Assembly: GCF_000011385.1 (NCBI RefSeq) | Contig: NC_005125.1 | Coordinates: 1,736,001 to 1,800,000 of the forward strand | Length of the DNA stretch: 64,000 nt | Reading direction: 5' to 3' | Source of the DNA: Gloeobacter violaceus PCC 7421 | Lineage (GTDB): Bacteria > Cyanobacteriota > Cyanobacteriia > Gloeobacterales > Gloeobacteraceae | Shown here: positions 1-64,000 of the stretch, piece after piece | How positions within the stretch are numbered: the first letter of the stretch is position 1 | Layout of the letters: each line of letters starts with the position of its first letter | Program-made: the position numbers and the translations under genes | Notes under the pieces: generated by a model | What the model saw: only the letters and a program-made list of their open reading frames with translations | Told to the model about the DNA's origin: nothing | The model's database searches: none

Positions 1-302
1 AAGATCGTGCCGCCCACGGCGGTGCAGGTGCGCTCGACTAGAGCCGGACTCCAAGGTAGGCCAATGCGCCGAAATTCCTGAGCGCTTAAGATCCCTGCGC
101 AAAAATCCGCGACATAGCGCGGCGCGTGCACCAGTGTCAGCCACTCCCAACCGGCCCGCTCCGGCTCCCAAAATTGCTCCGGCCGGGCGACGCCCTGGTT
201 GAGCAAATAGTGGTGGAGGCGGCTGAATTTGCCCATTGGAAAGCGGTGGGCGGGGGGCAGGTTCGCCTCGTAGCGGGGGCTGTAAACGAAGGGCAGTTCC
301 AC
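1..302 (-). CDS. Histone deacetylase-like (AcuC/AphA) protein, partial
   Basis: The gene runs off the left edge, so only about 100 N-terminal residues are visible. They open with LPFVYSPRYEANLPPAHRFP and continue with a conserved-looking KFSRLHHYL stretch, which matches the start of bacterial HDAC-superfamily deacetylases (zinc amidohydrolases acting on acetyl-lysine, acetylpolyamines or similar amides). The catalytic His-His and Asp ligands lie beyond the edge and cannot be checked. The start is taken as a GTG 10 nt after the rpoZ stop, which makes it the third gene of a gmk-rpoZ-deacetylase run. The substrate cannot be predicted from this fragment. Confidence 0.75.
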   Translation of the reverse strand, partial: MELPFVYSPRYEANLPPAHRFPMGKFSRLHHYLLNQGVARPEQFWEPERAGWEWLTLVHAPRYVADFCAGILSAQEFRRIGLPWSPALVERTCTAVGGTI

Positions 303-312
303 GCCGAACGGC

Positions 313-534
313 TCAATCGCCGATGATTTCAGGCTCGTTCATTTCGTCGGACATCTCGAAGATGGCCCGCAGCACCGGTTTGAAGTTGCCGTCGTCGTCG
401 TTGAGATCTTCGTAGCGGCGGCGCTTGGCGCGGTTGGCCACCTGGACGGTGATGCGATAGCGGTTGGCGGCGGCGTCGACCAGTTGCTCGACGCGGCGCA
501 TCAACTCTGCGGTTTCAACCACCGGCTGGTTCAT
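313..534 (-). CDS. rpoZ: RNA polymerase omega subunit
   Basis: This 73-residue protein matches the omega subunit, which helps assemble and stabilise the beta-prime subunit of RNA polymerase. It begins [20 protein letters not shown], has the basic stretch [12 protein letters not shown], and ends with an acidic tail containing [13 protein letters not shown]. The length suits the short cyanobacterial omega. The ATG is preceded by GAGGA at about 8 nt, so it is preferred over an in-frame TTG five codons upstream. It overlaps the end of gmk by 20 nt, so translation is probably coupled; gmk-rpoZ adjacency is also common in other bacteria. Confidence 0.88.
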
Positions 535-1087
535 CGGGTATTTCCTCAAACAACAGACGTTCTACTGCTTCGACGGCCGCCGCCAGTTTGTCGTTGACCA
601 CCTGGTGATCGAAGCGGTCGGCTAGGGCCAGTTCTTCACGGGCGCGCGCCAGACGGCGCTCGATCGCCTCGGGCGCATCGGTGCCGCGGGAGCGCAGGCG
701 CTCCGCCAGCACCTCCAGCGAAGGCGGGCGAATGAATACCAGCATAGCCGCCGGAAAGTTGTTTTTGACCTGCAGCGCCCCTTGCACGTCGATTTCGAGG
801 ACCACCGGCTCGCCCACTGCCAGCCGTTCGAGCACCGGAGTCTTGGGAGTGCCGTAGTAATTGCCGACGTAGCAGGCCCACTCCAACAGATCATCCGTGG
901 CGATCCATTCTTCAAATTCGGCGGCGCTCAAAAAGCGATAGTCCCTGCCGTCGACCTCGCCGGGGCGCGGCGGGCGGGTGGTGGCCGACACCGAGACATA
1001 GAGCCCCGGGTGACGCTCGCGCACTTCCCGCAAGATCGTGTCTTTGCCGACGCCGCTCGGGCCGCTGAGCACCAGCAACCTACTCAA
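515..1087 (-). CDS. gmk: Guanylate kinase
   Basis: Guanylate kinase phosphorylates GMP to GDP with ATP. The P-loop GPSGVGKD lies near the N-terminus, followed by the GMP-binding stretch [19 protein letters not shown], the lid region YYGTPKTPV, and the LEIDVQGA segment. The frame stays open to 1267, but the family is about 190 residues. A TTG at 1087 gives [11 protein letters not shown] as the N-terminus and exactly that length; an ATG at 1132 would add 15 residues of unconserved sequence. The gene is divergent from the NFACT gene and overlaps rpoZ. Confidence 0.9.
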
Positions 1088-1265
1088 GGGATGCCCTGCA
1101 GGCGATCCGGCGGATCGCCGATAAAATGGCATGGCCTGATGCGCAGCGTTCCAATCCAATGGGCCGGACGTCCATAAAAGCAGGTACAGCATTTCCCGTA
1201 TCTCATCGTAACGCGCCCCCCGGCGGTGGGTGCGGCGGGCCGGGCACAAAGGAGTCGGGCTGAGC

Positions 1266-2981
1266 ATGCAAGCGGTCGATTTTACAGCGCTGAGCGCAGC
1301 GCGCGCCGAAATCCAATCCGCCTGGATTCCGGCGCGCGTCGAGCAGATTCGCCAGGACGATTACCAGACCATCAAACTGCAGCTGAAGACCTTTGCTGCC
1401 CAGCGCTGGCTGGTGGCCAGTTGCCACCCTCAGGCGGCCCGGCTGCACATGGGCGAAGCGAGCCGGGGCAAGGGGGCGCGCTTCTCCTTTGCTTCGACCC
1501 TGCATCAGTACCTGGGGGGCCGGGTGCTGGTGCACTGTGTACAGCCGCAATGGGAGCGGATCGTGCGGCTGGGTTTCGCCCGTCGCCCCGAGCAGGAGCC
1601 GGAGGTGGAACTGCATGTCGAGGTGATGGGCAAGTACAGCAACATCGTTCTCACCGATCCGAGCGGCCAGATCCTGGCCCTGGCCCACTCGGTCTCGGCC
1701 GCCCAGTCGCGGGTGCGGCCTTTGCTGTTGGGAGAAATCTACCAGTCGCCGCCGCCCTTGAGCGGCCCCATCCCCAACCCCGACGAACCCTTTGCAAGCT
1801 GGTGCGCCCGGCTTTCGGTGGTGCCCGGTCCTTTTGCCCCCACTTTGTTTAAAGCTTACCGCGGGGTCAGCCAGACCCTTGCCCAGCAGATGCTCGCCGA
1901 GGCGCATCTGCCCACAAAAGTGCATATTGCCGAACTTGCAGAAATCGACTGGCGGAGGCTCTGGGAACTCTGGCGGCAGTGGCTCGCCTGCCTAGGCGAG
2001 GGCAGCTACCGCCCCGGCTGGACCACCGGCGGCTACACGGTGCTCGGTTGGGATCTGCGCGCTCCCGAGCGCAGCGTGCACACCCTGTTGGATCGCTACT
2101 ACACCGCCCAGTTGCAGGCGGACCTGCTGCGCGCCCGCCGCTCGCGGTTGCAACAGATCCTCAAAGCGACCCTTGCCAAGGCCGTCAAGCGGCGCGCGGC
2201 CCTTGAGCAGATGCTCGCTGGTGCCGCCGAGGGCGAGCGCCACAAGCAGATGGCCGATTTGCTGATGGCTTATCTGCACCAGGGGGCCGAGCCGGGGGCC
2301 AGGCGCGTCGTGCTGGAGGACTTCGAAAGCGGCGAACCGGTAACCATTCCCCTCGACCCGACCAAAGATCTGGTGGCCAACGCCCAGGCTTACTACCGCC
2401 TGCACCGCAAGGCGAAGCGCGCCCGGCAGGCGGTGACGCCGCTGTTGGAGCAAGCCCGCGAGGAAGTGGCTTATCTGGAGCAAGTCGGTGCCACCGTCGA
2501 ACTATTGGGCGAGAGCACCGACCTCGAAGCGCTGCTGGAAGTGGAAGAAGAACTGGTCCAGCAGAAGTATGTCGAGGCCAAAGAGAAGCCGGCCACATCC
2601 GGTGAGACTGTGCCCTTTCACCGCTTTCTTCTAGAAGGCGAGCGTCTCGTGCTGGTGGGACGCAACAACCGCCAGAACGACCGGCTCACTTTCGAAGTGG
2701 CCTCGCCCGCGGATCTGTGGTTTCACGCCCAGGAGATTCCCGGCTCCCACGTGGTGCTCAAGTTGCCCCCCGGCCAGCAGGCCGACCCCGAGCAGATTCA
2801 ACTGGCGGCCAACGTCGCCGCTTACTTCAGCCAGGCCCGCCAGAGCGCCTTTGTGCCGGTGATCTATACCGAGCGGCGCTTCGTGCGCAAACTCAAAGGC
2901 GGCCGTCCCGGCCTGGTCACCTTCCGCGACGAAAAAGTGATCTGGGGCAATCCCAACGCGCTTCCCGACAGAGGAACATAG
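1266..2981 (+). CDS. NFACT / Rqc2-family ribosome quality control protein (RqcH-like)
   Basis: A 571-residue member of the NFACT family (FbpA, RqcH, Rqc2, NEMF). In studied bacteria RqcH binds obstructed 50S subunits and recruits Ala-tRNA for C-terminal tailing of stalled chains. The N-terminal NFACT-N domain begins at ALSAARAEI. A coiled-coil middle region follows, with Leu/Arg/Glu-rich heptads around residues 280-440. The C-terminal NFACT-R domain contains RFLLEGERLVLVGRNNRQND and DLWFHAQEIPGSHVVLK. ATG 1266 is chosen because homology begins at MQAVDFTALSAARAE, although the frame is open upstream. The gene is divergent from gmk across less than 200 nt. Confidence 0.85.
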   Translation: MQAVDFTALSAARAEIQSAWIPARVEQIRQDDYQTIKLQLKTFAAQRWLVASCHPQAARLHMGEASRGKGARFSFASTLHQYLGGRVLVHCVQPQWERIVRLGFARRPEQEPEVELHVEVMGKYSNIVLTDPSGQILALAHSVSAAQSRVRPLLLGEIYQSPPPLSGPIPNPDEPFASWCARLSVVPGPFAPTLFKAYRGVSQTLAQQMLAEAHLPTKVHIAELAEIDWRRLWELWRQWLACLGEGSYRPGWTTGGYTVLGWDLRAPERSVHTLLDRYYTAQLQADLLRARRSRLQQILKATLAKAVKRRAALEQMLAGAAEGERHKQMADLLMAYLHQGAEPGARRVVLEDFESGEPVTIPLDPTKDLVANAQAYYRLHRKAKRARQAVTPLLEQAREEVAYLEQVGATVELLGESTDLEALLEVEEELVQQKYVEAKEKPATSGETVPFHRFLLEGERLVLVGRNNRQNDRLTFEVASPADLWFHAQEIPGSHVVLKLPPGQQADPEQIQLAANVAAYFSQARQSAFVPVIYTERRFVRKLKGGRPGLVTFRDEKVIWGNPNALPDRGT

Positions 2982-3006
2982 AATCACCCCAGAGCCCAAC
3001 TTTTCT

Positions 3007-3228
3007 ATGCCGGAGCCGCAACTCGACATTCCCCAGGAACTGCCTTTGTTGAAGGCGCTCTGTTGGCAGACGGGGAGCACATCCGGTCTGTCGCCGCGCG
3101 AGATGTTGCAGATCTACGAACGCGGCTGGCGGTTTCGGGGCGTGCTTGCCGACCTCGGCGAGCAGGAGCGCGAATTCCTCCAGAAATTGATTCACCGCTT
3201 TGGCTCGGATCTCGATGTATCCTGCTAA
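3007..3228 (+). CDS. Small hypothetical protein, likely partner of the AbiEii-like ORF
   Basis: This 73-residue acidic protein has no catalytic signature. It contains LSPREMLQIYERGWRFRGVL followed by ADLGEQEREFLQKLI. From memory, short proteins of this kind often sit directly before AbiEii/AbiGii-type nucleotidyltransferase toxins in cyanobacteria, which would make it the antitoxin or accessory half. That role is inferred from position only. Its stop codon lies inside the next gene (14 nt overlap), as in coupled toxin-antitoxin pairs. Confidence 0.6.
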   Translation: MPEPQLDIPQELPLLKALCWQTGSTSGLSPREMLQIYERGWRFRGVLADLGEQEREFLQKLIHRFGSDLDVSC

Positions 3229-3625
3229 ACGAGAACGACACCGCCGCATCCTGGAGATTCTCGCCCGGTTGGATGCCGAATTTCTCGCACGCTGCCGCGC
3301 CCTGTTTGGCGGTGGTACGCTCATCAGCCTGCTGCACGGTGAATTTCGGTTGAGTCTGGATATCGACTTTCTCTGTTCGGTGGACGAGGGCTACCGCCTG
3401 CTGCGCACAGTGATCGGCGAGCGGGGATACAGGGCTTTGTTTGCAAGCCGAGAGGGCGTCTTGTTGCACAGGGAAATCCGCGCCGACCAGTACGGCGGCG
3501 CCCACTGGCAGCTGTTCGGGGCGGGACTGCCCGCGGTGCAGGTGAGCGATCTGTACCTGCCCGCGGACGGCAGCTTCCTGCGCGTCTCGACCTACGGCCG
3601 CGGTATCTGGCAGGTGGCGCTCTAG
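3215..3625 (+). CDS. Truncated AbiEii-like nucleotidyltransferase fused to a beta-propeller tail
   Basis: The first ~92 residues look like an AbiEii/AbiGii-family toxin core, with GGGTLISLLHGEFR and the metal-binding LDIDFL of a minimal nucleotidyltransferase. After HREIRADQYG the homology stops. The last ~45 residues (WQLFGAGLPAVQVSDLYLP, then LRVSTYGRGIWQVAL) resemble the closing blade of sialidase/BNR-type beta-propeller proteins. A full AbiEii is normally more than 200 residues, so the substrate-binding part is missing and activity is doubtful. The join lies near position 3490. The ATG at 3215 overlaps the small upstream gene. The stop codon overlaps the stop of the convergent protease gene within CTAG. 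Confidence 0.6.
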   Translation: MYPAKRERHRRILEILARLDAEFLARCRALFGGGTLISLLHGEFRLSLDIDFLCSVDEGYRLLRTVIGERGYRALFASREGVLLHREIRADQYGGAHWQLFGAGLPAVQVSDLYLPADGSFLRVSTYGRGIWQVAL

Positions 3626-4446
3626 GGTTTGAGGCCCGCTGGCACGCCGTTCGGGTACTGCTGCTTGATCGCCTCGGCGATACGCTCCAGACGTCTATCC
3701 GGGTCGGGGTGGGTGCTGAAAAATTCGGGCGGGCGGGCACCTCCCCCGGCCGCCTTCAGCGTGCGCATCACCGCAAGCAGCGAGCGCGGATCGTAGCCCG
3801 CCTCGGCCATGTAGGTAATGGCGAGCCGGTCTGACTCCAGTTCGTCCTCGCGGCCGAAGCGCATGTTGACCAGTTGCCCGAGGGCGGCGGCTACCGCGGC
3901 GCTGTTGCGGCTGGAGGGGTCGTAGGGGTCGTAGGTGGCGATCACCGCCGCCCCGGTGAGGCCCTGGGTCAACTGCTGCTTGGCCAGTTGCTCGGCGCCG
4001 TGGCGGCCCACCACGTGCCCAATCTCGTGGGCGAGGACGCCCGCCAGTTCGCCTTCGCTTTTGAGGCGGCCCAGCAGCGCGCTGGTGATAAAGATCTGGC
4101 CCCCGGGCAGGGCAAAGGCGTTCACCGTGCGCGGGTCGTCGAGCAGGTGAAATTTGAAGCGGTAGGGGCTGCGGCTTGCCGCAGTCCCGCGCACGAGCCG
4201 CTCGCCGACGCGATCGACCAGTTGCTGGCCCCGAGCGTCGCGCGAGGTGCCGCCGTACTGCCGCTGCAGTTGCGGCAACGCCTGCAATCCGAGGGCGATC
4301 TCCTGCTCGGGGGTAATCGTGATGTTTTGCTTCTCGCCGGTGACCGGGTTGACCTGGGTAGAACTGAAGTAAGTAAACAACGCGCCACCGGCCAAAACCA
4401 GTGCGATGAGCACGCGAAAGAAACCGCCGCCGGAAGATCTGCCCAT
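3622..4446 (-). CDS. M48-family membrane-anchored zinc metalloprotease
   Basis: A 274-residue peptidase of family M48 (Ste24/HtpX/LoiP relatives), likely acting on misfolded envelope proteins. A single N-terminal membrane segment (about residues 9-28) is followed by NPVTGEKQNITITPEQEIAL. The zinc site HEIGH is at residues 140-144, in the frame HEIGHVVGRHGAEQLA, and the third ligand is Glu202 in ELESDRLA. The C-terminal FFSTHPDPDRRLERI is typical of the family. The reading frame is open far upstream, but homology starts at ATG 4446 (MGRSSGGGFF). It converges on the chimeric toxin gene. Confidence 0.87.
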   Translation of the reverse strand: MGRSSGGGFFRVLIALVLAGGALFTYFSSTQVNPVTGEKQNITITPEQEIALGLQALPQLQRQYGGTSRDARGQQLVDRVGERLVRGTAASRSPYRFKFHLLDDPRTVNAFALPGGQIFITSALLGRLKSEGELAGVLAHEIGHVVGRHGAEQLAKQQLTQGLTGAAVIATYDPYDPSSRNSAAVAAALGQLVNMRFGREDELESDRLAITYMAEAGYDPRSLLAVMRTLKAAGGGARPPEFFSTHPDPDRRLERIAEAIKQQYPNGVPAGLKP

Positions 4447-4654
4447 GGATGTAACGAATTGGATGGTGTGAAAAGTGGGTGCACCGATTCGATTGAAAAC
4501 GTGGTCGATCCTACCTATCTGCAATCGGCAGCGACGAGGAACGGGTACCCCTGCGAAGCCGCCGATGTCACGATACAAGTTCACCCGCTCGTGCGCCATC
4601 ATCCCGGGGACGCACCCGGCGTGCGGTGCACAGCGAGAGCGACGATACCGTAGG

Positions 4655-4795
4655 TGTAGCGACCAGCAATAGTAGAGGCTCCGACCTGCAATAAGGGCAA
4701 AGTGAGCCAGGATTAAATGCAACCAAGCCAACAATGACTGTACCTCGACCTGCAATATTGCAGCTGAGCCAGCATTAATTGCAAATGGCTGGAAC
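4655..4795 (+). repeat. Left array of ~21-22 bp degenerate repeats
   Basis: Blocks start near 4661 (GACCAGCAAT), 4683 (GACCTGCAAT), 4704 (GAGCCAGGAT), 4725 (CAAGCCAACAAT), 4747 (GACCTGCAAT) and 4766 (GAGCCAGCAT). The spacing is about 21, 21, 21, 22 and 19 nt. Two sub-types alternate: GACCTGCAATA and GAGCCAGSATTAAWTGCAA. Period and degeneracy look like a row of protein-binding sites, not a coding repeat. Confidence 0.65.
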
Positions 4796-4967
4796 CCTTG
4801 ACAGACTACATTCACGTTGGTAGAGAAAAAGGTAAGAGACCCATCAGGAGATGACAAAACCTGGCTTCGAATCCTATGATCGGCTCTGTTGACTGCTGAA
4901 AGGTCGAGCCTTCGTGCATCGACTCTCGTGAGCAGAAGGGTAGGGAGTCGGAGGTTTTCCTGCCCTC

Positions 4968-5133
4968 CAGTTGCACTTAATCCTAGCCAAGACGGACGAT
5001 TGCAGGTTGAGGGCGGATGGTTGCAGGTCCGGGTGCATTTATGCCTGGTCCACAGTAATCCCTGGTTGCAATTAACCCCGGTCGAGAATCTCCTTATTGC
5101 AGGTTCGGGCCTCTACTATTGCTGGCTGCTAAA
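4968..5133 (-). repeat. Right array of ~21-22 bp degenerate repeats (inverted)
   Basis: Read on the minus strand, this is the counterpart of the left array. The plus strand shows GCACTTAATCCTAGCC (ending 4987), ATTGCAGGTTG (ending 5009), TTGCAGGTCC (5021-5030), ATGCCTGGTCC (5041-5051), GGTTGCAATTAACCCCGGTC (ending 5083), ATTGCAGGTTC (5096-5106) and ATTGCTGGCTGC (5118-5129). Most repeats are 21-22 nt apart; one interval near 5052-5083 is irregular. The outer two repeats are nearly exact inverted copies of the outer two on the left. Confidence 0.65.
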
Positions 5134-5181
5134 GCTAGGCTCCAAGGGCGAAAGGCTCTCAAAAGGGAGTTGACTGAGGTT

Positions 5182-5805
5182 ATGGACATGAAGCAGACGC
5201 TGGTAATGGCGATCCGGTCTCAGTTTATGCGGCCCTGCGGGTTTGCAGGCTGGCTCGTCGGATGGGAGATGGCACTGCGGTCGTCGAACCGCAAGCGTAA
5301 CGTGTGGGCAGTCGGTCTGCTCGGGGTGGAGCCAACCGACCGCGTCCTTGAGATCGGCTTCGGGCCGGGGATCGCGATCCGGGAGCTGAGCCGCCGGGCG
5401 ACGCACGGCCTTGTGTGTGGCGTCGATCACTCGGAAGTCATGGTCCGGCAAGCGACCAGGCGCAACGCGGACGCCGTACGCGCGGGCCGTGTGGAGCTGC
5501 GTTGCGGTTCGGCCGAGCACCTGCCGGCGTTTGAGGAGCCGTTTGCCAAGGTCTTGGCCGTGAACAACATGGGCATGTGGCGCGATCCAGGCGAGCGGCT
5601 GAAAGAGCTTCATAGCCTCATGCGGCCCGGAGGACGGATCGCGATCGTCTCCCAGCCGCGGTGCCACGGTGCCACGGCGGAGACAACAGTGGCTGCAGGC
5701 CGCGAGATCGCGGCACGTCTCACAGAGGCGGGCTTCACGTGCATCCGATCGGACACGCTTGCGCTCAAACCCCCCGTCGTCTGCGTAATCGGCGAGGTCT
5801 CATGA
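5182..5805 (+). CDS. Class I SAM-dependent methyltransferase
   Basis: A 207-residue Rossmann-fold methyltransferase. Motif I is VLEIGFGPGIAIREL; the acidic residue after strand 2 is in GVDHSEVM; the post-II region CGSAEHLPAFEEPFAKVLAV precedes the motif IV position NNMGMW; and LRPGG-like MRPGGRIAIVSQ follows. The substrate is unknown; small UbiE-like enzymes are the nearest type. The frame extends to 5119, into the repeat element, so ATG 5182 (with ATG 5188 as alternative) is chosen where homology begins. The gene lies between the repeat element and an insertion sequence, so it is likely accessory. Confidence 0.78.
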   Translation: MDMKQTLVMAIRSQFMRPCGFAGWLVGWEMALRSSNRKRNVWAVGLLGVEPTDRVLEIGFGPGIAIRELSRRATHGLVCGVDHSEVMVRQATRRNADAVRAGRVELRCGSAEHLPAFEEPFAKVLAVNNMGMWRDPGERLKELHSLMRPGGRIAIVSQPRCHGATAETTVAAGREIAARLTEAGFTCIRSDTLALKPPVVCVIGEVS

Positions 5806-5843
5806 AGACTGCTGTGGTGGACAAGGTCGCCTAGGGCGTGTCA

Positions 5844-6257
5844 TCAATTTAGCCAAACGACCGCCGCTGCAAGATAAACGGCTCCCAGAAAATGGATAGC
5901 CCGCTTGTCGTACCGCGTCGCTATCGCCCGATATTGCTTCAGCCTTGCAAAGAAGTTCTCTATCAAGTGCCGCGCTTTGTACAAGTCCTTGTCATACTCC
6001 CGCGCCACCTTGCGGTTGCTCTTAGACGGGATTACCGCTGTCTTTCCCGCACACTCAAGCACTTCTATCACCCGCTCATCCGCGTCGTAGCCCTTCTCCC
6101 CAATCACCGTCCCAGAGGCCAGACCCACCAAAAGCACATCCGCCCCCTCTAGGTCACTCGCCTGACCTGCCGTCAGATGAAAGCTCAACGGGTTGCCCAA
6201 AGCATCGACCGTGGCATGGATCTTCGTACTTAGTCCCCCGCGACTGCGACCGATTGC
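5844..6257 (-). CDS. IS5-family transposase, C-terminal ORF (orfB)
   Basis: This second frame encodes GRSRGGLSTKIHATVDALGN followed by LSFHLTAGQASDLEGADVLL. The second catalytic Asp is in VIGEKGYDADE and the catalytic Glu in ARHLIENFFARLKQYRAIAT. It has no convincing start of its own (the first ATG, at 6200, is inside conserved sequence), so it would be expressed only by frameshifting from orfA. The open frame begins right after an in-frame TAA at 6258-6260. Confidence 0.75.
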   Translation of the reverse strand, partial: AIGRSRGGLSTKIHATVDALGNPLSFHLTAGQASDLEGADVLLVGLASGTVIGEKGYDADERVIEVLECAGKTAVIPSKSNRKVAREYDKDLYKARHLIENFFARLKQYRAIATRYDKRAIHFLGAVYLAAAVVWLN

Positions 6258-6606
6258 TTAGAGTCACGCTCCCCCCCTTTGCCCCAGCACTGTGTTGGTG
6301 GGCGCGCACAATCGTCGAGTCAATCATCGCGTATTCATTGTCCGCGTCTTGGGCCAGATGCTCGAAGACCCTTTGCCAGACACCCGATTTGGACCAACGG
6401 CTGAAGCGGGTGTGCACGACGCGAAAATCGCCGAAGCGGGCGGGCAGGTCTCGCCAGGGAATGCCTGCTCTGTAGCGGAACAGGACGGCTTCGATGAACA
6501 AGCGATTGTCTTTAGCGGTGACGCCGACGGTCCCTTCGCGTCCTGGCAGAAGGTCTTTGATGCGTTCCCATTGGTCGTCTCGCAGGGCATAGCGTCTGGT
6601 TGTCAT
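6154..6606 (-). CDS. IS5-family transposase, N-terminal ORF (orfA)
   Basis: Opens with RYALRDDQWERIKDLLPGR and FRYRAGIPWRDLPARFGDF, the typical IS5/IS427 N-terminal DNA-binding region. The first catalytic Asp is in AMIDSTIVRAH. After AKGGS the frame leaves the family sequence; the expected continuation IGRSRGGLSTKIHATVDALG lies in another frame. The shift falls near 6257-6260, where a TAA stop in the second frame sits next to the point homology resumes. It may be programmed frameshifting, as in some IS427-like elements, or a single-base insertion that kills the gene. Confidence 0.8.
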   Translation of the reverse strand: MTTRRYALRDDQWERIKDLLPGREGTVGVTAKDNRLFIEAVLFRYRAGIPWRDLPARFGDFRVVHTRFSRWSKSGVWQRVFEHLAQDADNEYAMIDSTIVRAHQHSAGAKGGSVTLSNRSQSRGTKYEDPCHGRCFGQPVELSSDGRSGE

Positions 6607-6666
6607 GTCTGGAACTTGCGGGAGTAGAGATCTCCTTCAATTTTTTTAGCTAATTGATGACAGGCC

Positions 6667-7740
6667 CTAGGGTTCGGCCAGCCATTCCGCGGCGGCGCGA
6701 TCCCGGGCGATTACCCGGCCCTGACGATCCAACAGCATCGTGGCGACGGCCATCGTCCGCTCGGTGTACTTGCGTACGTACTCGACCGACCGACCGCTTA
6801 CCCGCTCTGCAAGAGCAGCATAGATTTTCTCTGCCCATCCCGCCGCCGCCAACAGGGCGCAGGCGGCATCGGCGGTGGGCGCTTCGAGTACGGTGCGCAC
6901 CGTCTCGATGTCCGCTCCGGCGGCGACGGCCCCGGCGGCGATTGTCTCCAGCCGCCCGTCGGCGACGTGGCTGCTGGTGTTGAAGATGCCTGCGGCGAGC
7001 TTGACGAGCTTGCCCTGGTAACCCAGAAGCAGTACCGACTCGATCCCCAGCATCCCCGCCTCCACCAGCAGCGCTCCAATCCAGTTGCCCGTCTGCACCG
7101 TGGCGCCCTGGTCGAGGCCCAGCCGCCCGGCCGCCTGCAGACCGCCTGCACCGATACAAAAAACCAGACGGCGCTCGCGTTCGGCCCGCTCGCGCAGCGC
7201 CGCGCGAAAGCTCTCCAGGTGGTCGGCGGCGGACAGCGGCTGCGAGAGACCGCTGGTGCCCAGCAGCGCCAGCCCTTCGAGGATGCCGAAGGCGGCGTTG
7301 GAGGTGCGCAAGGCGAGGGCCCGCCCCTCCGGTAAAATAAAGCGCACCGTGGCGGTCCGGCCCGTCGGTACCAGCGGAGCGACGTTCGCCTCCATCAGCT
7401 GCCGGGCGTAGCGGTAGATGGCCGCCTCGCCCGCCGCGGTGCGGCCCAGCCCCTCCCCGGCCTCCAACCGCAGCACTTCACCGGTGCCCACCTCCAGGTG
7501 CACCCAGGCCCAGACCGGCGTGTGGCGGGTCAGATCCAGGTTGTCGCCCGGATCGCTGCGGGTAACCCCGAGGGCTGTTTCAGCGTCCAGCCGTGCCACC
7601 TGCTCGATGGGAATCGCGGCTTGTTCACCCAGCAAATCGAGCTGTACCGATGCGCAGGGCACTTTTTCAATCAAATGGAGCAACGCCGCCCGGGCGGCGG
7701 CGGCGGCAAAAACGGGCAAGGTGTAGCCGGTGCGGGACAT
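6667..7740 (-). CDS. cbiD: Cobalt-precorrin-5B C1-methyltransferase
   Basis: CbiD transfers a methyl group from SAM to C1 of cobalt-precorrin-5B in anaerobic cobalamin synthesis. The N-terminal RTGYTLPVFAAAAARAALL is the family signature. Further matches are IAGITRSDPGDN-like LGVTRSDPGDNLD, GEGLGRTAAGEAAI, and LVFCIGAGG; an NTSSHVADGRLE stretch follows near the C-terminus. At ~357 residues it is full length. ATG 7740 gives the usual short N-terminus; an in-frame ATG at 7776 would add 12 residues. The stop codon lies in the target duplication of the downstream insertion sequence, so the protein is intact. Confidence 0.88.
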   Translation of the reverse strand: MSRTGYTLPVFAAAAARAALLHLIEKVPCASVQLDLLGEQAAIPIEQVARLDAETALGVTRSDPGDNLDLTRHTPVWAWVHLEVGTGEVLRLEAGEGLGRTAAGEAAIYRYARQLMEANVAPLVPTGRTATVRFILPEGRALALRTSNAAFGILEGLALLGTSGLSQPLSAADHLESFRAALRERAERERRLVFCIGAGGLQAAGRLGLDQGATVQTGNWIGALLVEAGMLGIESVLLLGYQGKLVKLAAGIFNTSSHVADGRLETIAAGAVAAGADIETVRTVLEAPTADAACALLAAAGWAEKIYAALAERVSGRSVEYVRKYTERTMAVATMLLDRQGRVIARDRAAAEWLAEP

Positions 7741-7962
7741 CAGAATCGGTACGCGCCAGGTAGCGGCGTCGCCCATCTTATGTCACGATCCCATGACAAT
7801 CAAATCCGCTGCCGCTCGAAGCCATAGAATTCCTTTTATAAAGGGACTACATTTATGATCGCTTAAAAAGCAGCTATCGACGTATCGAAAAGCTTGCTGT
7901 GACGTCAAGCCCAGTTTACTTTTCATCGGTTTTTATACCCGCACCTGTGCGAGACGCTCTGC

Positions 7963-10900
7963 ATGTCTCCAGTCGGTATTCGCTCCCCCCAAACCGGGCG
8001 TCGTTCGCTTGCCAAGCAGGGCAAGTTGTGGATGCTTTTGGTGGGGATAAACGATTACCAGGACCCGACGTTTGCCGGATTGCGCTACTGCGTGGCCGAT
8101 TGCCAGGGCATTCACGCCGCCCTGCTCGACGCGACTCCCAACTTCAGCGGCCGTGAGTGCTTTGTCTTTCAAGACCGGGGGGTGAGCGCTCCGCCGGCGG
8201 CCGGTGTCCTCGCCGCCCTCGAGCAGATTGCCGAGCGGGCGCAACCGGAGGACACGCTGCTGTTTTATTTTTGCGGCCACGGGGTGATCGACCCGGCCAC
8301 CCGGCAGGCGGTGCTGTGCCTGGCCGACACCCGCGCCGAGGAACCCGCCGAGACGGGATTGGAGTTGCAGCGGTTGCTCGCCCGGCTCGGCCGCTGCAGC
8401 GCCCAGCAGCAACTGGTCTGGATCGACGCCTGCCACAGCGGCGGCATGAGCATCGGGGATCTGGCCGCCGGGGGCGATCCCGGCGGTCCGATGGTGGCGG
8501 TGCTGCGCGAGCGGGCCGCCAGAAGCCAGGGCTTCTACGCGATTCTTTCGTGCGACCGCTTCCAGCGCTCCTGGGAATTCAGCGAACTGGGGCACGGTTT
8601 GTTTACTTACTTTTTGATGCGCGGCCTGCGGGGAGAGGCCGCCAACTACAAAGGCGAAATCGAAGTCGACCATCTCTACCGCTATGTCTGCCAGCAGGCG
8701 CGACTGTACATCGACAACCGCAACCGGCAACTCCGGCTTCTGAACCGCCAGAAGCAGCGCGACGGAGAAACGGATTTTTTTCCGGAGTACCCGCCGCAAA
8801 CCCCCAAGCGCATCGTCGAAGGTGTAGGCACCCAGGTGATTGGCCTCAAGGTGCCCCAGGAAGAGGCCCGTCCCCTCAGGCGGGCCCTGGTTGTCGATGG
8901 GTTTGCAGGCGAGCGGGCCGCCTTTGCCCTCGGCCCGCTCCTGCAGGGATCCGGCGGCTTCGAGGTCGCCTACTGGCCCCAACCGGGCCGCCCCTGGAGC
9001 GAAGTGCGCGAGGCGATCAAAACCTGCCTCACCCCCCAGGGGAGCGCCCAGGAGCACGAGACGGTGCTCATCTATTTGCGCGCGCCCATCGAACGCACCG
9101 CCGAGGGCGAGACGCTCTGCCTGGGGGGCACGGTGCGCCTCAGTCCTTTCTGGCTGCGCCGCGAGCTGCAGTACAGCGGCGCAGCCCAGCAGATTGTGGT
9201 CCTCGACTGCCCCGGGGGTGGCCCCAGCCTCGCCGATTGGACCGACTGCCTGCTGGTCGGTTCTGAGCGCAGCCAGTGCCTGGTGGCCGCCGCCTCGCCG
9301 CAGAGCGATCCCGAGCGCTTCTTGCGGGTGCTGCTCGCCACGATCGAGACTGCCGATTCCCAGACGGGCCTGAGTGCGGCAAGCTGGATCGACCGATTGC
9401 AAAACGGCCTTACCCAGGCGCGGGTGGGGGTGCACGTCGGTCTCACCGGCGAGACGGGGATCATCGAAATTTTGCCCGCCGCCCGCCAGAATTTCGCTTC
9501 CCTTGCCGCCGCGGACCTCAAGCTGTGTCCTTACATGGGCCTCAGAGCGTTTGCAGAGGAGGACGCGCCCTACTACTTTGGCCGCGCGGTCCTCGCGCGC
9601 GACTTGCTGTCCCGTCTGGAGCGCCAGGTGTTTGTGGCGGTGGTGGGGGCGAGCGGCAGCGGCAAATCGTCGCTGGTCCAGGCGGGTCTGCTCGCCCAGT
9701 TGCGTACCGGCCGCCACATCCCGGGCTCGCAGCACTGGTGGAGTGGCAGCTTCCGTCCGGGAGCGCAGCCGATCGCCGCCCTCAGCCGCCGCCTCGCCGA
9801 GGGACACGGCTCAGGCGAGCGCCTGGATGCGGGACAACAGATCGAAGGGTTGTTGCACCTGGGTGCTCAGGGATTGTTGCAGTGGCTGGCCGCTCGCCAG
9901 GAGCCGGTGGTGCTGCTGGTGATCGACCAGTTCGAGGAGCTGTTTACCCTCGCCTCACCCCAGGAGCGCCGCGACTTTCTGGCGGTACTGCTCGGGGCGC
10001 TGGCTGGGGCGGCGGGGCGCTTGAAGCTGGTCGTCACCCTGCGCGCCGATTTTATCGGTCCTTGTTTGGAGGAGAGCGAGCTTGCCCCGCTGTTGCAGCA
10101 GGGCAGCTTTCTGGTGCCGCCGGTGCTGGTGAGTGCCGATTACCGCCAGATCATCTGCAAGCCGGCCCAGCAGGTGAATTTGCAGGTGGAGCCCGAACTG
10201 GTGGAGGCGCTGCTCGAGGAATTAAGCGGCTCGGCGGGGGGGCTGCCTTTGCTCGAATTTGCCCTGGAGCAACTCTGGCAGGTGCGCTCGGAGGGCCGCC
10301 TGACGTTGCAGGCTTACCGCCAGGAGGTGGGAGGGTTGCAGGGGGCGCTCGAGGCACGCGCCGAGCGGGTCTATGCAGATCTCACGACCGAGGAGCGCGA
10401 GTGCGCGCAGTGGATTTTTTTGTCGCTGACCCAGTTGGGCGAAGGCACCGAGGACACCCGCCGCCGGGTGCACAAGTCGGAACTGGTGGTCGAGCGCTAT
10501 TCACAAGATCTGGTGGAGCGCACGCTGCAGGCGCTCACGGCGGCGAAGCTGGTGGTGGTCGACCTCGAAGAGGGACAACCGGCGGGCACCCGCAGCACGT
10601 TCGGCACGGACATCGCCACGGCGGCGGCGCAACTGCGCCGCGAGGTGACGGTCGAGGTGGCCCACGAGGTGCTCATCCGTCACTGGTCGACTTTGCGCTG
10701 GTGGCTCGAAGAAAACCGCGCCCGATTGCGGGTGCTGCGCCAGATCGAACAGGCCGCTTTTCTGTGGAACCAAAAGCAGCGCCAGAAGGACTTTTTGCTC
10801 CAGGGGGTGCGCCTGTCGGAGGCGGAGGAGCTGATTGGCAAATTCGCCGACCAACTCACGGCAACTGCCCAGCAGTTCGTGGTCGCCTGCCTCGCGGAGC

Positions 10901-13155
10901 GTGGCGCCCAACGCGCGCAGGAGCGCCGCCGCCTGCGCGTTGCCCAGATAGCCGCCGTGGCGATGGCGATCCTGGCCGCCTTTGCCGCCGTGGCCGGACT
11001 ATTTGCCTACAAACAGGTCGAGGAGGTGCAGCACAGCCGCATCGACACACTGATTTCAGAATCAAAATTGTTGTTTGCCGACCACAGACAACTGGACGCA
11101 CTGATCAGTAGTGTGCGTGCAGCGCAGCTGGCACGTCAGTTTTTCTCGGGAGACAAACAACTCAACGAACAGACCGACAGAACGCTGCAAAAAGTGATCT
11201 TTAATATTGAGGAAGCCAATCGCCTAGAGGGATACATCGGTACTCCGTTAAGTTGTGACTTCAGCCCGGACGGAAAATTCATCCTCTGCGGAGACTCGCA
11301 AGGAAATATCTATCTTCAAAATCGAAGTGGTCAGACTATTAAATCATGGAAAGGGCATGAATCTGTCATTTACAAAGTTGACTTTAGTCCCGACAGTCTA
11401 CAGTTTGCAACTGCAGGTGAGGATAAGATTATTCGGCTATGGAGCGTGAATGGCGAATTGCTCAAGACACTGAGAGGCCATACCGAGCGAGTGCACAGTA
11501 TACGCTACAGCTCAAGTGGCAGACTCCTTGCCTCGATGAGTTCAAACTCAATAAAGCTTTGGGATAAAACCGGTAAATTTATACGATCAATCAACCGCAA
11601 CATTGGCGAAGCCATTGCCTTTGGATGGAGCCCGGATGAAGAGCTGCTCGCCATTCCGATAATAGCAGGAAATTCCGTTGAAATTACAAGTCTTAGCGGA
11701 CAATTGCTCAGAGTTCTTAAGGGCCATACACAGCCGGTCAATGGCGCCAATTTCAGTCCTGACGGCAATCAAATAGCCTCTTTTAGTTCAGACAAGACTG
11801 TACGGCTTTGGAATGCAAAGAGCGGCAAATTTCAGCATGCTTACTCCGGTCATACAGATGCGATTTGGCAAGTCGAATTCAGCCCCGATAGCTCAATATT
11901 CGCATCAGCCGGTGAAGACAGGACAGTGCGCTTATGGAGCAAGGACGGCCACAGTTTAAAAATTTTGTCAGGTCATACAGACAGAGTCATGGATGTGCGC
12001 TTCAGCCCAGAAGGCACCCATCTCCTCTCAGCAAGCTTTGATAAATCAATTCGCTTATGGCAAGTCAATAATCTCTATAGATTATCTTTTAAAGGTAATG
12101 GCTCCGAGGTGCTGTCTATGCGCTTCAGTCCGGTTAATAATCGCGTTCTAGCTGCCGCCGCCAACAAAGATATCTACCTTTGGAGCCATGATGGAAAGTT
12201 GATAGCCAAACTCATCGGGCATGAAGATCTGGTTCAGAATTTTGACATACGCCCCGATGGAAAGCAGATTGTCTCAGTAAGCTCCGACCGCACCATTCGT
12301 CTTTGGAGTAGCCAAGGAAAGCTGCTTAAAATTTTTCCCAGGCAAACCAACTGGCCTTTCTTTATTCGTTATATCTCCAGTGATATTATTGCTTCGGCAG
12401 GCCATGATAATCAGGTACATTTATGGAGCCTGGATGGCTCTTTGCTGCAAACTTTTAAAGGACACACCGATTCGACGACAGGTGCCCTGCTCCTGCAGGA
12501 CAAGATGGCTAGCTTCAGCTGGGATGGTACTATTCGGCTGTGGCAACTGAATGGCAAACTGATAAAAGTTTTGACAGGACACAAAGGCCAAATTTATAGC
12601 TTTGACTTTCAGCCTGCCGATAATATACTGGCTTCCGCCGATTCAGAAGGTGAAATTCGACTCTGGCGCGGCGATGGCAGTCTGCTTGCTGTACTTTCAG
12701 GGCATCGGGGCTCTATTTACAATCTAAAGTTCAGCCCGGATGGCCGGATACTAGCCTCCGGGAGCATGGATGGCACGGTGCGTTTGTGGACAGCTAGGGG
12801 AAAGTTATTGGCTGTATTGGCACACCATTCCGATTCGATCCGGGATGTTCGCTTCAGCCCGAACGGCAAATACCTCGCAACGGCAAGTGAAGATGGTACT
12901 GTGCGCATTTGGAACCTGAAGGGTGACTTGTTATCAACCCTCGATGTTGGTAACAGTGTGACAGCCCTTGCTTTTAGCCCTGACGGCCACACTCTGGCTT
13001 CCGGGAGTGCTGACGGCACCCTCGAGCTCTGGAAGCAATGGCGATACAGACCGCATGATGTGCTTGAGTCTGGCTGTCAATGGTTGCAGAACTACACCAG
13101 CCTTGCCACGGATGAGAAGGCTGGAGAAGTTGCCCGTGCCTGTAGAAAAAGGTAA
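7963..13155 (+). CDS. Caspase / pseudo-caspase / STAND NTPase / WD40 propeller protein
   Basis: A 1,730-residue multidomain protein. Residues ~20-260 are a caspase-like C14 peptidase with His106 in FYFCGHGV and Cys157 in WIDACHSGG. Residues ~300-510 repeat the same secondary elements in degenerate form: TVLIYLRAPIERT replaces the His motif and VVLDCPGGG the Cys motif. Residues ~530-990 are an nSTAND-type NTPase (Walker A GASGSGKSS at 562-570, Walker B VVLLVIDQFEELF near 648). A membrane helix spans ~993-1014, followed by ~15 WD40 repeats with TVRLW-type ends. This layout is used in bacterial death or defence sensors and regulators; that role is inferred. From about 11040 codon use turns AT-rich, so the propeller half may have a separate origin. 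Confidence 0.9.
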   Translation: MSPVGIRSPQTGRRSLAKQGKLWMLLVGINDYQDPTFAGLRYCVADCQGIHAALLDATPNFSGRECFVFQDRGVSAPPAAGVLAALEQIAERAQPEDTLLFYFCGHGVIDPATRQAVLCLADTRAEEPAETGLELQRLLARLGRCSAQQQLVWIDACHSGGMSIGDLAAGGDPGGPMVAVLRERAARSQGFYAILSCDRFQRSWEFSELGHGLFTYFLMRGLRGEAANYKGEIEVDHLYRYVCQQARLYIDNRNRQLRLLNRQKQRDGETDFFPEYPPQTPKRIVEGVGTQVIGLKVPQEEARPLRRALVVDGFAGERAAFALGPLLQGSGGFEVAYWPQPGRPWSEVREAIKTCLTPQGSAQEHETVLIYLRAPIERTAEGETLCLGGTVRLSPFWLRRELQYSGAAQQIVVLDCPGGGPSLADWTDCLLVGSERSQCLVAAASPQSDPERFLRVLLATIETADSQTGLSAASWIDRLQNGLTQARVGVHVGLTGETGIIEILPAARQNFASLAAADLKLCPYMGLRAFAEEDAPYYFGRAVLARDLLSRLERQVFVAVVGASGSGKSSLVQAGLLAQLRTGRHIPGSQHWWSGSFRPGAQPIAALSRRLAEGHGSGERLDAGQQIEGLLHLGAQGLLQWLAARQEPVVLLVIDQFEELFTLASPQERRDFLAVLLGALAGAAGRLKLVVTLRADFIGPCLEESELAPLLQQGSFLVPPVLVSADYRQIICKPAQQVNLQVEPELVEALLEELSGSAGGLPLLEFALEQLWQVRSEGRLTLQAYRQEVGGLQGALEARAERVYADLTTEERECAQWIFLSLTQLGEGTEDTRRRVHKSELVVERYSQDLVERTLQALTAAKLVVVDLEEGQPAGTRSTFGTDIATAAAQLRREVTVEVAHEVLIRHWSTLRWWLEENRARLRVLRQIEQAAFLWNQKQRQKDFLLQGVRLSEAEELIGKFADQLTATAQQFVVACLAERGAQRAQERRRLRVAQIAAVAMAILAAFAAVAGLFAYKQVEEVQHSRIDTLISESKLLFADHRQLDALISSVRAAQLARQFFSGDKQLNEQTDRTLQKVIFNIEEANRLEGYIGTPLSCDFSPDGKFILCGDSQGNIYLQNRSGQTIKSWKGHESVIYKVDFSPDSLQFATAGEDKIIRLWSVNGELLKTLRGHTERVHSIRYSSSGRLLASMSSNSIKLWDKTGKFIRSINRNIGEAIAFGWSPDEELLAIPIIAGNSVEITSLSGQLLRVLKGHTQPVNGANFSPDGNQIASFSSDKTVRLWNAKSGKFQHAYSGHTDAIWQVEFSPDSSIFASAGEDRTVRLWSKDGHSLKILSGHTDRVMDVRFSPEGTHLLSASFDKSIRLWQVNNLYRLSFKGNGSEVLSMRFSPVNNRVLAAAANKDIYLWSHDGKLIAKLIGHEDLVQNFDIRPDGKQIVSVSSDRTIRLWSSQGKLLKIFPRQTNWPFFIRYISSDIIASAGHDNQVHLWSLDGSLLQTFKGHTDSTTGALLLQDKMASFSWDGTIRLWQLNGKLIKVLTGHKGQIYSFDFQPADNILASADSEGEIRLWRGDGSLLAVLSGHRGSIYNLKFSPDGRILASGSMDGTVRLWTARGKLLAVLAHHSDSIRDVRFSPNGKYLATASEDGTVRIWNLKGDLLSTLDVGNSVTALAFSPDGHTLASGSADGTLELWKQWRYRPHDVLESGCQWLQNYTSLATDEKAGEVARACRKR

Positions 13156-13260
13156 GCCCAAGACCAGCTTTCAGGTGCATAAAAACAGCCGATCGGCCGA
13201 AAACCCTGGCGGATAATGGTTTTCCTTTGGACATCCCGCACCCGGCACCTAAAACCTGCT

Positions 13261-13866
13261 CTAGGACGGAATAGTCGGCCACCGACCGTCGTCCGTTAGC
13301 CTGTTCATATTCGCCAGTAAACTGTCGGTGGTACTGGCGAGTATCCTCTCAAAATTTTCCGAATCGCTCAGACTTGGCTGCGTAGTGAATCTGGCCATCA
13401 GCCCTTCAGGAACAGTACCGGCCAAAAAATACTGGCCTGCCGGATCGTGGGCATAAACATCCGTATTCCCGCTGACGCTGCTCAAGGCGTAATCGTAGCT
13501 TTGCCCGTCGGCTTCAAGATAGACCTGCTCCTGTTGAGGAATGCATCTAGTATCAAAGCTTAAATGTCCCCTCCGATCTGCCGTTTCGAAGGACTTAGCG
13601 ACAAGCTTTCCAGCGTTCAACCGCAGCATAATGGCTGGGCCATCATCAGCAATAGTTACTTCAGTATCCGAATCTAATCTCACCATGGTGATGAGTAATT
13701 GAGAACTGTTCTCCACTTCCTGAAGCTCGACTAAAGAGGATCGTGTAAGTAGAATATCGTTCAATTCGAGCACCTGCTCAACACCTTCTTCACAGAATGT
13801 TTCTTGATCTGCTTTTATGATTATAGGAAGCTCTGGACCGGCAATTATATGGGTAACTCTCCACAT
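13261..13866 (-). CDS. Hypothetical protein with FecR-like pattern
   Basis: A 201-residue protein without catalytic motifs. The middle region (LELNDILLTRSSLVELQEVE, then VRLDSDTEVTIADD and MLRLNAGKLVA) has the beta-rich rhythm of FecR-type domains, but lacks enough signature residues for a firm call. No signal peptide or membrane segment is evident. Base composition is clearly more AT-rich than most of the window and resembles the WD40 half of the neighbouring gene, suggesting shared foreign origin. It converges on that gene with ~105 nt between them. Confidence 0.55.
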   Translation of the reverse strand: MWRVTHIIAGPELPIIIKADQETFCEEGVEQVLELNDILLTRSSLVELQEVENSSQLLITMVRLDSDTEVTIADDGPAIMLRLNAGKLVAKSFETADRRGHLSFDTRCIPQQEQVYLEADGQSYDYALSSVSGNTDVYAHDPAGQYFLAGTVPEGLMARFTTQPSLSDSENFERILASTTDSLLANMNRLTDDGRWPTIPS

Positions 13867-13973
13867 ACATCTATTCTCCAGCGATGGCGATACAACTTTA
13901 TAGTCGCGTTCTGCCTGGAGTATGCAGCTTGAATAAACTTTCTACTTGTATCCTCAACAATTAGAAGTTGATT

Positions 13974-14237
13974 TCATTTCGAGCTCGACTTGCCTTGAAT
14001 TGTCACCACTTTAACGTCGACTTTGTTGCACGAATTATCGAGGCAAGTTCCATTAATCTGAGCTTCTCCTTGCCCAAGTATAACTCCTTGGTAGCTGACC
14101 ATAAGATCTTCGTATTTCTGGTTTTTAATTACATTTGCCATGGCTGGGGTGATGATTTTGTCGTAGTTGGCAACTGTTGGGACAAAAGCGGAGGGCGGAT
14201 TGGGTACCATGGCACACTGCGCAAACGACCGCCCCAA
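13974..14237 (-). CDS. Hypothetical protein, possibly a C-terminal fragment
   Basis: An 87-residue AT-rich ORF. The part that looks conserved is the end, YEDLMVSYQGVILGQGEAQI followed by a C-x4-C pair (TCLDNSCNKV). The N-terminal part begins at a TTG (ATG at 14210 also possible) with no clear ribosome site or signal peptide. The pattern is what remains when a longer secreted protein loses its 5' part. It lies ~110 nt upstream of the FecR-like gene on the same strand and shares its composition. No function can be assigned. Confidence 0.4.
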   Translation of the reverse strand: MGRSFAQCAMVPNPPSAFVPTVANYDKIITPAMANVIKNQKYEDLMVSYQGVILGQGEAQINGTCLDNSCNKVDVKVVTIQGKSSSK

Positions 14238-14296
14238 TTCTAACGGCGGGCCTAGGCGCTACAATGAAAGGGACGTTTGTCCATGGGCGCACAGCG

Positions 14297-14548
14297 ATGA
14301 AATTTGCAGACCGGCAGAACCACGAGCGCAGGGTACTTAAGGCGATCTACCACCTCACCCTCGAAGACCTCGATCGCGCCACGTTCTTAGGTGAAGTGCA
14401 GGCGGCGACGGGTTTGCCCTTCAAAGAAGTGCAGGACGTGTGCAAAGCCCTGCAAAAGTCCGGCTACATCGAGCGGACCAATCTGCGCATTGCCATCACC
14501 GACGAGGGAATCGCCCACAGCGAGAAGCTCATCGAACAGAACCGCTGA
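14297..14548 (+). CDS. Small winged-helix-type protein
   Basis: An 83-residue protein, MKFADRQNHERRVLKAIYHL onward, with predicted helices and the strand-turn IERTNLRIAITDEGIAHSEK typical of a winged-helix wing. The EVQAATGLPFKEVQDVCKAL stretch resembles the helix-turn-helix. It may bind DNA or act as a protein adaptor; no target is evident. ATG 14297 is chosen because the conserved-looking part begins there; ATG 14264 is in frame and would add 11 residues. GC content returns to the background of the window here. Confidence 0.6.
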   Translation: MKFADRQNHERRVLKAIYHLTLEDLDRATFLGEVQAATGLPFKEVQDVCKALQKSGYIERTNLRIAITDEGIAHSEKLIEQNR

Positions 14549-14672
14549 GGCGAACCGCTTGGTGAGTTGTGTAGATTCCTCATAAAGGCTTTCCCGCCCG
14601 GATGGCGCTGGTACACTGTCGCCGTAACCCTCCCGATCCCCGCCCGGGAATCGGTACCAACGCCAAAATTTT

Positions 14673-15656
14673 ATGTATAAGCTACTTTTCTGCCTGCTCC
14701 TGCTCGGGACGTTCGCCCAACAGGTGTGGGCGCAAACTTCGCCTCCTATCGAACTGAACGCCACGACTACCAATGCCCGCCACGGCGAAGCGGTGCGCCA
14801 GTCGGTGGTCGAGAATTGGCAGCTGCCCCGCCTGATGAGCGATGCCACCGTCCGGGTGCGGGCGACGGTGCTCCTCAGCGGCGCGGTGGTCGAACCGGAA
14901 CTGGTGAGCGAACTGCCGCCGGGACCGGAACTGGAGGAAGTCCGCCGCAGCTTGAATGAAGCGATCGGCCGCACGGTGGCCGCTGTGCCGCCCGGCCCGA
15001 TCGAGTTCACGATCACCGTCCGCTCGGGCGGAGCGTACCTGGAAGGATGCTTTCCGCTCAAGGTGTATGTCGATCCGCGCCTGCAAGATAGCCCCGAACC
15101 GGTCCCGTCGGTATTGCTCGAAGCAATCGCCAAGTCAACGGAACGCTGGAACCGGCTGATGGCGGGCTTCACGCGCCGCGCGGCGAGCGAGCCTTTTGTA
15201 ATGGTGGGCGATCCCGAAGCCGCCGATGTGCGCGTCGAGACCTACGAACAGTACCCGGATTTCAGCAGTTATCTGGTAAGTGACGATTCGCGACTGGCGG
15301 TCGTGCGGCTGCCCCTCAAGCAGCGGCGCGAGGGCTTGTTTGCGGCGGGCTACCGCTGGCGGCACCCGGAGGTGATCACCCAGCAGGCGATGTTTCAGTT
15401 GGGCCGATTGCTCGGTCTCGACCCGACCGCCGTCCCCAACAACGTGCTGTTTCCGGGTGCCTCCTACGCCCTAGAGGCCCGCTCGATCAACGGCTCGACG
15501 GAGTTGCTGCACAGCGTCGTGGTACTCGGCAACGGTCCGGATCTCTCGGAGGAAGGCCGCACCGCGCGGACGATCATCCCCCAGCAATTGCGCTCGGCGG
15601 AGGTAATGATGCGCATGCACAGCTGCGGCCAGACAGCCGGTCTGCCGCCGCGCTGA
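14673..15656 (+). CDS. Secreted protein with a degenerate metzincin-like domain
   Basis: 327 residues with a clear signal peptide (LLFCLLLLGTFAQQVWA, cleavage before QTSPP). The first part (VENWQLPRLMSDATVRVRAT then LSGAVVEPELVSELPPGPEL) resembles a TonB-C-like periplasmic domain. The second part (EAIAKSTERWNRLMAGF, VMVGDPEAADVRVE, VITQQAMFQLGRLLGLD) follows the course of a matrixin-like zincin, but where HELGHxLGL is expected it has TQQAMFQLGRLLGL, without the His and Glu ligands. It is probably a non-catalytic relative. Function unknown; the start is supported by the signal peptide. Confidence 0.65.
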   Translation: MYKLLFCLLLLGTFAQQVWAQTSPPIELNATTTNARHGEAVRQSVVENWQLPRLMSDATVRVRATVLLSGAVVEPELVSELPPGPELEEVRRSLNEAIGRTVAAVPPGPIEFTITVRSGGAYLEGCFPLKVYVDPRLQDSPEPVPSVLLEAIAKSTERWNRLMAGFTRRAASEPFVMVGDPEAADVRVETYEQYPDFSSYLVSDDSRLAVVRLPLKQRREGLFAAGYRWRHPEVITQQAMFQLGRLLGLDPTAVPNNVLFPGASYALEARSINGSTELLHSVVVLGNGPDLSEEGRTARTIIPQQLRSAEVMMRMHSCGQTAGLPPR

Positions 15657-15667
15657 AGAGCGGGTCT

Positions 15668-16144
15668 TCAGTCGCGGCGATCGCGCAACTCTTCTAGGAC
15701 TTCGCGGATCGTATCGAGCCCATTGCGTGCCCAGTACGCGGATTCTTTGGCGGCCTGGGCAGACTCGCGGGCCGCCTCCGCCGCCGCTCGGGCGGCAGCC
15801 AGGTTCTCAGAACTCGCCCGCACCATCTGGGAGACCATCCCGGCCAAGCGGTCGAGGTTGCGGTCGAGCCGGTCGATGCTTTCAGACTGCCTAGCGAGCA
15901 CCTGGGACTGACGCTCGAAACCGGCCTGAGCCATTTCGGACTGTTGACGAAACCCCTCGCGCATCAGTTCGGACTGTCGACGAAAATCTTCGCGCATCAG
16001 TTCGGACTGTTGACGAAACCCCTCGCGAATGCTCTCGGAGTGTTGGCGGAACCCTTCGCGGATACTGAGGTTGGTCTGCTCGACCACCGTAACCAACCGA
16101 TCCAATCGGGCATCGATGTTGTCCAGGCGTTGCTCAGTGCTCAT
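15668..16144 (-). CDS. Coiled-coil protein with 11-residue repeats
   Basis: 158 residues, almost wholly helical. The central part repeats an 11-residue unit of the type REGFRQQSELM four to five times, an undecad (right-handed) coiled-coil pattern. Flanking segments (RLDRLVTVVEQTNLSI; SIDRLDRNLDRLAGMVSQMV) are ordinary heptads, and an Ala-rich stretch EAARESAQAAKESA follows. No membrane segment or enzyme motif. A role as a structural or scaffolding protein is likely but unproven. Confidence 0.6.
   Translation of the reverse strand: MSTEQRLDNIDARLDRLVTVVEQTNLSIREGFRQHSESIREGFRQQSELMREDFRRQSELMREGFRQQSEMAQAGFERQSQVLARQSESIDRLDRNLDRLAGMVSQMVRASSENLAAARAAAEAARESAQAAKESAYWARNGLDTIREVLEELRDRRD
15936..16067 (-). 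repeat. Four tandem 33-bp units inside the coiled-coil gene
   Basis: Units begin at 15936, 15969, 16002 and 16035, each opening TCGGACTGT or TCGGAGTGT on the plus strand. The first three are highly similar at the DNA level, the fourth less so. 33 bp equals one 11-residue protein repeat, so copy number could vary by slippage without breaking the frame. Confidence 0.8.
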
Positions 16145-16171
16145 CGAAAAAAGCGGGACGATACGTCGATT

Positions 16172-16921
16172 CTACTGATCTAATGCCGGGTGTAAAAATT
16201 TCTGGGCAAAGGCCAGAACTTCGGACAAATTGGCTGTCTGGCGGGGATAGGCAAGGGTGGGCCTGGCAATTACCACCAGACGCACGCCCAACTGCCGGGC
16301 AACGACTTGCTTGACGTCGACCCCGCCCGCTTCGCCGCCTTCTTTGGTGACCACCGTATCGACAGCGAGCCGTTGCCACAACTCCCGCTCCGCCCCGGCA
16401 TCTACTGGTGGGCGGGTGAGGATGAGCCGGTTCAGGGCAAAGCCGGCCGAGTGCGCCTGTGCGGCCGATTCGGGCAATACCCGCGCCCAGAGCGCGGCCC
16501 GCCCCTGCAAAGGAGCCAGAAGCGGCAGCGCTTTGACGCCCACGGTGAGCAGCACCCGGCGCCCATCGAGCACCTGCGAATGGACGAGCGCTGCGAAATC
16601 GGGAAATTGCTCCGTTTCGGGTGCCAGGGACACACTCGGTCGCTCGTAGCGCAAATACGGCAACCCTACGGCCATGGCCAGCCGCGAAATCTGCGCAGCA
16701 AAAGGATGGGAAGCATCGACCACCGCCAGGGGCCGGTGGGCGGCCAAAAAAGCCCCCAAGGCTTCGGTGTTGAGGGGACCGACCCCCACCTCCCCCGGCA
16801 GACCCGTGTAGAGTCCGGCAGCCCGCGCCGTGGTCACCGTCGCCACCCAGGGAACTCTGGCCCCGGCGAGTGCCTGGGCGATACTGCGACTCTCACTGGT
16901 GCCGCCAATCAGCCAGATCAT
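16172..16921 (-). CDS. Precorrin-6A / cobalt-precorrin-6A reductase
   Basis: A 249-residue CobK/CbiJ-type enzyme that reduces the corrin ring precursor with NAD(P)H. The N-terminal IWLIGGTSESRSIAQAL is the nucleotide-binding signature; VVDASHPFAAQISRLA and LPYLRYERPS are the other conserved blocks; LLTVGVKAL and VVTKEGGEAGGVDVK follow in the second domain. ATG 16921 gives MIWLIGG; a GTG two codons upstream is possible. Together with cbiD at 6.7 kb it shows corrinoid synthesis genes scattered, not in one operon. Confidence 0.87.
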   Translation of the reverse strand: MIWLIGGTSESRSIAQALAGARVPWVATVTTARAAGLYTGLPGEVGVGPLNTEALGAFLAAHRPLAVVDASHPFAAQISRLAMAVGLPYLRYERPSVSLAPETEQFPDFAALVHSQVLDGRRVLLTVGVKALPLLAPLQGRAALWARVLPESAAQAHSAGFALNRLILTRPPVDAGAERELWQRLAVDTVVTKEGGEAGGVDVKQVVARQLGVRLVVIARPTLAYPRQTANLSEVLAFAQKFLHPALDQ

Positions 16922-16953
16922 GGACACGAGTGTACCGTGGTGCCAACTCCCGG

Positions 16954-16977
16954 CGTGACTCCGTGAGATGGGTCACG
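16954..16977. promoter_or_regulatory. Inverted repeat upstream of egtB
   Basis: CGTGAC at 16954-16959 and GTCACG at 16972-16977 form a 6-bp perfect palindrome with a 12-nt spacer, in the gap between the divergent cobK-type gene and egtB. The size suits a dimeric regulator site. No regulator is identified and a chance palindrome is possible. Confidence 0.25.
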
Positions 16978-17071
16978 ACCGGCCGGTTATCTGTGATACC
17001 GATCATGGGGACCCCCGGCCCCCAGTGGTAGGATCCTGAAGTTTGGGATCGCCGTCGTCTCGGAGTCGAGT

Positions 17072-18289
17072 GTGGTTCAAGAACCGGTCCAAATTGCCGC
17101 CAGTCGCGCCCGTTTTCTGCCGCAGCGGTTATTTGCGACCCGCGAAGCCACCTTCGCCATGCTTGCGGGCGTCGAGCGGGAGCATTTTTGTCGCCAGGCC
17201 CACCCCGACTACAGCCCGGTGGGCTGGCATCTGGGGCACATCGCCTTCACCGAGGGGCTCTGGATTCTCGAACGTTGTGCCGGTCTGCCGCGCCCGGCCC
17301 CCGAGTTCGGCCGCATCTTCGCCGTCGACGCCCTGCCCAAGGCCCAGCGCACGTCGCTGCCTGCGACCGCCGAAATCTACGGCTATGTGCGGCAAGTGCG
17401 CGAACAGGTGCTTGCCTGCCTCGATCGCGAGCCGGGATTGTCCGCAGAAGCGCGGCTGTGGCATTTTCTGGTGCAGCACGAAAGCCAGCACGCCGAGACG
17501 ATGCGCTGGCTGTTGCAACTATTGACTCCAACTCCGGCCGGGGAGGCCATCTTTTCGGGGGCCGACACCGACGAGATGATCCGCGTCGAGCCGGGAGAAG
17601 CGTTGATGGGCAGCGACGCGACCGAAGCCCTCGACAACGAGCGGCCCGCCCGGCAGGTCCATCTCGAAGGCTACTGGATCGACCGCTACCCAGTCACCCA
17701 ACGGCAATTCCAGGCGTTTATCGACACGGGCGGCTACGGCGAGCCGCACTTCTGGTCAGCAAGCGGCCGGCGTTGGCTTTCTCAGCATCCTGTCCACAGG
17801 CCCCTCTACTGGAGCGCTCCCGACGACCGGCCGGTAATGGGTGTGAGCTATTACGAGGCGGAAGCTTACGCCCGTTTCGCCTGCAAGCGGCTACCCACCG
17901 AGGCCGAGTGGGAAAAAGCCGCCCGCTACGATCCGACGCGGGGCACTTTTCGTACCTATCCCTGGGGAGAGGTGCCGCCGGAGGCGGGCCGGACCGGCAC
18001 CGGCCGCGCGGCGGTCGGCATCCATCCGGCCGGGCGCAGTGCCCTGGGGCTGGACGATCTGCTGGGCAACGTTTGGGAGTGGACCGCCACCTGGTTTCAC
18101 CCTTATCCGGGCTTTGTGAGTTATCCCTACACCGGTTACTCCGCCGCCTACTTCGACGACGGCCACCGGGTGCTCAAAGGCGGAAGCTGGGCGAGTGGTC
18201 CGGCGGTACTGCGCCCGAGCTTTCGCAACTGGTATGAACCCGCTCAGCGGGTGCCCTTCGCCGGTTTTCGCTGCGCCCGTTCGCTGTGA
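17072..18289 (+). CDS. egtB: Ergothioneine synthase EgtB-like sulfoxide synthase
   Basis: A 405-residue protein with an N-terminal DinB-like helical domain and a C-terminal formylglycine-generating-type domain, the EgtB layout. EgtB is a non-haem iron enzyme that joins hercynine to cysteine or gamma-glutamylcysteine as a sulfoxide. Iron ligands fit His53 or His56 (GWHLGHIAFTE) and the HxxxHxE motif at 136-142 (HESQHAE). The FGE part has RLPTEAEWEKAARY, GNVWEWTATWF and VLKGGSWASG. The start is a GTG. egtD follows after 23 nt with its own ribosome site, so the two form an operon. Substrate preference (Cys or gamma-Glu-Cys) cannot be told from sequence. Confidence 0.85.
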   Translation: MVQEPVQIAASRARFLPQRLFATREATFAMLAGVEREHFCRQAHPDYSPVGWHLGHIAFTEGLWILERCAGLPRPAPEFGRIFAVDALPKAQRTSLPATAEIYGYVRQVREQVLACLDREPGLSAEARLWHFLVQHESQHAETMRWLLQLLTPTPAGEAIFSGADTDEMIRVEPGEALMGSDATEALDNERPARQVHLEGYWIDRYPVTQRQFQAFIDTGGYGEPHFWSASGRRWLSQHPVHRPLYWSAPDDRPVMGVSYYEAEAYARFACKRLPTEAEWEKAARYDPTRGTFRTYPWGEVPPEAGRTGTGRAAVGIHPAGRSALGLDDLLGNVWEWTATWFHPYPGFVSYPYTGYSAAYFDDGHRVLKGGSWASGPAVLRPSFRNWYEPAQRVPFAGFRCARSL

Positions 18290-18312
18290 GTCCCTATTTT
18301 CCAGGAGAAGCC

Positions 18313-19317
18313 ATGTCCCTTTCCCAATCGATGGCCCAGCGAGAGGCGCTCCTGCGCCTGCACGTCGAGCATCTGGCCACAGTGGCGGTAGTGGCCGGTG
18401 AGGGGGCCGATGTGGTGGCGGGATTGAGCGCTTCGGCGAAGACCCTGCCGCCGCGCTACTTTTATGACGACGCCGGTTCGGCGCTCTTCGAGCGGATCTG
18501 CGGTTTGGAGGAGTACTATCTGACCCGCACCGAGACCGCCATTTTGCGGGAGCGCGCCGCAGCGATAGCCCGAATCACCGGCGAGTGCGAGCTGGTGGAA
18601 CTCGGCAGCGGCAGCGCCACCAAGGTGCGCCTGTTGCTCGACGCTTACAAAAAAGTGCGTCGGCGGTACCTGCCCATCGACGTGAGCGCCGGCATTCTCG
18701 AAAGCAGCGCCCGCGCCCTGCTGATCGACTACCCGGATTTGACGGTGCACGGACTGGTGGGCACCTTCGAGCAGGGGCTGGCCGGTTTGCCCGCGACTTT
18801 GCTGGCCAGCCGGATGATCGCTTTTTTGGGCAGCACCCTGGGCAATCTCACCCCGGCGGAGTGCGACGCATTTTTTGGCCGGGTGGGGGCGGCCCTCGCT
18901 CCGGGCGAGTATTTTTTGCTGGGGGTAGATCTGCACAAGGACACCGCTACCCTCGAAGCCGCCTATAACGACCGCGAGGGCGTCACCGCCCAGTTCAACC
19001 TCAACATGCTGCGCCACCTGAACTGGCGCTACGGTGGCAATTTTAATCTGGATCGCTTTCGGCACCTCGCTTTTTATCACGAGCAGGCGCGGCAGATCGA
19101 GATTTATCTCGAGAGCCTCGAAGCTCAGAGCGTCCGGCTCGATCGGTTGGACTTGACCGTACAGCTTGCGTCAGGTGAGGCGATCATGACCGAAATCTCG
19201 CGCAAATTTGATTTGGACGTGCTCGCAGCCGAGTTGCAAAGTCACGGACTCGCGGCCATCCAGCGCTACAGCGATCCGGCGCGGCGCTTCGGTTTGTTGC
19301 TGTGTCGCCGGTTTTGA
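18313..19317 (+). CDS. egtD: L-histidine N(alpha)-methyltransferase
   Basis: EgtD trimethylates histidine to hercynine using three SAM, the first step of ergothioneine synthesis. Visible family blocks are LPPRYFYDDAGSALFERIC, EEYYLTRTETAIL, the SAM site ELVELGSGSATKVRLLLDAY, PIDVSAGILE, AFLGSTLGNLTP, and FNLNMLRHLNW followed by AFYHEQARQIEIYLES. ATG 18313 (MSLSQSMAQRE) is preceded by AGGAG at a good distance; an in-frame codon at 18286 would add nine residues. Length (334 residues) is normal. It is the second gene of the egtB-egtD pair. Confidence 0.9.
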   Translation: MSLSQSMAQREALLRLHVEHLATVAVVAGEGADVVAGLSASAKTLPPRYFYDDAGSALFERICGLEEYYLTRTETAILRERAAAIARITGECELVELGSGSATKVRLLLDAYKKVRRRYLPIDVSAGILESSARALLIDYPDLTVHGLVGTFEQGLAGLPATLLASRMIAFLGSTLGNLTPAECDAFFGRVGAALAPGEYFLLGVDLHKDTATLEAAYNDREGVTAQFNLNMLRHLNWRYGGNFNLDRFRHLAFYHEQARQIEIYLESLEAQSVRLDRLDLTVQLASGEAIMTEISRKFDLDVLAAELQSHGLAAIQRYSDPARRFGLLLCRRF

Positions 19318-19370
19318 ATCCCCGAGGCCGATTAAAATAGCCGGAGGCGAATCCTCCACCTTGTACGCTC

Positions 19371-19841
19371 GTGCAGATTCTCTGGTATCCGGCGGCGGGA
19401 CTATTCAGAGGCGATTGGCGCGGCCTGCTGCCGGGCTGGCCCGAGCCCCCCAACTCGCTGGCGCTCTTTTTCCAGGACACCGGCGTGGATCTGTGCGATT
19501 TTAGCGACGCAGCGGAACAGGCCAAGGATGCAGCGCGCGAGCGCTTTATCGCCGGTGCCCTGGGTCTGGCCCGCACCCTGCACCGGCGCGGCTACCGCGC
19601 CACGGTCTTCGACCCGGTCGACGGCCTGCCTGTGGCAACCCGGGAGAGTGACCGGCCCCGCTTCTGGAGTACGGCCAACTGGAGCGACATCCGGGCGGTG
19701 CGGACGGTCACCGGGTTTCCGATTGAAGCGGCGGGCGGCTGCCACGTCGTCGTCCATCCCCAGTACGGCCGCCGGGTCTACATCGGCAGCCTGGTCTGCT
19801 CGGCGCTCTATATCGAGTTGATGGGTATGGTGAGCGCTTGA
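19371..19841 (+). CDS. MMADHC-like (CblD-type) protein
   Basis: 156 residues resembling cyanobacterial proteins annotated as methylmalonic aciduria and homocystinuria type D homologues; human MMADHC routes cobalamin between two enzymes. Similar stretches are LLPGWPEPPNSLALFFQDTG, ERFIAGALGLARTLHRRGYR, DPVDGLPVATRES and GGCHVVVHPQYGRRVYIGSL. No signal peptide. The start is GTG (QILWYPAAGL follows). It lies 53 nt after egtD on the same strand and could be cotranscribed. The prokaryotic role is not established; a link to cbiD and the cobK-type gene is only suggestive. Confidence 0.6.
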   Translation: MQILWYPAAGLFRGDWRGLLPGWPEPPNSLALFFQDTGVDLCDFSDAAEQAKDAARERFIAGALGLARTLHRRGYRATVFDPVDGLPVATRESDRPRFWSTANWSDIRAVRTVTGFPIEAAGGCHVVVHPQYGRRVYIGSLVCSALYIELMGMVSA

Positions 19842-19871
19842 TGTCCCTCCAACACCAGAACAATCGAGGCT

Positions 19872-20628
19872 TCACTCGGGCCATTTATTACCATTACCCA
19901 CGGAAAAGCTCGAACACGACTGGTGTGCTCCCAAATTGTTGGACCGGTTTTTGGGTATAAGACCACGCTTGGCGACCAGACCGTCGACCCATTGATCGAT
20001 CGTGGCCAGGACCACGGGGCTGAAGTGGTCGAGGCGGTCGAACGGCGTGCACCGGTCGGGAGCGATAAGCCCCAGGTGCTGGGCTTCCGGCACAACGATC
20101 ACCTCTCGCCGATCGTTGGCTGGAAGCGATCGCTGACGTTCGGCGGCCAGGTCCGTCGGTGTGGAATCGTCCAGCTGCCCGAACAGGAACAGGGTGACCT
20201 TCCCCGGTGCGGACGAAGCCGCGGCGCTCATACCACGCGATAAGCTCGTGGCGTAGATTGATGACGGTGATGCGCAAGGCGGGCACACCGGCAGCTCGGG
20301 CCTGTCGCTCAACTTCGGCGAGGATCTCGCGCCCCGTTCCCTTGCCCTGCTGTGCTGTGTCCACCGCGATCGACGCCACATACCAGGCACCGTCGTTCTC
20401 CGGCGCGATCCTCGCACACGCCGCGATCGGGCCGTCGGCGCTCTGTCGTCCAATCAGACAGCGTCCGGTATCGAGTTCGGCACCGAGCGCGTCCGCGTCG
20501 GTCCGTGTGCCCTCCAGAAACTCCCGCTCGTCGGTCCAGCCCGGCTTGTTGCCGGGGGTACGGTAGGAGGCGTTAATCAGCGCGACGAGTTCGGGCACGT
20601 CGGACGGGGTGGCGTCGTCGAATAGCAC
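19872..20628 (-). pseudogene. GNAT acetyltransferase disrupted by a frameshift
   Basis: From 20628 the frame encodes a GNAT acyltransferase: DVPELVALINASYR, IAACARIAPENDGAWYVASI, the acetyl-CoA loop TAQQGKGTGREILAEVERQA, and LIAWYERRGFVRTGE. Near 20200 the family sequence leaves this frame; GKVTLFLFGQLDDSTPTDL continues in another one. Removing one G from the run GGGGAAGG joins them into GEVTLFLFGQLDD. Past TPTDL the second frame runs on to 19872 with an unrecognised tail. Either the gene is inactive or this is a sequence error. Confidence 0.65.
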
Positions 20629-20671
20629 TCTTGTTCGTTGCGCTGTCTATGGGTCGTCCGGGGAGCGGCGG

Positions 20672-21070
20672 TCAGTCGGCCGATGGGACGCGGGCAATAG
20701 CCTTGATCTCGAAGTCGAAGCCAGCCAGCCAGTTGACGCCGACCGCGGTCCAGTTGGGATAGGGCGCTTCGCCGATCGCCTTCAGGCGAACCGCGGCGAC
20801 GGTCTCGATTTGCGCCTTCGGATCGGTGTGGAAGGTGGTGACGTCCACCACGTCATCGAACGTGCAGCCGGCGGCTTCGAGGATCGCGTTGAGGTTGTCG
20901 AACGCGAGCTGCACCTGCTTCTCGAAGTCGGGTTCGGGCGACCCGTCCTCGCGGCTGCCAACCTGCCCCGATACGAACAGCAGGTCGCCAGACCGGATCG
21001 CGGGCGAGTAGTTGTTGAGATCGTAGAGCGCCTGACGGCCGGCGGGATAAACCACGTTGCGTTTGGACAT
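20672..21070 (-). CDS. RidA/YjgF-family enamine/imine deaminase-like protein
   Basis: 132 residues of the RidA/YER057c/UK114 superfamily. Seen are LLFVSGQVGS, FEKQVQLAFDNLNAILEAAG, DDVVDVTTFHTD and an ending WTAVGVNWLAGFDFEIKAIA. Classical RidA has an Arg in the RNCxV or AVxVxxLP region that binds the substrate carboxylate; here the end reads VGVNWLAGFDFEIKA, so it is more likely a Rid subgroup without proven deaminase activity. ATG 21070 has AGGAG upstream; a longer frame to 21238 is unlikely. It overlaps the end of an upstream reading frame by one nucleotide (TAATG). Confidence 0.8.
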   Translation of the reverse strand: MSKRNVVYPAGRQALYDLNNYSPAIRSGDLLFVSGQVGSREDGSPEPDFEKQVQLAFDNLNAILEAAGCTFDDVVDVTTFHTDPKAQIETVAAVRLKAIGEAPYPNWTAVGVNWLAGFDFEIKAIARVPSAD

Positions 21071-21071
21071 T

Positions 21072-21262
21072 ATTGCTCTCCTGTTGGCGGTCGTGCGGAT
21101 TGTGCGTCGAACAACAATTCGGCGAGGCGCCGCCGGGCGCGGCGGTTCTCGATTTCGCGTTGGGCGTAGAGGCGTTTCGCCTCGGGCATAGGATCGCCCG
21201 AGCGCAACAGTTCGCGCAGTTCGCGCTCCCCAATCCACCGCCTGCCCGACCGATCCGCCCGC
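21072..21262 (-). other. Short reading frame before ridA-like gene, possible gene remnant
   Basis: The frame ending at TAA 21070-21072 encodes GERELRELLRSGDPMPEAKR followed by LYAQREIENRRARRRLAELLF, a charged helical sequence that reads like real protein. No start codon with a ribosome site is visible, and the frame runs back into the end of the Rpn-like pseudogene. It may be the tail of a broken gene; TAATG coupling suggests it once preceded the RidA-like gene in an operon. Confidence 0.25.
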
Positions 21263-21265
21263 CCC

Positions 21266-21944
21266 TCAAAGCCGCAGGTCGGAGCGGAAGGCGTCGAGAT
21301 CCGTCGCGTCGACGGCCAGGTCGAGGAGTTGTTCGAGGCGTTGGGGTTGCGCGATCACCTGCACTTGCTGGGCGACATCTTCGGCCAGCGAACCGAACTT
21401 GCGCGCCAGCACCCGGAGCAGATCGGCACGCCTGGTATCGAGGCGGGCTTCCTGAAGTTGCTCCCGGACGGGTTCCTGGAAGAAGGGGGTTTTCGTGAGG
21501 ATGTTTTGCATGTTGCTTTTGCTCACAAACTCGGTCAGCAGTCTCGGGTTGGCACGCAGGGCCGCCAAAAGCAGGGTGACACCCAGCAATCCGACGCGCT
21601 CCTGGCTCGATTGTACCTGCGCCTCGATGGCATCGGCGGTCTGCTCCAGCAGTCGGGCGACCGGTCCCTCCCTTCCTCGGCACCGGGGGCAGCAGCCCGA
21701 CCAACTCACTATCCACAATCGGCCTGGGGTCCACCCCGGGCGAGCACGGTGTCTCGGCGGCAAGCTGGGTGATCAGTTCCCAAACGGCAGCGGTGCAAAC
21801 CATCGGCCACTTGTAGTAACGTCGGCATACCGCCGCCATCTTCCCGTCCATCAGCTCAACAAGCACGCCATCGGCGAGGGCCTCGCCGCGGCTGTAGGTG
21901 TGGATCGCTTCGGCGTCCTGCCAAAAATCCTGTGTGCCGCTCAT
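21266..21944 (-). pseudogene. Broken DUF6573 / Rpn-DUF4351 fusion
   Basis: From 21944 the frame encodes AIHTYSRGEALADGVLVELM and WPMVCTAAVWELITQLAAET, resembling the N-terminus of DUF6573 proteins (often plasmid-borne). It then passes directly into IVDSELVGLLPPVPR, which looks like the middle of cyanobacterial Rpn/DUF4351 nuclease-transposase proteins. Near 21670 the frame breaks; the Rpn C-terminus (LLEQTADAIEAQVQSSQERV through LLRVLARKFGSLAEDVAQQV to LLDLAVDATDLDAF) goes on in another frame to 21266. The Rpn nuclease half and the DUF6573 C-terminus are both missing. It is probably a recombination relic. Confidence 0.6.
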
Positions 21945-21961
21945 AGCAATTCAAGCAACAT

Positions 21962-22276
21962 TCAGGCGAGGATTTCGACACCCCGGTCTTTGACCAGGTG
22001 CAGCAGCTTCAGGGCCGGTCCGCTGGGTTTTTTCTGCCCCACTTCCCATTTCTGAATCGTTGAAGTGCTGGTGTTAAGCGTGGCCGCGAACACTGCCTGG
22101 CTCATCCGCGCTGTTTCGCGGATGCTCTTGATCTGCTCAGGCGCTAGCTCTGGGACTGGCGGTAAGCACAAGACATCGAACTTGCGCATCGTGAGCTGGT
22201 CGATGGCTTCTGCCTCGTACAGGCCACGGGCCGTTTTATGGACAGCCTCAAGGATCGACGACTTCTTCTTCTTCAC
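21962..22276 (-). CDS. HigA-type helix-turn-helix antitoxin/regulator
   Basis: A 104-residue regulator starting at a GTG with a run of lysines. The C-terminal XRE helix-turn-helix is clear: RETARMSQAVFAATLNTSTS followed by TIQKWEVGQKKPSGPALKLL. This layout, with an N-terminal extension and the motif at the C-terminus, fits HigA-like antitoxins, whose RelE/HigB-type partner normally lies just upstream. Upstream here (22280-22540) no such toxin is recognisable, so this may be an orphan. It lies in the decaying island. Confidence 0.72.
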   Translation of the reverse strand: MKKKKSSILEAVHKTARGLYEAEAIDQLTMRKFDVLCLPPVPELAPEQIKSIRETARMSQAVFAATLNTSTSTIQKWEVGQKKPSGPALKLLHLVKDRGVEILA

Positions 22277-22751
22277 ACTTCACCTCAATGAGAGTGCCAG
22301 ACGCTGGCGATACTCGCGGAGCCGCTGCGCCAGCGGATGCCCCGCTGGCTGTACAGCGGCGAAAGTAAGCGCTGCGGCAATGCCCTGTGGGTACAGCGTG
22401 GGGTACTTTTGGAGGCCATCAATTTCCAGGGGATAGGGCAAGTTCTGAAGGGGAAACCCCGTTTTCTCTTCGGAAAAGCTCCAAACGACCCGGGGAAGTT
22501 CGCCCACTCGACACCGCCTCAGAAAGACCTGAAAACCCAAGCACCGCAGGCACCCCCCGGAAATTGGTGGCCTCCTATTAGGGGCTGTTTATCCTGCTCG
22601 GTCACTTTGGGACTTTTCAACGAAAGCACGGCGTTTCAGCCTACGAAAAATCAACGTTTCACCTGTGCCTGACAGCTCAGGGATATTTTCGAGCTTGCAC
22701 AATCTCTACTGACGGCCCCCTTTCTAGAGAACGCGCGCTTTCACTTAGGCT
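22277..22751. other. 475-nt gap without a recognisable gene
   Basis: A minus-strand frame is open from 22540 to 22280. Its end (HPLAQRLREYRQRLALSL) faintly recalls the C-terminus of PurE-type carboxylases, but the body does not support any family and it starts at TTG without a ribosome site. No toxin gene, RNA gene, CRISPR or clear terminator is visible. It is best read as degraded DNA at the edge of the accessory island before rseP. Confidence 0.4.
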
Positions 22752-23834
22752 CTACGGCAGCATCGAACCGCCGTTGCGCAGCAAGGTGAGCGAGTCTTTG
22801 AAGATGAGCAGCAGTGCCAGGCCCAACAGGACCACCAGCCCCGTCTGCATCACTTTTTCCTGGATGTTGTTGGGGAGCGGTTTGCCGCCGCGAATCGCCT
22901 CGATGAGCAAAAAAGCGAGGTGGCCGCCGTCGAGGGCGGGCAGGGGCAGGATGTTGATCACGGCCAGGTTGACCGAGATGAGCGCCGCCAGGAAGAACAG
23001 ATTGTTGATGTCGCTCTCGGCCAGGTTGGCGGTCATGGCGACGATGCCCACGGGACCAGCCACCTCGTTGAGGCCCGCCCGCCCGGTAAAGAGCATCCGG
23101 AAGTTCTCGACGGTAAGGCCAATGATGCGTCCAAATCCTTCGGAGCCCTGCTGGAAGACTTCGCCCAGGTCGCGGGCGGGGCGACGCTCGACGGTCTGGT
23201 TGGGTACCAGGCTCACGCCGATCTTGCCGTTGGCATCAGGGACAATCTGCACAGTGCGCCGCTCTTTGTCGCGCTCGACGGCAAAAGTCAGGGGCCGGCC
23301 GGCGTGGGATTCGATGGCCCGGCGCAACTGGTCGACGCCCGCGGTGTTGCCGGCAAGCGCCTTGCCGTCGACGGCAAGCACGACGTCGCCGGCTTTGATC
23401 CCGGCCTGGGCGGCGGCGGAGCTGACTTCTTTGGCCACCTGCTGCACGAGGATGCCGGGCTGCTCCTTGGCCTCGGGCACCCCGGCAAAGAAGATCACCC
23501 CGACCATGATCATGTAGGCGAAGACGATGTTGGCGATCACCCCGGCGCTGATTACGATCGCCCGATCGAGGATGGGGCGATTCTTGAGCAGGTCCGGGTC
23601 GTCGGCGGGGATTTTGCTGTCCGGGTCGTCGTCGGGAAAGCCGACGTAGCCGCCCAGGGGCAGCGCGCGCAGGGCGTACTCGGTCTGGGGTCCCTGGTAG
23701 CGCAGCAGCACCGGGCCGAAGCCGATCGAGAAGCGGTTGACGTGGATGCCCTGCAGCCGGGCGGCCAGAAAATGTCCGAGTTCGTGGACCACAATTAAGA
23801 CGCCCAGGACCAGAATCGCCGCCAGGACAAACAT
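22752..23834 (-). CDS. rseP: RIP metalloprotease RseP (site-2 protease)
   Basis: A 360-residue M50 intramembrane protease that cleaves membrane-bound anti-sigma factors or signal peptides. The active site HELGH is at residues 17-21 in the first membrane helix. FSIGFGPVLL and RALPLGGYVGFPDDD follow. A PDZ domain (around residues 130-215) contains GIKAGDVVLAVDGKAL. The second metal site NILPLPALDGGHLAFLL lies in the third helix, and a last helix (LVVLLGLALLLIF) closes the protein. Length and topology are normal. Confidence 0.92.
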   Translation of the reverse strand: MFVLAAILVLGVLIVVHELGHFLAARLQGIHVNRFSIGFGPVLLRYQGPQTEYALRALPLGGYVGFPDDDPDSKIPADDPDLLKNRPILDRAIVISAGVIANIVFAYMIMVGVIFFAGVPEAKEQPGILVQQVAKEVSSAAAQAGIKAGDVVLAVDGKALAGNTAGVDQLRRAIESHAGRPLTFAVERDKERRTVQIVPDANGKIGVSLVPNQTVERRPARDLGEVFQQGSEGFGRIIGLTVENFRMLFTGRAGLNEVAGPVGIVAMTANLAESDINNLFFLAALISVNLAVINILPLPALDGGHLAFLLIEAIRGGKPLPNNIQEKVMQTGLVVLLGLALLLIFKDSLTLLRNGGSMLP

Positions 23835-23917
23835 GCACGCTCCTTCGAATTTAAAGGACGGTATTTAGCCCATTGTGACTTAAAAACCCAGGGGCCGGGG
23901 ATCGCCGCCGTCCGCGT

Positions 23918-24196
23918 CTAGAGGGCCGCCGCCATCTCGAGGTCTTTGGAGGTCACTCCGCCTGCGTCGTGGGTGCTCAGCACCAGCCGCACACGGTTGT
24001 AGTGGATATGAATGTCCGGGTGGTGTCCGGCGGTCTCGGCCCGCTCGGCCACTTTGTTCACGAAGGCGATCGCCTGCACAAAATCGTCGAAGCGAAAGAC
24101 CCGCTCGATGGCGGTTGCCCCGTCCGCTTCGCTCAATTGCCAGTCTGCAATCGGCTTGAGGGCCGTCTCGATTTCTTCGGGAGTCATCTTGTTCAT
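23918..24196 (-). CDS. Pterin-4a-carbinolamine dehydratase
   Basis: 92 residues of the PCD/DCoH family, which dehydrates 4a-hydroxytetrahydropterin. The signature ETAGHHPDIHIHYNRVRLVL followed by STHDAGGVTSKD contains the catalytic HHP motif; FRFDDFVQAIAFVNKVA precedes it. In organisms lacking phenylalanine hydroxylase, PCD may serve other pterin or molybdopterin functions. The ATG at 24196 gives MNKMTPEEI, the usual beginning. It lies between rseP and glyS with no operon partner. Confidence 0.9.
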   Translation of the reverse strand: MNKMTPEEIETALKPIADWQLSEADGATAIERVFRFDDFVQAIAFVNKVAERAETAGHHPDIHIHYNRVRLVLSTHDAGGVTSKDLEMAAAL

Positions 24197-24301
24197 TGCC
24201 GCGCGCTCCTTGCCTGGGTTTCATCATAGGCCCGCTTGCCGCACCGGCAAGTGGGCCTGCAAACCCCCTAAGGTACACTGGGAAGGCTTTCGAGAACAGG
24301 C

Positions 24302-26476
24302 ATGGCCACGTTTCTGCTTGAAATCGGCACCGAGGAATTGCCCGCGAGCTTTGTGCCCGGCGCCCTGGCCCAACTGGAGGCGCGGGTGCGTTCCGCTTTG
24401 GCGGAAGCGCAGATCACAGCGGAAACATTGAAGTTATTTGGTACCCCCCGGCGACTGGCGGTGCTCGCCGAGGGGTTGCCCGAGCGCCAGCCCGACCGCG
24501 AAGAAGAACTCAAAGGCCCCCCCGCCCGGGTAGCCTTCGATGCCGGGGGCCGCCCCACTGCGCAGGCGGAAGGTTTCGCGCGCAAAGCCGGCGTGGCGGT
24601 GGGCGAGCTGAGCGTGCGCGCCACCGAGAAGGGTGAAGTCGTCTTCGCCGTGCGCCGCATCGAGGGCCGACCGGTGACCCAGCTGCTCGCCGAGCAGATC
24701 CCCGAGTGGATAACCGGCCTCGAAGGGCCGCGGCTGATGCGGTGGGCCGACGGCGACTTGCGCTTCAGCCGCCCGATTCGCTGGCTGGTGGCCCTGGTGG
24801 ATAGTGAAGTGCTGCCGGTGGAAATGGCCGGGGTGAGCGCGGGGCGCACCAGCCGCGGCCACCGGGTGCTCCATCCCGAACCGATCGAACTGGCCACCGC
24901 CGCCGACTACCCGGCGGCCCTCACAGCGGCCTTTGTGCTCGCCGACCCCGAGGTGCGGCGCGAGCGCATCCGCACCGGCATCGCGGCGGTGGCGGAGCAA
25001 CTGGGGGCGGAGGCGGCGGTACCGGCGGCCCTGCTGGAGGAAGTCAATTTTCTGGTGGAGTGGCCGACGGCGGTGGCGGGGCAGTTCGAGAGCGAATTTT
25101 TGAGCCTGCCCGCTCCGGTGATCAAAACCGAGATGATCACCCACCAGCGCTACTTTCCCCTGCACCAACCGGGCGATCCCGAAGCCTTGATTCCCCGCTT
25201 CATCACCGTGAGCAACGGCGACCCGCGCTACAGCGAACTGATTGCCCGGGGCAACGGCCGGGTGATCCGCGCCCGCCTCGCCGACGGCCGCTTCTTCTTT
25301 GAAGAGGACCGCAAACAGCCTTTGGAGAAGTTCCTCGGTAAACTGCAATCGGTCACCTTTCAGGAGAGCCTCGGTTCGGTGGCCGAGCGCGTCGAGCGCC
25401 TCGAAGCGATCGCCCTCTGGCTGTGCGGGCATCTGGGCCTGGGGGGCGAGCAGACCCGGCTGGTGGCGCGCACCGCCCACCTGTGCAAAGCGGACCTGGC
25501 CACCCAGATGGTCTACGAATTTCCCGAACTGCAGGGACTGGTGGGGCGCGACTACGCCCGCCTCGACGGCGAGGAGCCGCTGGTCTGTGCAGGCATCGCC
25601 GAGCACTACCAGCCGCGCAACGTCGAGGACGACCTGCCTGCGAGCCTGACCGGACAGGTAGTCGGGATCGCCGATCGCCTGGAGACGCTGGTGGGCATCT
25701 TCGGCCTGGGGATGCTCCCGAGCGGCTCCTCCGACCCGTTCGCCCTGCGCCGCGCCGCCCTCACGGTGGTGCGCATCGGCTGGGACACCGACTTTGAGCT
25801 GGATCTCGTGGAAGCCCTCGGCTTCACCGTTGAACTATTCGTCTCCCGACAACTGCTCAAGCAACCCGCCGATACCCTCCTCGAGCAGCTGTGCGACTGG
25901 TTCGCCCAGAGGCTCTACGGCCTGCTCGTCGAGCGCGACGGCCTCGATTACGATCTGGTGCTCGCCGTGCTGGGAGCCGTGGATACCGGCTACACCCGCC
26001 GCGCCCTGGCCAACCTGCGCGCCCTGAAGTTGCGGCTCGACACGCTGGTGGCCGCCCGCAAAAGCGGGCTGCTTGCGCAGATTTACGAGACTGCCGTGCG
26101 CGTCGCCCGCCTGGCGGGTAAGGCCGGGATTGGCGATCTCACCCTCGAACACTTCGATGCGCAGCTGGTGGCCGACCCGGCAGAAGCAGCGCTGCGCGAG
26201 GCGGTCCAAAAGTTTGCCGCCACCGCCGAGGCCGCCGAGGCCCAAGAGGATTATCCCGCCCTGCTGGGTGCCCTCGGTGAACTCGCCCCCCAGGTCAGCT
26301 GCTTTTTTGATGCCGTGATGGTGATGGTGCCCGACGAAACCTTGCGCACCAACCGCCTGCGGCTGCTCGCGGTCATCGACAACAACGCTCGCCGCTGCTT
26401 TGATGTCACCCAGGTCGTCATGGCCGGCGGCCAGAGCGATAATGATCCCATTCACCCCAAGGTGCGCCATGGCTGA
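24302..26476 (+). CDS. glyS: Glycyl-tRNA synthetase beta subunit
   Basis: A 724-residue GlyRS beta chain, acting in an alpha2beta2 enzyme that charges tRNA-Gly. The N-terminus FLLEIGTEELPASFVPGALA is diagnostic. Other blocks are GPPARVAFDAGGRPTAQAEG, MRWADGDLRFSRPIRWLVAL, PAPVIKTEMITHQRYFPL and the HD-like region with LVGRDYARLDGE. The C-terminal anticodon-binding part ends near VMVMVPDETLRTNRLRLLAV. The alpha subunit glyQ is not in the window. It overlaps the ferredoxin gene by 8 nt. Confidence 0.95.
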   Translation: MATFLLEIGTEELPASFVPGALAQLEARVRSALAEAQITAETLKLFGTPRRLAVLAEGLPERQPDREEELKGPPARVAFDAGGRPTAQAEGFARKAGVAVGELSVRATEKGEVVFAVRRIEGRPVTQLLAEQIPEWITGLEGPRLMRWADGDLRFSRPIRWLVALVDSEVLPVEMAGVSAGRTSRGHRVLHPEPIELATAADYPAALTAAFVLADPEVRRERIRTGIAAVAEQLGAEAAVPAALLEEVNFLVEWPTAVAGQFESEFLSLPAPVIKTEMITHQRYFPLHQPGDPEALIPRFITVSNGDPRYSELIARGNGRVIRARLADGRFFFEEDRKQPLEKFLGKLQSVTFQESLGSVAERVERLEAIALWLCGHLGLGGEQTRLVARTAHLCKADLATQMVYEFPELQGLVGRDYARLDGEEPLVCAGIAEHYQPRNVEDDLPASLTGQVVGIADRLETLVGIFGLGMLPSGSSDPFALRRAALTVVRIGWDTDFELDLVEALGFTVELFVSRQLLKQPADTLLEQLCDWFAQRLYGLLVERDGLDYDLVLAVLGAVDTGYTRRALANLRALKLRLDTLVAARKSGLLAQIYETAVRVARLAGKAGIGDLTLEHFDAQLVADPAEAALREAVQKFAATAEAAEAQEDYPALLGALGELAPQVSCFFDAVMVMVPDETLRTNRLRLLAVIDNNARRCFDVTQVVMAGGQSDNDPIHPKVRHG

Positions 26477-26717
26477 GCAATCCCCGATCCGGGTGCACTT
26501 TCTGCCCGATAACCTGAGTGTGACCGCCCAGAGCGGCGAACTGTTGCTCGAATGTGCCGAGCGCGCCGGCGTGCGCATTCCGACCGGTTGCCTGATGGGA
26601 TCGTGCCATGCTTGCGAAGTCGAAATCGACGGCCAGGGTCCAGTGTGCTCCTGCATCACCCCCGTGCGGGGCAGCGGCGAAATCACTGTACAACTCTATA
26701 GCGATCCGCTCTGGTAA
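26469..26717 (+). CDS. [2Fe-2S] ferredoxin
   Basis: An 82-residue plant-type ferredoxin. The cluster ligands are C-x4-C-x2-C in GCLMGSCHACEVE, with the fourth Cys in VCSC near the end. The N-terminus is IRVHFLPDNLSVTAQSGELL. It is shorter than photosynthetic PetF (about 97 residues) and resembles Fdx-type electron carriers. Its ATG lies inside the end of glyS (ATGGCTGA), so translation is likely coupled. The redox partner is unknown. Confidence 0.85.
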   Translation: MAEQSPIRVHFLPDNLSVTAQSGELLLECAERAGVRIPTGCLMGSCHACEVEIDGQGPVCSCITPVRGSGEITVQLYSDPLW

Positions 26718-26881
26718 ATTCGATCTGGGCGCACCCGCACCGGGTACGACTTTGAGAAAAGGCCAGGCGGCCACGACCGTTTTTTCGCAAAATAGTAGCG
26801 ATTTATACCAGAGCTGAAGGACTTTCCTCTATCCTAAAGAGCAGGCTGGACCGCCGACCTGTTCCCTAATTGTGAGGATGC

Positions 26882-27292
26882 ATGGCTCGCAAGCGCAACC
26901 GCTCGTTGAACCGCGTTGAAATCGATTGCCCTTCCTGTGGAGAGCGCCTCTGGCGCGGCTGTGGTCAGAAGCATCACCTCTTTTCGAGCAGCGCCGAGCA
27001 GACCCGCGAACTGACGGGCATCACCCGCAAGAAGGCCGTGCTGTTGCACACCGACATCACCACCTGGGTCGACCGCAGCCGCTGGATCGAAGCGTTTTTC
27101 TGCCCCGATCACGGGCAGGTGTGGATCATCTGCACCCGCGGCGACGACGGGCAGGTCACCGGCGAGGTGGCGCCGAGCCGGTTGTGGTTGCAGACGACCG
27201 GTACGATCGACCCAAGCAAGCCCAATCCGTCGGTGAGCGAGTTTACCTACCGCATGAGCCGTCGAAGCACCGTGCAGACCCACCGCGAATAG
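26882..27292 (+). CDS. Conserved hypothetical protein with a Cys-rich zinc-ribbon-like start
   Basis: 136 residues, basic. CPSCGERLWRGCG near residue 16 and a downstream FFCPDHG give a possible Cys-x2-Cys / Cys-His zinc site. It continues with SAEQTRELTGITRKKAVLL, TTWVDRSRWIEAFFCP and SRLWLQTTGTIDP. I recall similar proteins in many cyanobacteria without assigned function. The start ATG follows a GTGAGG stretch that may serve as ribosome site. A nucleic-acid-binding role is possible but not shown. Confidence 0.65.
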   Translation: MARKRNRSLNRVEIDCPSCGERLWRGCGQKHHLFSSSAEQTRELTGITRKKAVLLHTDITTWVDRSRWIEAFFCPDHGQVWIICTRGDDGQVTGEVAPSRLWLQTTGTIDPSKPNPSVSEFTYRMSRRSTVQTHRE

Positions 27293-27354
27293 CTTGCTCC
27301 CGGCGATAAGCAGGCCAACAATGGGAAGAAAGCGTATCCCACCTTGCCCGCGCC

Positions 27355-28863
27355 ATGGACTTTGCCGCCGAACTGGACTTGCTGATTCGCGCCCGCTACC
27401 CGCTGCTGTATATTGTCTCGACCGAAGAAGAGCGCGCCGAGCAGGCGATTGCCCGGGCGAGCGGCCGGACCGTCTACTGCTGGGACTTTGTGGAAGGCTA
27501 CCAGCACGAGGGCGTCGATGCCGGTTTTGCCCGTTCCAATCCGCTGGCGGCCCTCGAATTTGTCGAGAAAGTGCGGCCCGATGCCCAGGCGGTCTTCGTG
27601 CTGCGCGATTTTCACCGCTTTCTCGAAGACATCGCCATCGGCCGCAAATTGCGCAATCTGGCCCGCCGCCTGCGCGCCCAGCCCAAGACGGTGATCTTCT
27701 TGGCGCCGCGCCTTGTGGTTCCGGCGGATCTGGCCGAGGAGGTGACGGTGCTCGAATTTCCGCTGCCCACCGGCAAAGAAATCGACCGCGAAATCGAGCT
27801 GCTGCTGGGTAGCCGGGCGCCCGTCCAGGGGTTTCAGCGCGAGGAGCTGGTCAAGGCCTGTCAGGGGCTCTCCCTCAACCGGGTGCGCCAGGTGGTGGGC
27901 AAAGCGATTGCCCGCTCGGGTTCGCTCGACAGTTCGGACCTCGAACTGATTCTCGAAGAGAAAAAACAAAAAATTCGCCAGACCCAGATTCTGGAGTTCT
28001 ACCCGGCCACCGAGTCGATCACCGACATCGGCGGCCTCGACCAGCTCAAAGAATGGCTGATGCGGCGCGGGGCGGCCTTCAGCGATCAGGCCCGCCGCTA
28101 CGGGCTGCCGCACCCGCGCGGATTGCTGTTGGTCGGGGTGCAGGGCACCGGCAAATCGCTCACCGCCCGGGCGATCGCCCACCACTGGCATCTGCCCCTG
28201 CTCAGGCTCGATGTCGGGCGCCTTTTTGCGGGCCTGGTGGGCGAGTCGGAGGCGCGCACCCGCCAGATGATCCAGCTGGCCGAGGCCCTCGCCCCGTGTG
28301 TGCTCTTTGCCGATGAAATCGACAAAACCTTCGGCAATCCCACCGGCGGCGATGCCGGGACGGCCAGCCGCGTGTTTGCGACGTTTCTCACCTGGATGGC
28401 CGAGAAGACCTCGCCGGTCTTTGTGGTGGCCACCGCCAACGACGTGCATCGCCTGCCGCCGGAACTGCTGCGCAAGGGCCGCTTCGACGAGGTGTTCTTC
28501 GTCAATCTGCCTTCGCAGGCCGAGCGCCAGGAAATCTTTCAGGTGCACCTGGGCAAGCTGCGGCCCCACAATCTGCGCGCCTACGACATCGACCGCCTCG
28601 CCTACGAGACGCCGGATTTTAGTGGGGCTGAAATCGAGCAGATCATCGTCGAAGCAATGCACACGGGTTTTTCGCAAAGCCGCGACTTTACCACCGACGA
28701 TATCCTGCAGGCGATCACCCAGATCGTGCCCCTGGCGCGCACCGCCCAGGAGCAGATCGAAGCGCTCCAGCAGTGGGCCGCCGCCGGTAAGGCGCGCATG
28801 GCTTCCCGCCAACCGGGGATTCTCAATTCACTGCAGCGTCGGTTAGAGTCATCTGAGGAGTAG
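27355..28863 (+). CDS. Ycf46-type AAA ATPase
   Basis: A 502-residue AAA protein matching Ycf46, conserved in cyanobacteria and some plastids. Residues 1-230 form a degenerate first AAA-like half ([27 protein letters not shown]). The active module has Walker A GVQGTGKS near residue 260, Walker [11 protein letters not shown], sensor 1 [16 protein letters not shown], and the arginine finger in [10 protein letters not shown]. The function in cyanobacteria is linked to inorganic carbon use and stress in published work; the exact substrate is unknown. The TPR gene follows after 11 nt. Confidence 0.85.
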
Positions 28864-28874
28864 TTACACTACCC

Positions 28875-29678
28875 ATGGGGCTCAAAGCGCTCATCGACGC
28901 CGAATACCACCTCGATCGCGCCTACGCCCGGGTGCGCCGGGGCGACTGGCGCGCGGCGGCGGCCGAGTACGAGTCCGCCCACCGCTGTGACCCCGAGAGT
29001 ATCGAAGCCCTGGTCAACCTGGGGATCGCCTGTTTGCACCTGGATGAACCGGAACGGGCCGCTGCCTATTTTAGCGAGGCATTGAGTCTCGAACCGACCC
29101 ACCCGCTGGCCCTCTACAACCGCAGCCTGGCGCGGGTGCGCAGCGGCGATCGCGAGGGAGCGCTCGCCGATCTGGATGGAGCCATCGCCGCCAGAGCCGA
29201 TTTTGCTGCCGCCTACGGCAATCGCGGGGCGCTGCACGCCGGGGCGGGTCGCCTTGAGGCGGCGCTCGCCGATTACGATCGGGCCATTCGCCTCTCTCCA
29301 AAGCGCGCCGAATTCTGGAGCAACCGCGCCGCCGCACACTCGGCCTGCGCTCGCCCGCAGCAGGCCATTGCCGATGCCAGTTTTGCCGTGCGCTGCGATC
29401 CGCGCTTTGCCCCGGCCCGTTACAACCGCGGCGAAGCGCGCTCGGCTCTGGGCGACCCGGCCGGGGCCGCCGCCGATTTTACCGCCGCTATCGCCCTCGA
29501 CTCCGCCTACGCAAGCGCTTACCTGGGTCGGGCGCGTTGCCGCCTGGCGATGGGCGAAGCGGCGGGCCGCTCCGACGCGGTGACGGCGGCGAAGCTGTTT
29601 GCCGCGCTCGGTGAGGAGGCGTTTGCCCAGGTGGCCCTGGCCCTTATCGAAGAACTGCCGCCCGCTTCGATGGCCTAG
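28875..29678 (+). CDS. Tetratricopeptide repeat protein
   Basis: 267 residues built of about seven TPR units of 34 residues, with tell-tale Ala/Gly/Tyr spacing: GDWRAAAAEYESAHRCDPES, LNLGIACLHLDEPERAAAYF-like VNLGIACLHLDEPERAAAYF, AAYGNRGALHAGAGRLEAAL, FWSNRAAAHSACARPQQAIA, RYNRGEARSALGDPAGAAAD. No signal peptide or membrane segment, so a cytoplasmic scaffold. It starts 11 nt after the Ycf46-type gene, so the two are probably cotranscribed. Its TAG overlaps the stop of the convergent methyltransferase in CTAG. Confidence 0.82.
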   Translation: MGLKALIDAEYHLDRAYARVRRGDWRAAAAEYESAHRCDPESIEALVNLGIACLHLDEPERAAAYFSEALSLEPTHPLALYNRSLARVRSGDREGALADLDGAIAARADFAAAYGNRGALHAGAGRLEAALADYDRAIRLSPKRAEFWSNRAAAHSACARPQQAIADASFAVRCDPRFAPARYNRGEARSALGDPAGAAADFTAAIALDSAYASAYLGRARCRLAMGEAAGRSDAVTAAKLFAALGEEAFAQVALALIEELPPASMA

Positions 29679-30295
29679 CGCAAGTTTTCCGGGACTTTCT
29701 CGGGGATCACCCAGTAGTAGACGGTCGAATCTTTGACCTTGAGCACACGGTCGGGTTTCCAGGAGCCCATGTCGAAGGCGTGGGAGACGACGCGGGTGCC
29801 GGGCTTGAGCTGACTAAAAAGCCGCGGACGGAGCTTGACGTTGAGATCCGGCAGCAAATAGAGCGTTACGACGGTCGCTTCGCTGAGGTCGGTCTCGAAG
29901 AGATCTTGTTCGAGAAAACGCACCTGGTTGGTGACCCCGGCTTTACGGGCGTTCTCATTGGCTTCGACGATGCGCGCCGGGTTGATGTCGATGCCGATGC
30001 CGCGCGCGCCGTACTGCTTGGCGGCGGTGACCACGATGCGCCCGTCGCCGCTGCCGAGGTCGTAGATCACATCGTCCTTGCCGACTTTGGCGACTGTGAG
30101 CATCTGGTCGACCACCTCCTGGGGGGTGGGCACGTAGACCACGTCGGGATCGCGCTTGGGGGATTTGACTTCGGTCTTGACCTGGGTGCCGGCCTCGGGG
30201 GCGGCAGTCTGGGCCAGCGAAACGGTGCTCGCGGTGCCTAGGGCGGCGAGGGCCGCCACGGCACCCAGCAGGGCGACTTTGGATCGAAGCTGCAT
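29675..30295 (-). CDS. SAM-dependent methyltransferase with a signal peptide
   Basis: 206 residues. The first ~29 form a signal peptide (KVALLGAVAALAALG, cleavage after STVSLA). The rest is a class I methyltransferase with motif I VIYDLGSGDGRIVVTAAKQY, acidic residue in GIGIDINPARIVEAN, and LYLLPDLNVKLRPRLFSQL. VVYVPTPQEVVDQMLTVAKV before motif I is typical of this group. Export would place it where SAM is not usually found, so either the leader is a membrane anchor or the protein uses SAM in the periplasm in a way not understood. ATG 30295 has GGAGG upstream. It follows the permease gene closely. Confidence 0.78.
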   Translation of the reverse strand: MQLRSKVALLGAVAALAALGTASTVSLAQTAAPEAGTQVKTEVKSPKRDPDVVYVPTPQEVVDQMLTVAKVGKDDVIYDLGSGDGRIVVTAAKQYGARGIGIDINPARIVEANENARKAGVTNQVRFLEQDLFETDLSEATVVTLYLLPDLNVKLRPRLFSQLKPGTRVVSHAFDMGSWKPDRVLKVKDSTVYYWVIPEKVPENLR

Positions 30296-30315
30296 CGATC
30301 GGTTTCCTCCACTCA

Positions 30316-31647
30316 TCAAGAATCGGTACGCGTGCGCCGGGCTATCCACAGCAGCGGCAGGCCCACCAACAGCACCGCCACCCCCACCAGGGCGCCGGTG
30401 CCTGTGTAGGCGAGGCTCGCCTGGAGCATATAGCCGCAGATAAGACAAAACAACAGCGGTGTGAGCGGATAGAGGGGCACCCGGAAGGGCCGCTCTATCT
30501 GCGGGTCGCGCGAGCGCAACACCAAAAGCGCCGCGCCCGTGAGCAGGAAAAACAGCCAGAACACCGGAGCGGTGTATTCGACCATCGTCTTGAAGCCGCC
30601 CCGGGTGGCGGTGCCGAGCACCACCAGCCCGAGGGCAATCACCCCCTGCACCGCCAGGGCGTTGGCGGGCGTCTCGGTGCCTGTCCGCCAGCGGCCCAAA
30701 AAGCGGAACAGTGTAAAGTCCTGCCCGAGGGCGTAGTTGGTGCGCCCCCCCGTGATGATCGAGGCGTTGGCGGAGCTGAGGGCGCAGACGACGATGAGGG
30801 CGCTGATAAACGCCGCCCCCGGCGCCCCCGCCACCCGCCGCATCAAATCGGCGGCCACCGCCTGAGATCCGGCCATTCCCGCCGTTCCCAAAGCATGGAT
30901 AAAGGCGACATTGGCCAGCAGGTAGAGTGCTGTGATGATCCCGATGCTCACAAGCAGGGCGCGCACCATGTTGCGCTTTACCGAGCGCAGTTCCGCCGAG
31001 ATATAGGCCGCTTCGTTCCAGCCGCCGTAGGTGAGCAGTACGAAGACCATCGCGAGGCCGAAATTTGTGGAAGCGGGGGCGGGGGCCGCCAGCGGCTGGG
31101 CCGGGGCCGGGGCGAGCAGCCCCCCGACGATAACGGCGGCGAGGCCCAGCACGGTGGCGACGGCAAGCAGGTTCTGGGTCCGGGCGCCCTGGCGGATGCC
31201 GGCAATGTTGAGGGCGGTGAACAGGGCAATAACCAGGGCGGCGTAAATCGACGGAGAGTACTCTCCCAGGCGCCACAGCTGCGAAGCGTAATCGCCGCTC
31301 ACAAAGGCCAGCAGCGCAATCGAACCGGTCTGCACGACCGCGAGCCGCGCCCAGGCGTACAAAAAGGCCAGATCCCGGCCGAAGGCGCGCAGCAAGTAGT
31401 AATAATTGCCGCCCGCGTGGGGATAGGCCGTGGTCAATTCGGCGTAGCACAGCGCCCCAATCAGCGAAATGCCGCCCCCCAACAGCCAGGCCAGCAGCGT
31501 CCAGAGGGGCCCGCCGGTGTTGGCGGCCACCAGCGCGGGGGTCTCAAAGATGCCGGCCCCGACGACGATGCCCACGATGAGCGCCACCGCGTCGGTCAGT
31601 CCCAGCGTTGGCCTCGGGGAGCCGACCCGATCCGCTACTGCCTTCAT
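30316..31647 (-). CDS. APC-family amino acid permease
   Basis: 443 residues with about 12 membrane helices. The APC signature appears in LTDAVALIVGIVVGAGIFET with the GxG-type first helix, GALCYAELTTAYPHAGGNYY in helix 2-3, and YGGWNEAAYISAEL around helix 6. The C-terminal helices include LIVVCALSSANASIITGGRT. Substrate is probably an amino acid. ATG 31647 (MKAVADRVGSP) is used although the frame is open upstream. The exported methyltransferase gene starts 20 nt downstream with its own ribosome site. Confidence 0.82.
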   Translation of the reverse strand: MKAVADRVGSPRPTLGLTDAVALIVGIVVGAGIFETPALVAANTGGPLWTLLAWLLGGGISLIGALCYAELTTAYPHAGGNYYYLLRAFGRDLAFLYAWARLAVVQTGSIALLAFVSGDYASQLWRLGEYSPSIYAALVIALFTALNIAGIRQGARTQNLLAVATVLGLAAVIVGGLLAPAPAQPLAAPAPASTNFGLAMVFVLLTYGGWNEAAYISAELRSVKRNMVRALLVSIGIITALYLLANVAFIHALGTAGMAGSQAVAADLMRRVAGAPGAAFISALIVVCALSSANASIITGGRTNYALGQDFTLFRFLGRWRTGTETPANALAVQGVIALGLVVLGTATRGGFKTMVEYTAPVFWLFFLLTGAALLVLRSRDPQIERPFRVPLYPLTPLLFCLICGYMLQASLAYTGTGALVGVAVLLVGLPLLWIARRTRTDS

Positions 31648-31888
31648 CGTCCGTCCCCCATGCGCTGTTGCTTTTGTGACCCTACGCCCCAGGCAGACCC
31701 GCCCGACCGGCATCCTGTTCCCGGAACACCCGCCTGTCGGAAGCGGCAACCTCCCCGCCAACCGTATCGCGGCGGTTGGAGCGGCCAATCGACCTTTCGG
31801 TAGAGCCTCCCCTCTGTCGGGGAGCTCGCCTGGCAAAGCGGTCGGGCAACTGCCGGTAGGATGGAGGGGTGTCCAGGCACTGTGCGCG

Positions 31889-32659
31889 ATGACCTTCGAA
31901 CCCCAGCGCTCCAAACTCGAACTGGCCGGTCTGCCCATCGGCAGCAGCGCATTGACCCGGGCGGTTCTGCAGGAAGTTTTCCAGATCCTCAAGCCCGTCG
32001 GTCTTGACGGCAGCTGGACGCAGCTCGAAGGCAACAAAGACATGCGCATCACCGAGCAGAAGCGCCGCTTGGCCCTCGAGAACACCCAGGAAGAAGTGAC
32101 TGTTTGGGTGGACGCCTCGGTGCTCGACCGGGGCTTGCAGCGCTGGATCGCCCTGGATTTTCAGCAACCGAACCTGGAGGAGGTGCCGACGGCGGAAGCG
32201 GGCGACTGGCGGGTTTTCCTGCGCGGCGAGAGCGGCTCGATCGTGCTGGGCGACGGCGAAGCGACGGTGAGCCTGGGGGTGGTGCTGTTGCTCAAGTACG
32301 CCACGGCCATCGGCGAACTGGTCTCCTCGACGATTGCCGCCCAGGTGGAGGTGCGCGGCACGGCGATTCCCGACATCAACGCCGACCGGGTGCTCATCCA
32401 ACTCAACGCCGCCCGGGTGCGCTGGGAAGACCGGGTGATCGAGCCGCGCCTCACGGGTGTCATCCTGCGCGCCGTGCTGGCGCGCATCCCATTTTTTCCG
32501 AGCTTGCCGGTGATGACCAGTTTTTTGATGCCCTGGTTCGACTTTCGCCGCCAGGTCGCCCAGTTCGTGCTCAGCTCTGTGGAGATCGTGCCGGGCAAAC
32601 TCAAGCTGGGTATGAAATTTTTCGAAAGCGATCTGGTGCGTCGGCCGGAACCGGGCTGA
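31889..32659 (+). CDS. Conserved hypothetical protein
   Basis: 256 residues, no signal peptide, no enzyme motif. It begins FEPQRSKLELAGLPIGSSAL and contains MRITEQKRRLALENTQEEVT, VTVWVDASVLDRGLQRWIAL and ADRVLIQLNAARVRWEDRVI; a short hydrophobic part lies near SLPVMTSFLMPWF. The alternation of beta strands suggests a single beta-rich domain. Function unknown. The 241-nt gap upstream to the permease holds no recognisable RNA or operator. It converges on the GAF protein gene with 5 nt between stop codons. Confidence 0.6.
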   Translation: MTFEPQRSKLELAGLPIGSSALTRAVLQEVFQILKPVGLDGSWTQLEGNKDMRITEQKRRLALENTQEEVTVWVDASVLDRGLQRWIALDFQQPNLEEVPTAEAGDWRVFLRGESGSIVLGDGEATVSLGVVLLLKYATAIGELVSSTIAAQVEVRGTAIPDINADRVLIQLNAARVRWEDRVIEPRLTGVILRAVLARIPFFPSLPVMTSFLMPWFDFRRQVAQFVLSSVEIVPGKLKLGMKFFESDLVRRPEPG

Positions 32660-32664
32660 TCCTG

Positions 32665-33798
32665 CTAGAGGACCGGTGCAGCCGCCACCGTCGTCGTCGG
32701 CTGCACCTGCAGTTGGGTGACGGTGGTCATCAGGCGCAGCAGCGGTTCGATCGGCATCTGGGCTTCCCAACTGAAGAAGACCAGTACCGCCAGCACCTGT
32801 TCTTCGACAATCAGAGGAACGCCGAGCCCGGTTTTGAGTCCGGCGGCATGGGCCACCTTCTCGTGCATCTCGATGATGGGGGAGCGCAGCGAAGTCTGGG
32901 AGGGCCATTTCTCCGGTTGCCTGCTCAGCCAGATGCGCCCTTGCAAACCTTCGCCCGGGCGGAACAGCAACCGCTCTCCTAAACCTCGGAAGCGTTCGAG
33001 TTCCATCGGGTCGATGCCGGGAGCGCTCTTGTGGCCGCGCAACTTTTGCAGGTGTGCCAGTTGCTCTTCATCGGCGTAATAGGCGGGGCTCGCTTCCAGA
33101 ACGCTCTCGTCCGGGCTGGGGGTCGAGGCGGTGGCGATGGGCCAGCCCGTCGCCTTGCAAAGAAACTGCAAAAGCCGTTGCAGGGCGCCATGAAAATCGT
33201 GGGCTTCCTGAATAGCCTCGGTCAGGCTTTGCAACAGGTAGATGTCGCTGTCGATTTGCCGACGGGTCGCCGTGTCCAGGCTGGTGCGGATAGTTTGTTG
33301 CAACGCCAGCAACTTGCGGCGCAATTCCAGGTACATCATCACCTGCCGGTTGAGGTGCCAGAGCCGGTCTTGCTGGTCGGGCGGAAACTCCCGCGGCTGG
33401 TAGTCCAGGACGCACAGCGTGCCGAGAGCCCGATTGTCGGGGGTTACCAGCGGCGTACCGGCGTAAAAGCGCACCTGGGGCGAATGGATCACCAGGGGAT
33501 TGGTGGAGAAGCGCTCGTCGATGCGGGCGTCGGGCACGATGAACGTCTCGCGCTGCAAGATGGCGTGGGTACAGAAGGCCAGTTCACGCGGCGTCTGCTG
33601 CACTTCGACACCCACCCGGGCTTTGAACCACTGGCGATCGCGGTCGATAAGCGAAATGAGTGAAATCGGCATATGGCACTGGCGCGCGGCAATTTCGACG
33701 ATGTCGTCAAAGACGGCCTCCGCCGGGGTATCGAGCACCCGGTAGCGTTCGAGCGCCTCCAGGCGTTGGGGCTCGTCGGGAGCAAGGGGAGCAGCCAT
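32665..33798 (-). CDS. Two-GAF-domain sensory protein
   Basis: 377 residues with two GAF-type domains and no kinase, cyclase or output domain. GAF 1 contains MPISLISLIDRDRQWFKARV and FYAGTPLVTPDNRALGTLCV, the usual stand-alone GAF of hybrid sensors. A helical linker (RRKLLALQQTIRTSLDTA) leads to GAF 2 (FLCKATGWPIATAST; GLGVPLIVEEQVLAVLVFFS). No bilin-binding Cys in the usual place was seen. It could pass signals to a separate kinase. ATG 33798 is where homology (MAAPLAPDEPQRLEALERY) begins; the longer open frame is not conserved. Confidence 0.75.
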   Translation of the reverse strand: MAAPLAPDEPQRLEALERYRVLDTPAEAVFDDIVEIAARQCHMPISLISLIDRDRQWFKARVGVEVQQTPRELAFCTHAILQRETFIVPDARIDERFSTNPLVIHSPQVRFYAGTPLVTPDNRALGTLCVLDYQPREFPPDQQDRLWHLNRQVMMYLELRRKLLALQQTIRTSLDTATRRQIDSDIYLLQSLTEAIQEAHDFHGALQRLLQFLCKATGWPIATASTPSPDESVLEASPAYYADEEQLAHLQKLRGHKSAPGIDPMELERFRGLGERLLFRPGEGLQGRIWLSRQPEKWPSQTSLRSPIIEMHEKVAHAAGLKTGLGVPLIVEEQVLAVLVFFSWEAQMPIEPLLRLMTTVTQLQVQPTTTVAAAPVL

Positions 33799-34041
33799 GG
33801 TCCTTCGCGGAATGTCGGATATTTCAGAGGCTGTGCAGCCGCGGTACGGTCCGACTGCCGCAAGCCGACGGTGCACGCTCCGTTGTACTGTCCATGTTTG
33901 CCGGAGCCGGGTGAAGAACTCGGGAATATTGCGGCCCCGGGTGCAAGCGGCTTCCCCAGGCGTCTTGGCAACGGATTTGGCTACCCCCCCGCAGTAGAGC
34001 CTGCAATCGGACAATCTGTCGATCGGTTTGCGCCTACCGAA

Positions 34042-34950
34042 TCAAGGTTGCGGTGTAACAGTCACGGAGGGCAAAGGAGTATAGAGATCCCCCGCCAGCC
34101 GCGCCTGGGCGTCGCGCTCGCGCAGGATCTGCTTGCGGGTGCTCTCGGGGAGCTGGTTGCCCTGGTAAATCGCCCGATCGAAGTGGGCAACCGCCTCGGC
34201 CGGTTTGCTGTAAAGCGCCAGGATCTGGCCTTTGAGATAGGACAGATCCGGGTTGGTGGGGGCGGCGGCAAGGGCCTGATCGACCATCGCCAACGCCTCT
34301 TCGTAGTTTTTCTTGTCGCGCCAGGCGAGCGCCTGACCCCGGTAAGACAGATAATTCGGGGCGGCTTTGCGAAATTCTTTGATCGCTTCGTCGTGCTTGG
34401 TCAAAAGCGTGTCGATATAGCCTACGAACAAATTGATCTCCGGGTCGTCCGGGGACTTTTCGCGCGCCGTCTTGAATTCGCCGAACATCGCGGGCACGTA
34501 GGTAAGCATGCGCGGCAGCGCCAGGATGCCGTCTTTGAGGTAGAAAGTCGAGATCTCCAAGCCCTGGGCGATCCCCAGATACAGATGGGAGCGGGCTGGA
34601 TCTTTGCCGTTCATCGCCTGGGCCACCTCGCGGGTCTTCTGGGCGAGCGCCAACAGCCGGTCCACCTGGCCGTTCTGGTAGGCAATCGCTGCCTGCAGGC
34701 CGTAGACCAGCGGTTCGTCGGGATTCTGGCGTTGGGCCACGTCGAGCTTTTCCCCGGCGTTCAGGTAGTTGCCGTTTTTGAAAAAGTCCTCGAAGGCCAT
34801 CTGCAGCGCCGGACCGATCGGCCGTGCCTCGCTGCCGGTGCGAAACGGGTCGGCCGCCAGGGCTGCGGGCGCCCAGACCGCGAGGGCCAGAGCGAGGCTC
34901 CCTGCCCCAATTACCCGTTTGCACTGCGTCCATCGGGATGTGCGGTGCAT
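34042..34950 (-). CDS. Secreted TPR protein (Sll0314/Alr1548-like)
   Basis: 302 residues with signal peptide (SLALALAVWAPAALA, cleavage before ADPFR). GPALQMAFEDFFKNGNYLNA and YLGIAQGLEISTFYLKDG are followed by degenerate TPR units: PEINLFVGYIDTLLTKHDEA, YRGQALAWRDKKNYEEALAM and SYLKGQILALYSKPAEAVAH. It resembles periplasmic TPR proteins labelled Sll0314/Alr1548 family in cyanobacteria. The role is unknown; an envelope scaffold is likely. The 183-nt gap to the divergent cysH gene probably contains both promoters. Confidence 0.72.
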   Translation of the reverse strand: MHRTSRWTQCKRVIGAGSLALALAVWAPAALAADPFRTGSEARPIGPALQMAFEDFFKNGNYLNAGEKLDVAQRQNPDEPLVYGLQAAIAYQNGQVDRLLALAQKTREVAQAMNGKDPARSHLYLGIAQGLEISTFYLKDGILALPRMLTYVPAMFGEFKTAREKSPDDPEINLFVGYIDTLLTKHDEAIKEFRKAAPNYLSYRGQALAWRDKKNYEEALAMVDQALAAAPTNPDLSYLKGQILALYSKPAEAVAHFDRAIYQGNQLPESTRKQILRERDAQARLAGDLYTPLPSVTVTPQP

Positions 34951-35132
34951 CGTCGCAAGTCCTCTATTATCTCAGAACCTACTCTACTCCCTGTCTACGA
35001 CCGCCCGTCGGCCCCGGCGGTTCCTGGAGGAACCACGTCAATTCCCGCAATGTCAAGCAGATAACGGGAGCAAATCTCTCTTTTTCCCCTGGGCTTACTG
35101 TACAATCAGAGCAATCAGGTAGGGGCGCTTAC

Positions 35133-35858
35133 GTGAATTTACTGCAGGACCAACCGGCGATGGGCATCGACCAGACGACTCTGGAGCATCTGGCCCGGCA
35201 GTGGGAGGATCTGGCTCCTGAGGCCATCCTGGCGGAAGCGGTGCGCTGTTTTGGCGACAAGTTGGTGCTGGCGAGCGCCTTCGGTCCCGAGTCGATCATT
35301 TTGCTCGACATGCTGGTGAAGGTGTGGCCCCGGCCGCAGGCATTCTTCCTCGAGACGGGCTTTCATTTTCCCGAGACGCTGGCGCTCAAAGACCGGGTGC
35401 TCGCGCGCTTTCCGCAGTTGCAGCTTGAGGTGGTGGGGCCGCTGATGTCCGTCGCTCAGCAAAATGCCATCTACGGCGAGCGCCTGCACGATCGCAACCC
35501 GGATCATTGCTGCGCCATTCGCAAAGTCGAGCCGCTCAACCGCGCCCTCGCCCCTTACAAAGCCTGGATTGCCGGCATGCGCCGCGAACAGTCGCCGACC
35601 CGCGGCCAGATTGGCGTCGTGCAGTGGGATTCGCGCCGCGGCATGGTCAAGTTCAATCCGCTGGCCACCTGGACGCACAAGCAAGTCTGGGCCTACATTG
35701 TCGAGCGCGATTTGCCCTATAACCCCCTGCACGACGAGGGGTTTCCGTCGATCGGCTGCTCGCCTCTTAACTGCACCGCCCCGGTGGCCGACGGGGCGGA
35801 CCCGCGCTCGGGGCGCTGGCGGGGCAAGGCCAAGACCGAGTGCGGCCTGCATGCGTGA
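35133..35858 (+). CDS. cysH: Phosphoadenylyl-sulfate (or adenylyl-sulfate) reductase
   Basis: A 241-residue CysH enzyme that reduces (P)APS to sulfite. The PP-loop-like KLVLASAFGPESIILLDMLV and FLETGFHFPETL are conserved. Cys pairs in HCCAIRKVEPL and GCSPLNC match a [4Fe-4S]-binding reductase, but the second pair is spaced Cys-x4-Cys where Cys-x2-Cys is usual. The end TECGLHA carries the catalytic Cys. A GTG start at 35133 with AGGGG upstream is preferred; ATG 35160 would drop nine residues. Whether it uses APS or PAPS cannot be settled from sequence alone. Confidence 0.85.
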   Translation: MNLLQDQPAMGIDQTTLEHLARQWEDLAPEAILAEAVRCFGDKLVLASAFGPESIILLDMLVKVWPRPQAFFLETGFHFPETLALKDRVLARFPQLQLEVVGPLMSVAQQNAIYGERLHDRNPDHCCAIRKVEPLNRALAPYKAWIAGMRREQSPTRGQIGVVQWDSRRGMVKFNPLATWTHKQVWAYIVERDLPYNPLHDEGFPSIGCSPLNCTAPVADGADPRSGRWRGKAKTECGLHA

Positions 35859-35860
35859 AT

Positions 35861-36388
35861 TTATTTACGGTCCGGAAGCTGGACGTCCCGAAGCCAGGTG
35901 GTGACCGCCTGGGCAAAGGCGCTCTCCAGCGCAATATAGGGCGGCCAACCGGCGAGGGTGGGTGGGCTGTTCTGCGCCACCGGAATGTCCTCCAGGTAGG
36001 GACCGAGCTTGCCGTCGAGTTCCTCGGGGATGGGCCGAAATACCGAGCGCACATCGCTCAGCCACCATCTGCCGCCGCTCGGGGCCACCACCACAGTCCG
36101 CTCGACGAGCACCGGGAACAGTTCGCCTCTCTGTAAGAAGCGATCGAGGGTAAGAAACTGAATCGCGACGGCCCCCCCCGCCGCTGGGGTGAGCCGGGGG
36201 TTGCTGGTGAGTACCAGGTTTCCGGGAACGCGCTCGCGGGTGTAGGCGCGGTTGACGTAACTTGGCAGCACCTCGGTGAGTTGTTCTGCGAGCCGCTCGG
36301 CTTCGATGGCCGGAGCGGCGGGAGTCGGCACAGGTGCGAGGGCCAGCCAGGTAGCCAGAGCAAGGGCCGGCAACAAAGTACGCATCAT
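35861..36388 (-). CDS. Secreted hypothetical protein
   Basis: 175 residues starting [20 protein letters not shown], a signal peptide with cleavage near TPAAPA. The mature part contains [37 protein letters not shown] and [20 protein letters not shown]. No catalytic motif or lipobox. Its ATG lies in the stop of pyrF (GGATGATG), so it is translationally coupled at the end of a three-gene minus-strand run. It converges on cysH, with stops 2 nt apart. Function unknown. Confidence 0.62.
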
Positions 36389-37101
36389 CCGCCGACCTCC
36401 GCGACGATGGCCTTGAATGCGACCTGGGGATCGGGGGCGGTCGTCACCGGGCGGCCCACCACCAGGTAGTCGGCGCCCCGGGCAAACGCTTCGCCGGGGG
36501 TTAGGGTGCGGCGCTGGTCGCCTTCGCCGCTCCCACCCGGGCGAATGCCCGGGGTGACGATCAGAAAATCGTTTCCGCAGCGCTCGCGCAGCAGGGCCGT
36601 CTCCAGAGGCGAGCAGACCACCCCCTGCACACCGCTTGACACGGCCAGGACCGCGAGGTGCTCCACATAGCCGCTTACCCCGACATTGACCAAGAGCTGC
36701 TGTTCGAGCAGCTGCGCGTCCAGGCTGGTGAGCAGGGTCACCGCCAGCACCGCCGGGGCGGGGCTCCCGAGGCGGGCCGCTTCGCCTGTGCAGGCGGAGA
36801 CCGCCGCCATCAGCATCGGTTGTCCCCCCGTCGCATGCACGGTGAGCAGGTCCACCCCCAGGCGGGTGGCCGCCCGGCAGGCCCCGGCCACCGTGTTGGG
36901 AATATCGTGAAATTTGAGATCGAGAAACACCCGGCACCCGCGCGCTTTGAGCCATTCGATCAGGCCCGGACCGGCGGCGGTGAATAGTTCCAGTCCGACT
37001 TTCCAGAAGCGCACGGCCGGGGCGCGCTCCACCAGGGCGCGGGCCGCCTGGGCGTCCGCGAGATCGAGGGCCACGATCACCCGTTCGGCACCACCCATCA
37101 A
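36385..37101 (-). CDS. pyrF: Orotidine 5'-phosphate decarboxylase
   Basis: PyrF catalyses OMP to UMP, the last step of pyrimidine synthesis. The family signature is [20 protein letters not shown] with the catalytic Asp-Lys-Asp set. [20 protein letters not shown] opens the barrel, and VTPGIRPGG and [17 protein letters not shown] bind the phosphate. Length (238) is normal. It overlaps the preceding cyanobacterial hypothetical gene and the following secreted protein gene by a few nucleotides each, so the three form an operon. Confidence 0.92.
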
Positions 37102-37688
37102 AACGGCGCCTGGGTGCTGCGGCGGGCGAGGTGGTTGGGTTGGGCCTTCAGATGCCGCAAGAAAGTCTGCAACTCCGCTACATCCAGTTGCTGACGCGAG
37201 GATTTGCCGAAGGTGCGCTGCAGATAATCGCGCCCTTCTTTGGAACCCCAGCCGATGCGCTGCATCTGCACGTCGCTCTGGGCGAGCAAGTCCGAGAGAT
37301 CCACCGGCGGCTCCAGTTCGTAGGGCGCGTGCCCGTTGCCGTTCACGGCTGCAGGCAGCGGCTCCTCTTCAAACAGCGGCAGCGCTCCCGAGGCTGTAGT
37401 CGGCTCGAAAGCCGGAGGGGCATAGACCGCAGTGGCCGGTTCGCGGGGGGTGGGTTCGGTTGCAAGCCCAAAGCCCGCCACCTGCAAAGCGCGCTCGATC
37501 GCCCGCTCCTCGGCCCTTTCGAGATCGGCGTGTACGGCGAGTCCGGAACCGAGCACCCACTGGCGATCGATGCGCACCTCGGCGCGCACCGTGTAGACCC
37601 CGGCGTCGAAGCGCACCAGATCGGCCACGACGGTGCCGGTCGGGTGGCGCTCGCGAAATAGCTGCAGCAGCCGGGTGGAAACGGACAT
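37098..37688 (-). CDS. Conserved hypothetical protein with a C-terminal helical domain
   Basis: 196 residues in three parts. An N-terminal alpha/beta part ([57 protein letters not shown]) is followed by a variable Pro-rich linker (residues ~80-135). The C-terminal domain [20 protein letters not shown] then [14 protein letters not shown] resembles a short module found at the ends of several cyanobacterial DNA-related proteins. The first part recalls single-strand annealing proteins in rhythm only. It heads the minus-strand run before pyrF, which it overlaps. Confidence 0.6.
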
Positions 37689-37728
37689 GGGCGGGGCTCA
37701 AAGTCTACCCCCTAGCCTACCAGCTTGA

Positions 37729-38841
<1,113 letters not shown>

Positions 38842-38859
38842 GTCCGATAGCCTGGCTGA

Positions 38860-40260
38860 TCAACCGATACGGAGGGGCAAGCGCACCTGAAAGCGGGTGT
38901 CTCCCGGTTCGCAGAGTAAGCGGACATCGCCATGGTGCTGCACGACCACGACCTGATAGACGATATGCAACCCGAGGCCGGTGCCTTCGCCCACAGCCTT
39001 GGTGGTAAAAAACGGGTCGAAGATATGGGATTGGGCTGCAGCCGGAATACCGGGGCCGTCGTCGGCAATTTCGACCAGCACCACCTCGTGCTCATGCCGG
39101 GTGCGGATGCGGATGCATCCGCACCCATTCGCTTCGAGCGCGTCGATGGCGTTGTCGATGAGGTTCGTCCAGACCTGGTTGAGTTCGCTGCCGTAGGCGG
39201 TAATCGCAGGCAAGGTGTAGTCGTAATCGCGCTCGACAGCGATCGACCCATTGAGCCGGTGGCCGAGCATGGTCAGGGTGCTCTCCAGCCCCTGGTGGAT
39301 ATCGACCTCCTGCAGCGGGGCTTGATCGAGGTAGGAGTAGTCTTTGATCGACTTGACGAGCTTTGAGATCCGTTCGGTGCTCTGGACCAATTCCGTCAAC
39401 AGCCCGACCCCACTGAGATTGGCCTCCAGCCAGACAAGCACCTTGTCCAGGGCCGGGGCGGGCATCCGCTCGGCGATCTTGGCTAGCCAGTCGGTGTCGA
39501 GGCCCGCCCCCACCAGCGTCGGCGCCAGTTGCCAGCACTGCGTCACACCGTGCGTTTCGAGCCAGGCGGCAATCTCCTCTTCGCGGTCGCTGCGGGTGAG
39601 CGGATCGAGTCTGGAGGTACTCGCGGCCCTGGCGAGCGCTTCGCGCTGCAGGCCCACCAAAAACGCCTGCTGCTCGCAGTCGACCACCTGGCGGCCCAAC
39701 TGCAAAGCGGCAGGCTGGAGCACCTGAAAGATTTCCTGCAGCCGCCGGGCGGCGCGCTGGGCGGCGGCGGCGGGGTTATTCAGTTCGTGGGCGAGTCCGG
39801 CGGCAAGATTGCCGAGGGCGACCAGTTTTTCGCGGTGCTGCGAGAGCGTCTGCACCGCCTGCATCCGCAGGGCCATCGTGCGTAGGATGCTCGTCGTTAC
39901 ACAGCTGCAGGAGGAGAGCATTTCCCAGAAGGCCTCCTTGCCGAATTCGAAGATCCGGCAGCGCACCTGGGCCCGGCCGCTCGCCCAGTAGTGGGGATCT
40001 CCCGTCAAAATGGGCAATTCGCCGTAGAGGGTGTAAGGGACGTGGGTGACCAGCAAAATCTCCTGCTGACCCTCGTGTTTGACGATCTGGATCTCGCCTT
40101 CGAGGATCACAAAGACGTAATCCGCGGGCTCCCCGGCGGCGCGATGGATCTGTCCCGGCTCCAGCCACAGCTCCCGGCCCTCGCCCAGAAGCCAGTGCAG
40201 CCGCTCCTCCGGAAGATTGGCAAATAGGGGCACCCGCTGCAAAGTCTCGATGTCGAGCAT
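38860..40260 (-). CDS. Histidine kinase with N-terminal cNMP-binding-like domain (copy 2)
   Basis: 466 residues. Residues ~1-130 are a Crp/Fnr-type cyclic-nucleotide-binding fold ([53 protein letters not shown]). After a helix comes the H-box [20 protein letters not shown], a long helical region, then the HATPase with N-box [18 protein letters not shown]1 [15 protein letters not shown], and G2 [20 protein letters not shown]. No receiver or HTH domain. It is a tandem paralogue of the next gene, 2 nt apart, so cotranscribed. The ligand and the partner response regulator are unknown. Confidence 0.85.
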
Positions 40261-40262
40261 CG

Positions 40263-41669
40263 CTATTTCTCCCCTGGTTGTTGCTTGGGCTGCCGGACGG
40301 GCAGACAGATGCTAAAGCGCGTCTCGCCGGGTTTGGAGGTGACGCGGATCGTGCCGTGGTGGTGCTTGACGACGATGCGGCGAGCAATATCGAGACCCAA
40401 ACCTGAACCTTCGCCGACCCCTTTGGTGGTAAAAAACGGCTCGAAGATGCGCGTCTGGATCTCCAGCGGGATACCGGGGCCGTTGTCGGTAATTTCGATA
40501 TGGACCGTATCCGGACCGGGGGCGGTGCGGATGGTCAGTTCACCCTTGCCCTGCATGGCGAAGGCAGCGTTGTCGATCAGATTCGTCCAGACTTGATTGA
40601 GTTCGCTGCCGTGGGCAAAGATGCGCGGCAGATTTGGGGCGTACCGGCGGTGGACGGTGATGCCGTACTTGAGCTTGTGGTGAAGGATGGTGAGCGTGTT
40701 GTCGAGTCCTTCGTGCACGTCGATTTCCTGCAAAGGCGCCTGATCCATATAGGAGTAGGACTTGATCGCCTTGACCAGTTGCGAGATGCGGCCGGTGCTC
40801 TGGTCCACCTGGTTGACCAGCTCGGCCAGGGTGAGCGTCTCGACCAGCCAGTGGAGCGCTTCGCCGAACGCCTCCGGGGTGCAGCCTTCGGCCAGGGGAG
40901 TGAGCTTGTCGGGGTCGATGCCCGCCGCCACCAGCGCCGGAGAAGCCTCCCAGGCGTTTGCGATGCCCCGCTCCTCCAGCCATTCGCCCAGGGATTCCTC
41001 GCGGTCGCTTTGATCGAGCGGGTCGAGGCGCGGCGCACAGGCGGCATGGCCGATCGCTGCTTTTTGCAATGCCACGAGTAAGTTGCGCTCCTGGGGAGCG
41101 AACAGCCCTTCGCACAGCCCGAGCAGGCGGGTCTGGACACTCGCGAGCGCTTCGCGCAACTGTTGGGCAGCCCGGCGACCGGCGGCGGCGGGGTTGTTCA
41201 GTTCGTGGGCGAGTCCGGCGGCGAGTTTGCCGAGGGCGGCCAGTTTTTCTTGCTGACGCATCTGCCCTTCGAGGTCCGTGGCCCGTCCCGCCATCGCCGC
41301 CAAGATCACCGCCGCCCCCTGGGAACATTCGGCAAGGACGCGCTTGAACGCCTCCGGCTCGATTTCAAGCACCCGGCTAACCCCCAGGGAGCGGCCGGTG
41401 GCCCGCGAGGGGCCGCCGGTGACCATCGAAATTTCGCCCGTAAATTCGCCCGGCTGGTGAACGGTCAGCAGTTGATCCTGACCGTCCACCCGTTTGGTGA
41501 CCTGCACTTGTCCTTGGAGGACGACGAAGAAGCGGGAGACCGGGTCCCCTTCTTGAAAGATCACCTGCCCCGGCGCCAGATCCACCTCGCGACCGTGTTC
41601 ACCCAGCCGCTTGAGTTCTTCGGCGGAGAGCTTCGGAAACAGTTCCGGTTGTTGGGGATCGTGGAGCAT
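40263..41669 (-). CDS. Histidine kinase with N-terminal cNMP-binding-like domain (copy 1)
   Basis: 468 residues with the same layout as the gene that follows. The ligand domain contains LGEHGREVDLAPGQVIFQEG, FFVVLQGQVQVTKRVDGQDQ and FTGEISMVTGGPSRATGRSL, resembling a redox or cNMP sensor. The H-box is [21 protein letters not shown]-box [17 protein letters not shown], and G motifs IEITDNGPGIPLEIQ and TKGVGEGSGLGLDIARRIVV. Compared with copy 2 the sensor domains diverge more than the kinase cores. Upstream is a convergent-free gap then the M43 protease on the same strand. Confidence 0.87.
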   Translation of the reverse strand: MLHDPQQPELFPKLSAEELKRLGEHGREVDLAPGQVIFQEGDPVSRFFVVLQGQVQVTKRVDGQDQLLTVHQPGEFTGEISMVTGGPSRATGRSLGVSRVLEIEPEAFKRVLAECSQGAAVILAAMAGRATDLEGQMRQQEKLAALGKLAAGLAHELNNPAAAGRRAAQQLREALASVQTRLLGLCEGLFAPQERNLLVALQKAAIGHAACAPRLDPLDQSDREESLGEWLEERGIANAWEASPALVAAGIDPDKLTPLAEGCTPEAFGEALHWLVETLTLAELVNQVDQSTGRISQLVKAIKSYSYMDQAPLQEIDVHEGLDNTLTILHHKLKYGITVHRRYAPNLPRIFAHGSELNQVWTNLIDNAAFAMQGKGELTIRTAPGPDTVHIEITDNGPGIPLEIQTRIFEPFFTTKGVGEGSGLGLDIARRIVVKHHHGTIRVTSKPGETRFSICLPVRQPKQQPGEK

Positions 41670-41751
41670 GGCGAATCCTGCCTGGCTGTCGGGGCGCCCG
41701 TCCCTTATTTTATGGAGGCAGCCCGCCTTTGGGGGGGTGGCGGGCCGGGGA

Positions 41752-42657
41752 TCACAACTCGGGGCGGTAGGTGGCGACGCTCGACTGCATGCGGGTGGCC
41801 TGGCCGCCGGTGAATTCGACCATGCAGGCGTCGTCGGTGTAGTCCATGAAGTTGATGATCGGATCGAGGCCCGACTGTCGGCGGCAGCTGTCCCGGCCGG
41901 TGGGACAGCCGTAGGCCGCCGATTTTTCGGAGGGCGTGTCGCTCACCGAGTCGCCGCTGCTGGAGCAGCCGCCCTGGAAGGTGTGGTAGAGACCCAGCCA
42001 GTGGCCGACCTCGTGGGTGCCGGTGTCGCCCTCGTCGTACGGAAAGGCACTGCCACCCGGCAGCGACGAGTAAAGCACCACCACCCCGTCGTTGTCGGGG
42101 TCGTTGTCAAGATACCAGGGGAAAGTTGCCCAACCGAGCAAGCCGCCGCTCGGGTTGGCAGAGTAGAAGTTGAGGGTTGTCTGGGGCGAGACGCTCAGGG
42201 CGGATTTGGCGGAGCGCTCCGCACTCGAACCGGGGGTCATGCCGAACCAGCTGGAGTTGTTGGTCCGGTCGGTCGAGGCGAGTTGAAATTGAAAGCCCGA
42301 AGGGGCGAAGGCGTCGTTGAGCACGCGAATTTGATCGGCGATGGCCGTATCCGAGATGTTGCCGGTGCTGCCGCTGTAGATGACATGAAAAGCCACCGGG
42401 ATGGTCTTGGTGGCGACAGCTTCGAGGGTGCCGTCGGGACGACGGCGCGCCGCCGTCCAGCGATCGAGCTTCTGTTGTACTTCTTTAATCACCGCCGGGT
42501 TCGGGGGCGCCACCGCGCACCGCGCACCGCTATCGATAAACGCTTCTTGCGATTCGAACTCGAATCCGCCGACCGTAAAACCTTTCTTTTCGTCCGCGAG
42601 CGCAGGGGCGCTCCAGCACACCACCAGGGCGGCCATCAGCAGCATTGTTTGTTTCAT
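41752..42657 (-). CDS. Secreted M43-family (pappalysin/cytophagalysin-like) metalloprotease
   Basis: 301 residues with signal peptide (LMAALVVCWSAPALA). The metzincin zinc site HEVGHWLGLYH is at about residues 213-223, preceded by YDEGDTGT and followed by FQGGCSSSGDSVSDTPSEKS. The Met-turn is IINFMDYTDDACMVEFTGGQ. KTIPVAFHVIYSGSTGNISD and IRVLNDAFAPSGFQFQLAST are the typical upstream blocks of M43. The DTP region with Cys pairs is conserved in fungal and bacterial secreted M43 proteases. It probably acts outside the cell on proteins. Confidence 0.9.
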   Translation of the reverse strand: MKQTMLLMAALVVCWSAPALADEKKGFTVGGFEFESQEAFIDSGARCAVAPPNPAVIKEVQQKLDRWTAARRRPDGTLEAVATKTIPVAFHVIYSGSTGNISDTAIADQIRVLNDAFAPSGFQFQLASTDRTNNSSWFGMTPGSSAERSAKSALSVSPQTTLNFYSANPSGGLLGWATFPWYLDNDPDNDGVVVLYSSLPGGSAFPYDEGDTGTHEVGHWLGLYHTFQGGCSSSGDSVSDTPSEKSAAYGCPTGRDSCRRQSGLDPIINFMDYTDDACMVEFTGGQATRMQSSVATYRPEL

Positions 42658-42786
42658 AGATAGTCATCCCACAGAGGACAGAATATCTATACCACAATCG
42701 TCGCTTTCTGCAGGTCGTGTCCCCAGATACGTTCGATCGATTCGCGGAAGCTACAATATGGACCGAAGACCAATAGAGGGGGATCC

Positions 42787-43155
42787 ATGCAACTTTGTGT
42801 GCTGATCTTCAATTCGGGGTCCGAGAACGAAGGTATCTACACGTTGAATGTCGATAGCGAGAACACCGTGGTGGCCTTCGAGAGTCGGGAGGATGCCGAG
42901 CGCTACGCCAACCTGCTCGAAGCCCAGGATTTCATAGTGCCGGAGGTCGAACTGATCGAAGCCGAGGAGATCAAGCAATTCTGCGAGGATTCGTCCCTTG
43001 GGCTGATCGTCGTCGAGGCGGGCCAGTTGGTGATGCCGCCGGAGAAGTCCAAGGAGACCCTCGACTGGAGTCCCGAGCAGGCAGCCCTGGAGCCCAACAG
43101 CGAACTGGAGCGCATGCGGTCGATGCTTGAGCAGATGTATCGCAAGTCCTCCTAG
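42787..43155 (+). CDS. DUF3110 protein
   Basis: 122 acidic residues. LCVLIFNSGSENEGIYTLNV then NTVVAFESREDAERYANLLE and AQDFIVPEVELIEAEEIKQF fit the DUF3110 pattern found in cyanobacteria and plant plastids; no biochemical role is assigned in what I know. A variable tail ends ELERMRSMLEQMYRKSS. AGGGGG stands upstream of the ATG. The EVE-domain gene starts 3 nt after the stop, so the two are likely one transcript. Confidence 0.78.
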   Translation: MQLCVLIFNSGSENEGIYTLNVDSENTVVAFESREDAERYANLLEAQDFIVPEVELIEAEEIKQFCEDSSLGLIVVEAGQLVMPPEKSKETLDWSPEQAALEPNSELERMRSMLEQMYRKSS

Positions 43156-43158
43156 ACG

Positions 43159-43686
43159 ATGGCCCGCTGGTTGTTCAAAAGCGAGCCGGGCGCCTACTCG
43201 ATAGCCGATCTGAAGGCGGACGGCACCACCGACTGGAGCGGCGTGCGCAACTACCAGGCCCGCAATTTCATGCTCGCCATGCGGGTGGGGGATCTGGGCT
43301 TTTTCTATCACAGCAACGCCAACCCCACCGGCGTGGCGGGCATTGTCGAAGTCGTGCGCGAAGCCTACCCCGACCACACCGCCCTCGATCCAGCCAGTCC
43401 CTATTTCGACGCGAAGGCAACGGCCGCAAAGCCCATCTGGCAGATGGTCGACGTCGCCTTTGGCGCGCAGTTTGCCGAGGTTGTCACCCTGGAGCGCCTG
43501 CGCGCAACGGCGGGTCTTGAACAGATGCCGTTGCTCCGGCGCGGCAGCCGCCTCTCGGTGCTGCCGGTAAGTCCCGGGGAGTGGGAGATTATCCTCAAGG
43601 TCGCCCGGCTTCCGAGCAACGATCAATCAAGCTCTTCTCGATTGCAACTTGCTGTGCACGCGCCCGTAGACGAAGTAAACCAGTAA
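43159..43686 (+). CDS. EVE-domain protein (THYN1-like)
   Basis: 175 residues. RWLFKSEPGAYSIADLKADG, TDWSGVRNYQARNFMLAMRV and LGFFYHSNANPTGVAGIVEV are the full EVE signature (PUA-related fold that reads modified bases in nucleic acids). YFDAKATAAKPIWQMVDVAF and LLRRGSRLSVLPVSPGEWEI follow. The last ~20 residues (after KVARLP) lie antiparallel over the end of the convergent permease gene, a 60-nt overlap. Target modification is unknown. Confidence 0.85.
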   Translation: MARWLFKSEPGAYSIADLKADGTTDWSGVRNYQARNFMLAMRVGDLGFFYHSNANPTGVAGIVEVVREAYPDHTALDPASPYFDAKATAAKPIWQMVDVAFGAQFAEVVTLERLRATAGLEQMPLLRRGSRLSVLPVSPGEWEIILKVARLPSNDQSSSSRLQLAVHAPVDEVNQ

Positions 43687-45075
43687 TCCCAGCCCGAGCC
43701 AGGCAAACAGCCGCAGCCAGGTGTCGGCAGGTAGCCCGGACATCAACGCCAGGCAGGCGACGATGCTGGCAAGCGGTACCCACGGCACCAGCGGACAGCG
43801 AAAAGGCCGGGGCAGATCCGGCTGGCGGTAGCGCAAAAAGAGCACTCCGGCGCTCACGACGATAAAGGCGAACAGCGTGCCGATGCTCACCAGTTCTCCC
43901 AGGATGCCCAGGGGGACCAAGCCTGCCACGACGCTCACAAAAAGACCCAGCAGCATCGTCGAGAGATAAGGGGTCTTGAAGCGCGGGTGGATGGCGCTAA
44001 ATAGCGGTGGCAGCAGGCCGTCGCGGCTCATCGTGTAGAAGATGCGCGTCTGGCCGTACAGGGTCACGAGCATCACCGAGGTGAGCCCGGCGATGGCGCC
44101 GATTTTGACGATGAACGTGAGCCAACCCAGGCCGATGGCGTCTACACCCACGGCGATCGGGTCGGGCACGCCCAGTTGCCTGTAATCGACGATCCCGGTG
44201 AGCACGAGGGCCACCAGGATGTAGAGCACCGTGCAGACGACCAGTGAACCCAGAATGCCGATGGGCATGTCGCGCTGGGGATTTTTGGCTTCCTGGGCGG
44301 CGGTGGAGACCGCATCGAAACCGATGTAGGCAAAAAAGATCACCCCCGCCGCCCGCAGGATACCAAAGTACCCGTATCGGCCCGGTTCGACCGGTTCGGG
44401 AATAAACGGCGTCCAGTTGGCCGTGTCGATGTAACTGGCGCCGAAAACCAAAAAGGCGACGATCACGGCCACTTTGACGACGACAATGATGCCGTTGACG
44501 GAAGCCGATTCGCTCACGCCCACCACCAACAGCAGCGAGAGCGCCAGGATAATCAGCACAGCCGGGACGTTGAGCAACCCGGCCGCCGTCGTACCGTCGG
44601 CGAGGGTCACCGGTTGGCCGAAGGAGGCGGTGAATTGTGGCGGCATAACAATGCCGAAATCCCTCAGAAAGCTCACCACATAGCCCGACCAGCCGACAGC
44701 CACCGTCGCGGCGGATAGCGCGTACTCGATAATCAAATCCCAGCCGATGATCCAGGCCACCAGTTCGCCCAGAGTGGCGTAGGCATAGGTGTAGGCGCTG
44801 CCGGAGATGGGAAGCAAAGCGGCGAATTCGGCGTAGCACAGCCCCGCAAAGGCACAGGCGAAGGCGGCGAGGATGAACGAAATGGTGATGGCCGGCCCGG
44901 CGTACTGGGCAGCGGCTTGCCCCGTGATCACGAAAATCCCGGCGCCGATGATGGCACCCACCCCGAGGCTAATCAAGTTGATGGGACCGAGGGTGCGCTT
45001 TAACCCTCCGTCGAGGCCCCCTTCTTTTTGCAGGTCGGCCACGGTTTTTTTGAGAAGATATCGACTCAGGGTCAA
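43627..45075 (-). CDS. APC-superfamily cationic amino acid transporter (YfnA/CAT-like)
   Basis: 482 residues, about 12-14 membrane helices. GGLKRTLGPINLISLGVGAI followed by IGAGIFVITGQAA is the CAT-family start. FAGLCYAEFAALLPISGSAY, FFAYIGFDAVSTAAQEAKNP and SVMLVTLYGQTRIFYTMSRD are typical conserved blocks, the last matching CAT transporters for basic or neutral amino acids. RQPDLPRPFRCPLVPWVPL near the end is also typical. Downstream end overlaps the EVE gene. Confidence 0.88.
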   Translation of the reverse strand: MTLSRYLLKKTVADLQKEGGLDGGLKRTLGPINLISLGVGAIIGAGIFVITGQAAAQYAGPAITISFILAAFACAFAGLCYAEFAALLPISGSAYTYAYATLGELVAWIIGWDLIIEYALSAATVAVGWSGYVVSFLRDFGIVMPPQFTASFGQPVTLADGTTAAGLLNVPAVLIILALSLLLVVGVSESASVNGIIVVVKVAVIVAFLVFGASYIDTANWTPFIPEPVEPGRYGYFGILRAAGVIFFAYIGFDAVSTAAQEAKNPQRDMPIGILGSLVVCTVLYILVALVLTGIVDYRQLGVPDPIAVGVDAIGLGWLTFIVKIGAIAGLTSVMLVTLYGQTRIFYTMSRDGLLPPLFSAIHPRFKTPYLSTMLLGLFVSVVAGLVPLGILGELVSIGTLFAFIVVSAGVLFLRYRQPDLPRPFRCPLVPWVPLASIVACLALMSGLPADTWLRLFAWLGLGLLVYFVYGRVHSKLQSRRA

Positions 45076-45221
45076 CGCTTTTCTCCCGGCAGAACGTTGA
45101 AACTATTTAAACACCGCCGCTTGAACGTTGTCGGGCCTGCGCCCACTCGAATTCGGTGCCGTAACAACGAATACGTTTGAACAATTTGTTACGGTCCATC
45201 GCAAACCAAAGTGCCTGCGAT

Positions 45222-45491
45222 TCACGGTGTGCTGGATGGCGCAGCCAGCCCTGGGGATGCAGGTTTCGGGGGCCGTGGGACATCAACGCCGCCCTGTCGC
45301 TTTTGCCGTCGGAAGCTTTCGGGTTGTGTACCTGCGGGCGGTTGGGCCTGGGGAGCACAGATCATCACGTCGCTTGCCACTAGACCTGCCGGTGGGCGCG
45401 CCACGCAGCGCTCGGGCCGGTCGTCCGCCGGCTGGGCTGACCCCGGTCCACCCGAGCCGGCGATCACCAACAAAAGCACAACGATAGGCAT
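45222..45491 (-). CDS. Small secreted hypothetical protein
   Basis: 89 residues starting at ATG 45491 with a signal peptide (PIVVLLLVIAGSGGPGSA) and a Pro-rich mature part: RPERCVARPPAGLVASDVMI, then QPPAGTQPESFRRQKRQGG. Two Cys. No family recognised; low complexity makes the call uncertain, but the leader is a good one and no other gene explains the 490-nt gap. Confidence 0.4.
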   Translation of the reverse strand: MPIVVLLLVIAGSGGPGSAQPADDRPERCVARPPAGLVASDVMICAPQAQPPAGTQPESFRRQKRQGGVDVPRPPKPASPGLAAPSSTP

Positions 45492-45566
45492 CAGCGGCAC
45501 GTCGCAGTCAGAATCCATTCGACCACCCGCAGCGCACTGACGTTCCCGGCGAAGTCGTCCAGGTTT

Positions 45567-46895
45567 TCAAAAAGTGCTTTTGATCGCTGTGGCGGGAGTG
45601 CGTTCCTTCCAAGGAGCAAATAGCGGCAGCAGCAACAGCCCCGGTACGGCGGCGGTGGCGGTGAGCACAAAAAACAGCGGCCAGCCGGTGGCCCCAGCTA
45701 CAAGGCCAGTGGTGGATCCGAGGACGATCCCGCCCACGGCCATCAGGCTCGACAATAGGGCGTACTGGGTAGCCGAGTAGCGCGCGTCGCACAGACTCAT
45801 CAAAAAAGCGACGAACGCCGCCGTTCCCAATCCCGCACAACCGTTTTCGACGGTGACCACCGCTGCGAACAACAGCGGACTTTTCCCGGCCAGGGCCAGC
45901 AGAAAGTAGCCGAGGTTGCTCGCTGCCTGCAGCGCACCGAACACCCACAGCGAGCGGTTGATCCCGATGCGGCCCAGCAACAGACCGCCCGCCAGCACGC
46001 CGAGCGTGGTCGCCACAAAGCCGACCCCGCCGCGAATGTCGCCGATGGTGCCCTCGCTGAAGAGGGTCTTGAGGAACGGAACGGTCATGGTGAGAGCGAG
46101 CGTGTCGCCCAATTTGTAGAGCACGATAAATGCCAGGATCGCCAGACCCCGGCCCATTCCCGAGCGGCCGAAAAATTCGACAAGCGGCAGGCGAACCGCT
46201 TCTGCCAGGCTGGGGGGCGGTTGAAGATTGCGAGGTTCAGGAGACCAGAGGGTAATCAAGACGCCGCCCGCCATCAAGGCGGCCATCCACAGATACACCT
46301 CCGGCCAGGAGCGCCATTCGGCCAGCCGGAAGGCGAGGGCGCTAGTCACCACCAGAGCGAAACGGTAACCTAAGACTCCCAAAGCGGCCCCGGCCCCAAG
46401 TTCTTCGGCATCGAGGATGTCGGTACGGTAGGCGTCGAAAGCGATATCCTGGGTGGCGCTCAATAAGGCTAATAGCACCGCCAGCACTGCCAATATCTGC
46501 AATTGGCCCTGGGGATCAACTGTGGCCATAACCGTCAACACTAGGGCGATGGCGAGCTGCATCAGCGCAATCCAGCCCCGGCGGCGGCCGAAAATGGGAG
46601 GAGTCAGGCGATCCACCACCGGCGACCAGAGAAACTTCAGCGAGTAGGGCAGCCTGGCAAGGCTGAATAGTCCAATGGTCGTGAGGGTGATTCCTGCTCC
46701 CGTCATCCAGGCTTGCAAGGTATCGAAAGTCAGGTTGTACGGTAACCCCGATGAAAAGCCCAAAAACAGCACGGCGGCCAGTTTGCGACTGGTAAAAACT
46801 TGAGAAATCGGACGAGGCGGATCCAACGGTAGCGGCGGATGGCGGAACTGCCTGAGACTGTAGCACAGTGGGCGATCTAAGAGTTTCAGTCGCAC
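45567..46895 (-). CDS. AmpG-like MFS transporter (muropeptide permease type)
   Basis: Up to 442 residues, 12 membrane helices. LAAVLFLGFSSGLPYNLTFD then LQAWMTGAGITLTTIGLFSL and SLKFLWSPVVDRLTPPIFGR are hallmarks of AmpG, which imports anhydromuropeptides from the envelope for cell wall recycling. SATQDIAFDAYRTDIL is the other AmpG signature. The true start is unclear: a GTG at 46895 overlaps its own AGGAGG; the in-frame CTG at 46889 would be spaced correctly, and homology begins near residue 30 (SQVFTSRK). Confidence 0.82.
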   Translation of the reverse strand: MRLKLLDRPLCYSLRQFRHPPLPLDPPRPISQVFTSRKLAAVLFLGFSSGLPYNLTFDTLQAWMTGAGITLTTIGLFSLARLPYSLKFLWSPVVDRLTPPIFGRRRGWIALMQLAIALVLTVMATVDPQGQLQILAVLAVLLALLSATQDIAFDAYRTDILDAEELGAGAALGVLGYRFALVVTSALAFRLAEWRSWPEVYLWMAALMAGGVLITLWSPEPRNLQPPPSLAEAVRLPLVEFFGRSGMGRGLAILAFIVLYKLGDTLALTMTVPFLKTLFSEGTIGDIRGGVGFVATTLGVLAGGLLLGRIGINRSLWVFGALQAASNLGYFLLALAGKSPLLFAAVVTVENGCAGLGTAAFVAFLMSLCDARYSATQYALLSSLMAVGGIVLGSTTGLVAGATGWPLFFVLTATAAVPGLLLLPLFAPWKERTPATAIKSTF

Positions 46896-46901
46896 CTCCT
46901 G

Positions 46902-47336
46902 CTATTGCATTTTCGGAGGATGCCAGCCCGCGATCACCCAGTTCCCACGCACCTTCAATGCCAACTGTCTGTTCATATTTAGCGCCAAGACAGTGGCCCG
47001 GCCAATCTCGGTTTTGTCCTCCAGGGTCACCTTATCGGTTGCCCACTGAAAATGCTCCGACCAATTGTCGATTCTAGGATTGAACAAACGTACGATATTG
47101 CCCGTAACCGGATCTAGGCCGTCGATTTTCGTTCCCTTGGACAGATTGCACCACTTGCATGAGAGGGCCAGGTTCGCTTCCACATTCGTGCCACCTTTTT
47201 GAACCGGCGAGATGTGTTCAATTTCCAGAGTAAAGCCCCCTGCGTACTCCTGCTCAAGCAGGCAGTAGCTGCAACGGTGCTTTGCCCAGTTTCTGACCTT
47301 CGTGTCGAGAGTCGTGCCGATGGACCTACGAGTCAC
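46902..47336 (-). CDS. HNH endonuclease-like protein
   Basis: 144 residues. The zinc-ribbon HNH core CSYCLLEQEYAGGFTLEIEH, then ISPVQKGGTNVEANLALSCK and WCNLSKGTKIDGL, shows two CxxC pairs around the H-N-H nuclease residues. The C-terminal part (FNPRIDNWSEHFQWATDKVT, then IGRATVLALNMNR) is conserved in stand-alone HNH proteins common in cyanobacteria. A GTG start gives a 4-nt overlap with the upstream small gene (GTGTGA). Nuclease activity on DNA is expected; the target is unknown. Confidence 0.85.
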   Translation of the reverse strand: MTRRSIGTTLDTKVRNWAKHRCSYCLLEQEYAGGFTLEIEHISPVQKGGTNVEANLALSCKWCNLSKGTKIDGLDPVTGNIVRLFNPRIDNWSEHFQWATDKVTLEDKTEIGRATVLALNMNRQLALKVRGNWVIAGWHPPKMQ

Positions 47337-47611
47337 ACATGCGCTGCCCGGAGTCTTTTACGGCGTGCAAGTTCGGCTCCTGCCTGCGATTGCTTTAAAA
47401 CGTTACCCTCGAACAAGGTCATCAGCCTTTCAAGTTCTGCTTGTTCGGAAGGCTCTAGAGCGCCGTCGCGATGCATTTCAAGTAAACAATGCAACCGTTC
47501 ATCCTGCTCGGGTGCAACGCGAATTGAAACCAGAATTTCCAATTCTTCGTCACTGAGTAGCGAAATGTCTTTTCCATACTCATTCAGCAGGTTTTCGCCC
47601 TGGATAGGCAT
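47333..47611 (-). CDS. Small acidic helical protein coupled to the HNH gene
   Basis: 92 residues: ISLLSDEELEILVSIRVAPE and ERLHCLLEMHRDGALEPSEQ then LERLMTLFEGNVLKQSQAGA. It is all-helical and has no catalytic motif. Similar small proteins are, from memory, often found directly upstream of HNH nucleases in cyanobacteria. The 4-nt stop/start overlap means coupled translation; an immunity or specificity role is guesswork. ATG 47611 (MPIQGENLL) is chosen; the frame is open to 47641. Confidence 0.62.
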   Translation of the reverse strand: MPIQGENLLNEYGKDISLLSDEELEILVSIRVAPEQDERLHCLLEMHRDGALEPSEQAELERLMTLFEGNVLKQSQAGAELARRKRLRAAHV

Positions 47612-47671
47612 TGTCGTTTCGCTTGAATCCTGTAGGGCCATGCTATCGCAGCCGGACTGCCGACAGCCTTT

Positions 47672-48745
47672 TTAATGGCGAACGCACTCGCGCACCAAAT
47701 CGGCTGTGCGGCGGGCGGCATCGGGAACCGCGAGCCTGCGTGCGCTCGCAGCCATCCTGGCCAGGGTTTCGGGATTGTCCAGGAGGGCCTGGACGGTGCG
47801 GTCCAGGAGCGGGGCACTCAGGGCCGCTTGAGAAAACTGGAGAGCCGCCCCGGCGCGCACGAGGGCTGCGGCGTTGACGCTCTGGTGATCCTCGGCGGCA
47901 AACGGATAGGGAATCAAAAGCGACGGGGTGCCGGTGACGAGCAATTCGCTGAGGGTCGCCGCCCCGGCGCGGCTGATGGCCAGATCCGCGCGGGAGAGCA
48001 GCGGGGCCATCTTTTCCCAGAAGGCGTAGATGCGGTAAGCGGGGTGGTCGGGGGTACCCTCGCGCACGGCATCGTATTCACCGGCACCAGTGAGGTGTAC
48101 TATCCACCAGCCGCGCTCAAGCCAGCCGGGGGCGCACTCGCCCACCATCTGATTGATCGCCCTGGCTCCCTGGGAGCCCCCCATCACCACGATCAAGGGC
48201 GCCTCGGGCGGCACCGGAACATCGAGCAGCGGATTGGGGGAGATCAAAAACTCGGGGCGCACCGGTGTACCCACCCAGCGGGTCGTGGCCCCACTGACGT
48301 AGGTGGCCGATTCGGCGAAGCCGAGGCCCAAGGAGCGCATCCAGCGGGCGAGGTAGCGGATCACCTTGCCCGGCAGCACATTCGATTCGTGACCGATGGC
48401 AGGCAGGTTCAGGCTGCGGGCGGCGAGCACCGCCGGGGCGGCGATGTAGCCGCCGGTGGTGAACACCCCCGCGAAGCGTTCCTGACTCAATAGGTTCCGG
48501 GCGTAGCGGTAGGCGGCAAAGGTCTGGGAGGCGGCTTCGAGCCACTGGGGGCCGGGTTTGCGGTTGAGCCCCTGTAGAGCGACGGTGTGCAGCGGGTAGC
48601 GGCCGGGAACCAGTTTGTTCTCCAGCCGGTCGGGAACCCCAAGCCAGGCGATCTCAAATTCGCTCAATTCGCCAGCCACCGCCAGAGCCGGAAAGATATG
48701 TCCGCCGGTGCCGCTCGCGGCAATCAGCAACCGCGGCTTGGGCAT
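47672..48745 (-). CDS. murG: UDP-GlcNAc:undecaprenyl-PP-MurNAc-pentapeptide GlcNAc transferase
   Basis: MurG makes lipid II at the inner face of the plasma membrane. 357 residues. LLIAASGTGGHIFPALAVAG carries the GxGGHxxP glycine-rich loop; GVFTTGGYIAAPAVLAAR is the second signature; VVMGGSQGARAINQMVGE and ISRAGAATLSELLVTGTPSL then PYPFAAEDHQSVNA belong to the UDP-GlcNAc-binding C-terminal domain. The first in-frame ATG is 48766, but homology starts at ATG 48745 (PKPRLLIA). It ends the minus run after the HNH pair. Confidence 0.92.
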   Translation of the reverse strand: MPKPRLLIAASGTGGHIFPALAVAGELSEFEIAWLGVPDRLENKLVPGRYPLHTVALQGLNRKPGPQWLEAASQTFAAYRYARNLLSQERFAGVFTTGGYIAAPAVLAARSLNLPAIGHESNVLPGKVIRYLARWMRSLGLGFAESATYVSGATTRWVGTPVRPEFLISPNPLLDVPVPPEAPLIVVMGGSQGARAINQMVGECAPGWLERGWWIVHLTGAGEYDAVREGTPDHPAYRIYAFWEKMAPLLSRADLAISRAGAATLSELLVTGTPSLLIPYPFAAEDHQSVNAAALVRAGAALQFSQAALSAPLLDRTVQALLDNPETLARMAASARRLAVPDAARRTADLVRECVRH

Positions 48746-48866
48746 AGAGGAAACCGTATGAACCATCTCTCAGGATCTAAAAACAACCGCCATCCCGAAT
48801 GTAAAGAATCCGATCGCGGGGAGCAGACTCCTGGGATACTCTAGTGGGTACCTTTGATCCCGACCG

Positions 48867-50168
48867 ATGTCAACCTCACCTTTGCCCAAGTTCCCCACCG
48901 AATCCGGCCAGCCTCCCCCGGCGCTGACGCTGATGGATCTGGCCAGCCAACTCAACCGGGAACAGCGCAAAATCCAGGATCTGCTCAGCTCGCTGGGTTT
49001 TGCCCTGCGCAGTCTGAGCAACCTCAACCAGCTGCTTGAACTCATTCCGCTGATGGCGGCGCGGGTAACGGACGCGGAGGCCGGGGCGGTCGTGCTCTTT
49101 GCCGAGGACAGCCAGCCGGGCCTGGTGAAGCTTTACTGCCCGGATACCAAGTGGCAGCCGGCTCTAGAAACGATCCTCGACGGGTTGCGCCACCTGAGTG
49201 CCGAGCAGGCGGCGGCTGAGGAGCGCCTCGGCAACGATCCGTGGGTGGTGAGCCACAGCACTTCGATCCTGGTCAAAAGTGCCCTGCGCGGCCGTTTGTA
49301 CGTCTTTTCGCGCGCCGTCAATTATCAGTGGACCGAGGGACGCCAGAAGCTGTTGCGCCTGGTGGCCGACCAGACCGCTGTGGCGGTCGAAAACGACTCG
49401 CTCAACAAAGAACTGCAGCGCAAGGAAAAGCTCGATCGCGAACTGGAGATTGGCTCTGAGATTCAGGCGCAGCTGCTGCCCAGAAGCTGTCCGCGCATCA
49501 ACGGGATTACCCTCGCAGCCCGCTGCCAATCCGCCGATAAGGTGGGCGGCGACTACTACGACTTTATCCCGATCACCAACACCAACCGCTGGGGCATCGT
49601 GATTGGCGATGTGATGGGCAAAGGCGTGCCCGCCGGGCTGCTGATGACGATGACCCGCGGCATGCTCAGAGCCGAAGTGCTCCGGCAAGATCCGCCCGCG
49701 CTCATCCTGCAGCACCTCAACCACGTCATGTTCACGGATCTGGAAAATTCCAACCGGTTTGTGACGCTCTTTTATTCGGAGTACGACCCGAATACCCGCA
49801 CACTGCACTACAGCAACGCCGCCCACATTCCGCCCATTTACTGGAACGCCAGTGCGGGCGAGACCTACCTGCTCGACAACCCCGGCATGCTCATCGGCCT
49901 CGACCCGGAGAGTCACTACCAGCAGTCGAGCCTGCAACTGCACCCCGGCGACGCGGTGATCTATTACACCGACGGCTTCACCGAGGCCGCCGACCGCAAC
50001 AACAACCGCTTCGGGGAGCAGGGGCTCAACCAGGCGGTGCGTTGGGCGGTCACCCACTACGAATCGCCCGAGCAAATTCTTGAATACCTCTACGAACAAC
50101 TGCGCCAGTTCTGCCCGAGCGGTCGCTGCGGCGACGACATGACGCTGATCGTGCTCAAAGCCCAGTAG
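48867..50168 (+). CDS. GAF-domain PP2C-type serine phosphatase (RsbU/SpoIIE-like)
   Basis: 433 residues. Residues ~25-195 form a GAF-type sensor (LLSSLGFALRSLSNLNQLLE; LLRLVADQTAVAVENDSLNK). After a coiled coil (LQRKEKLDRELEIGSEIQAQ LLP) comes the PP2C-SpoIIE phosphatase with metal sites ADKVGGDYYDFIP and WGIVIGDVMGKGVPAGLLM, AVIYYTDGFTEAADRNNNRF and GRCGDDMTLIVLKAQ. Such enzymes dephosphorylate anti-sigma antagonists in partner-switching. The cognate switch proteins are not in the window. It diverges from murG. Confidence 0.9.
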   Translation: MSTSPLPKFPTESGQPPPALTLMDLASQLNREQRKIQDLLSSLGFALRSLSNLNQLLELIPLMAARVTDAEAGAVVLFAEDSQPGLVKLYCPDTKWQPALETILDGLRHLSAEQAAAEERLGNDPWVVSHSTSILVKSALRGRLYVFSRAVNYQWTEGRQKLLRLVADQTAVAVENDSLNKELQRKEKLDRELEIGSEIQAQLLPRSCPRINGITLAARCQSADKVGGDYYDFIPITNTNRWGIVIGDVMGKGVPAGLLMTMTRGMLRAEVLRQDPPALILQHLNHVMFTDLENSNRFVTLFYSEYDPNTRTLHYSNAAHIPPIYWNASAGETYLLDNPGMLIGLDPESHYQQSSLQLHPGDAVIYYTDGFTEAADRNNNRFGEQGLNQAVRWAVTHYESPEQILEYLYEQLRQFCPSGRCGDDMTLIVLKAQ

Positions 50169-50240
50169 CGCCTGCGGTTCTTCCTTTGCCGGTCGGATCG
50201 AGCTACGCTATCCAAGATCTACGCCCGCTTGGAAAAACCC

Positions 50241-51812
50241 ATGCAACTGAACGCGCTGGACTGGGCCGTCATCGGCATTTACATTGCCATGCTGCTGTCG
50301 ATCGGTTGGTCGTTGCGCAAATTTGCCCAGCAGGGCCTTGAGAACTATTTTCTGGGCGGGCGCAACCTGCCGGGTTGGCTCAACGGCATTTCCTATGCCA
50401 GCACCTGCCTGAACGCCGATGTGGCCCCGTTTTATTGCGGGCTGGCCGTCGCCACGGGCCTGTACATGGGCTGGTTTTATATCGCCCGCTTCGGATGGGC
50501 GCTTTTGATTGGCGGGGTGCTTTTCGCCCTGTTCTGGCGGCGGCTGAAGATTTTTACCTCGCCGGAGTTTTACGAACTGCGCTTTGCGGGCCGGGGAGCG
50601 AGCTGGATGCGCGGCTGGATCGCCTTTCGCTCGGCATTTATCGCAATTGTCGCCTGGACGGGGGCGGGGCTTCTGGGCATGACCAAGGTCGTGACCCCGA
50701 TATTCGGCCTGGGCAAAATCGAGACGATGCTGCTGGTTGTCCCGGTCATCCTGGTGTACCTCTACTTCAGCGGCTACCTGGGGGTGGTGATCACCGACGC
50801 ACTCCAATCGCTGTTTATTTTTCTGGGCAGCCTGGTGCTGCTGGTGGCTGTCCTGGTCGATTTTGGCGGGCCGGTCGGTCTGGGGGAGGCACTGGCGCAA
50901 CTGCCCGATGGGGCCAGAGTACTGAGCAGTGTGCCGCCGCTGGAAGACAAGTACGTCTCGCTCTTTGCGGTGATTGCCTTCACCCTCGGCACCTCGATCG
51001 GCTACGGCGGCGACGTTGCTCCCCTGGGCGGCGCCATGGAGGGCCAGCGCATTCTCTCGTGCCGCAACGGCCGGGAGGCGGCGCGCATGTACGTCTGGAC
51101 CGAGGTGGTGCTGTTTTTGTTCTTGCTGGCCCTGTCGCTGCCGGCGCTGGGGGCGATGGTCGTCTGGCCGGGATTGCACACGGGGGCGGTGGACCCGGAA
51201 CTGGCCTACGGCATGCTCATCGAAAAGTACATCCCAAGCGGCCTGCTGGGGATGGTGCTGGTGTCGATCATCGCTTCGCTGATGTCGACGGTCAGTTCCA
51301 ACCTCAACTTCGGCGCCCAGGTGGTCGTCAACGACATCTACCGCCGCTATTGGCGTCCCGACAAACCCGACGCCCACTACCTCAAAGTCGGCAAGGCGGT
51401 GACGCTGCTCATCCTGGCCATGTCCATGGGCGTCGTCTTCGGCGTCAATTACCTGCTCGACATCGCCATATTTATGATCGGCCTGAGTGCCGCGGAACTG
51501 CCCGCCAACTGGGCGCAGTGGTGGTGGTGGCGCTTCAACACCAAAGCCCGGCTCACCGCGTCAATCGGCGGTCCGCTCATCTACGTGCTGGTGCGCTTCG
51601 TGCTGCTGCCAGAGCAGGATTTTGCCGTTTGGATTCTCGCTTCGATGGCGCTGACGACCGTGGCCTGGGTAGGCGTAGCGCTGTTGACTCCGCCCGACGA
51701 TGAAACCACCCTCGCGCGCTTCTACGAGCGCGCCCGGCCGCTAGGCTGGTGGGGACCGGTGGCCCGGCGCGCCCGGCCCGCCACCAAAGCGGTGCTCACC
51801 CAGGAGGAGTAG
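50241..51812 (+). CDS. Sodium:solute symporter family protein
   Basis: 523 residues with about 13 membrane helices. The SSS signatures appear as GLENYFLGGRNLPGWLNGIS, DVAPFYCGLAVATGLYMGWF, SPEFYELRFAGRGASWMRGW and SLMSTVSSNLNFGAQVVVND. Substrate is unknown; sugar and organic-acid carriers share this pattern. An ATG at 50241 (MQLNALDWAVIG) is preferred over an in-frame TTG at 50229. It overlaps the next convergent gene by 17 nt. Confidence 0.85.
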   Translation: MQLNALDWAVIGIYIAMLLSIGWSLRKFAQQGLENYFLGGRNLPGWLNGISYASTCLNADVAPFYCGLAVATGLYMGWFYIARFGWALLIGGVLFALFWRRLKIFTSPEFYELRFAGRGASWMRGWIAFRSAFIAIVAWTGAGLLGMTKVVTPIFGLGKIETMLLVVPVILVYLYFSGYLGVVITDALQSLFIFLGSLVLLVAVLVDFGGPVGLGEALAQLPDGARVLSSVPPLEDKYVSLFAVIAFTLGTSIGYGGDVAPLGGAMEGQRILSCRNGREAARMYVWTEVVLFLFLLALSLPALGAMVVWPGLHTGAVDPELAYGMLIEKYIPSGLLGMVLVSIIASLMSTVSSNLNFGAQVVVNDIYRRYWRPDKPDAHYLKVGKAVTLLILAMSMGVVFGVNYLLDIAIFMIGLSAAELPANWAQWWWWRFNTKARLTASIGGPLIYVLVRFVLLPEQDFAVWILASMALTTVAWVGVALLTPPDDETTLARFYERARPLGWWGPVARRARPATKAVLTQEE

Positions 51813-52845
51813 ACGGCGGGGTTTTGGGGCCGTCTTTGAAGGTCGTTAGAACATTCTCGATTTCCCGGCGCAGCAGGGGGCCTCCGAGGCGGGCCATCTC
51901 GGCGAGGGTGAAGGTTTTGCTCAGCTCCTCCGCCACCCGCATCCCCGCGTAGTAGCCGCTGCGCGCGGGTAGATCCTTGCTTTTGGCGCCGCCGTCAAAA
52001 AAGCGGCTCGCGTCCGCTTTTGCCGTCGAATCGAGTTTGAGCAGCAATTGCTCTGCGATGCGCGGCAACAGCGCCGGTCCTTTTTGAGCCAGGGGGGCGC
52101 TCAGAAGCACTTCACCGGTACTCGCTCCGGGATTGAGCTTGGCACTGGCGTAGGTGGCCAGCCCCTCCGTCCACAGCTGCAGATAGACGGGCGCTTGATC
52201 CGGTGAGCCGTTCGCTTCTTTGAATTCCTTGGGATTGACCTGCTCGTGGTAGAGATGGAACAGTTCGTGCTGAATGAGCACGCCGAGCCTTGCGTACTTG
52301 TAGCGGGCCATGGCATCGGGGCCGAATAGCAGCGCCTGCCGCCCTTCGACCTGGTCGGTCTGCCCGTCGAAGGTATAGAGCGACGGCATCAGGTAAACTG
52401 TGCCGTTCCAGGCCATATCGGGAAAGATTTTTTTGAAACCGGCATAGTTGGTGGACACTTCCCGGACAAGCTGCCCGCTCAATCTGCGCATGACAGGAAC
52501 GTACTTGTCGATGCTGCCCAGATATTCGCTCAACCGCTGGTCGTCCACGGTGCCCACGGTCGCGTCGTAGAGCGCTTGATGGGGCTGGATCACCATCTGC
52601 CGAAACAAGGCCACCCTCTCAGGCAAGGGTTTGCTGGGAGCCTGCTCCCAAAAGCGCCAGAAATCCGGCATCACATCGACTGTCTTGTAGGCACTGGCCG
52701 CAGCGCTGCCCTTGACAGCGGCAGGTTTGCTCGCTTCGGGGGCAGCATCAACTACTGGGGCCGTTGCCATCGCTCCCAGCAGTCCGGCGAGCGTGGTCCA
52801 GATTGCTTGTTTCACCCAGTGCGGCCGTTTATTGAGGATTGCCAT
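51796..52845 (-). CDS. Secreted HExxH zinc metallopeptidase-like protein
   Basis: 349 residues with a signal peptide (AIWTTLAGLLGAMATAPVVDA). HELFHLYHEQ at about 192-201 gives the zinc-binding His pair and catalytic Glu, and EGLATYASAKL about 36 residues later provides a Glu ligand, the gluzincin pattern, similar to DUF2268-type proteins. VDVMPDFWRFWEQAPSKPLP and SYLYTFDGQTDQ-like LMPSLYTFDGQTDQVEGRQA are other fixed parts. Likely periplasmic or exported protease; substrate unknown. ATG 52845 is used for a proper leader. Confidence 0.75.
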   Translation of the reverse strand: MAILNKRPHWVKQAIWTTLAGLLGAMATAPVVDAAPEASKPAAVKGSAAASAYKTVDVMPDFWRFWEQAPSKPLPERVALFRQMVIQPHQALYDATVGTVDDQRLSEYLGSIDKYVPVMRRLSGQLVREVSTNYAGFKKIFPDMAWNGTVYLMPSLYTFDGQTDQVEGRQALLFGPDAMARYKYARLGVLIQHELFHLYHEQVNPKEFKEANGSPDQAPVYLQLWTEGLATYASAKLNPGASTGEVLLSAPLAQKGPALLPRIAEQLLLKLDSTAKADASRFFDGGAKSKDLPARSGYYAGMRVAEELSKTFTLAEMARLGGPLLRREIENVLTTFKDGPKTPPSTPPG

Positions 52846-53034
52846 ACACACCGCCGTCAACACCTGCAAGACTCGAACAGTTTAATCCAATTGAGCCGCT
52901 TTCGTTGTCAGGCAGCTTATTCTCAGGGAGCCGCGTGCTCTGGCTTGAGTAATCGTACATGTTTATTCTTCAGGGCCAGATCCGGCGAACTATAGTTGTG
53001 GTGAACGGTTGATAGCCATCGGGAACGGCTTTCC

Positions 53035-53583
53035 ATGCGCACGCGATTGACCCTTCAGGAATTTTTGGAACTGCCGGATGATGACACGGCGCTGGAATTG
53101 ATTGACGGTCAGGCGGTGCCCAAGGTGTCTCCCAAGTTCTTGCATGCGACTATTCAAGATGCCCTGCTGCAGCTGATCCGCGCCAGATGTAGAGGTAGAG
53201 GCCGCGTTCGGGCCGAATGGGGCGTGATTCTTAAGCGTGGAGGCGTGGACTGGGTTCCCGTGCCCGACCTTACCTACATTTCCTACGAGCGCCTGCCCAG
53301 CGAATGGCGGCGCAACGAAGCCTGCCCGGTGGCCCCCGAATTTGTGGTCGAGGTCGTCTCACCCGGACAGAGCCTGGAGACGTTCGCCACCAAAGCCCGT
53401 GACTATCTTGCCGCCGGGATTCTGCACGTCTGGGTCGCAGACCCGCAACCAGAAACAATCGCCATTTACTCCGCAGACGGCACCGCTCGGGTTTACAGCA
53501 CCGATGTCGCGATTCCTGGCCCACCTGGATTGCATCTGAGCGCTAAGCAGGTTTTCCTGGCGGCTCAGCAGTTGGATCAATGA
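53035..53583 (+). CDS. Uma2-family (DUF820) PD-(D/E)XK nuclease-like protein
   Basis: 182 residues. LTLQEFLELPDDDTALELID then GQAVPKVSPKFLHATIQDAL is the family start; WVPVPDLTYISYERLPSEWR carries the Asp, and EFVVEVVSPGQSLETFATKA the Glu-x-x-Ser-Pro motif; DYLAAGILHVWVADPQPETI closes the core. Uma2 proteins are very numerous in cyanobacteria and often surplus; their nuclease activity is inferred from the fold. The ATG at 53035 fits. Confidence 0.88.
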   Translation: MRTRLTLQEFLELPDDDTALELIDGQAVPKVSPKFLHATIQDALLQLIRARCRGRGRVRAEWGVILKRGGVDWVPVPDLTYISYERLPSEWRRNEACPVAPEFVVEVVSPGQSLETFATKARDYLAAGILHVWVADPQPETIAIYSADGTARVYSTDVAIPGPPGLHLSAKQVFLAAQQLDQ

Positions 53584-53708
53584 GAATATAAACCTTTCCA
53601 TGCGCTAAACCAGGCTTCCGACCTGTGTTTGAGTCTTTGGAGATCTTTTTTCAGAATCGTGCTCATAGAAATTGGCACGATAGCGCCAAAGCGAGACTCC
53701 GGCGGCTC

Positions 53709-55286
53709 CTAGCGCAACTCGACGACCGGCTGATCTTGCAGGAGTGTCTGCTGGGTCTGCAAGTCCTCCACCGTGATGCGCAGCTGGCGCCGGGCGTCGA
53801 CTCGCAGTTGCACCTTCACCCGGTCGCGCCCCGGAAAGCCGGGCGGTTCGAGCCGGGCCACCACCCGGCCTTCGTCCGTGTCGTTGAGGGACCGGACGGT
53901 CTGCTCGGACGCGCTCGTGCGGATGGTAAGCCGACCGTCCTCGAAGAAGACCTCGGTGTCTTCTCCGTCGCCCATTTCGCCCACCACCAGTTCGATGACC
54001 GGCTGGTTGGAGACCGAGGCCCCCAGCACCAGTTCGACGGGGTTGGCGGTGGGGTAGGCCTGTCCGGCCTTAAACAGCGCGTGCCAGCCGTGGCGAGATT
54101 TACGGTGATCCCAGTAGCGCACTCCGTAGGCGTGGTAGAGAAAATCTTCGACCTGCAACCCCTGGCCCAGGCGCAGCGCCCCATGGGCCACCGCTTCGAA
54201 CACTTTGTCCTTGCGCACTTTGGCGGCCCCGAAGCGATCGACCACCCAGTTTTGCACCGCCGGGATCTGACAGGTACCTCCCACCAGAATCACCGCGTCG
54301 ATCGCCTCCGGATCGAGGTTGCGCTGGCGGGCCTGCTGCAACAGCTTGCCCAGGCTCTCGTCGAGTTGGGCGATAAAGCCGCGCGCGGCCAGGAGCGCTT
54401 CGAACTGTTCGCGCTCCAGTGTCAGCTTGCAGGTGCGCAGCGAATCTTCGTCAAAATAGACCTCCGTGGCCGCCGTTTCGCTCGAAAGCCGGATCTTGAG
54501 CCGCTCGGCGACCCGCTGCAACAGCGCCCCTTTGGGAAGTTTCTGTTGGCGGGCGAGGCTGTCGGCAAGCCAGGTGTCGATGTCCATGCCTCCCAGGTTG
54601 CGCCCGACCTTGGCGAGTACCCGGGCGGTGGGGGTGCGCGGCGCGCTGTCTTTGCCGGCAAAGAGCTTGCGGCCCCACTTGAGCAAGAAGCCGTCCGGAC
54701 TCTGCTCGGGTACCGCCGGTTGCACCAGCGACAGATCCAGCGTACCGCCGCCAAAGTCGATGACCAGCACCGTCTGCCCATTTTCGAGCCCATAGCCCAG
54801 GGCGGCGGCGGTCGATTCGTCGAGCAACTGGATGCGCGTCGCCTCTAGTTCGCTGCATCCGGCCAATAGCCACTGGCGGTACAACTCGAAGCTGTTGACC
54901 GGGACGGTGAACACGACGTCGTCGGGTGATTCGCCTTGATCTCTCAGCGCGGCGATCAATCGCCGGATGAACCACAGCCCCACCCGTTCAAAACCGACTT
55001 CGACACCGTCGAGGGCGGGGACGAATCCTTGCACCGCCGAGCCGATCCCCCGTTTGAAGTTGCTGAAAAAACGCGGATCGCCGCTGTTATCCAGGCCGCG
55101 GGCGAGCACCTCCTGGCCCGCCAGCACCCGGTCCGCTCCCGCATCCTGCACATAGAGCACGCTTGGCACGAGCGGCGGTGATTCCACCTGGCTCAGGCCC
55201 CTGACGGCAAGGGTCTCCGGCTGGGCGAGGGCGCGATTCCAGCGGGCCACGACGGTGTTGCTGGTCCCAAAGTCGAAACTGTACAC
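53709..55286 (-). CDS. Hsp70-family (DnaK-like) protein with shortened C-terminus
   Basis: 525 residues. The actin-like ATPase is complete: FDFGTSNTVVARWNR (phosphate 1), VFTVPVNSFELYRQWLLAGC, DESTAAALGYGLENGQTVLV, VIDFGGGTLDLSLVQ (phosphate 2), ILVGGTCQIPAVQNWV (adenosine). The substrate-binding part is short (about 110 residues, VRYWDHRKSRHGWHALFKAG on), with no EEVD or lid like DnaK. It is an Hsp70 relative of the type often paired with J-domain or STAND proteins; no DnaJ is adjacent. ATG 55286. Confidence 0.87.
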   Translation of the reverse strand: MYSFDFGTSNTVVARWNRALAQPETLAVRGLSQVESPPLVPSVLYVQDAGADRVLAGQEVLARGLDNSGDPRFFSNFKRGIGSAVQGFVPALDGVEVGFERVGLWFIRRLIAALRDQGESPDDVVFTVPVNSFELYRQWLLAGCSELEATRIQLLDESTAAALGYGLENGQTVLVIDFGGGTLDLSLVQPAVPEQSPDGFLLKWGRKLFAGKDSAPRTPTARVLAKVGRNLGGMDIDTWLADSLARQQKLPKGALLQRVAERLKIRLSSETAATEVYFDEDSLRTCKLTLEREQFEALLAARGFIAQLDESLGKLLQQARQRNLDPEAIDAVILVGGTCQIPAVQNWVVDRFGAAKVRKDKVFEAVAHGALRLGQGLQVEDFLYHAYGVRYWDHRKSRHGWHALFKAGQAYPTANPVELVLGASVSNQPVIELVVGEMGDGEDTEVFFEDGRLTIRTSASEQTVRSLNDTDEGRVVARLEPPGFPGRDRVKVQLRVDARRQLRITVEDLQTQQTLLQDQPVVELR

Positions 55287-55449
55287 TACGCGTTGTTCAA
55301 TAGATACCCACTGAATCGAATCTTACCGCCGCTTTTGTGCGGAGGCATCGTGTGCCTTCGTGCGTATCCTCGGTCGTACCTGGAGGAGATGGTGCCGCAA
55401 CCGGCGCAATCAATGATTACAATGATATCGATGATTGCACTGCACACCC

Positions 55450-55698
55450 GTGGCAAGTATTACGATTAGAAACCTGGATGAGCCCCTCAAAGAACGGTTG
55501 CGGGTGCGGGCCGCACAGCACGGCCGCTCGATGGAGGACGAGGCGCGCGATATCTTGCGCACGGCTCTGGCCGAAGAGCGAGCCAGTCCTTGCGACCTTG
55601 CCGAGGCGATCCGGCGACGATTTGCACCGCTCGGCGGTGTGGAGCTGCCGCAGACACCACGCGGGCCGATGCGCGAGCCGATGACTTTCGAGGAATGA
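55450..55698 (+). CDS. FitA-type ribbon-helix-helix antitoxin
   Basis: 82 residues beginning (GTG) ASITIRNLDEPLKERLRVRA followed by AQHGRSMEDEARDILRTAL, the RHH DNA-binding start of FitA/VapB-like antitoxins. The C-terminal half should wrap the PIN toxin. The stop overlaps the toxin start by 4 nt (ATGA). The upstream region 55405-55440 has an AT-rich ATGATTACAATGAT stretch that may be the autoregulated promoter/operator. Confidence 0.85.
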   Translation: MASITIRNLDEPLKERLRVRAAQHGRSMEDEARDILRTALAEERASPCDLAEAIRRRFAPLGGVELPQTPRGPMREPMTFEE

Positions 55699-56111
55699 TT
55701 ATCCTCGATACCAATGTCCTCTCGGAGCTGATGAGAGCATTGCCCTCGCAGAAAGTGCAGCGCTGGGTGGCTACCCGGCCGTCTGCGAGTTTATTCACCA
55801 CAACCGTGACCCAGGCCGAAATTCTCTATGGTCTGGCATTGATGCCGACTGGCCGACGCCGCGAGCAACTCGAAGCCGCTGTGCAGTCCATATTTGAGGA
55901 GGATTTAGGCGGACGAGTGCTTCCCTTTGATAGTGCAGCGGCGTGCGAGTTCGGGGTGCTTGCTGCCGCTCGCCGTCAGGCGGGTCGACCTATCGCGCAG
56001 TTCGATGCGCAAATTGTGGCGATCGCTCGCTCGCGAGGCGCGGCCCTGGCTACCCGGAACGTAGACGATTTCGAGAGCTGCGGTGTGCAGTTGTTCAATC
56101 CCTGGAATTAG
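55695..56111 (+). CDS. VapC/FitB-type PIN-domain toxin
   Basis: 138 residues of a PIN nuclease. The acidic site residues lie in ILDTNVLSELM (Asp at 5), TVTQAEILYGL (Glu), and FDAQIVAIARS (Asp), with TRNVDDFE near the end. LALMPTGRRREQLEAAVQSI is typical of FitB. It probably cleaves tRNA or rRNA when freed from FitA. Coupled to the antitoxin gene by ATGA. Confidence 0.88.
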   Translation: MIILDTNVLSELMRALPSQKVQRWVATRPSASLFTTTVTQAEILYGLALMPTGRRREQLEAAVQSIFEEDLGGRVLPFDSAAACEFGVLAAARRQAGRPIAQFDAQIVAIARSRGAALATRNVDDFESCGVQLFNPWN

Positions 56112-56123
56112 TACAAATCGTCA

Positions 56124-56816
<693 letters not shown>

Positions 56817-56897
56817 CAGGCAGAGGTCAGTCCGTGTTCGGTTGCTGCTGTAATCCGGGCGATGCCATGCTGGATGGGGTGACTACCGCGAGCATCG

Positions 56898-57947
56898 ATG
56901 CAGACTCCGCTCAGTGATGGCTTTATCCAGCCTGCCGAATGGCAACCCCATAGCGCCTGCTGGCTCGCCTGGCCGAGCGACGCCGAATTGTGGCAGAGCG
57001 ATCTGCCCAAGGCGCAGGTGGAATTTGCCGGGCTGTGCCGGACGATCGCCGACCCGGACCCGCAGAGCGGCCTGCCCCGGGGTGAGTACCTCAAAATCCT
57101 GGTTCCCGATGCCGAGGCGGAGCGCGCCGCCCGCCTGGCCCTCGAAGGCCTGGGGGCGCGCTTTCACCGCATCCGGTTCGGCGACATCTGGCTGCGCGAC
57201 ACCGCACCCATTTTTCTAACCGGCCCCTGCCGCGCCCTGGCGGCGGTGCGTTTCGCCTTCAACGGCTGGGGCGGCAAGTACGTGCTTGACCACGACACAG
57301 AAGTGGCCGCCGCCGTCGCCGCGACGGCGGATCTGCCGACCTACAGCTTCCCCTGGGTCCTGGAGGGAGGCTCCGTCGAGGTGGACGGCGAGGGCACCTG
57401 CCTGACCACCCGCCAGTGCCTGCTCAACCCCAACCGCAACCCCGGTATGGACAGTAAAGCCATCGAGCAGGGGCTCAAAGAAGCGCTGGGGGTTCGCAAG
57501 GTGCTCTGGCTCGACGAAGGGCTCCTCAACGACCACACCGACGGTCATATCGACACGATCGCCCGCTTCGCAGCCCCCGGCGTCGTGGTCTGCATGCAGG
57601 CGGCTCCGGATGACCCGAACGCCCCGGTGCTCGATAATATCGCCGCCACCCTCGCCGGTTTTACCGACGCGGCGGGCAGGATGCTGACAGTCGTGCGCGT
57701 CCCGTCGCCGGGCCGGGTGGTGGACGACAATGGCGAGGTGATGCCCGCCAGTTACGTCAACTTCTACATCGCCAACCGCACCGTCGCCGTGCCCACCTAC
57801 GGCGCGCCCCAGGATGCAGCGGCCGTCAGCGCCATCGCCGCGCTCTTCCCGGGCCGCCGGACGGTCGGTCTGCCGGCGCGCACCATCTTGCTGGGGGGCG
57901 GCGCGTTCCACTGCATCACCCAACAACAACCGGAGGCCGGATCATGA
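56898..57947 (+). CDS. aguA: Agmatine deiminase
   Basis: 349 residues; AguA converts agmatine to N-carbamoylputrescine and ammonia. PAEWQPHSACWLAWPSDAEL, FGDIWLRDTAPIFL (Arg/Asp), LEGGSVEVDGEGTCL and DEGLLNDHTDGHIDT then ILLGGGAFHCITQQQP, with the catalytic Cys in the last block, are the family signatures. ATG 56898. aguB starts 4 nt inside (ATGA), so it is an operon of the arginine-decarboxylase route of putrescine. Confidence 0.93.
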   Translation: MQTPLSDGFIQPAEWQPHSACWLAWPSDAELWQSDLPKAQVEFAGLCRTIADPDPQSGLPRGEYLKILVPDAEAERAARLALEGLGARFHRIRFGDIWLRDTAPIFLTGPCRALAAVRFAFNGWGGKYVLDHDTEVAAAVAATADLPTYSFPWVLEGGSVEVDGEGTCLTTRQCLLNPNRNPGMDSKAIEQGLKEALGVRKVLWLDEGLLNDHTDGHIDTIARFAAPGVVVCMQAAPDDPNAPVLDNIAATLAGFTDAAGRMLTVVRVPSPGRVVDDNGEVMPASYVNFYIANRTVAVPTYGAPQDAAAVSAIAALFPGRRTVGLPARTILLGGGAFHCITQQQPEAGS

Positions 57948-58798
57948 GTGCTCTCACCGTCGCCGCTCTGCAAACAGCCTTTGTCGAAGATGTGGCGACC
58001 AACGTCGAGCGCGTCAGCGCCCTGGTGCGCGAGGCCGCCGAGCGGGGAGCGCAGATTATTTTGCCCTCGGAGCTGTTCGAGAGCCACTATTTTTGCCGGG
58101 TGGAACGCGACCAGTTTTTTGATCTGGCCCGACCGGCCGAGGGGCACCCGACTATCGCCCACTTCCAGGCCATCGCCGCCGAACTGGGGGTGGTGATCCC
58201 CGTCTCGTTTTTCGAGCGCGCCGGCCAGAGCCACTACAACAGCATCGCCATCGTCGATGCCGACGGCCGCTGCCTGGGCACCTACCGCAAAAGCCACATC
58301 CCCGACGGCCCCGGCTACGAAGAAAAATTCTACTTCCGCCCCGGCAACACCGGCTTTCGGGTCTGGCGCACCCGCTACGCCACCATCGGCGTCGGCATCT
58401 GCTGGGATCAGTGGTTTCCGGAGGCGGCCCGGGCGATGGTGCTGATGGGGGCGGAGGTGCTCTTCTATCCGACCGCCATCGGCAGCGAACCCGAGAGCCC
58501 GGATCTCGACACCAAAGACCCCTGGCAGCGGGCGATGGTAGGCCACGCCGTCTCCAACGTCATCCCGGTGGTGGCGGCCAACCGCACCGGCACCGAGGGC
58601 AATCAGACTTTCTACGGCCACTCGTTTATCTGCAACCACCGCGGCGATACAGTGGCCGAGTTGGGCCGCAAAGAAGAAGGGGTGATCACCGCCAGCTTCG
58701 ACCTGGCGGAGGTGCGCCGCCACCGCGCTTCGTTCGGGTTTTTCCGCGACCGGCGTCCGGAGCTGTACGGCCTGCTCACCACCGCCGACGGCCAGTAG
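57944..58798 (+). CDS. aguB: N-carbamoylputrescine amidase
   Basis: 284 residues of the nitrilase superfamily with catalytic Glu in LPSELFES, Lys in YRKSHIPDGPGYEEKFYFRP and Cys in IGVGICWDQWFPEAARAM. It releases putrescine from N-carbamoylputrescine. Further conserved are GAEVLFYPTAIGSEP and NRTGTEGNQTFYGHSFICNH. Coupled to aguA by overlap ATGA. Full length. Confidence 0.93.
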   Translation: MSALTVAALQTAFVEDVATNVERVSALVREAAERGAQIILPSELFESHYFCRVERDQFFDLARPAEGHPTIAHFQAIAAELGVVIPVSFFERAGQSHYNSIAIVDADGRCLGTYRKSHIPDGPGYEEKFYFRPGNTGFRVWRTRYATIGVGICWDQWFPEAARAMVLMGAEVLFYPTAIGSEPESPDLDTKDPWQRAMVGHAVSNVIPVVAANRTGTEGNQTFYGHSFICNHRGDTVAELGRKEEGVITASFDLAEVRRHRASFGFFRDRRPELYGLLTTADGQ

Positions 58799-59321
58799 GC
58801 GCTGCAGGAGAGAGCCCGCCGCTCCCTGCCCTGGGATGCGTCCGCAAAGAAACGCTTCTTCCTACCGGTTGAGTGTTACTTTCTATCTCATGACTGAGCC
58901 GTCAATTTAAAAAGTGATAGAAACTAATAATTAAGTAAGGGAAATGAATCAAACACATCGTCCCTTGCAGGCCATCGCGGGCAGATTTTACGGTTTATTC
59001 CCGCACATCGCCAAACGGAGGAGAACGACGGCAGGGAGGCGAATGGTCGACAACTGGATAGGGGTTCCGGTGGTGAGTCTGTGGTGCAGGGTTTTTGTCG
59101 TTTCCCCTGCTTCGCAGTGCCCGAAGGGAAGCGAAACCTTCCACCAGAACCGTCGAGGGGCTGACATACACACGTTTAGGCCCACGACCGGAACCCTTTC
59201 CACACTCTGTTTTCATATCGATTTTCAATGCTGGCGGCTGTCTTCATATAGGAGCCGCCATTTATTTTTGTGAATTACTATGGAATAAATGCCCAGAGAT
59301 TTTTATCGGCGAACTGCCGAT
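58799..59321. other. 523-nt gap holding a possible mobile-element remnant
   Basis: No intact gene. On the minus strand 58995-59275 resembles a degraded transposon gene end (described separately). A hairpin is present at 59100-59137: GTTTC pairs with GAAAC and GCTTC with GAAGC. The part before 58990 is AT-rich around the aguB end (GAAACTAATAATTAAG) with no clear terminator. No tRNA or other RNA gene recognised. Confidence 0.45.
58995..59275 (-). pseudogene. Possible TnpB C-terminal remnant
   Basis: In one frame the strand reads KTAASIENRYENRV and in another KTECGKGSGRGPKRVYVSPS. In cyanobacterial IS200/IS605 TnpB proteins a DxNAAxNI block is followed by a ...CGEGSGRG-like tail, so the two pieces would be a frameshifted TnpB end. 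The nuclease residues and zinc finger are absent. With the hairpin just after it, this may be the right end of an IS605-type element, but the match is short and uncertain. Confidence 0.3.
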
Positions 59322-59954
59322 TTATTCGAGTCGAACCAGCCCGCGACGAATGGCGAGGGTGGCTGCCTGGGTGCGGTCGTGGGCGCCCATTTTGGCGAGG
59401 ATGTTGTTCATGTGGGCGCGCACGGTGCCCTCGCCGATAAACAGACTGGCGGCAATCTCTTTGTTGGTCTGGCCTTTGACCACCAGGTGCAACACTTCGA
59501 GCTCGCGGGCGGTCAGTTCGGGATTGCTCAGGCGGTTGGCCAGTTTGGCGGCCACCTGTTGGGGAATGCGCTTGTGGCCCGCGTGCACAGCCCGGATCGC
59601 CTCGACCAACTCTTCGGTGGGCGCTTCTTTGAGCAAAAAGGCCATCGCCCCGGCCCGCAGCCCCCGATAGATATCCTCATCGGTGTCGTAGGTGGTGAGC
59701 ACGATAATCCGCGAGTCGGGAAATTCGGAGCGGATAGCGACAATCGCTTCGACGCCGTCCATGGCGGGCATCCGCAAATCCATCAGGGCCACATCGGGCA
59801 GGTGCTCCCGGTAGCGCGTCACCGCTTCGCGGCCGTCGGCCGCTTCGGCGACGACGCGCATGGCCGCTTGGCGATCGATCATGGCGGCCAATCCCTGCCG
59901 AACGACGGGGTGATCGTCGGCGATCAAAATCCGAATGGTCGCATCGGAAGGCAT
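59322..59954 (-). CDS. NarL/FixJ-family response regulator
   Basis: 210 residues. Receiver: IRILIADDHPVVRQGLAAMI with the acidic pair, phospho-Asp in VALMDLRMPAMDGVEAI, and VLTTYDTDEDIYRGLRAGAM then FLLKEAP. The LuxR-type HTH is LTARELEVLHLVVKGQTNKE then IAASLFIGEGTVRAHMNNIL. ATG 59954 has GGGAGG upstream; the longer frame is not conserved. No histidine kinase lies beside it, so the partner is elsewhere. Confidence 0.9.
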   Translation of the reverse strand: MPSDATIRILIADDHPVVRQGLAAMIDRQAAMRVVAEAADGREAVTRYREHLPDVALMDLRMPAMDGVEAIVAIRSEFPDSRIIVLTTYDTDEDIYRGLRAGAMAFLLKEAPTEELVEAIRAVHAGHKRIPQQVAAKLANRLSNPELTARELEVLHLVVKGQTNKEIAASLFIGEGTVRAHMNNILAKMGAHDRTQAATLAIRRGLVRLE

Positions 59955-60123
59955 CGGGTTGACCTCCCGCCGGTCAGCACACTCATTGCGACAATCGTAC
60001 ACCGTGCGATGCTCCGCGGCCCAGTGGCGGCTTTTCCACGGCCATCTGAGGCTTTTTGTCCGCAAGTTGTGGCCCGTCGCAGCGGCTTTCGACTAGGATT
60101 AAGCTTGAGCACGAATTGCCAGT

Positions 60124-60534
60124 ATGGACCAAAAGCATATCCTGGTAGCCGAGGATGTCGCCGACAATCTCCTGCTGATCCAGAGCATTTTGGAAAGCAG
60201 TGGGTATATGGTGAGTGTCGCCCAGAACGGTGCTGAGGCGATCGATCTGGTGACCAGCAAGTTGCCAGACCTGGTCTTGATGGACCTGTCGCTGCCGATT
60301 GTCGACGGTTGGGAAGCCACGCGCGTCCTCAAAGCCCAGGATGCCACCCGCCACATCCCGATCATCGCTCTCACCGCCCACGCCATGCAGGGCGATCGCG
60401 AAAAGGCTCTCCTCGCCGGCTGTGACGACTATCTGAGCAAGCCCATCGACATTGTCGAAATCGAACAGGTGACCGCAGATTGGCTCGCGCGCTCCCAGTT
60501 GGACGGCGGGCACCCGGCTTTGCTTGACAGTTAG
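60124..60534 (+). CDS. CheY-like single-domain response regulator
   Basis: 136 residues. HILVAEDVADNLLLIQSILE holds the acidic pair, VLMDLSLPIVDGWEATRVLK the phospho-Asp, and IIALTAHAMQGDREKALLAG then CDDYLSKPIDI the switch Thr and Lys. No output domain; likely a phosphorelay or adaptor (hybrid-kinase type). Divergent from the NarL-type regulator. Stop shares TTAG with the convergent HD gene. Confidence 0.88.
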   Translation: MDQKHILVAEDVADNLLLIQSILESSGYMVSVAQNGAEAIDLVTSKLPDLVLMDLSLPIVDGWEATRVLKAQDATRHIPIIALTAHAMQGDREKALLAGCDDYLSKPIDIVEIEQVTADWLARSQLDGGHPALLDS

Positions 60535-61796
60535 CTGCCCATCAGTTTTTGCACTTCAGATTGCACCTCGCGCGGGTAGACCAGCCACAGGCGTATCTCC
60601 GGCTGGATGAGCGAGCGCACCAACAGCGAAGCGTCCGCCAGTTCGCGCAACTGGGCGCCATCGCGCAGAAAAATCCCCTGCTCGTAAAGGGTATAGCCCT
60701 TGGCCTGGGTGTCCTGCAGGGCGCAGTAGTGCTCGGGAGGGCGCCCAGTTGCGGCAACGGCGGCGCGCAGGCGGTTGAGCACGAACTGGCGGTGCAGCTC
60801 GCCCAGGGCGGTCACCTCGACGGTTTTAAAAAGATCGCGGTCGAGAAACCGTCGACAGAGGTCTCCCAGAATCGGGTCGGGGTGGGTGCGCCAGCGGTGC
60901 AGATGGTAGCCCAGTACCGTGTCGTCGCAGGCCAGGTACGTCGGGAGCGCCAGCCGATCCACCTCCTGCACCAGCCAGGCTTTCATGTCCTCATCGACTT
61001 CGAGTTCGCCGCGTCGGGCGTAGTGGGCGGCAAGGGCGAGCGCTTGCTGCAGAATGAAGCGCGCCGCCATGTTCTTGGGGTGGTGGTAGACCTGGGAGTA
61101 CATAAAGTGGCGCACCACCAGGTAGTGCTCGATCGCCACCATCTGCTTGCGGCCGCTCAAGACCAGCGACTGGGTGGGCGGGTCGTAGTCGAGGGCGTGG
61201 ATGATTCGGTCGAGGTCGAGCTGGCCGTAGCGTGCGCCGGTAAAGTAGCTGTCGCGCAGCAGGTAGTCGAGGCGGTCGCAGTCGAGCTGGCCCGAGACCA
61301 GTTGGGTGAGGGCGGCCACCGGATGGGTCTTATCCAGCACGGCGCACAACTGGGACGGCAGTTGCGGGTCGAAGGCCTCCAGCAATCGGGCGATGTGGGT
61401 GGAGCCGCTGAGGATGCGCCGGGTCCAGCGCTCGTGGTCGTAGTCGAAGATGTGCTCGCTCGCGTGGCTGTAGGGACCGTGGCCGATGTCGTGCAACAGC
61501 GCCCCGCACAAGGCCACCGCCCGAAAGGGGGCGAGCATCGGGTAGCGGGGGGCGAGCCGGTCGAAGACCCGACGGGCGATGGCGAGCACGCCCAGCGAAT
61601 GGGTAAAGCGCGACCCTTCGGCGCCGTGAAAGGTGAGGGCGGCCACGTCGAGCTGGCGGATGCGGCGCAGGCGCTGAAATTCGGGCGCGTCGATGAGCCC
61701 GATGAGCAAAGCTTCCGCCGGGTCGCTGCCCGAGAGGCTGATCGCCCCGTGGATCGGGTCGTGGTAGGTGCGCGATTTGCGGGTGAAAAGATTCAT
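60531..61796 (-). CDS. HD-domain phosphohydrolase, dNTPase-like
   Basis: 421 residues similar to the SAMHD1/YwfO-type HD superfamily. YHDPIHGAISLSG, FQRLRRIRQLDVAALTFHGA and RFTHSLGVLAIARRVF (H), then LCGALLHDIGHGPYSHASEH with the HD pair, and SGQLDCDRLDYLLRDSYFTG with the Asp that completes the metal site. Likely hydrolyses deoxynucleoside triphosphates or other nucleotides. ATG 61796 is preferred to a possible start at 61823. Confidence 0.85.
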   Translation of the reverse strand: MNLFTRKSRTYHDPIHGAISLSGSDPAEALLIGLIDAPEFQRLRRIRQLDVAALTFHGAEGSRFTHSLGVLAIARRVFDRLAPRYPMLAPFRAVALCGALLHDIGHGPYSHASEHIFDYDHERWTRRILSGSTHIARLLEAFDPQLPSQLCAVLDKTHPVAALTQLVSGQLDCDRLDYLLRDSYFTGARYGQLDLDRIIHALDYDPPTQSLVLSGRKQMVAIEHYLVVRHFMYSQVYHHPKNMAARFILQQALALAAHYARRGELEVDEDMKAWLVQEVDRLALPTYLACDDTVLGYHLHRWRTHPDPILGDLCRRFLDRDLFKTVEVTALGELHRQFVLNRLRAAVAATGRPPEHYCALQDTQAKGYTLYEQGIFLRDGAQLRELADASLLVRSLIQPEIRLWLVYPREVQSEVQKLMGS

Positions 61797-61836
61797 CGAA
61801 AAGCGGCCGGAACGCCCGTCCACAGTATGGCGCGAC

Positions 61837-63198
61837 TCAGCCCTCCAAGGGAAGCGCGCCGGGGGTGTTTTCGGAGGCTGGGCGCCGTTCCTGCCCGTCG
61901 GGACGCCCGGGCAGGCGCACCCGCAGGGTGGTACCCCGGCCGGGTTCGCTCAGGGCGTGAATCTCCCCCCGGTGGTTTTCGACGATCGTCCTCGCGATAG
62001 CCAGGCCCAGGCCACTGCCGCCCGCCTGGCGGGTGCGGGCCGAATCGACCCGCCAGAAGCGCTCGAATATCCGTTCCAGGTGCTCCGGGGCGATGCCGAT
62101 GCCGGTGTCGCTCACTTCCACCAGCGCGTCGCGGCCGTCGCGCGCAGTACCGAGGCATACCCGCCCCCCGGCGGGGGTGTAGCGAATGGCGTTGCTCAGC
62201 AAATTGGTAAACAGTTGATGCATCTGGTCGGGGTTGGCGGTGACGGTGAGCGGCCCGCCGCTTTTGAGCTGCACCGCAAGATCCGCAGCCTGGGCGAGGG
62301 GAGTCTGCTCCTCGACGACCTGTTGGAGGATCTCGGTGAGGTTGCAGCAGATCCGGCCCTCGGCGCTCTGCAGACCTTCGTTGCGCGCCAGGAACAACAA
62401 ATCCGCCACCAGCCGCCCCAGGCGGCGGGTGAGCCGCTCGGTCACTTCCAGGCTCCTGCGGTACTCATCCACACTCGGCTGCGGGTCGGCGAGGGCCACC
62501 TGCACGTTGGTCTGCAGCGCGGCTAGCGGCGTGCGCAGCTCGTGGCTCGCATCGGCGGTGAACTGTTTGAGCCGGTCGTAGGACTCGCGCACCGGTCTGA
62601 GGGCGAGTTCCGTCAGAAACCAGCCGCCCAAGCCAATCATCACCATGGTGAGCACGACGCCCGCGCTCAGTTCGATAAAAAGCTGCCGGCTGGGTCTGTC
62701 GACTTCGAACCACTGGTGCGAGACGCGCAGGTAGCCCAGCAGGTGGCCCGCACGGCGCATCGGCACCGTCACCTGCCGAAGCTTGTGATCCGGGCTCACT
62801 TCGACCGTCGCGTGCAGCGAACCGCGCACCAGCGGCACCGGCCGCGGAAAGACGGCTGTCGAGCGCACCACCTGGCCGCGCCTATCGAACCACTCCAGAT
62901 AAATCAAGTCCATCTCGACGGTCGGGTCGTCGTCGCCCCCCGCGAAGACGTAGTTGGCATCGACGACCGGTTCGCCGTCCGGTCCGGGCACCACCACCAG
63001 CGAGCGCTCGACAAGCTCCACGACGTGGTCGAGGGTATCGTCGACCCGTTCGACCAGGGTGCTGCGCACGTAGGTGTAAAAACCGACGGCAAACAGGGCC
63101 ATGATCGCGGCGGTGACGGCAATATAGCTCACCAACAACCGCAGGCGGGTCTGCTTGATCGGATTGCGCGGCTCGGCGCGCGGTCGGTCGGCGGGCAC
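61837..63198 (-). CDS. Membrane-bound sensor histidine kinase
   Basis: 453 residues: TM1 (VSYIAVTAAIMALFAVGFYT), a periplasmic domain of ~125 residues (acidic DDDPTVEMDLIYLEW), TM2 (ELSAGVVLTMVMIGLGGWFL), HisKA (FTADASHELRTPLAALQTNV), N-box HQLFTNLLSNAIRYTPAGG, G1 VEVSDTGIGIAPEH and G2 GGSGLGLAIARTIVENH. The layout and sequence resemble cyanobacterial RppB/Hik-type metal- or stress-sensing kinases. It is divergent from the Spy-like gene; no response regulator is adjacent. Confidence 0.88.
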   Translation of the reverse strand: MPADRPRAEPRNPIKQTRLRLLVSYIAVTAAIMALFAVGFYTYVRSTLVERVDDTLDHVVELVERSLVVVPGPDGEPVVDANYVFAGGDDDPTVEMDLIYLEWFDRRGQVVRSTAVFPRPVPLVRGSLHATVEVSPDHKLRQVTVPMRRAGHLLGYLRVSHQWFEVDRPSRQLFIELSAGVVLTMVMIGLGGWFLTELALRPVRESYDRLKQFTADASHELRTPLAALQTNVQVALADPQPSVDEYRRSLEVTERLTRRLGRLVADLLFLARNEGLQSAEGRICCNLTEILQQVVEEQTPLAQAADLAVQLKSGGPLTVTANPDQMHQLFTNLLSNAIRYTPAGGRVCLGTARDGRDALVEVSDTGIGIAPEHLERIFERFWRVDSARTRQAGGSGLGLAIARTIVENHRGEIHALSEPGRGTTLRVRLPGRPDGQERRPASENTPGALPLEG

Positions 63199-63307
63199 AG
63201 GTGCAGCGAGTGACGATTACTTTCTATTAAACCTGGCTCTGCGGTGTTGAACGCGGGCGCCGGGCCCGCCGTCCTAGTGGATACCGACCGTTTCGAAGGT
63301 AGTCACC

Positions 63308-63772
63308 ATGCAGAAATTTGCCGGCGTTCTCCTCGGTGCCCTGGTGCTGCTCGGCACCCCCGCGGCCTACGCCCAGCAGACTCCCGCTCCCGCCCCTGCT
63401 CCCGATGCCCAGCGCTACCCCGGCAAGGGCCACGGCAACAAGATGATGGTCTATGAGCGCTTGAATCTCACCTCCGACCAGCGCACCCAGATCGAGCAAA
63501 TCTACACGAGCGAAAAGCAAAAGAACGCGCCCCTCAAAGAACAGATGCGCCAGTTGCGCAGCGAGTACCAGGCCGCCCGCGAAGCGAACGACACCGCCAA
63601 AATCGAGAGCGTGCGCGAGCGGATGATGGTCCTCAAGCCGCAGATGCAGCAGGCCCGTACCGAGACCGAACAGCAGGTGGCGGCGATTCTCACCCCCGAG
63701 CAGCGCGCCCAGATGGAGCAGCTGCGCGCCCAGAAGCAGCGGCGCGGACCGGGTGGCCCCGCACCGCTCTAA
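63308..63772 (+). CDS. Spy/CpxP-family periplasmic protein
   Basis: 154 residues with signal peptide (FAGVLLGALVLLGTPAAYA) and Pro-rich linker, then a helical LTxxQ domain: YERLNLTSDQRTQIEQIYTS and ILTPEQRAQMEQLRAQK carry the two LTxxQ motifs. Spy and CpxP bind misfolded proteins and tune the envelope stress kinase CpxA. The position divergent from a sensor kinase fits, but the kinase is not a clear CpxA. Followed by a strong terminator. Confidence 0.85.
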   Translation: MQKFAGVLLGALVLLGTPAAYAQQTPAPAPAPDAQRYPGKGHGNKMMVYERLNLTSDQRTQIEQIYTSEKQKNAPLKEQMRQLRSEYQAAREANDTAKIESVRERMMVLKPQMQQARTETEQQVAAILTPEQRAQMEQLRAQKQRRGPGGPAPL

Positions 63773-63792
63773 GTTCTCCCAGTACCTAAATC

Positions 63793-63826
63793 ACAACCCG
63801 GCCGGGGCTCACCCCGGCCGGGTTGT
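63793..63826 (+). terminator. Rho-independent terminator after the Spy-like gene
   Basis: ACAACCCGGCCGGGG (63793-63807) and its perfect complement (63812-63826) make a 15-bp stem with a CTCA loop, followed by GCTTCTTT. It lies 20 nt after the stop. Because the stem is symmetric it may also act on transcripts from the tRNA side. Confidence 0.85.
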
Positions 63827-63836
63827 GCTTCTTTAG

Positions 63837-63910
63837 CGGGCACGGAGGGATTCGAACCCCCGTTAGTCCTGATCCGTAGTCAGGTGCCATATCCACTAGG
63901 CGACGTGCCC
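63837..63910 (-). tRNA. tRNA-Arg(ACG)
   Basis: Full cloverleaf on the minus strand: acceptor GGGCACG/CGTGCCC (63904-63910 with 63838-63844), D arm with AGTGGATA, anticodon stem CCTGA/TCAGG with loop CTACGGA (anticodon ACG at 63875-63877), and T arm GGGGGTTCGAATCCCTC. Discriminator G; no CCA encoded. ACG is read as ICG after editing, so it serves CGU, CGC and CGA. Confidence 0.93.
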
Positions 63911-63975
63911 ACGAGAACTCAATATAACACCCGAGATCTGGGAGCCACAAGCTTGAGGTCCATGGGCCGCACGTC

Positions 63976-64000
63976 TTAGCTGCCGACGGTTTGCGGGGTC
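63976..64000 (-). other. Possible C-terminal end of the next gene
   Basis: On the minus strand the window edge reads into TPQTVGS followed by TAA at 63976-63978. It could be the last codons of a gene that lies beyond the window; eight codons are too few to prove it. Confidence 0.2.

Follow-up and report, generated by a model that had tools for sequence, protein, structure and literature searches.

The window analysed here is a 64,000-nucleotide stretch of the Gloeobacter violaceus PCC 7421 contig NC_005125.1 (positions 1,736,001 to 1,800,000), and all positions given below without a contig name are positions in this window. A single 1730-residue open reading frame runs on the forward strand from 7963 to 13155. 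It has no internal stop, and three paralogues in the same genome are 54, 48 and 47% identical to it over residues 1–1100, so the reading frame is a real gene, one of four copies in all. From its N terminus, the product consists of a caspase domain, a predicted pseudo-caspase domain, an nSTAND1 NTPase, a predicted membrane helix and a long run of WD40 repeats. A 201-residue reading frame at 13261–13866 is convergent with the caspase gene and has no Pfam or NCBIfam match; at 6154–6606, a 150-residue reading frame matches positions 2–115 of a 258-position IS5-family transposase model and may be a fragment.

The first domain (residues ~20–295; 8020–8847, forward strand, as are all features of the gene) matches Peptidase_C14 (Pfam PF00656) over residues 24–244 with 44.5 bits against a cut-off of 21.4 (E = 1.9e-11). 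In a structural alignment of the two-domain model described below, with Z scores of 19–21 to caspases over model residues ~8–295, the caspase fold extends to about residue 295. The catalytic His106 (codon at 8278–8280) and Cys157 (codon at 8431–8433) are invariant, being present in 117/117 homologues that cover both sites. From the profile match and the conserved dyad, domain 1 is an orthocaspase of the Peptidase_C14 family with its dyad intact and a predicted cysteine protease, which would be expected to cut after basic residues. A first-pass annotation, made from the sequence of the window, had already called it an active-looking caspase. Against the EACC1-type caspase model NF047832 it scores 126.5 bits, below the curated cut-off of 140. 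The invariant segment TPKRIVEG (residues 280–287) was considered as a self-cleavage site and dropped because its modelled strands line up with the final part of the domain 1 caspase fold.

Downstream of the two caspase-like domains, residues 523–942 (9529–10788) match nSTAND1 (Pfam PF20703) with 402.6 bits, above the cut-off (E = 3.3e-120), and carry a conserved Walker A motif, GASGSGKS, at residues 562–569, which together identify a STAND NTPase. It is followed by a single predicted transmembrane helix with an arginine-rich N-terminal flank (residues ~993–1016; 10939–11010; hydropathy 2.5), and the hydrophobic segment is conserved in 55/58 homologues. The mean net charge of the flanks is +4.1 before the segment and +0.5 after it, with the bias present in 56/58 homologues. 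By the positive-inside rule, this bias would put the caspases and the NTPase on the cytoplasmic side of the membrane and the propeller on the other. A WD40 propeller that is folded on the non-cytoplasmic side would be out of the ordinary, which counts against the proposed topology. The repeats themselves span residues ~1090–1690 (11230–13032; Pfam WD40 E = 7e-120) and number 15 when read from their ~41-residue period, compared with 12 separate stretches in Pfam and 14 in the literature. The NTPase, membrane helix and some 15 repeats of the first-pass annotation were all recovered, but for fifteen repeats a pair of propellers would be more probable than the single one that it proposed.

Fold and active site of the second domain

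Domain 2 (residues ~301–510; 8863–9492) is not recognized by the usual sequence libraries. Residues 280–520 have no significant Pfam match, residues ~300–510 have none in NCBIfam, and searching PDB sequences with a domain-2 profile gave no significant match. An AlphaFold (AF2) model of domain 2 alone, built with 80 sequences, has a pLDDT of 84.3 and a pTM of 0.82. With this model, the best Foldseek matches are MALT1, a metacaspase and caspases, from E = 7.8e-6, and VIA-align gives Z scores of 17.7 to MALT1 and 15.9 to the pseudo-caspase c-FLIPL, the top alignment (Z up to 17.7) covering 183 residues at 3.9 Å. The top matches in both searches are almost all caspases, paracaspases and metacaspases.

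The profiles point the same way. When a domain-2 profile built from 17 Gloeobacterales sequences was searched in 386 cyanobacterial genomes, its weak matches were the N-terminal domains of other large reading frames, and all of those checked (10/10) were Peptidase_C14 caspases. HHalign connects domain 2 to caspases that directly precede nSTAND1 with a probability of 99.1% (E = 8.5e-19, 173 columns) and to domain 1 with 94.1% (E = 1.2e-7), while the reversed domain-2 sequence, used as a control, reached at most 0.4%. Because the predicted structure and this controlled profile link to active caspases agree, domain 2 is predicted to adopt the caspase (caspase-hemoglobinase) fold, as had been proposed for about residues 300–510, and the structure and profile tests rule out the alternative that it is an unrelated linker.

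We compared the residues at the two catalytic sites in the two domains. At the first site, domain 2 has R373-A374-P375-I376 where domain 1 has C104-G105-H106-G107, so that Ala374-Pro375 (9082–9087) stand in place of the caspase Gly-His. At the second, it has D415-C416-P417 (9205–9213) where domain 1 has D155-A156-C157, and the catalytic Cys of the caspase Asp-x-Cys is replaced. Among 121 distinct domain-2 sequences, position 375 is Arg in 72, Lys in 11, Gln in 10 and His in 9, with other residues in the rest; position 417 is Pro in 95/121 and Cys in 0/121. D415 and Y371 are both present in 121/121. Five of the sequences have His at the first site together with a Cys one residue before the second, and a shifted His/Cys pair is conceivable in those five only. 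Since the dyad is absent from every one of the 121 sequences, domain 2 as an intact second protease is ruled out, and the loss of the site that had been read from this one protein is shared by the family.

The loss of the dyad is accompanied by constraint on the rest of the domain. For four orthologue pairs, dN/dS is 0.21–0.37 in domain 2, and between close orthologues it is 0.11–0.37 in domain 1, which indicates that domain 2 is under purifying selection. Mean pairwise identity is 46% for domain 2 versus 63% for domain 1.

Distribution, origin and neighbourhood of the pair

A scan of the collection found 155 confirmed loci of the caspase/pseudo-caspase pair elsewhere, of which 79 were kept; by their record titles these are all cyanobacterial except one MAG labelled Gracilibacteria. 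In the 386 cyanobacterial genomes, 46/49 strong domain-1 matches carry domain 2. The three exceptions (L184, L185 and L186) have coiled-coil or helical tails where the pseudo-caspase would be, and the sequence read shows no STAND domain. Domain 2 was never seen without domain 1 in the survey of homologues, these genomes included. A Walker A motif lies downstream of domain 2 in 92/120 homologues and is absent in 28/120, and the persistence of the pair in the latter ties domain 2 to the caspase and not to STAND. Within the cyanobacteria, the pair is a module of long standing.

Where inspected, the STAND-less relatives end in a helical tail that has no Pfam or NCBIfam name. Several of them (L064, L089, L104, L132, L047 and others) are 730–860 residues long, with the pair but no nSTAND1 or WD40 region and with helical repeats that carry a GPIA motif, and the genes of many of these short relatives adjoin Tll0287-HAMP and phosphonate-binding-protein genes. 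Five other loci (L077, L093, L096, L102 and L130) each contain two tandem-caspase STAND genes at a short distance from each other.

In a phylogenetic tree, all domain-1 sequences fall into one clade and all domain-2 sequences into another (100/100 for both), which is consistent with a single origin of the pair. Domain 2 groups with ordinary caspases that precede nSTAND1, with weak support (91/32), and the AU test does not reject a topology that unites domains 1 and 2 in a single clade (p = 0.27). A simple recent tandem duplication of domain 1 is disfavoured by the profile comparison (E = 1.2e-7 to domain 1 versus 8.5e-19 to ordinary caspases) and not rejected by the AU test. The first-pass description of domain 2 as a second copy of the same fold therefore holds for the fold, and it is not clear that the domain is a copy of domain 1. 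We lean to the unproven history in which an ancestral caspase-nSTAND1-WD40 protein would have acquired a further caspase at its N terminus and the original one would have lost its dyad.

By profile search, a gene for a sigma-70 family member is found in 34 and a DUF1822 gene in 30 of the 79 homologous loci; one sigma-70 member matches TIGR02937 with E = 3.7e-33, and the DUF1822 neighbour matches PF08852 with E = 4e-127. The genome has three sigma factor-DUF1822 pairs, and two of them are near tandem-caspase paralogues, those at G000:C1:3862814-3871000 (L197) and 766377-774830 (L196). One pair directly precedes a paralogue and shares its strand; another is ~1.1 kb from a second paralogue and convergent with it. 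The third pair, at genome positions 224118–226439, has no tandem caspase nearby. In a congener (L216), the DUF1822 gene ends 3 bp before the caspase reading frame opens, so that there the sigma-DUF1822 pair and the caspase apparently share one operon. The pair was found at 0/16 loci of ordinary caspase-nSTAND1-type genes, and the difference in sigma-factor linkage between tandem and ordinary loci (34/79 versus 0/16) gives a Fisher p of 4e-4, which is optimistic because the loci are related. The window gene itself has no sigma factor or DUF1822 neighbour, and most homologues are likewise not beside a sigma factor.

A sigma-DUF1822 context has been described for EACC2-caspase genes by Kaur and colleagues (PMC8195603), so the link between a caspase and this gene pair is as such already known; the available part of that paper makes no mention of it beside the tandem caspase class. 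The first-pass annotation had placed the protein among death and defence sensors. No defence-island or phage context was seen near the window gene, and PADLOC gave generic caspase and repeat matches only. The recurrent partner is instead the sigma factor with DUF1822, and this points to transcription as an output no less than to death.

Possible roles of the pseudo-caspase

We compared the protein with systems in which its parts have been described. The proteins and their caspase-STAND-WD40 layout are already known from published surveys (PMC2853523, PMC3501461, PMC8283722), and the four WD40 'metacaspases' that PMC2853523 lists for G. violaceus PCC 7421 match the four paralogues. They correspond to cbMC-beta, the caspase-NACHT/nSTAND1-WD40 metacaspases or orthocaspases (PMC2853523, PMC3501461), in combining an active caspase and a STAND NTPase with WD40 repeats in a single chain. 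Those surveys list one caspase domain per protein, and the passages searched mention no pseudo-caspase; nor did we find mention of a second caspase domain in these proteins in the accessible text of other published surveys, so the fused pseudo-caspase domain appears to be what is new here. Gloeobacter is said in the same literature to have true orthocaspases only (PMC2853523, PMC3501461, PMC8283722, PMC6426788). The YS-type pseudo-orthocaspases share with domain 2 a cyanobacterial caspase fold with the His/Cys dyad lost, but as described in PMC6426788 they are separate proteins with Tyr/Ser at the two sites and are absent from Gloeobacter. Domain 2 does not belong to that type: it has Pro/Pro, the family has mostly Arg/Pro, and it is fused to a live caspase and present in Gloeobacter. 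The EACC1/EACC2 systems (PMC8195603) also have a caspase with a variable sensory C terminus, and EACC2 has ECF sigma factor and DUF1822 neighbours. The Gloeobacter protein differs from them in lacking the N-terminal EACC domain (the caspase begins at about residue 20, leaving no place for the alpha+beta domain of EACC2) and in that its partner domain is a pseudo-caspase that follows the caspase.

Two further systems pair a dead caspase with a live one. Csx29 (TPR-CHAT, of type III-E CRISPR) and separase have both in one chain, and in Csx29 the pseudo-caspase CHAT1 contacts the sensor beside the active CHAT2 (PMC10028731); like the sigma-linked loci, the Csx29 system involves a sigma factor. 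The order there is pseudo then active (for Csx29, according to that paper) whereas here it is active then pseudo, the sensor of Csx29 is an RNA-guided complex and not a STAND-WD40 membrane protein, and no sequence relationship is shown. In c-FLIPL/caspase-8 a pseudo-caspase of similar fold (Z 15.9) is likewise associated with an active caspase, but these are separate animal proteins, and there is no evidence that the pairing shares descent.

The overall explanation that we prefer, and to which we give about an even chance, is that the protein is a membrane-anchored signalling protease in which the pseudo-caspase holds the live caspase and relays the STAND signal to it. A signal at the propeller would switch the STAND NTPase; the pseudo-caspase, lying between the NTPase and the live caspase and packed on the latter, would keep that caspase inactive and then pass the change on, thereby making the His106/Cys157 site competent. 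In the sigma-DUF1822 branches, and this is the least certain step, cleavage of a partner might free that sigma factor. A model of both domains (522 residues) has a pTM of 0.82, and this suggests that domains 1 and 2 have a defined packing, with the interdomain contact resting on the pTM. In a structure search with the two-domain model, single caspases aligned on domain 1 filled the matches, and no chain among those matches spanned both domains. The relay role would follow the precedent of Csx29, a functional analogy in which the domain order is reversed. The first-pass suggestion that the pseudo-caspase regulates the active one gains support, in that domain 2 was found only beside a live domain, outlasts the STAND module, shows purifying selection and has a predicted contact with its partner; the dimerization alternative is weighed below. 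A fuller analogy with Csx29, in which a WD40 sensor outside the cytoplasm and the STAND switch would work by way of the fused pseudo-caspase so that the caspase cleaves DUF1822 or another partner and frees a dedicated sigma factor, is in our estimate rather doubtful.

Rather unlikely, in our view, is a role of domain 2 chiefly as a permanent partner in a dimer, in which, through the caspase dimer surface and as in c-FLIP/caspase-8, it would keep domain 1 constitutively folded or licensed with no relay. The inseparability of the pair, which outlasts the loss of STAND, the presence of c-FLIPL among the structural matches and the pTM of the pair all fit such a role, but a relay fits better with the place of domain 2 beside nSTAND1, which most homologues share, and orthocaspases are generally regarded as monomeric. 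The same adjacency (domain 2 directly precedes nSTAND1 in 92/120 homologues) would suit an assembly adaptor that makes homotypic contacts between protomers in an apoptosome-like STAND ring and does not act directly on domain 1, and oligomerization is established for STAND proteins as a class. We consider this unlikely, with domain 2 kept in the 28/120 homologues that have no Walker A motif and never found without domain 1.

Two other readings seem to us improbable. In one, domain 2 would act as a decoy or bait that draws foreign proteases or caspase inhibitors, a function that has been proposed for inactivated effector domains of prokaryotic conflict systems. Catalytically dead caspases are common in related systems of this kind (PMC7159879), and the lower conservation of domain 2 relative to domain 1 would fit. 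The dN/dS of domain 2 is well below 1, however, many of its residues are near-invariant, and the surroundings of the window gene gave no sign of a defence island. Slightly less probable still, domain 2 might be a decaying relic of the caspase of an ancestral caspase-nSTAND1-WD40 protein, left as a mere spacer once another caspase had been joined to its N-terminal side. Its closest profile match, an ordinary caspase preceding nSTAND1, is what such a remnant would give, but a decaying domain would be hard to reconcile with purifying selection, retention where the STAND domain is gone and a core conserved across more than 120 sequences, down to the invariant D415 and Y371.

If domain 2 is the pseudo-caspase that it is predicted to be, the count of cyanobacterial pseudo-caspases and their inferred late origin need qualification, because a dead domain missed by the sequence libraries is present in Gloeobacterales, the earliest-branching order, and in many later lineages. 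The linkage to a sigma factor and DUF1822 gives a concrete place to look for the output. The conserved pair, whose two active sites are under opposing selection, would provide a testable system for a dead protease domain that controls a live one in bacteria.
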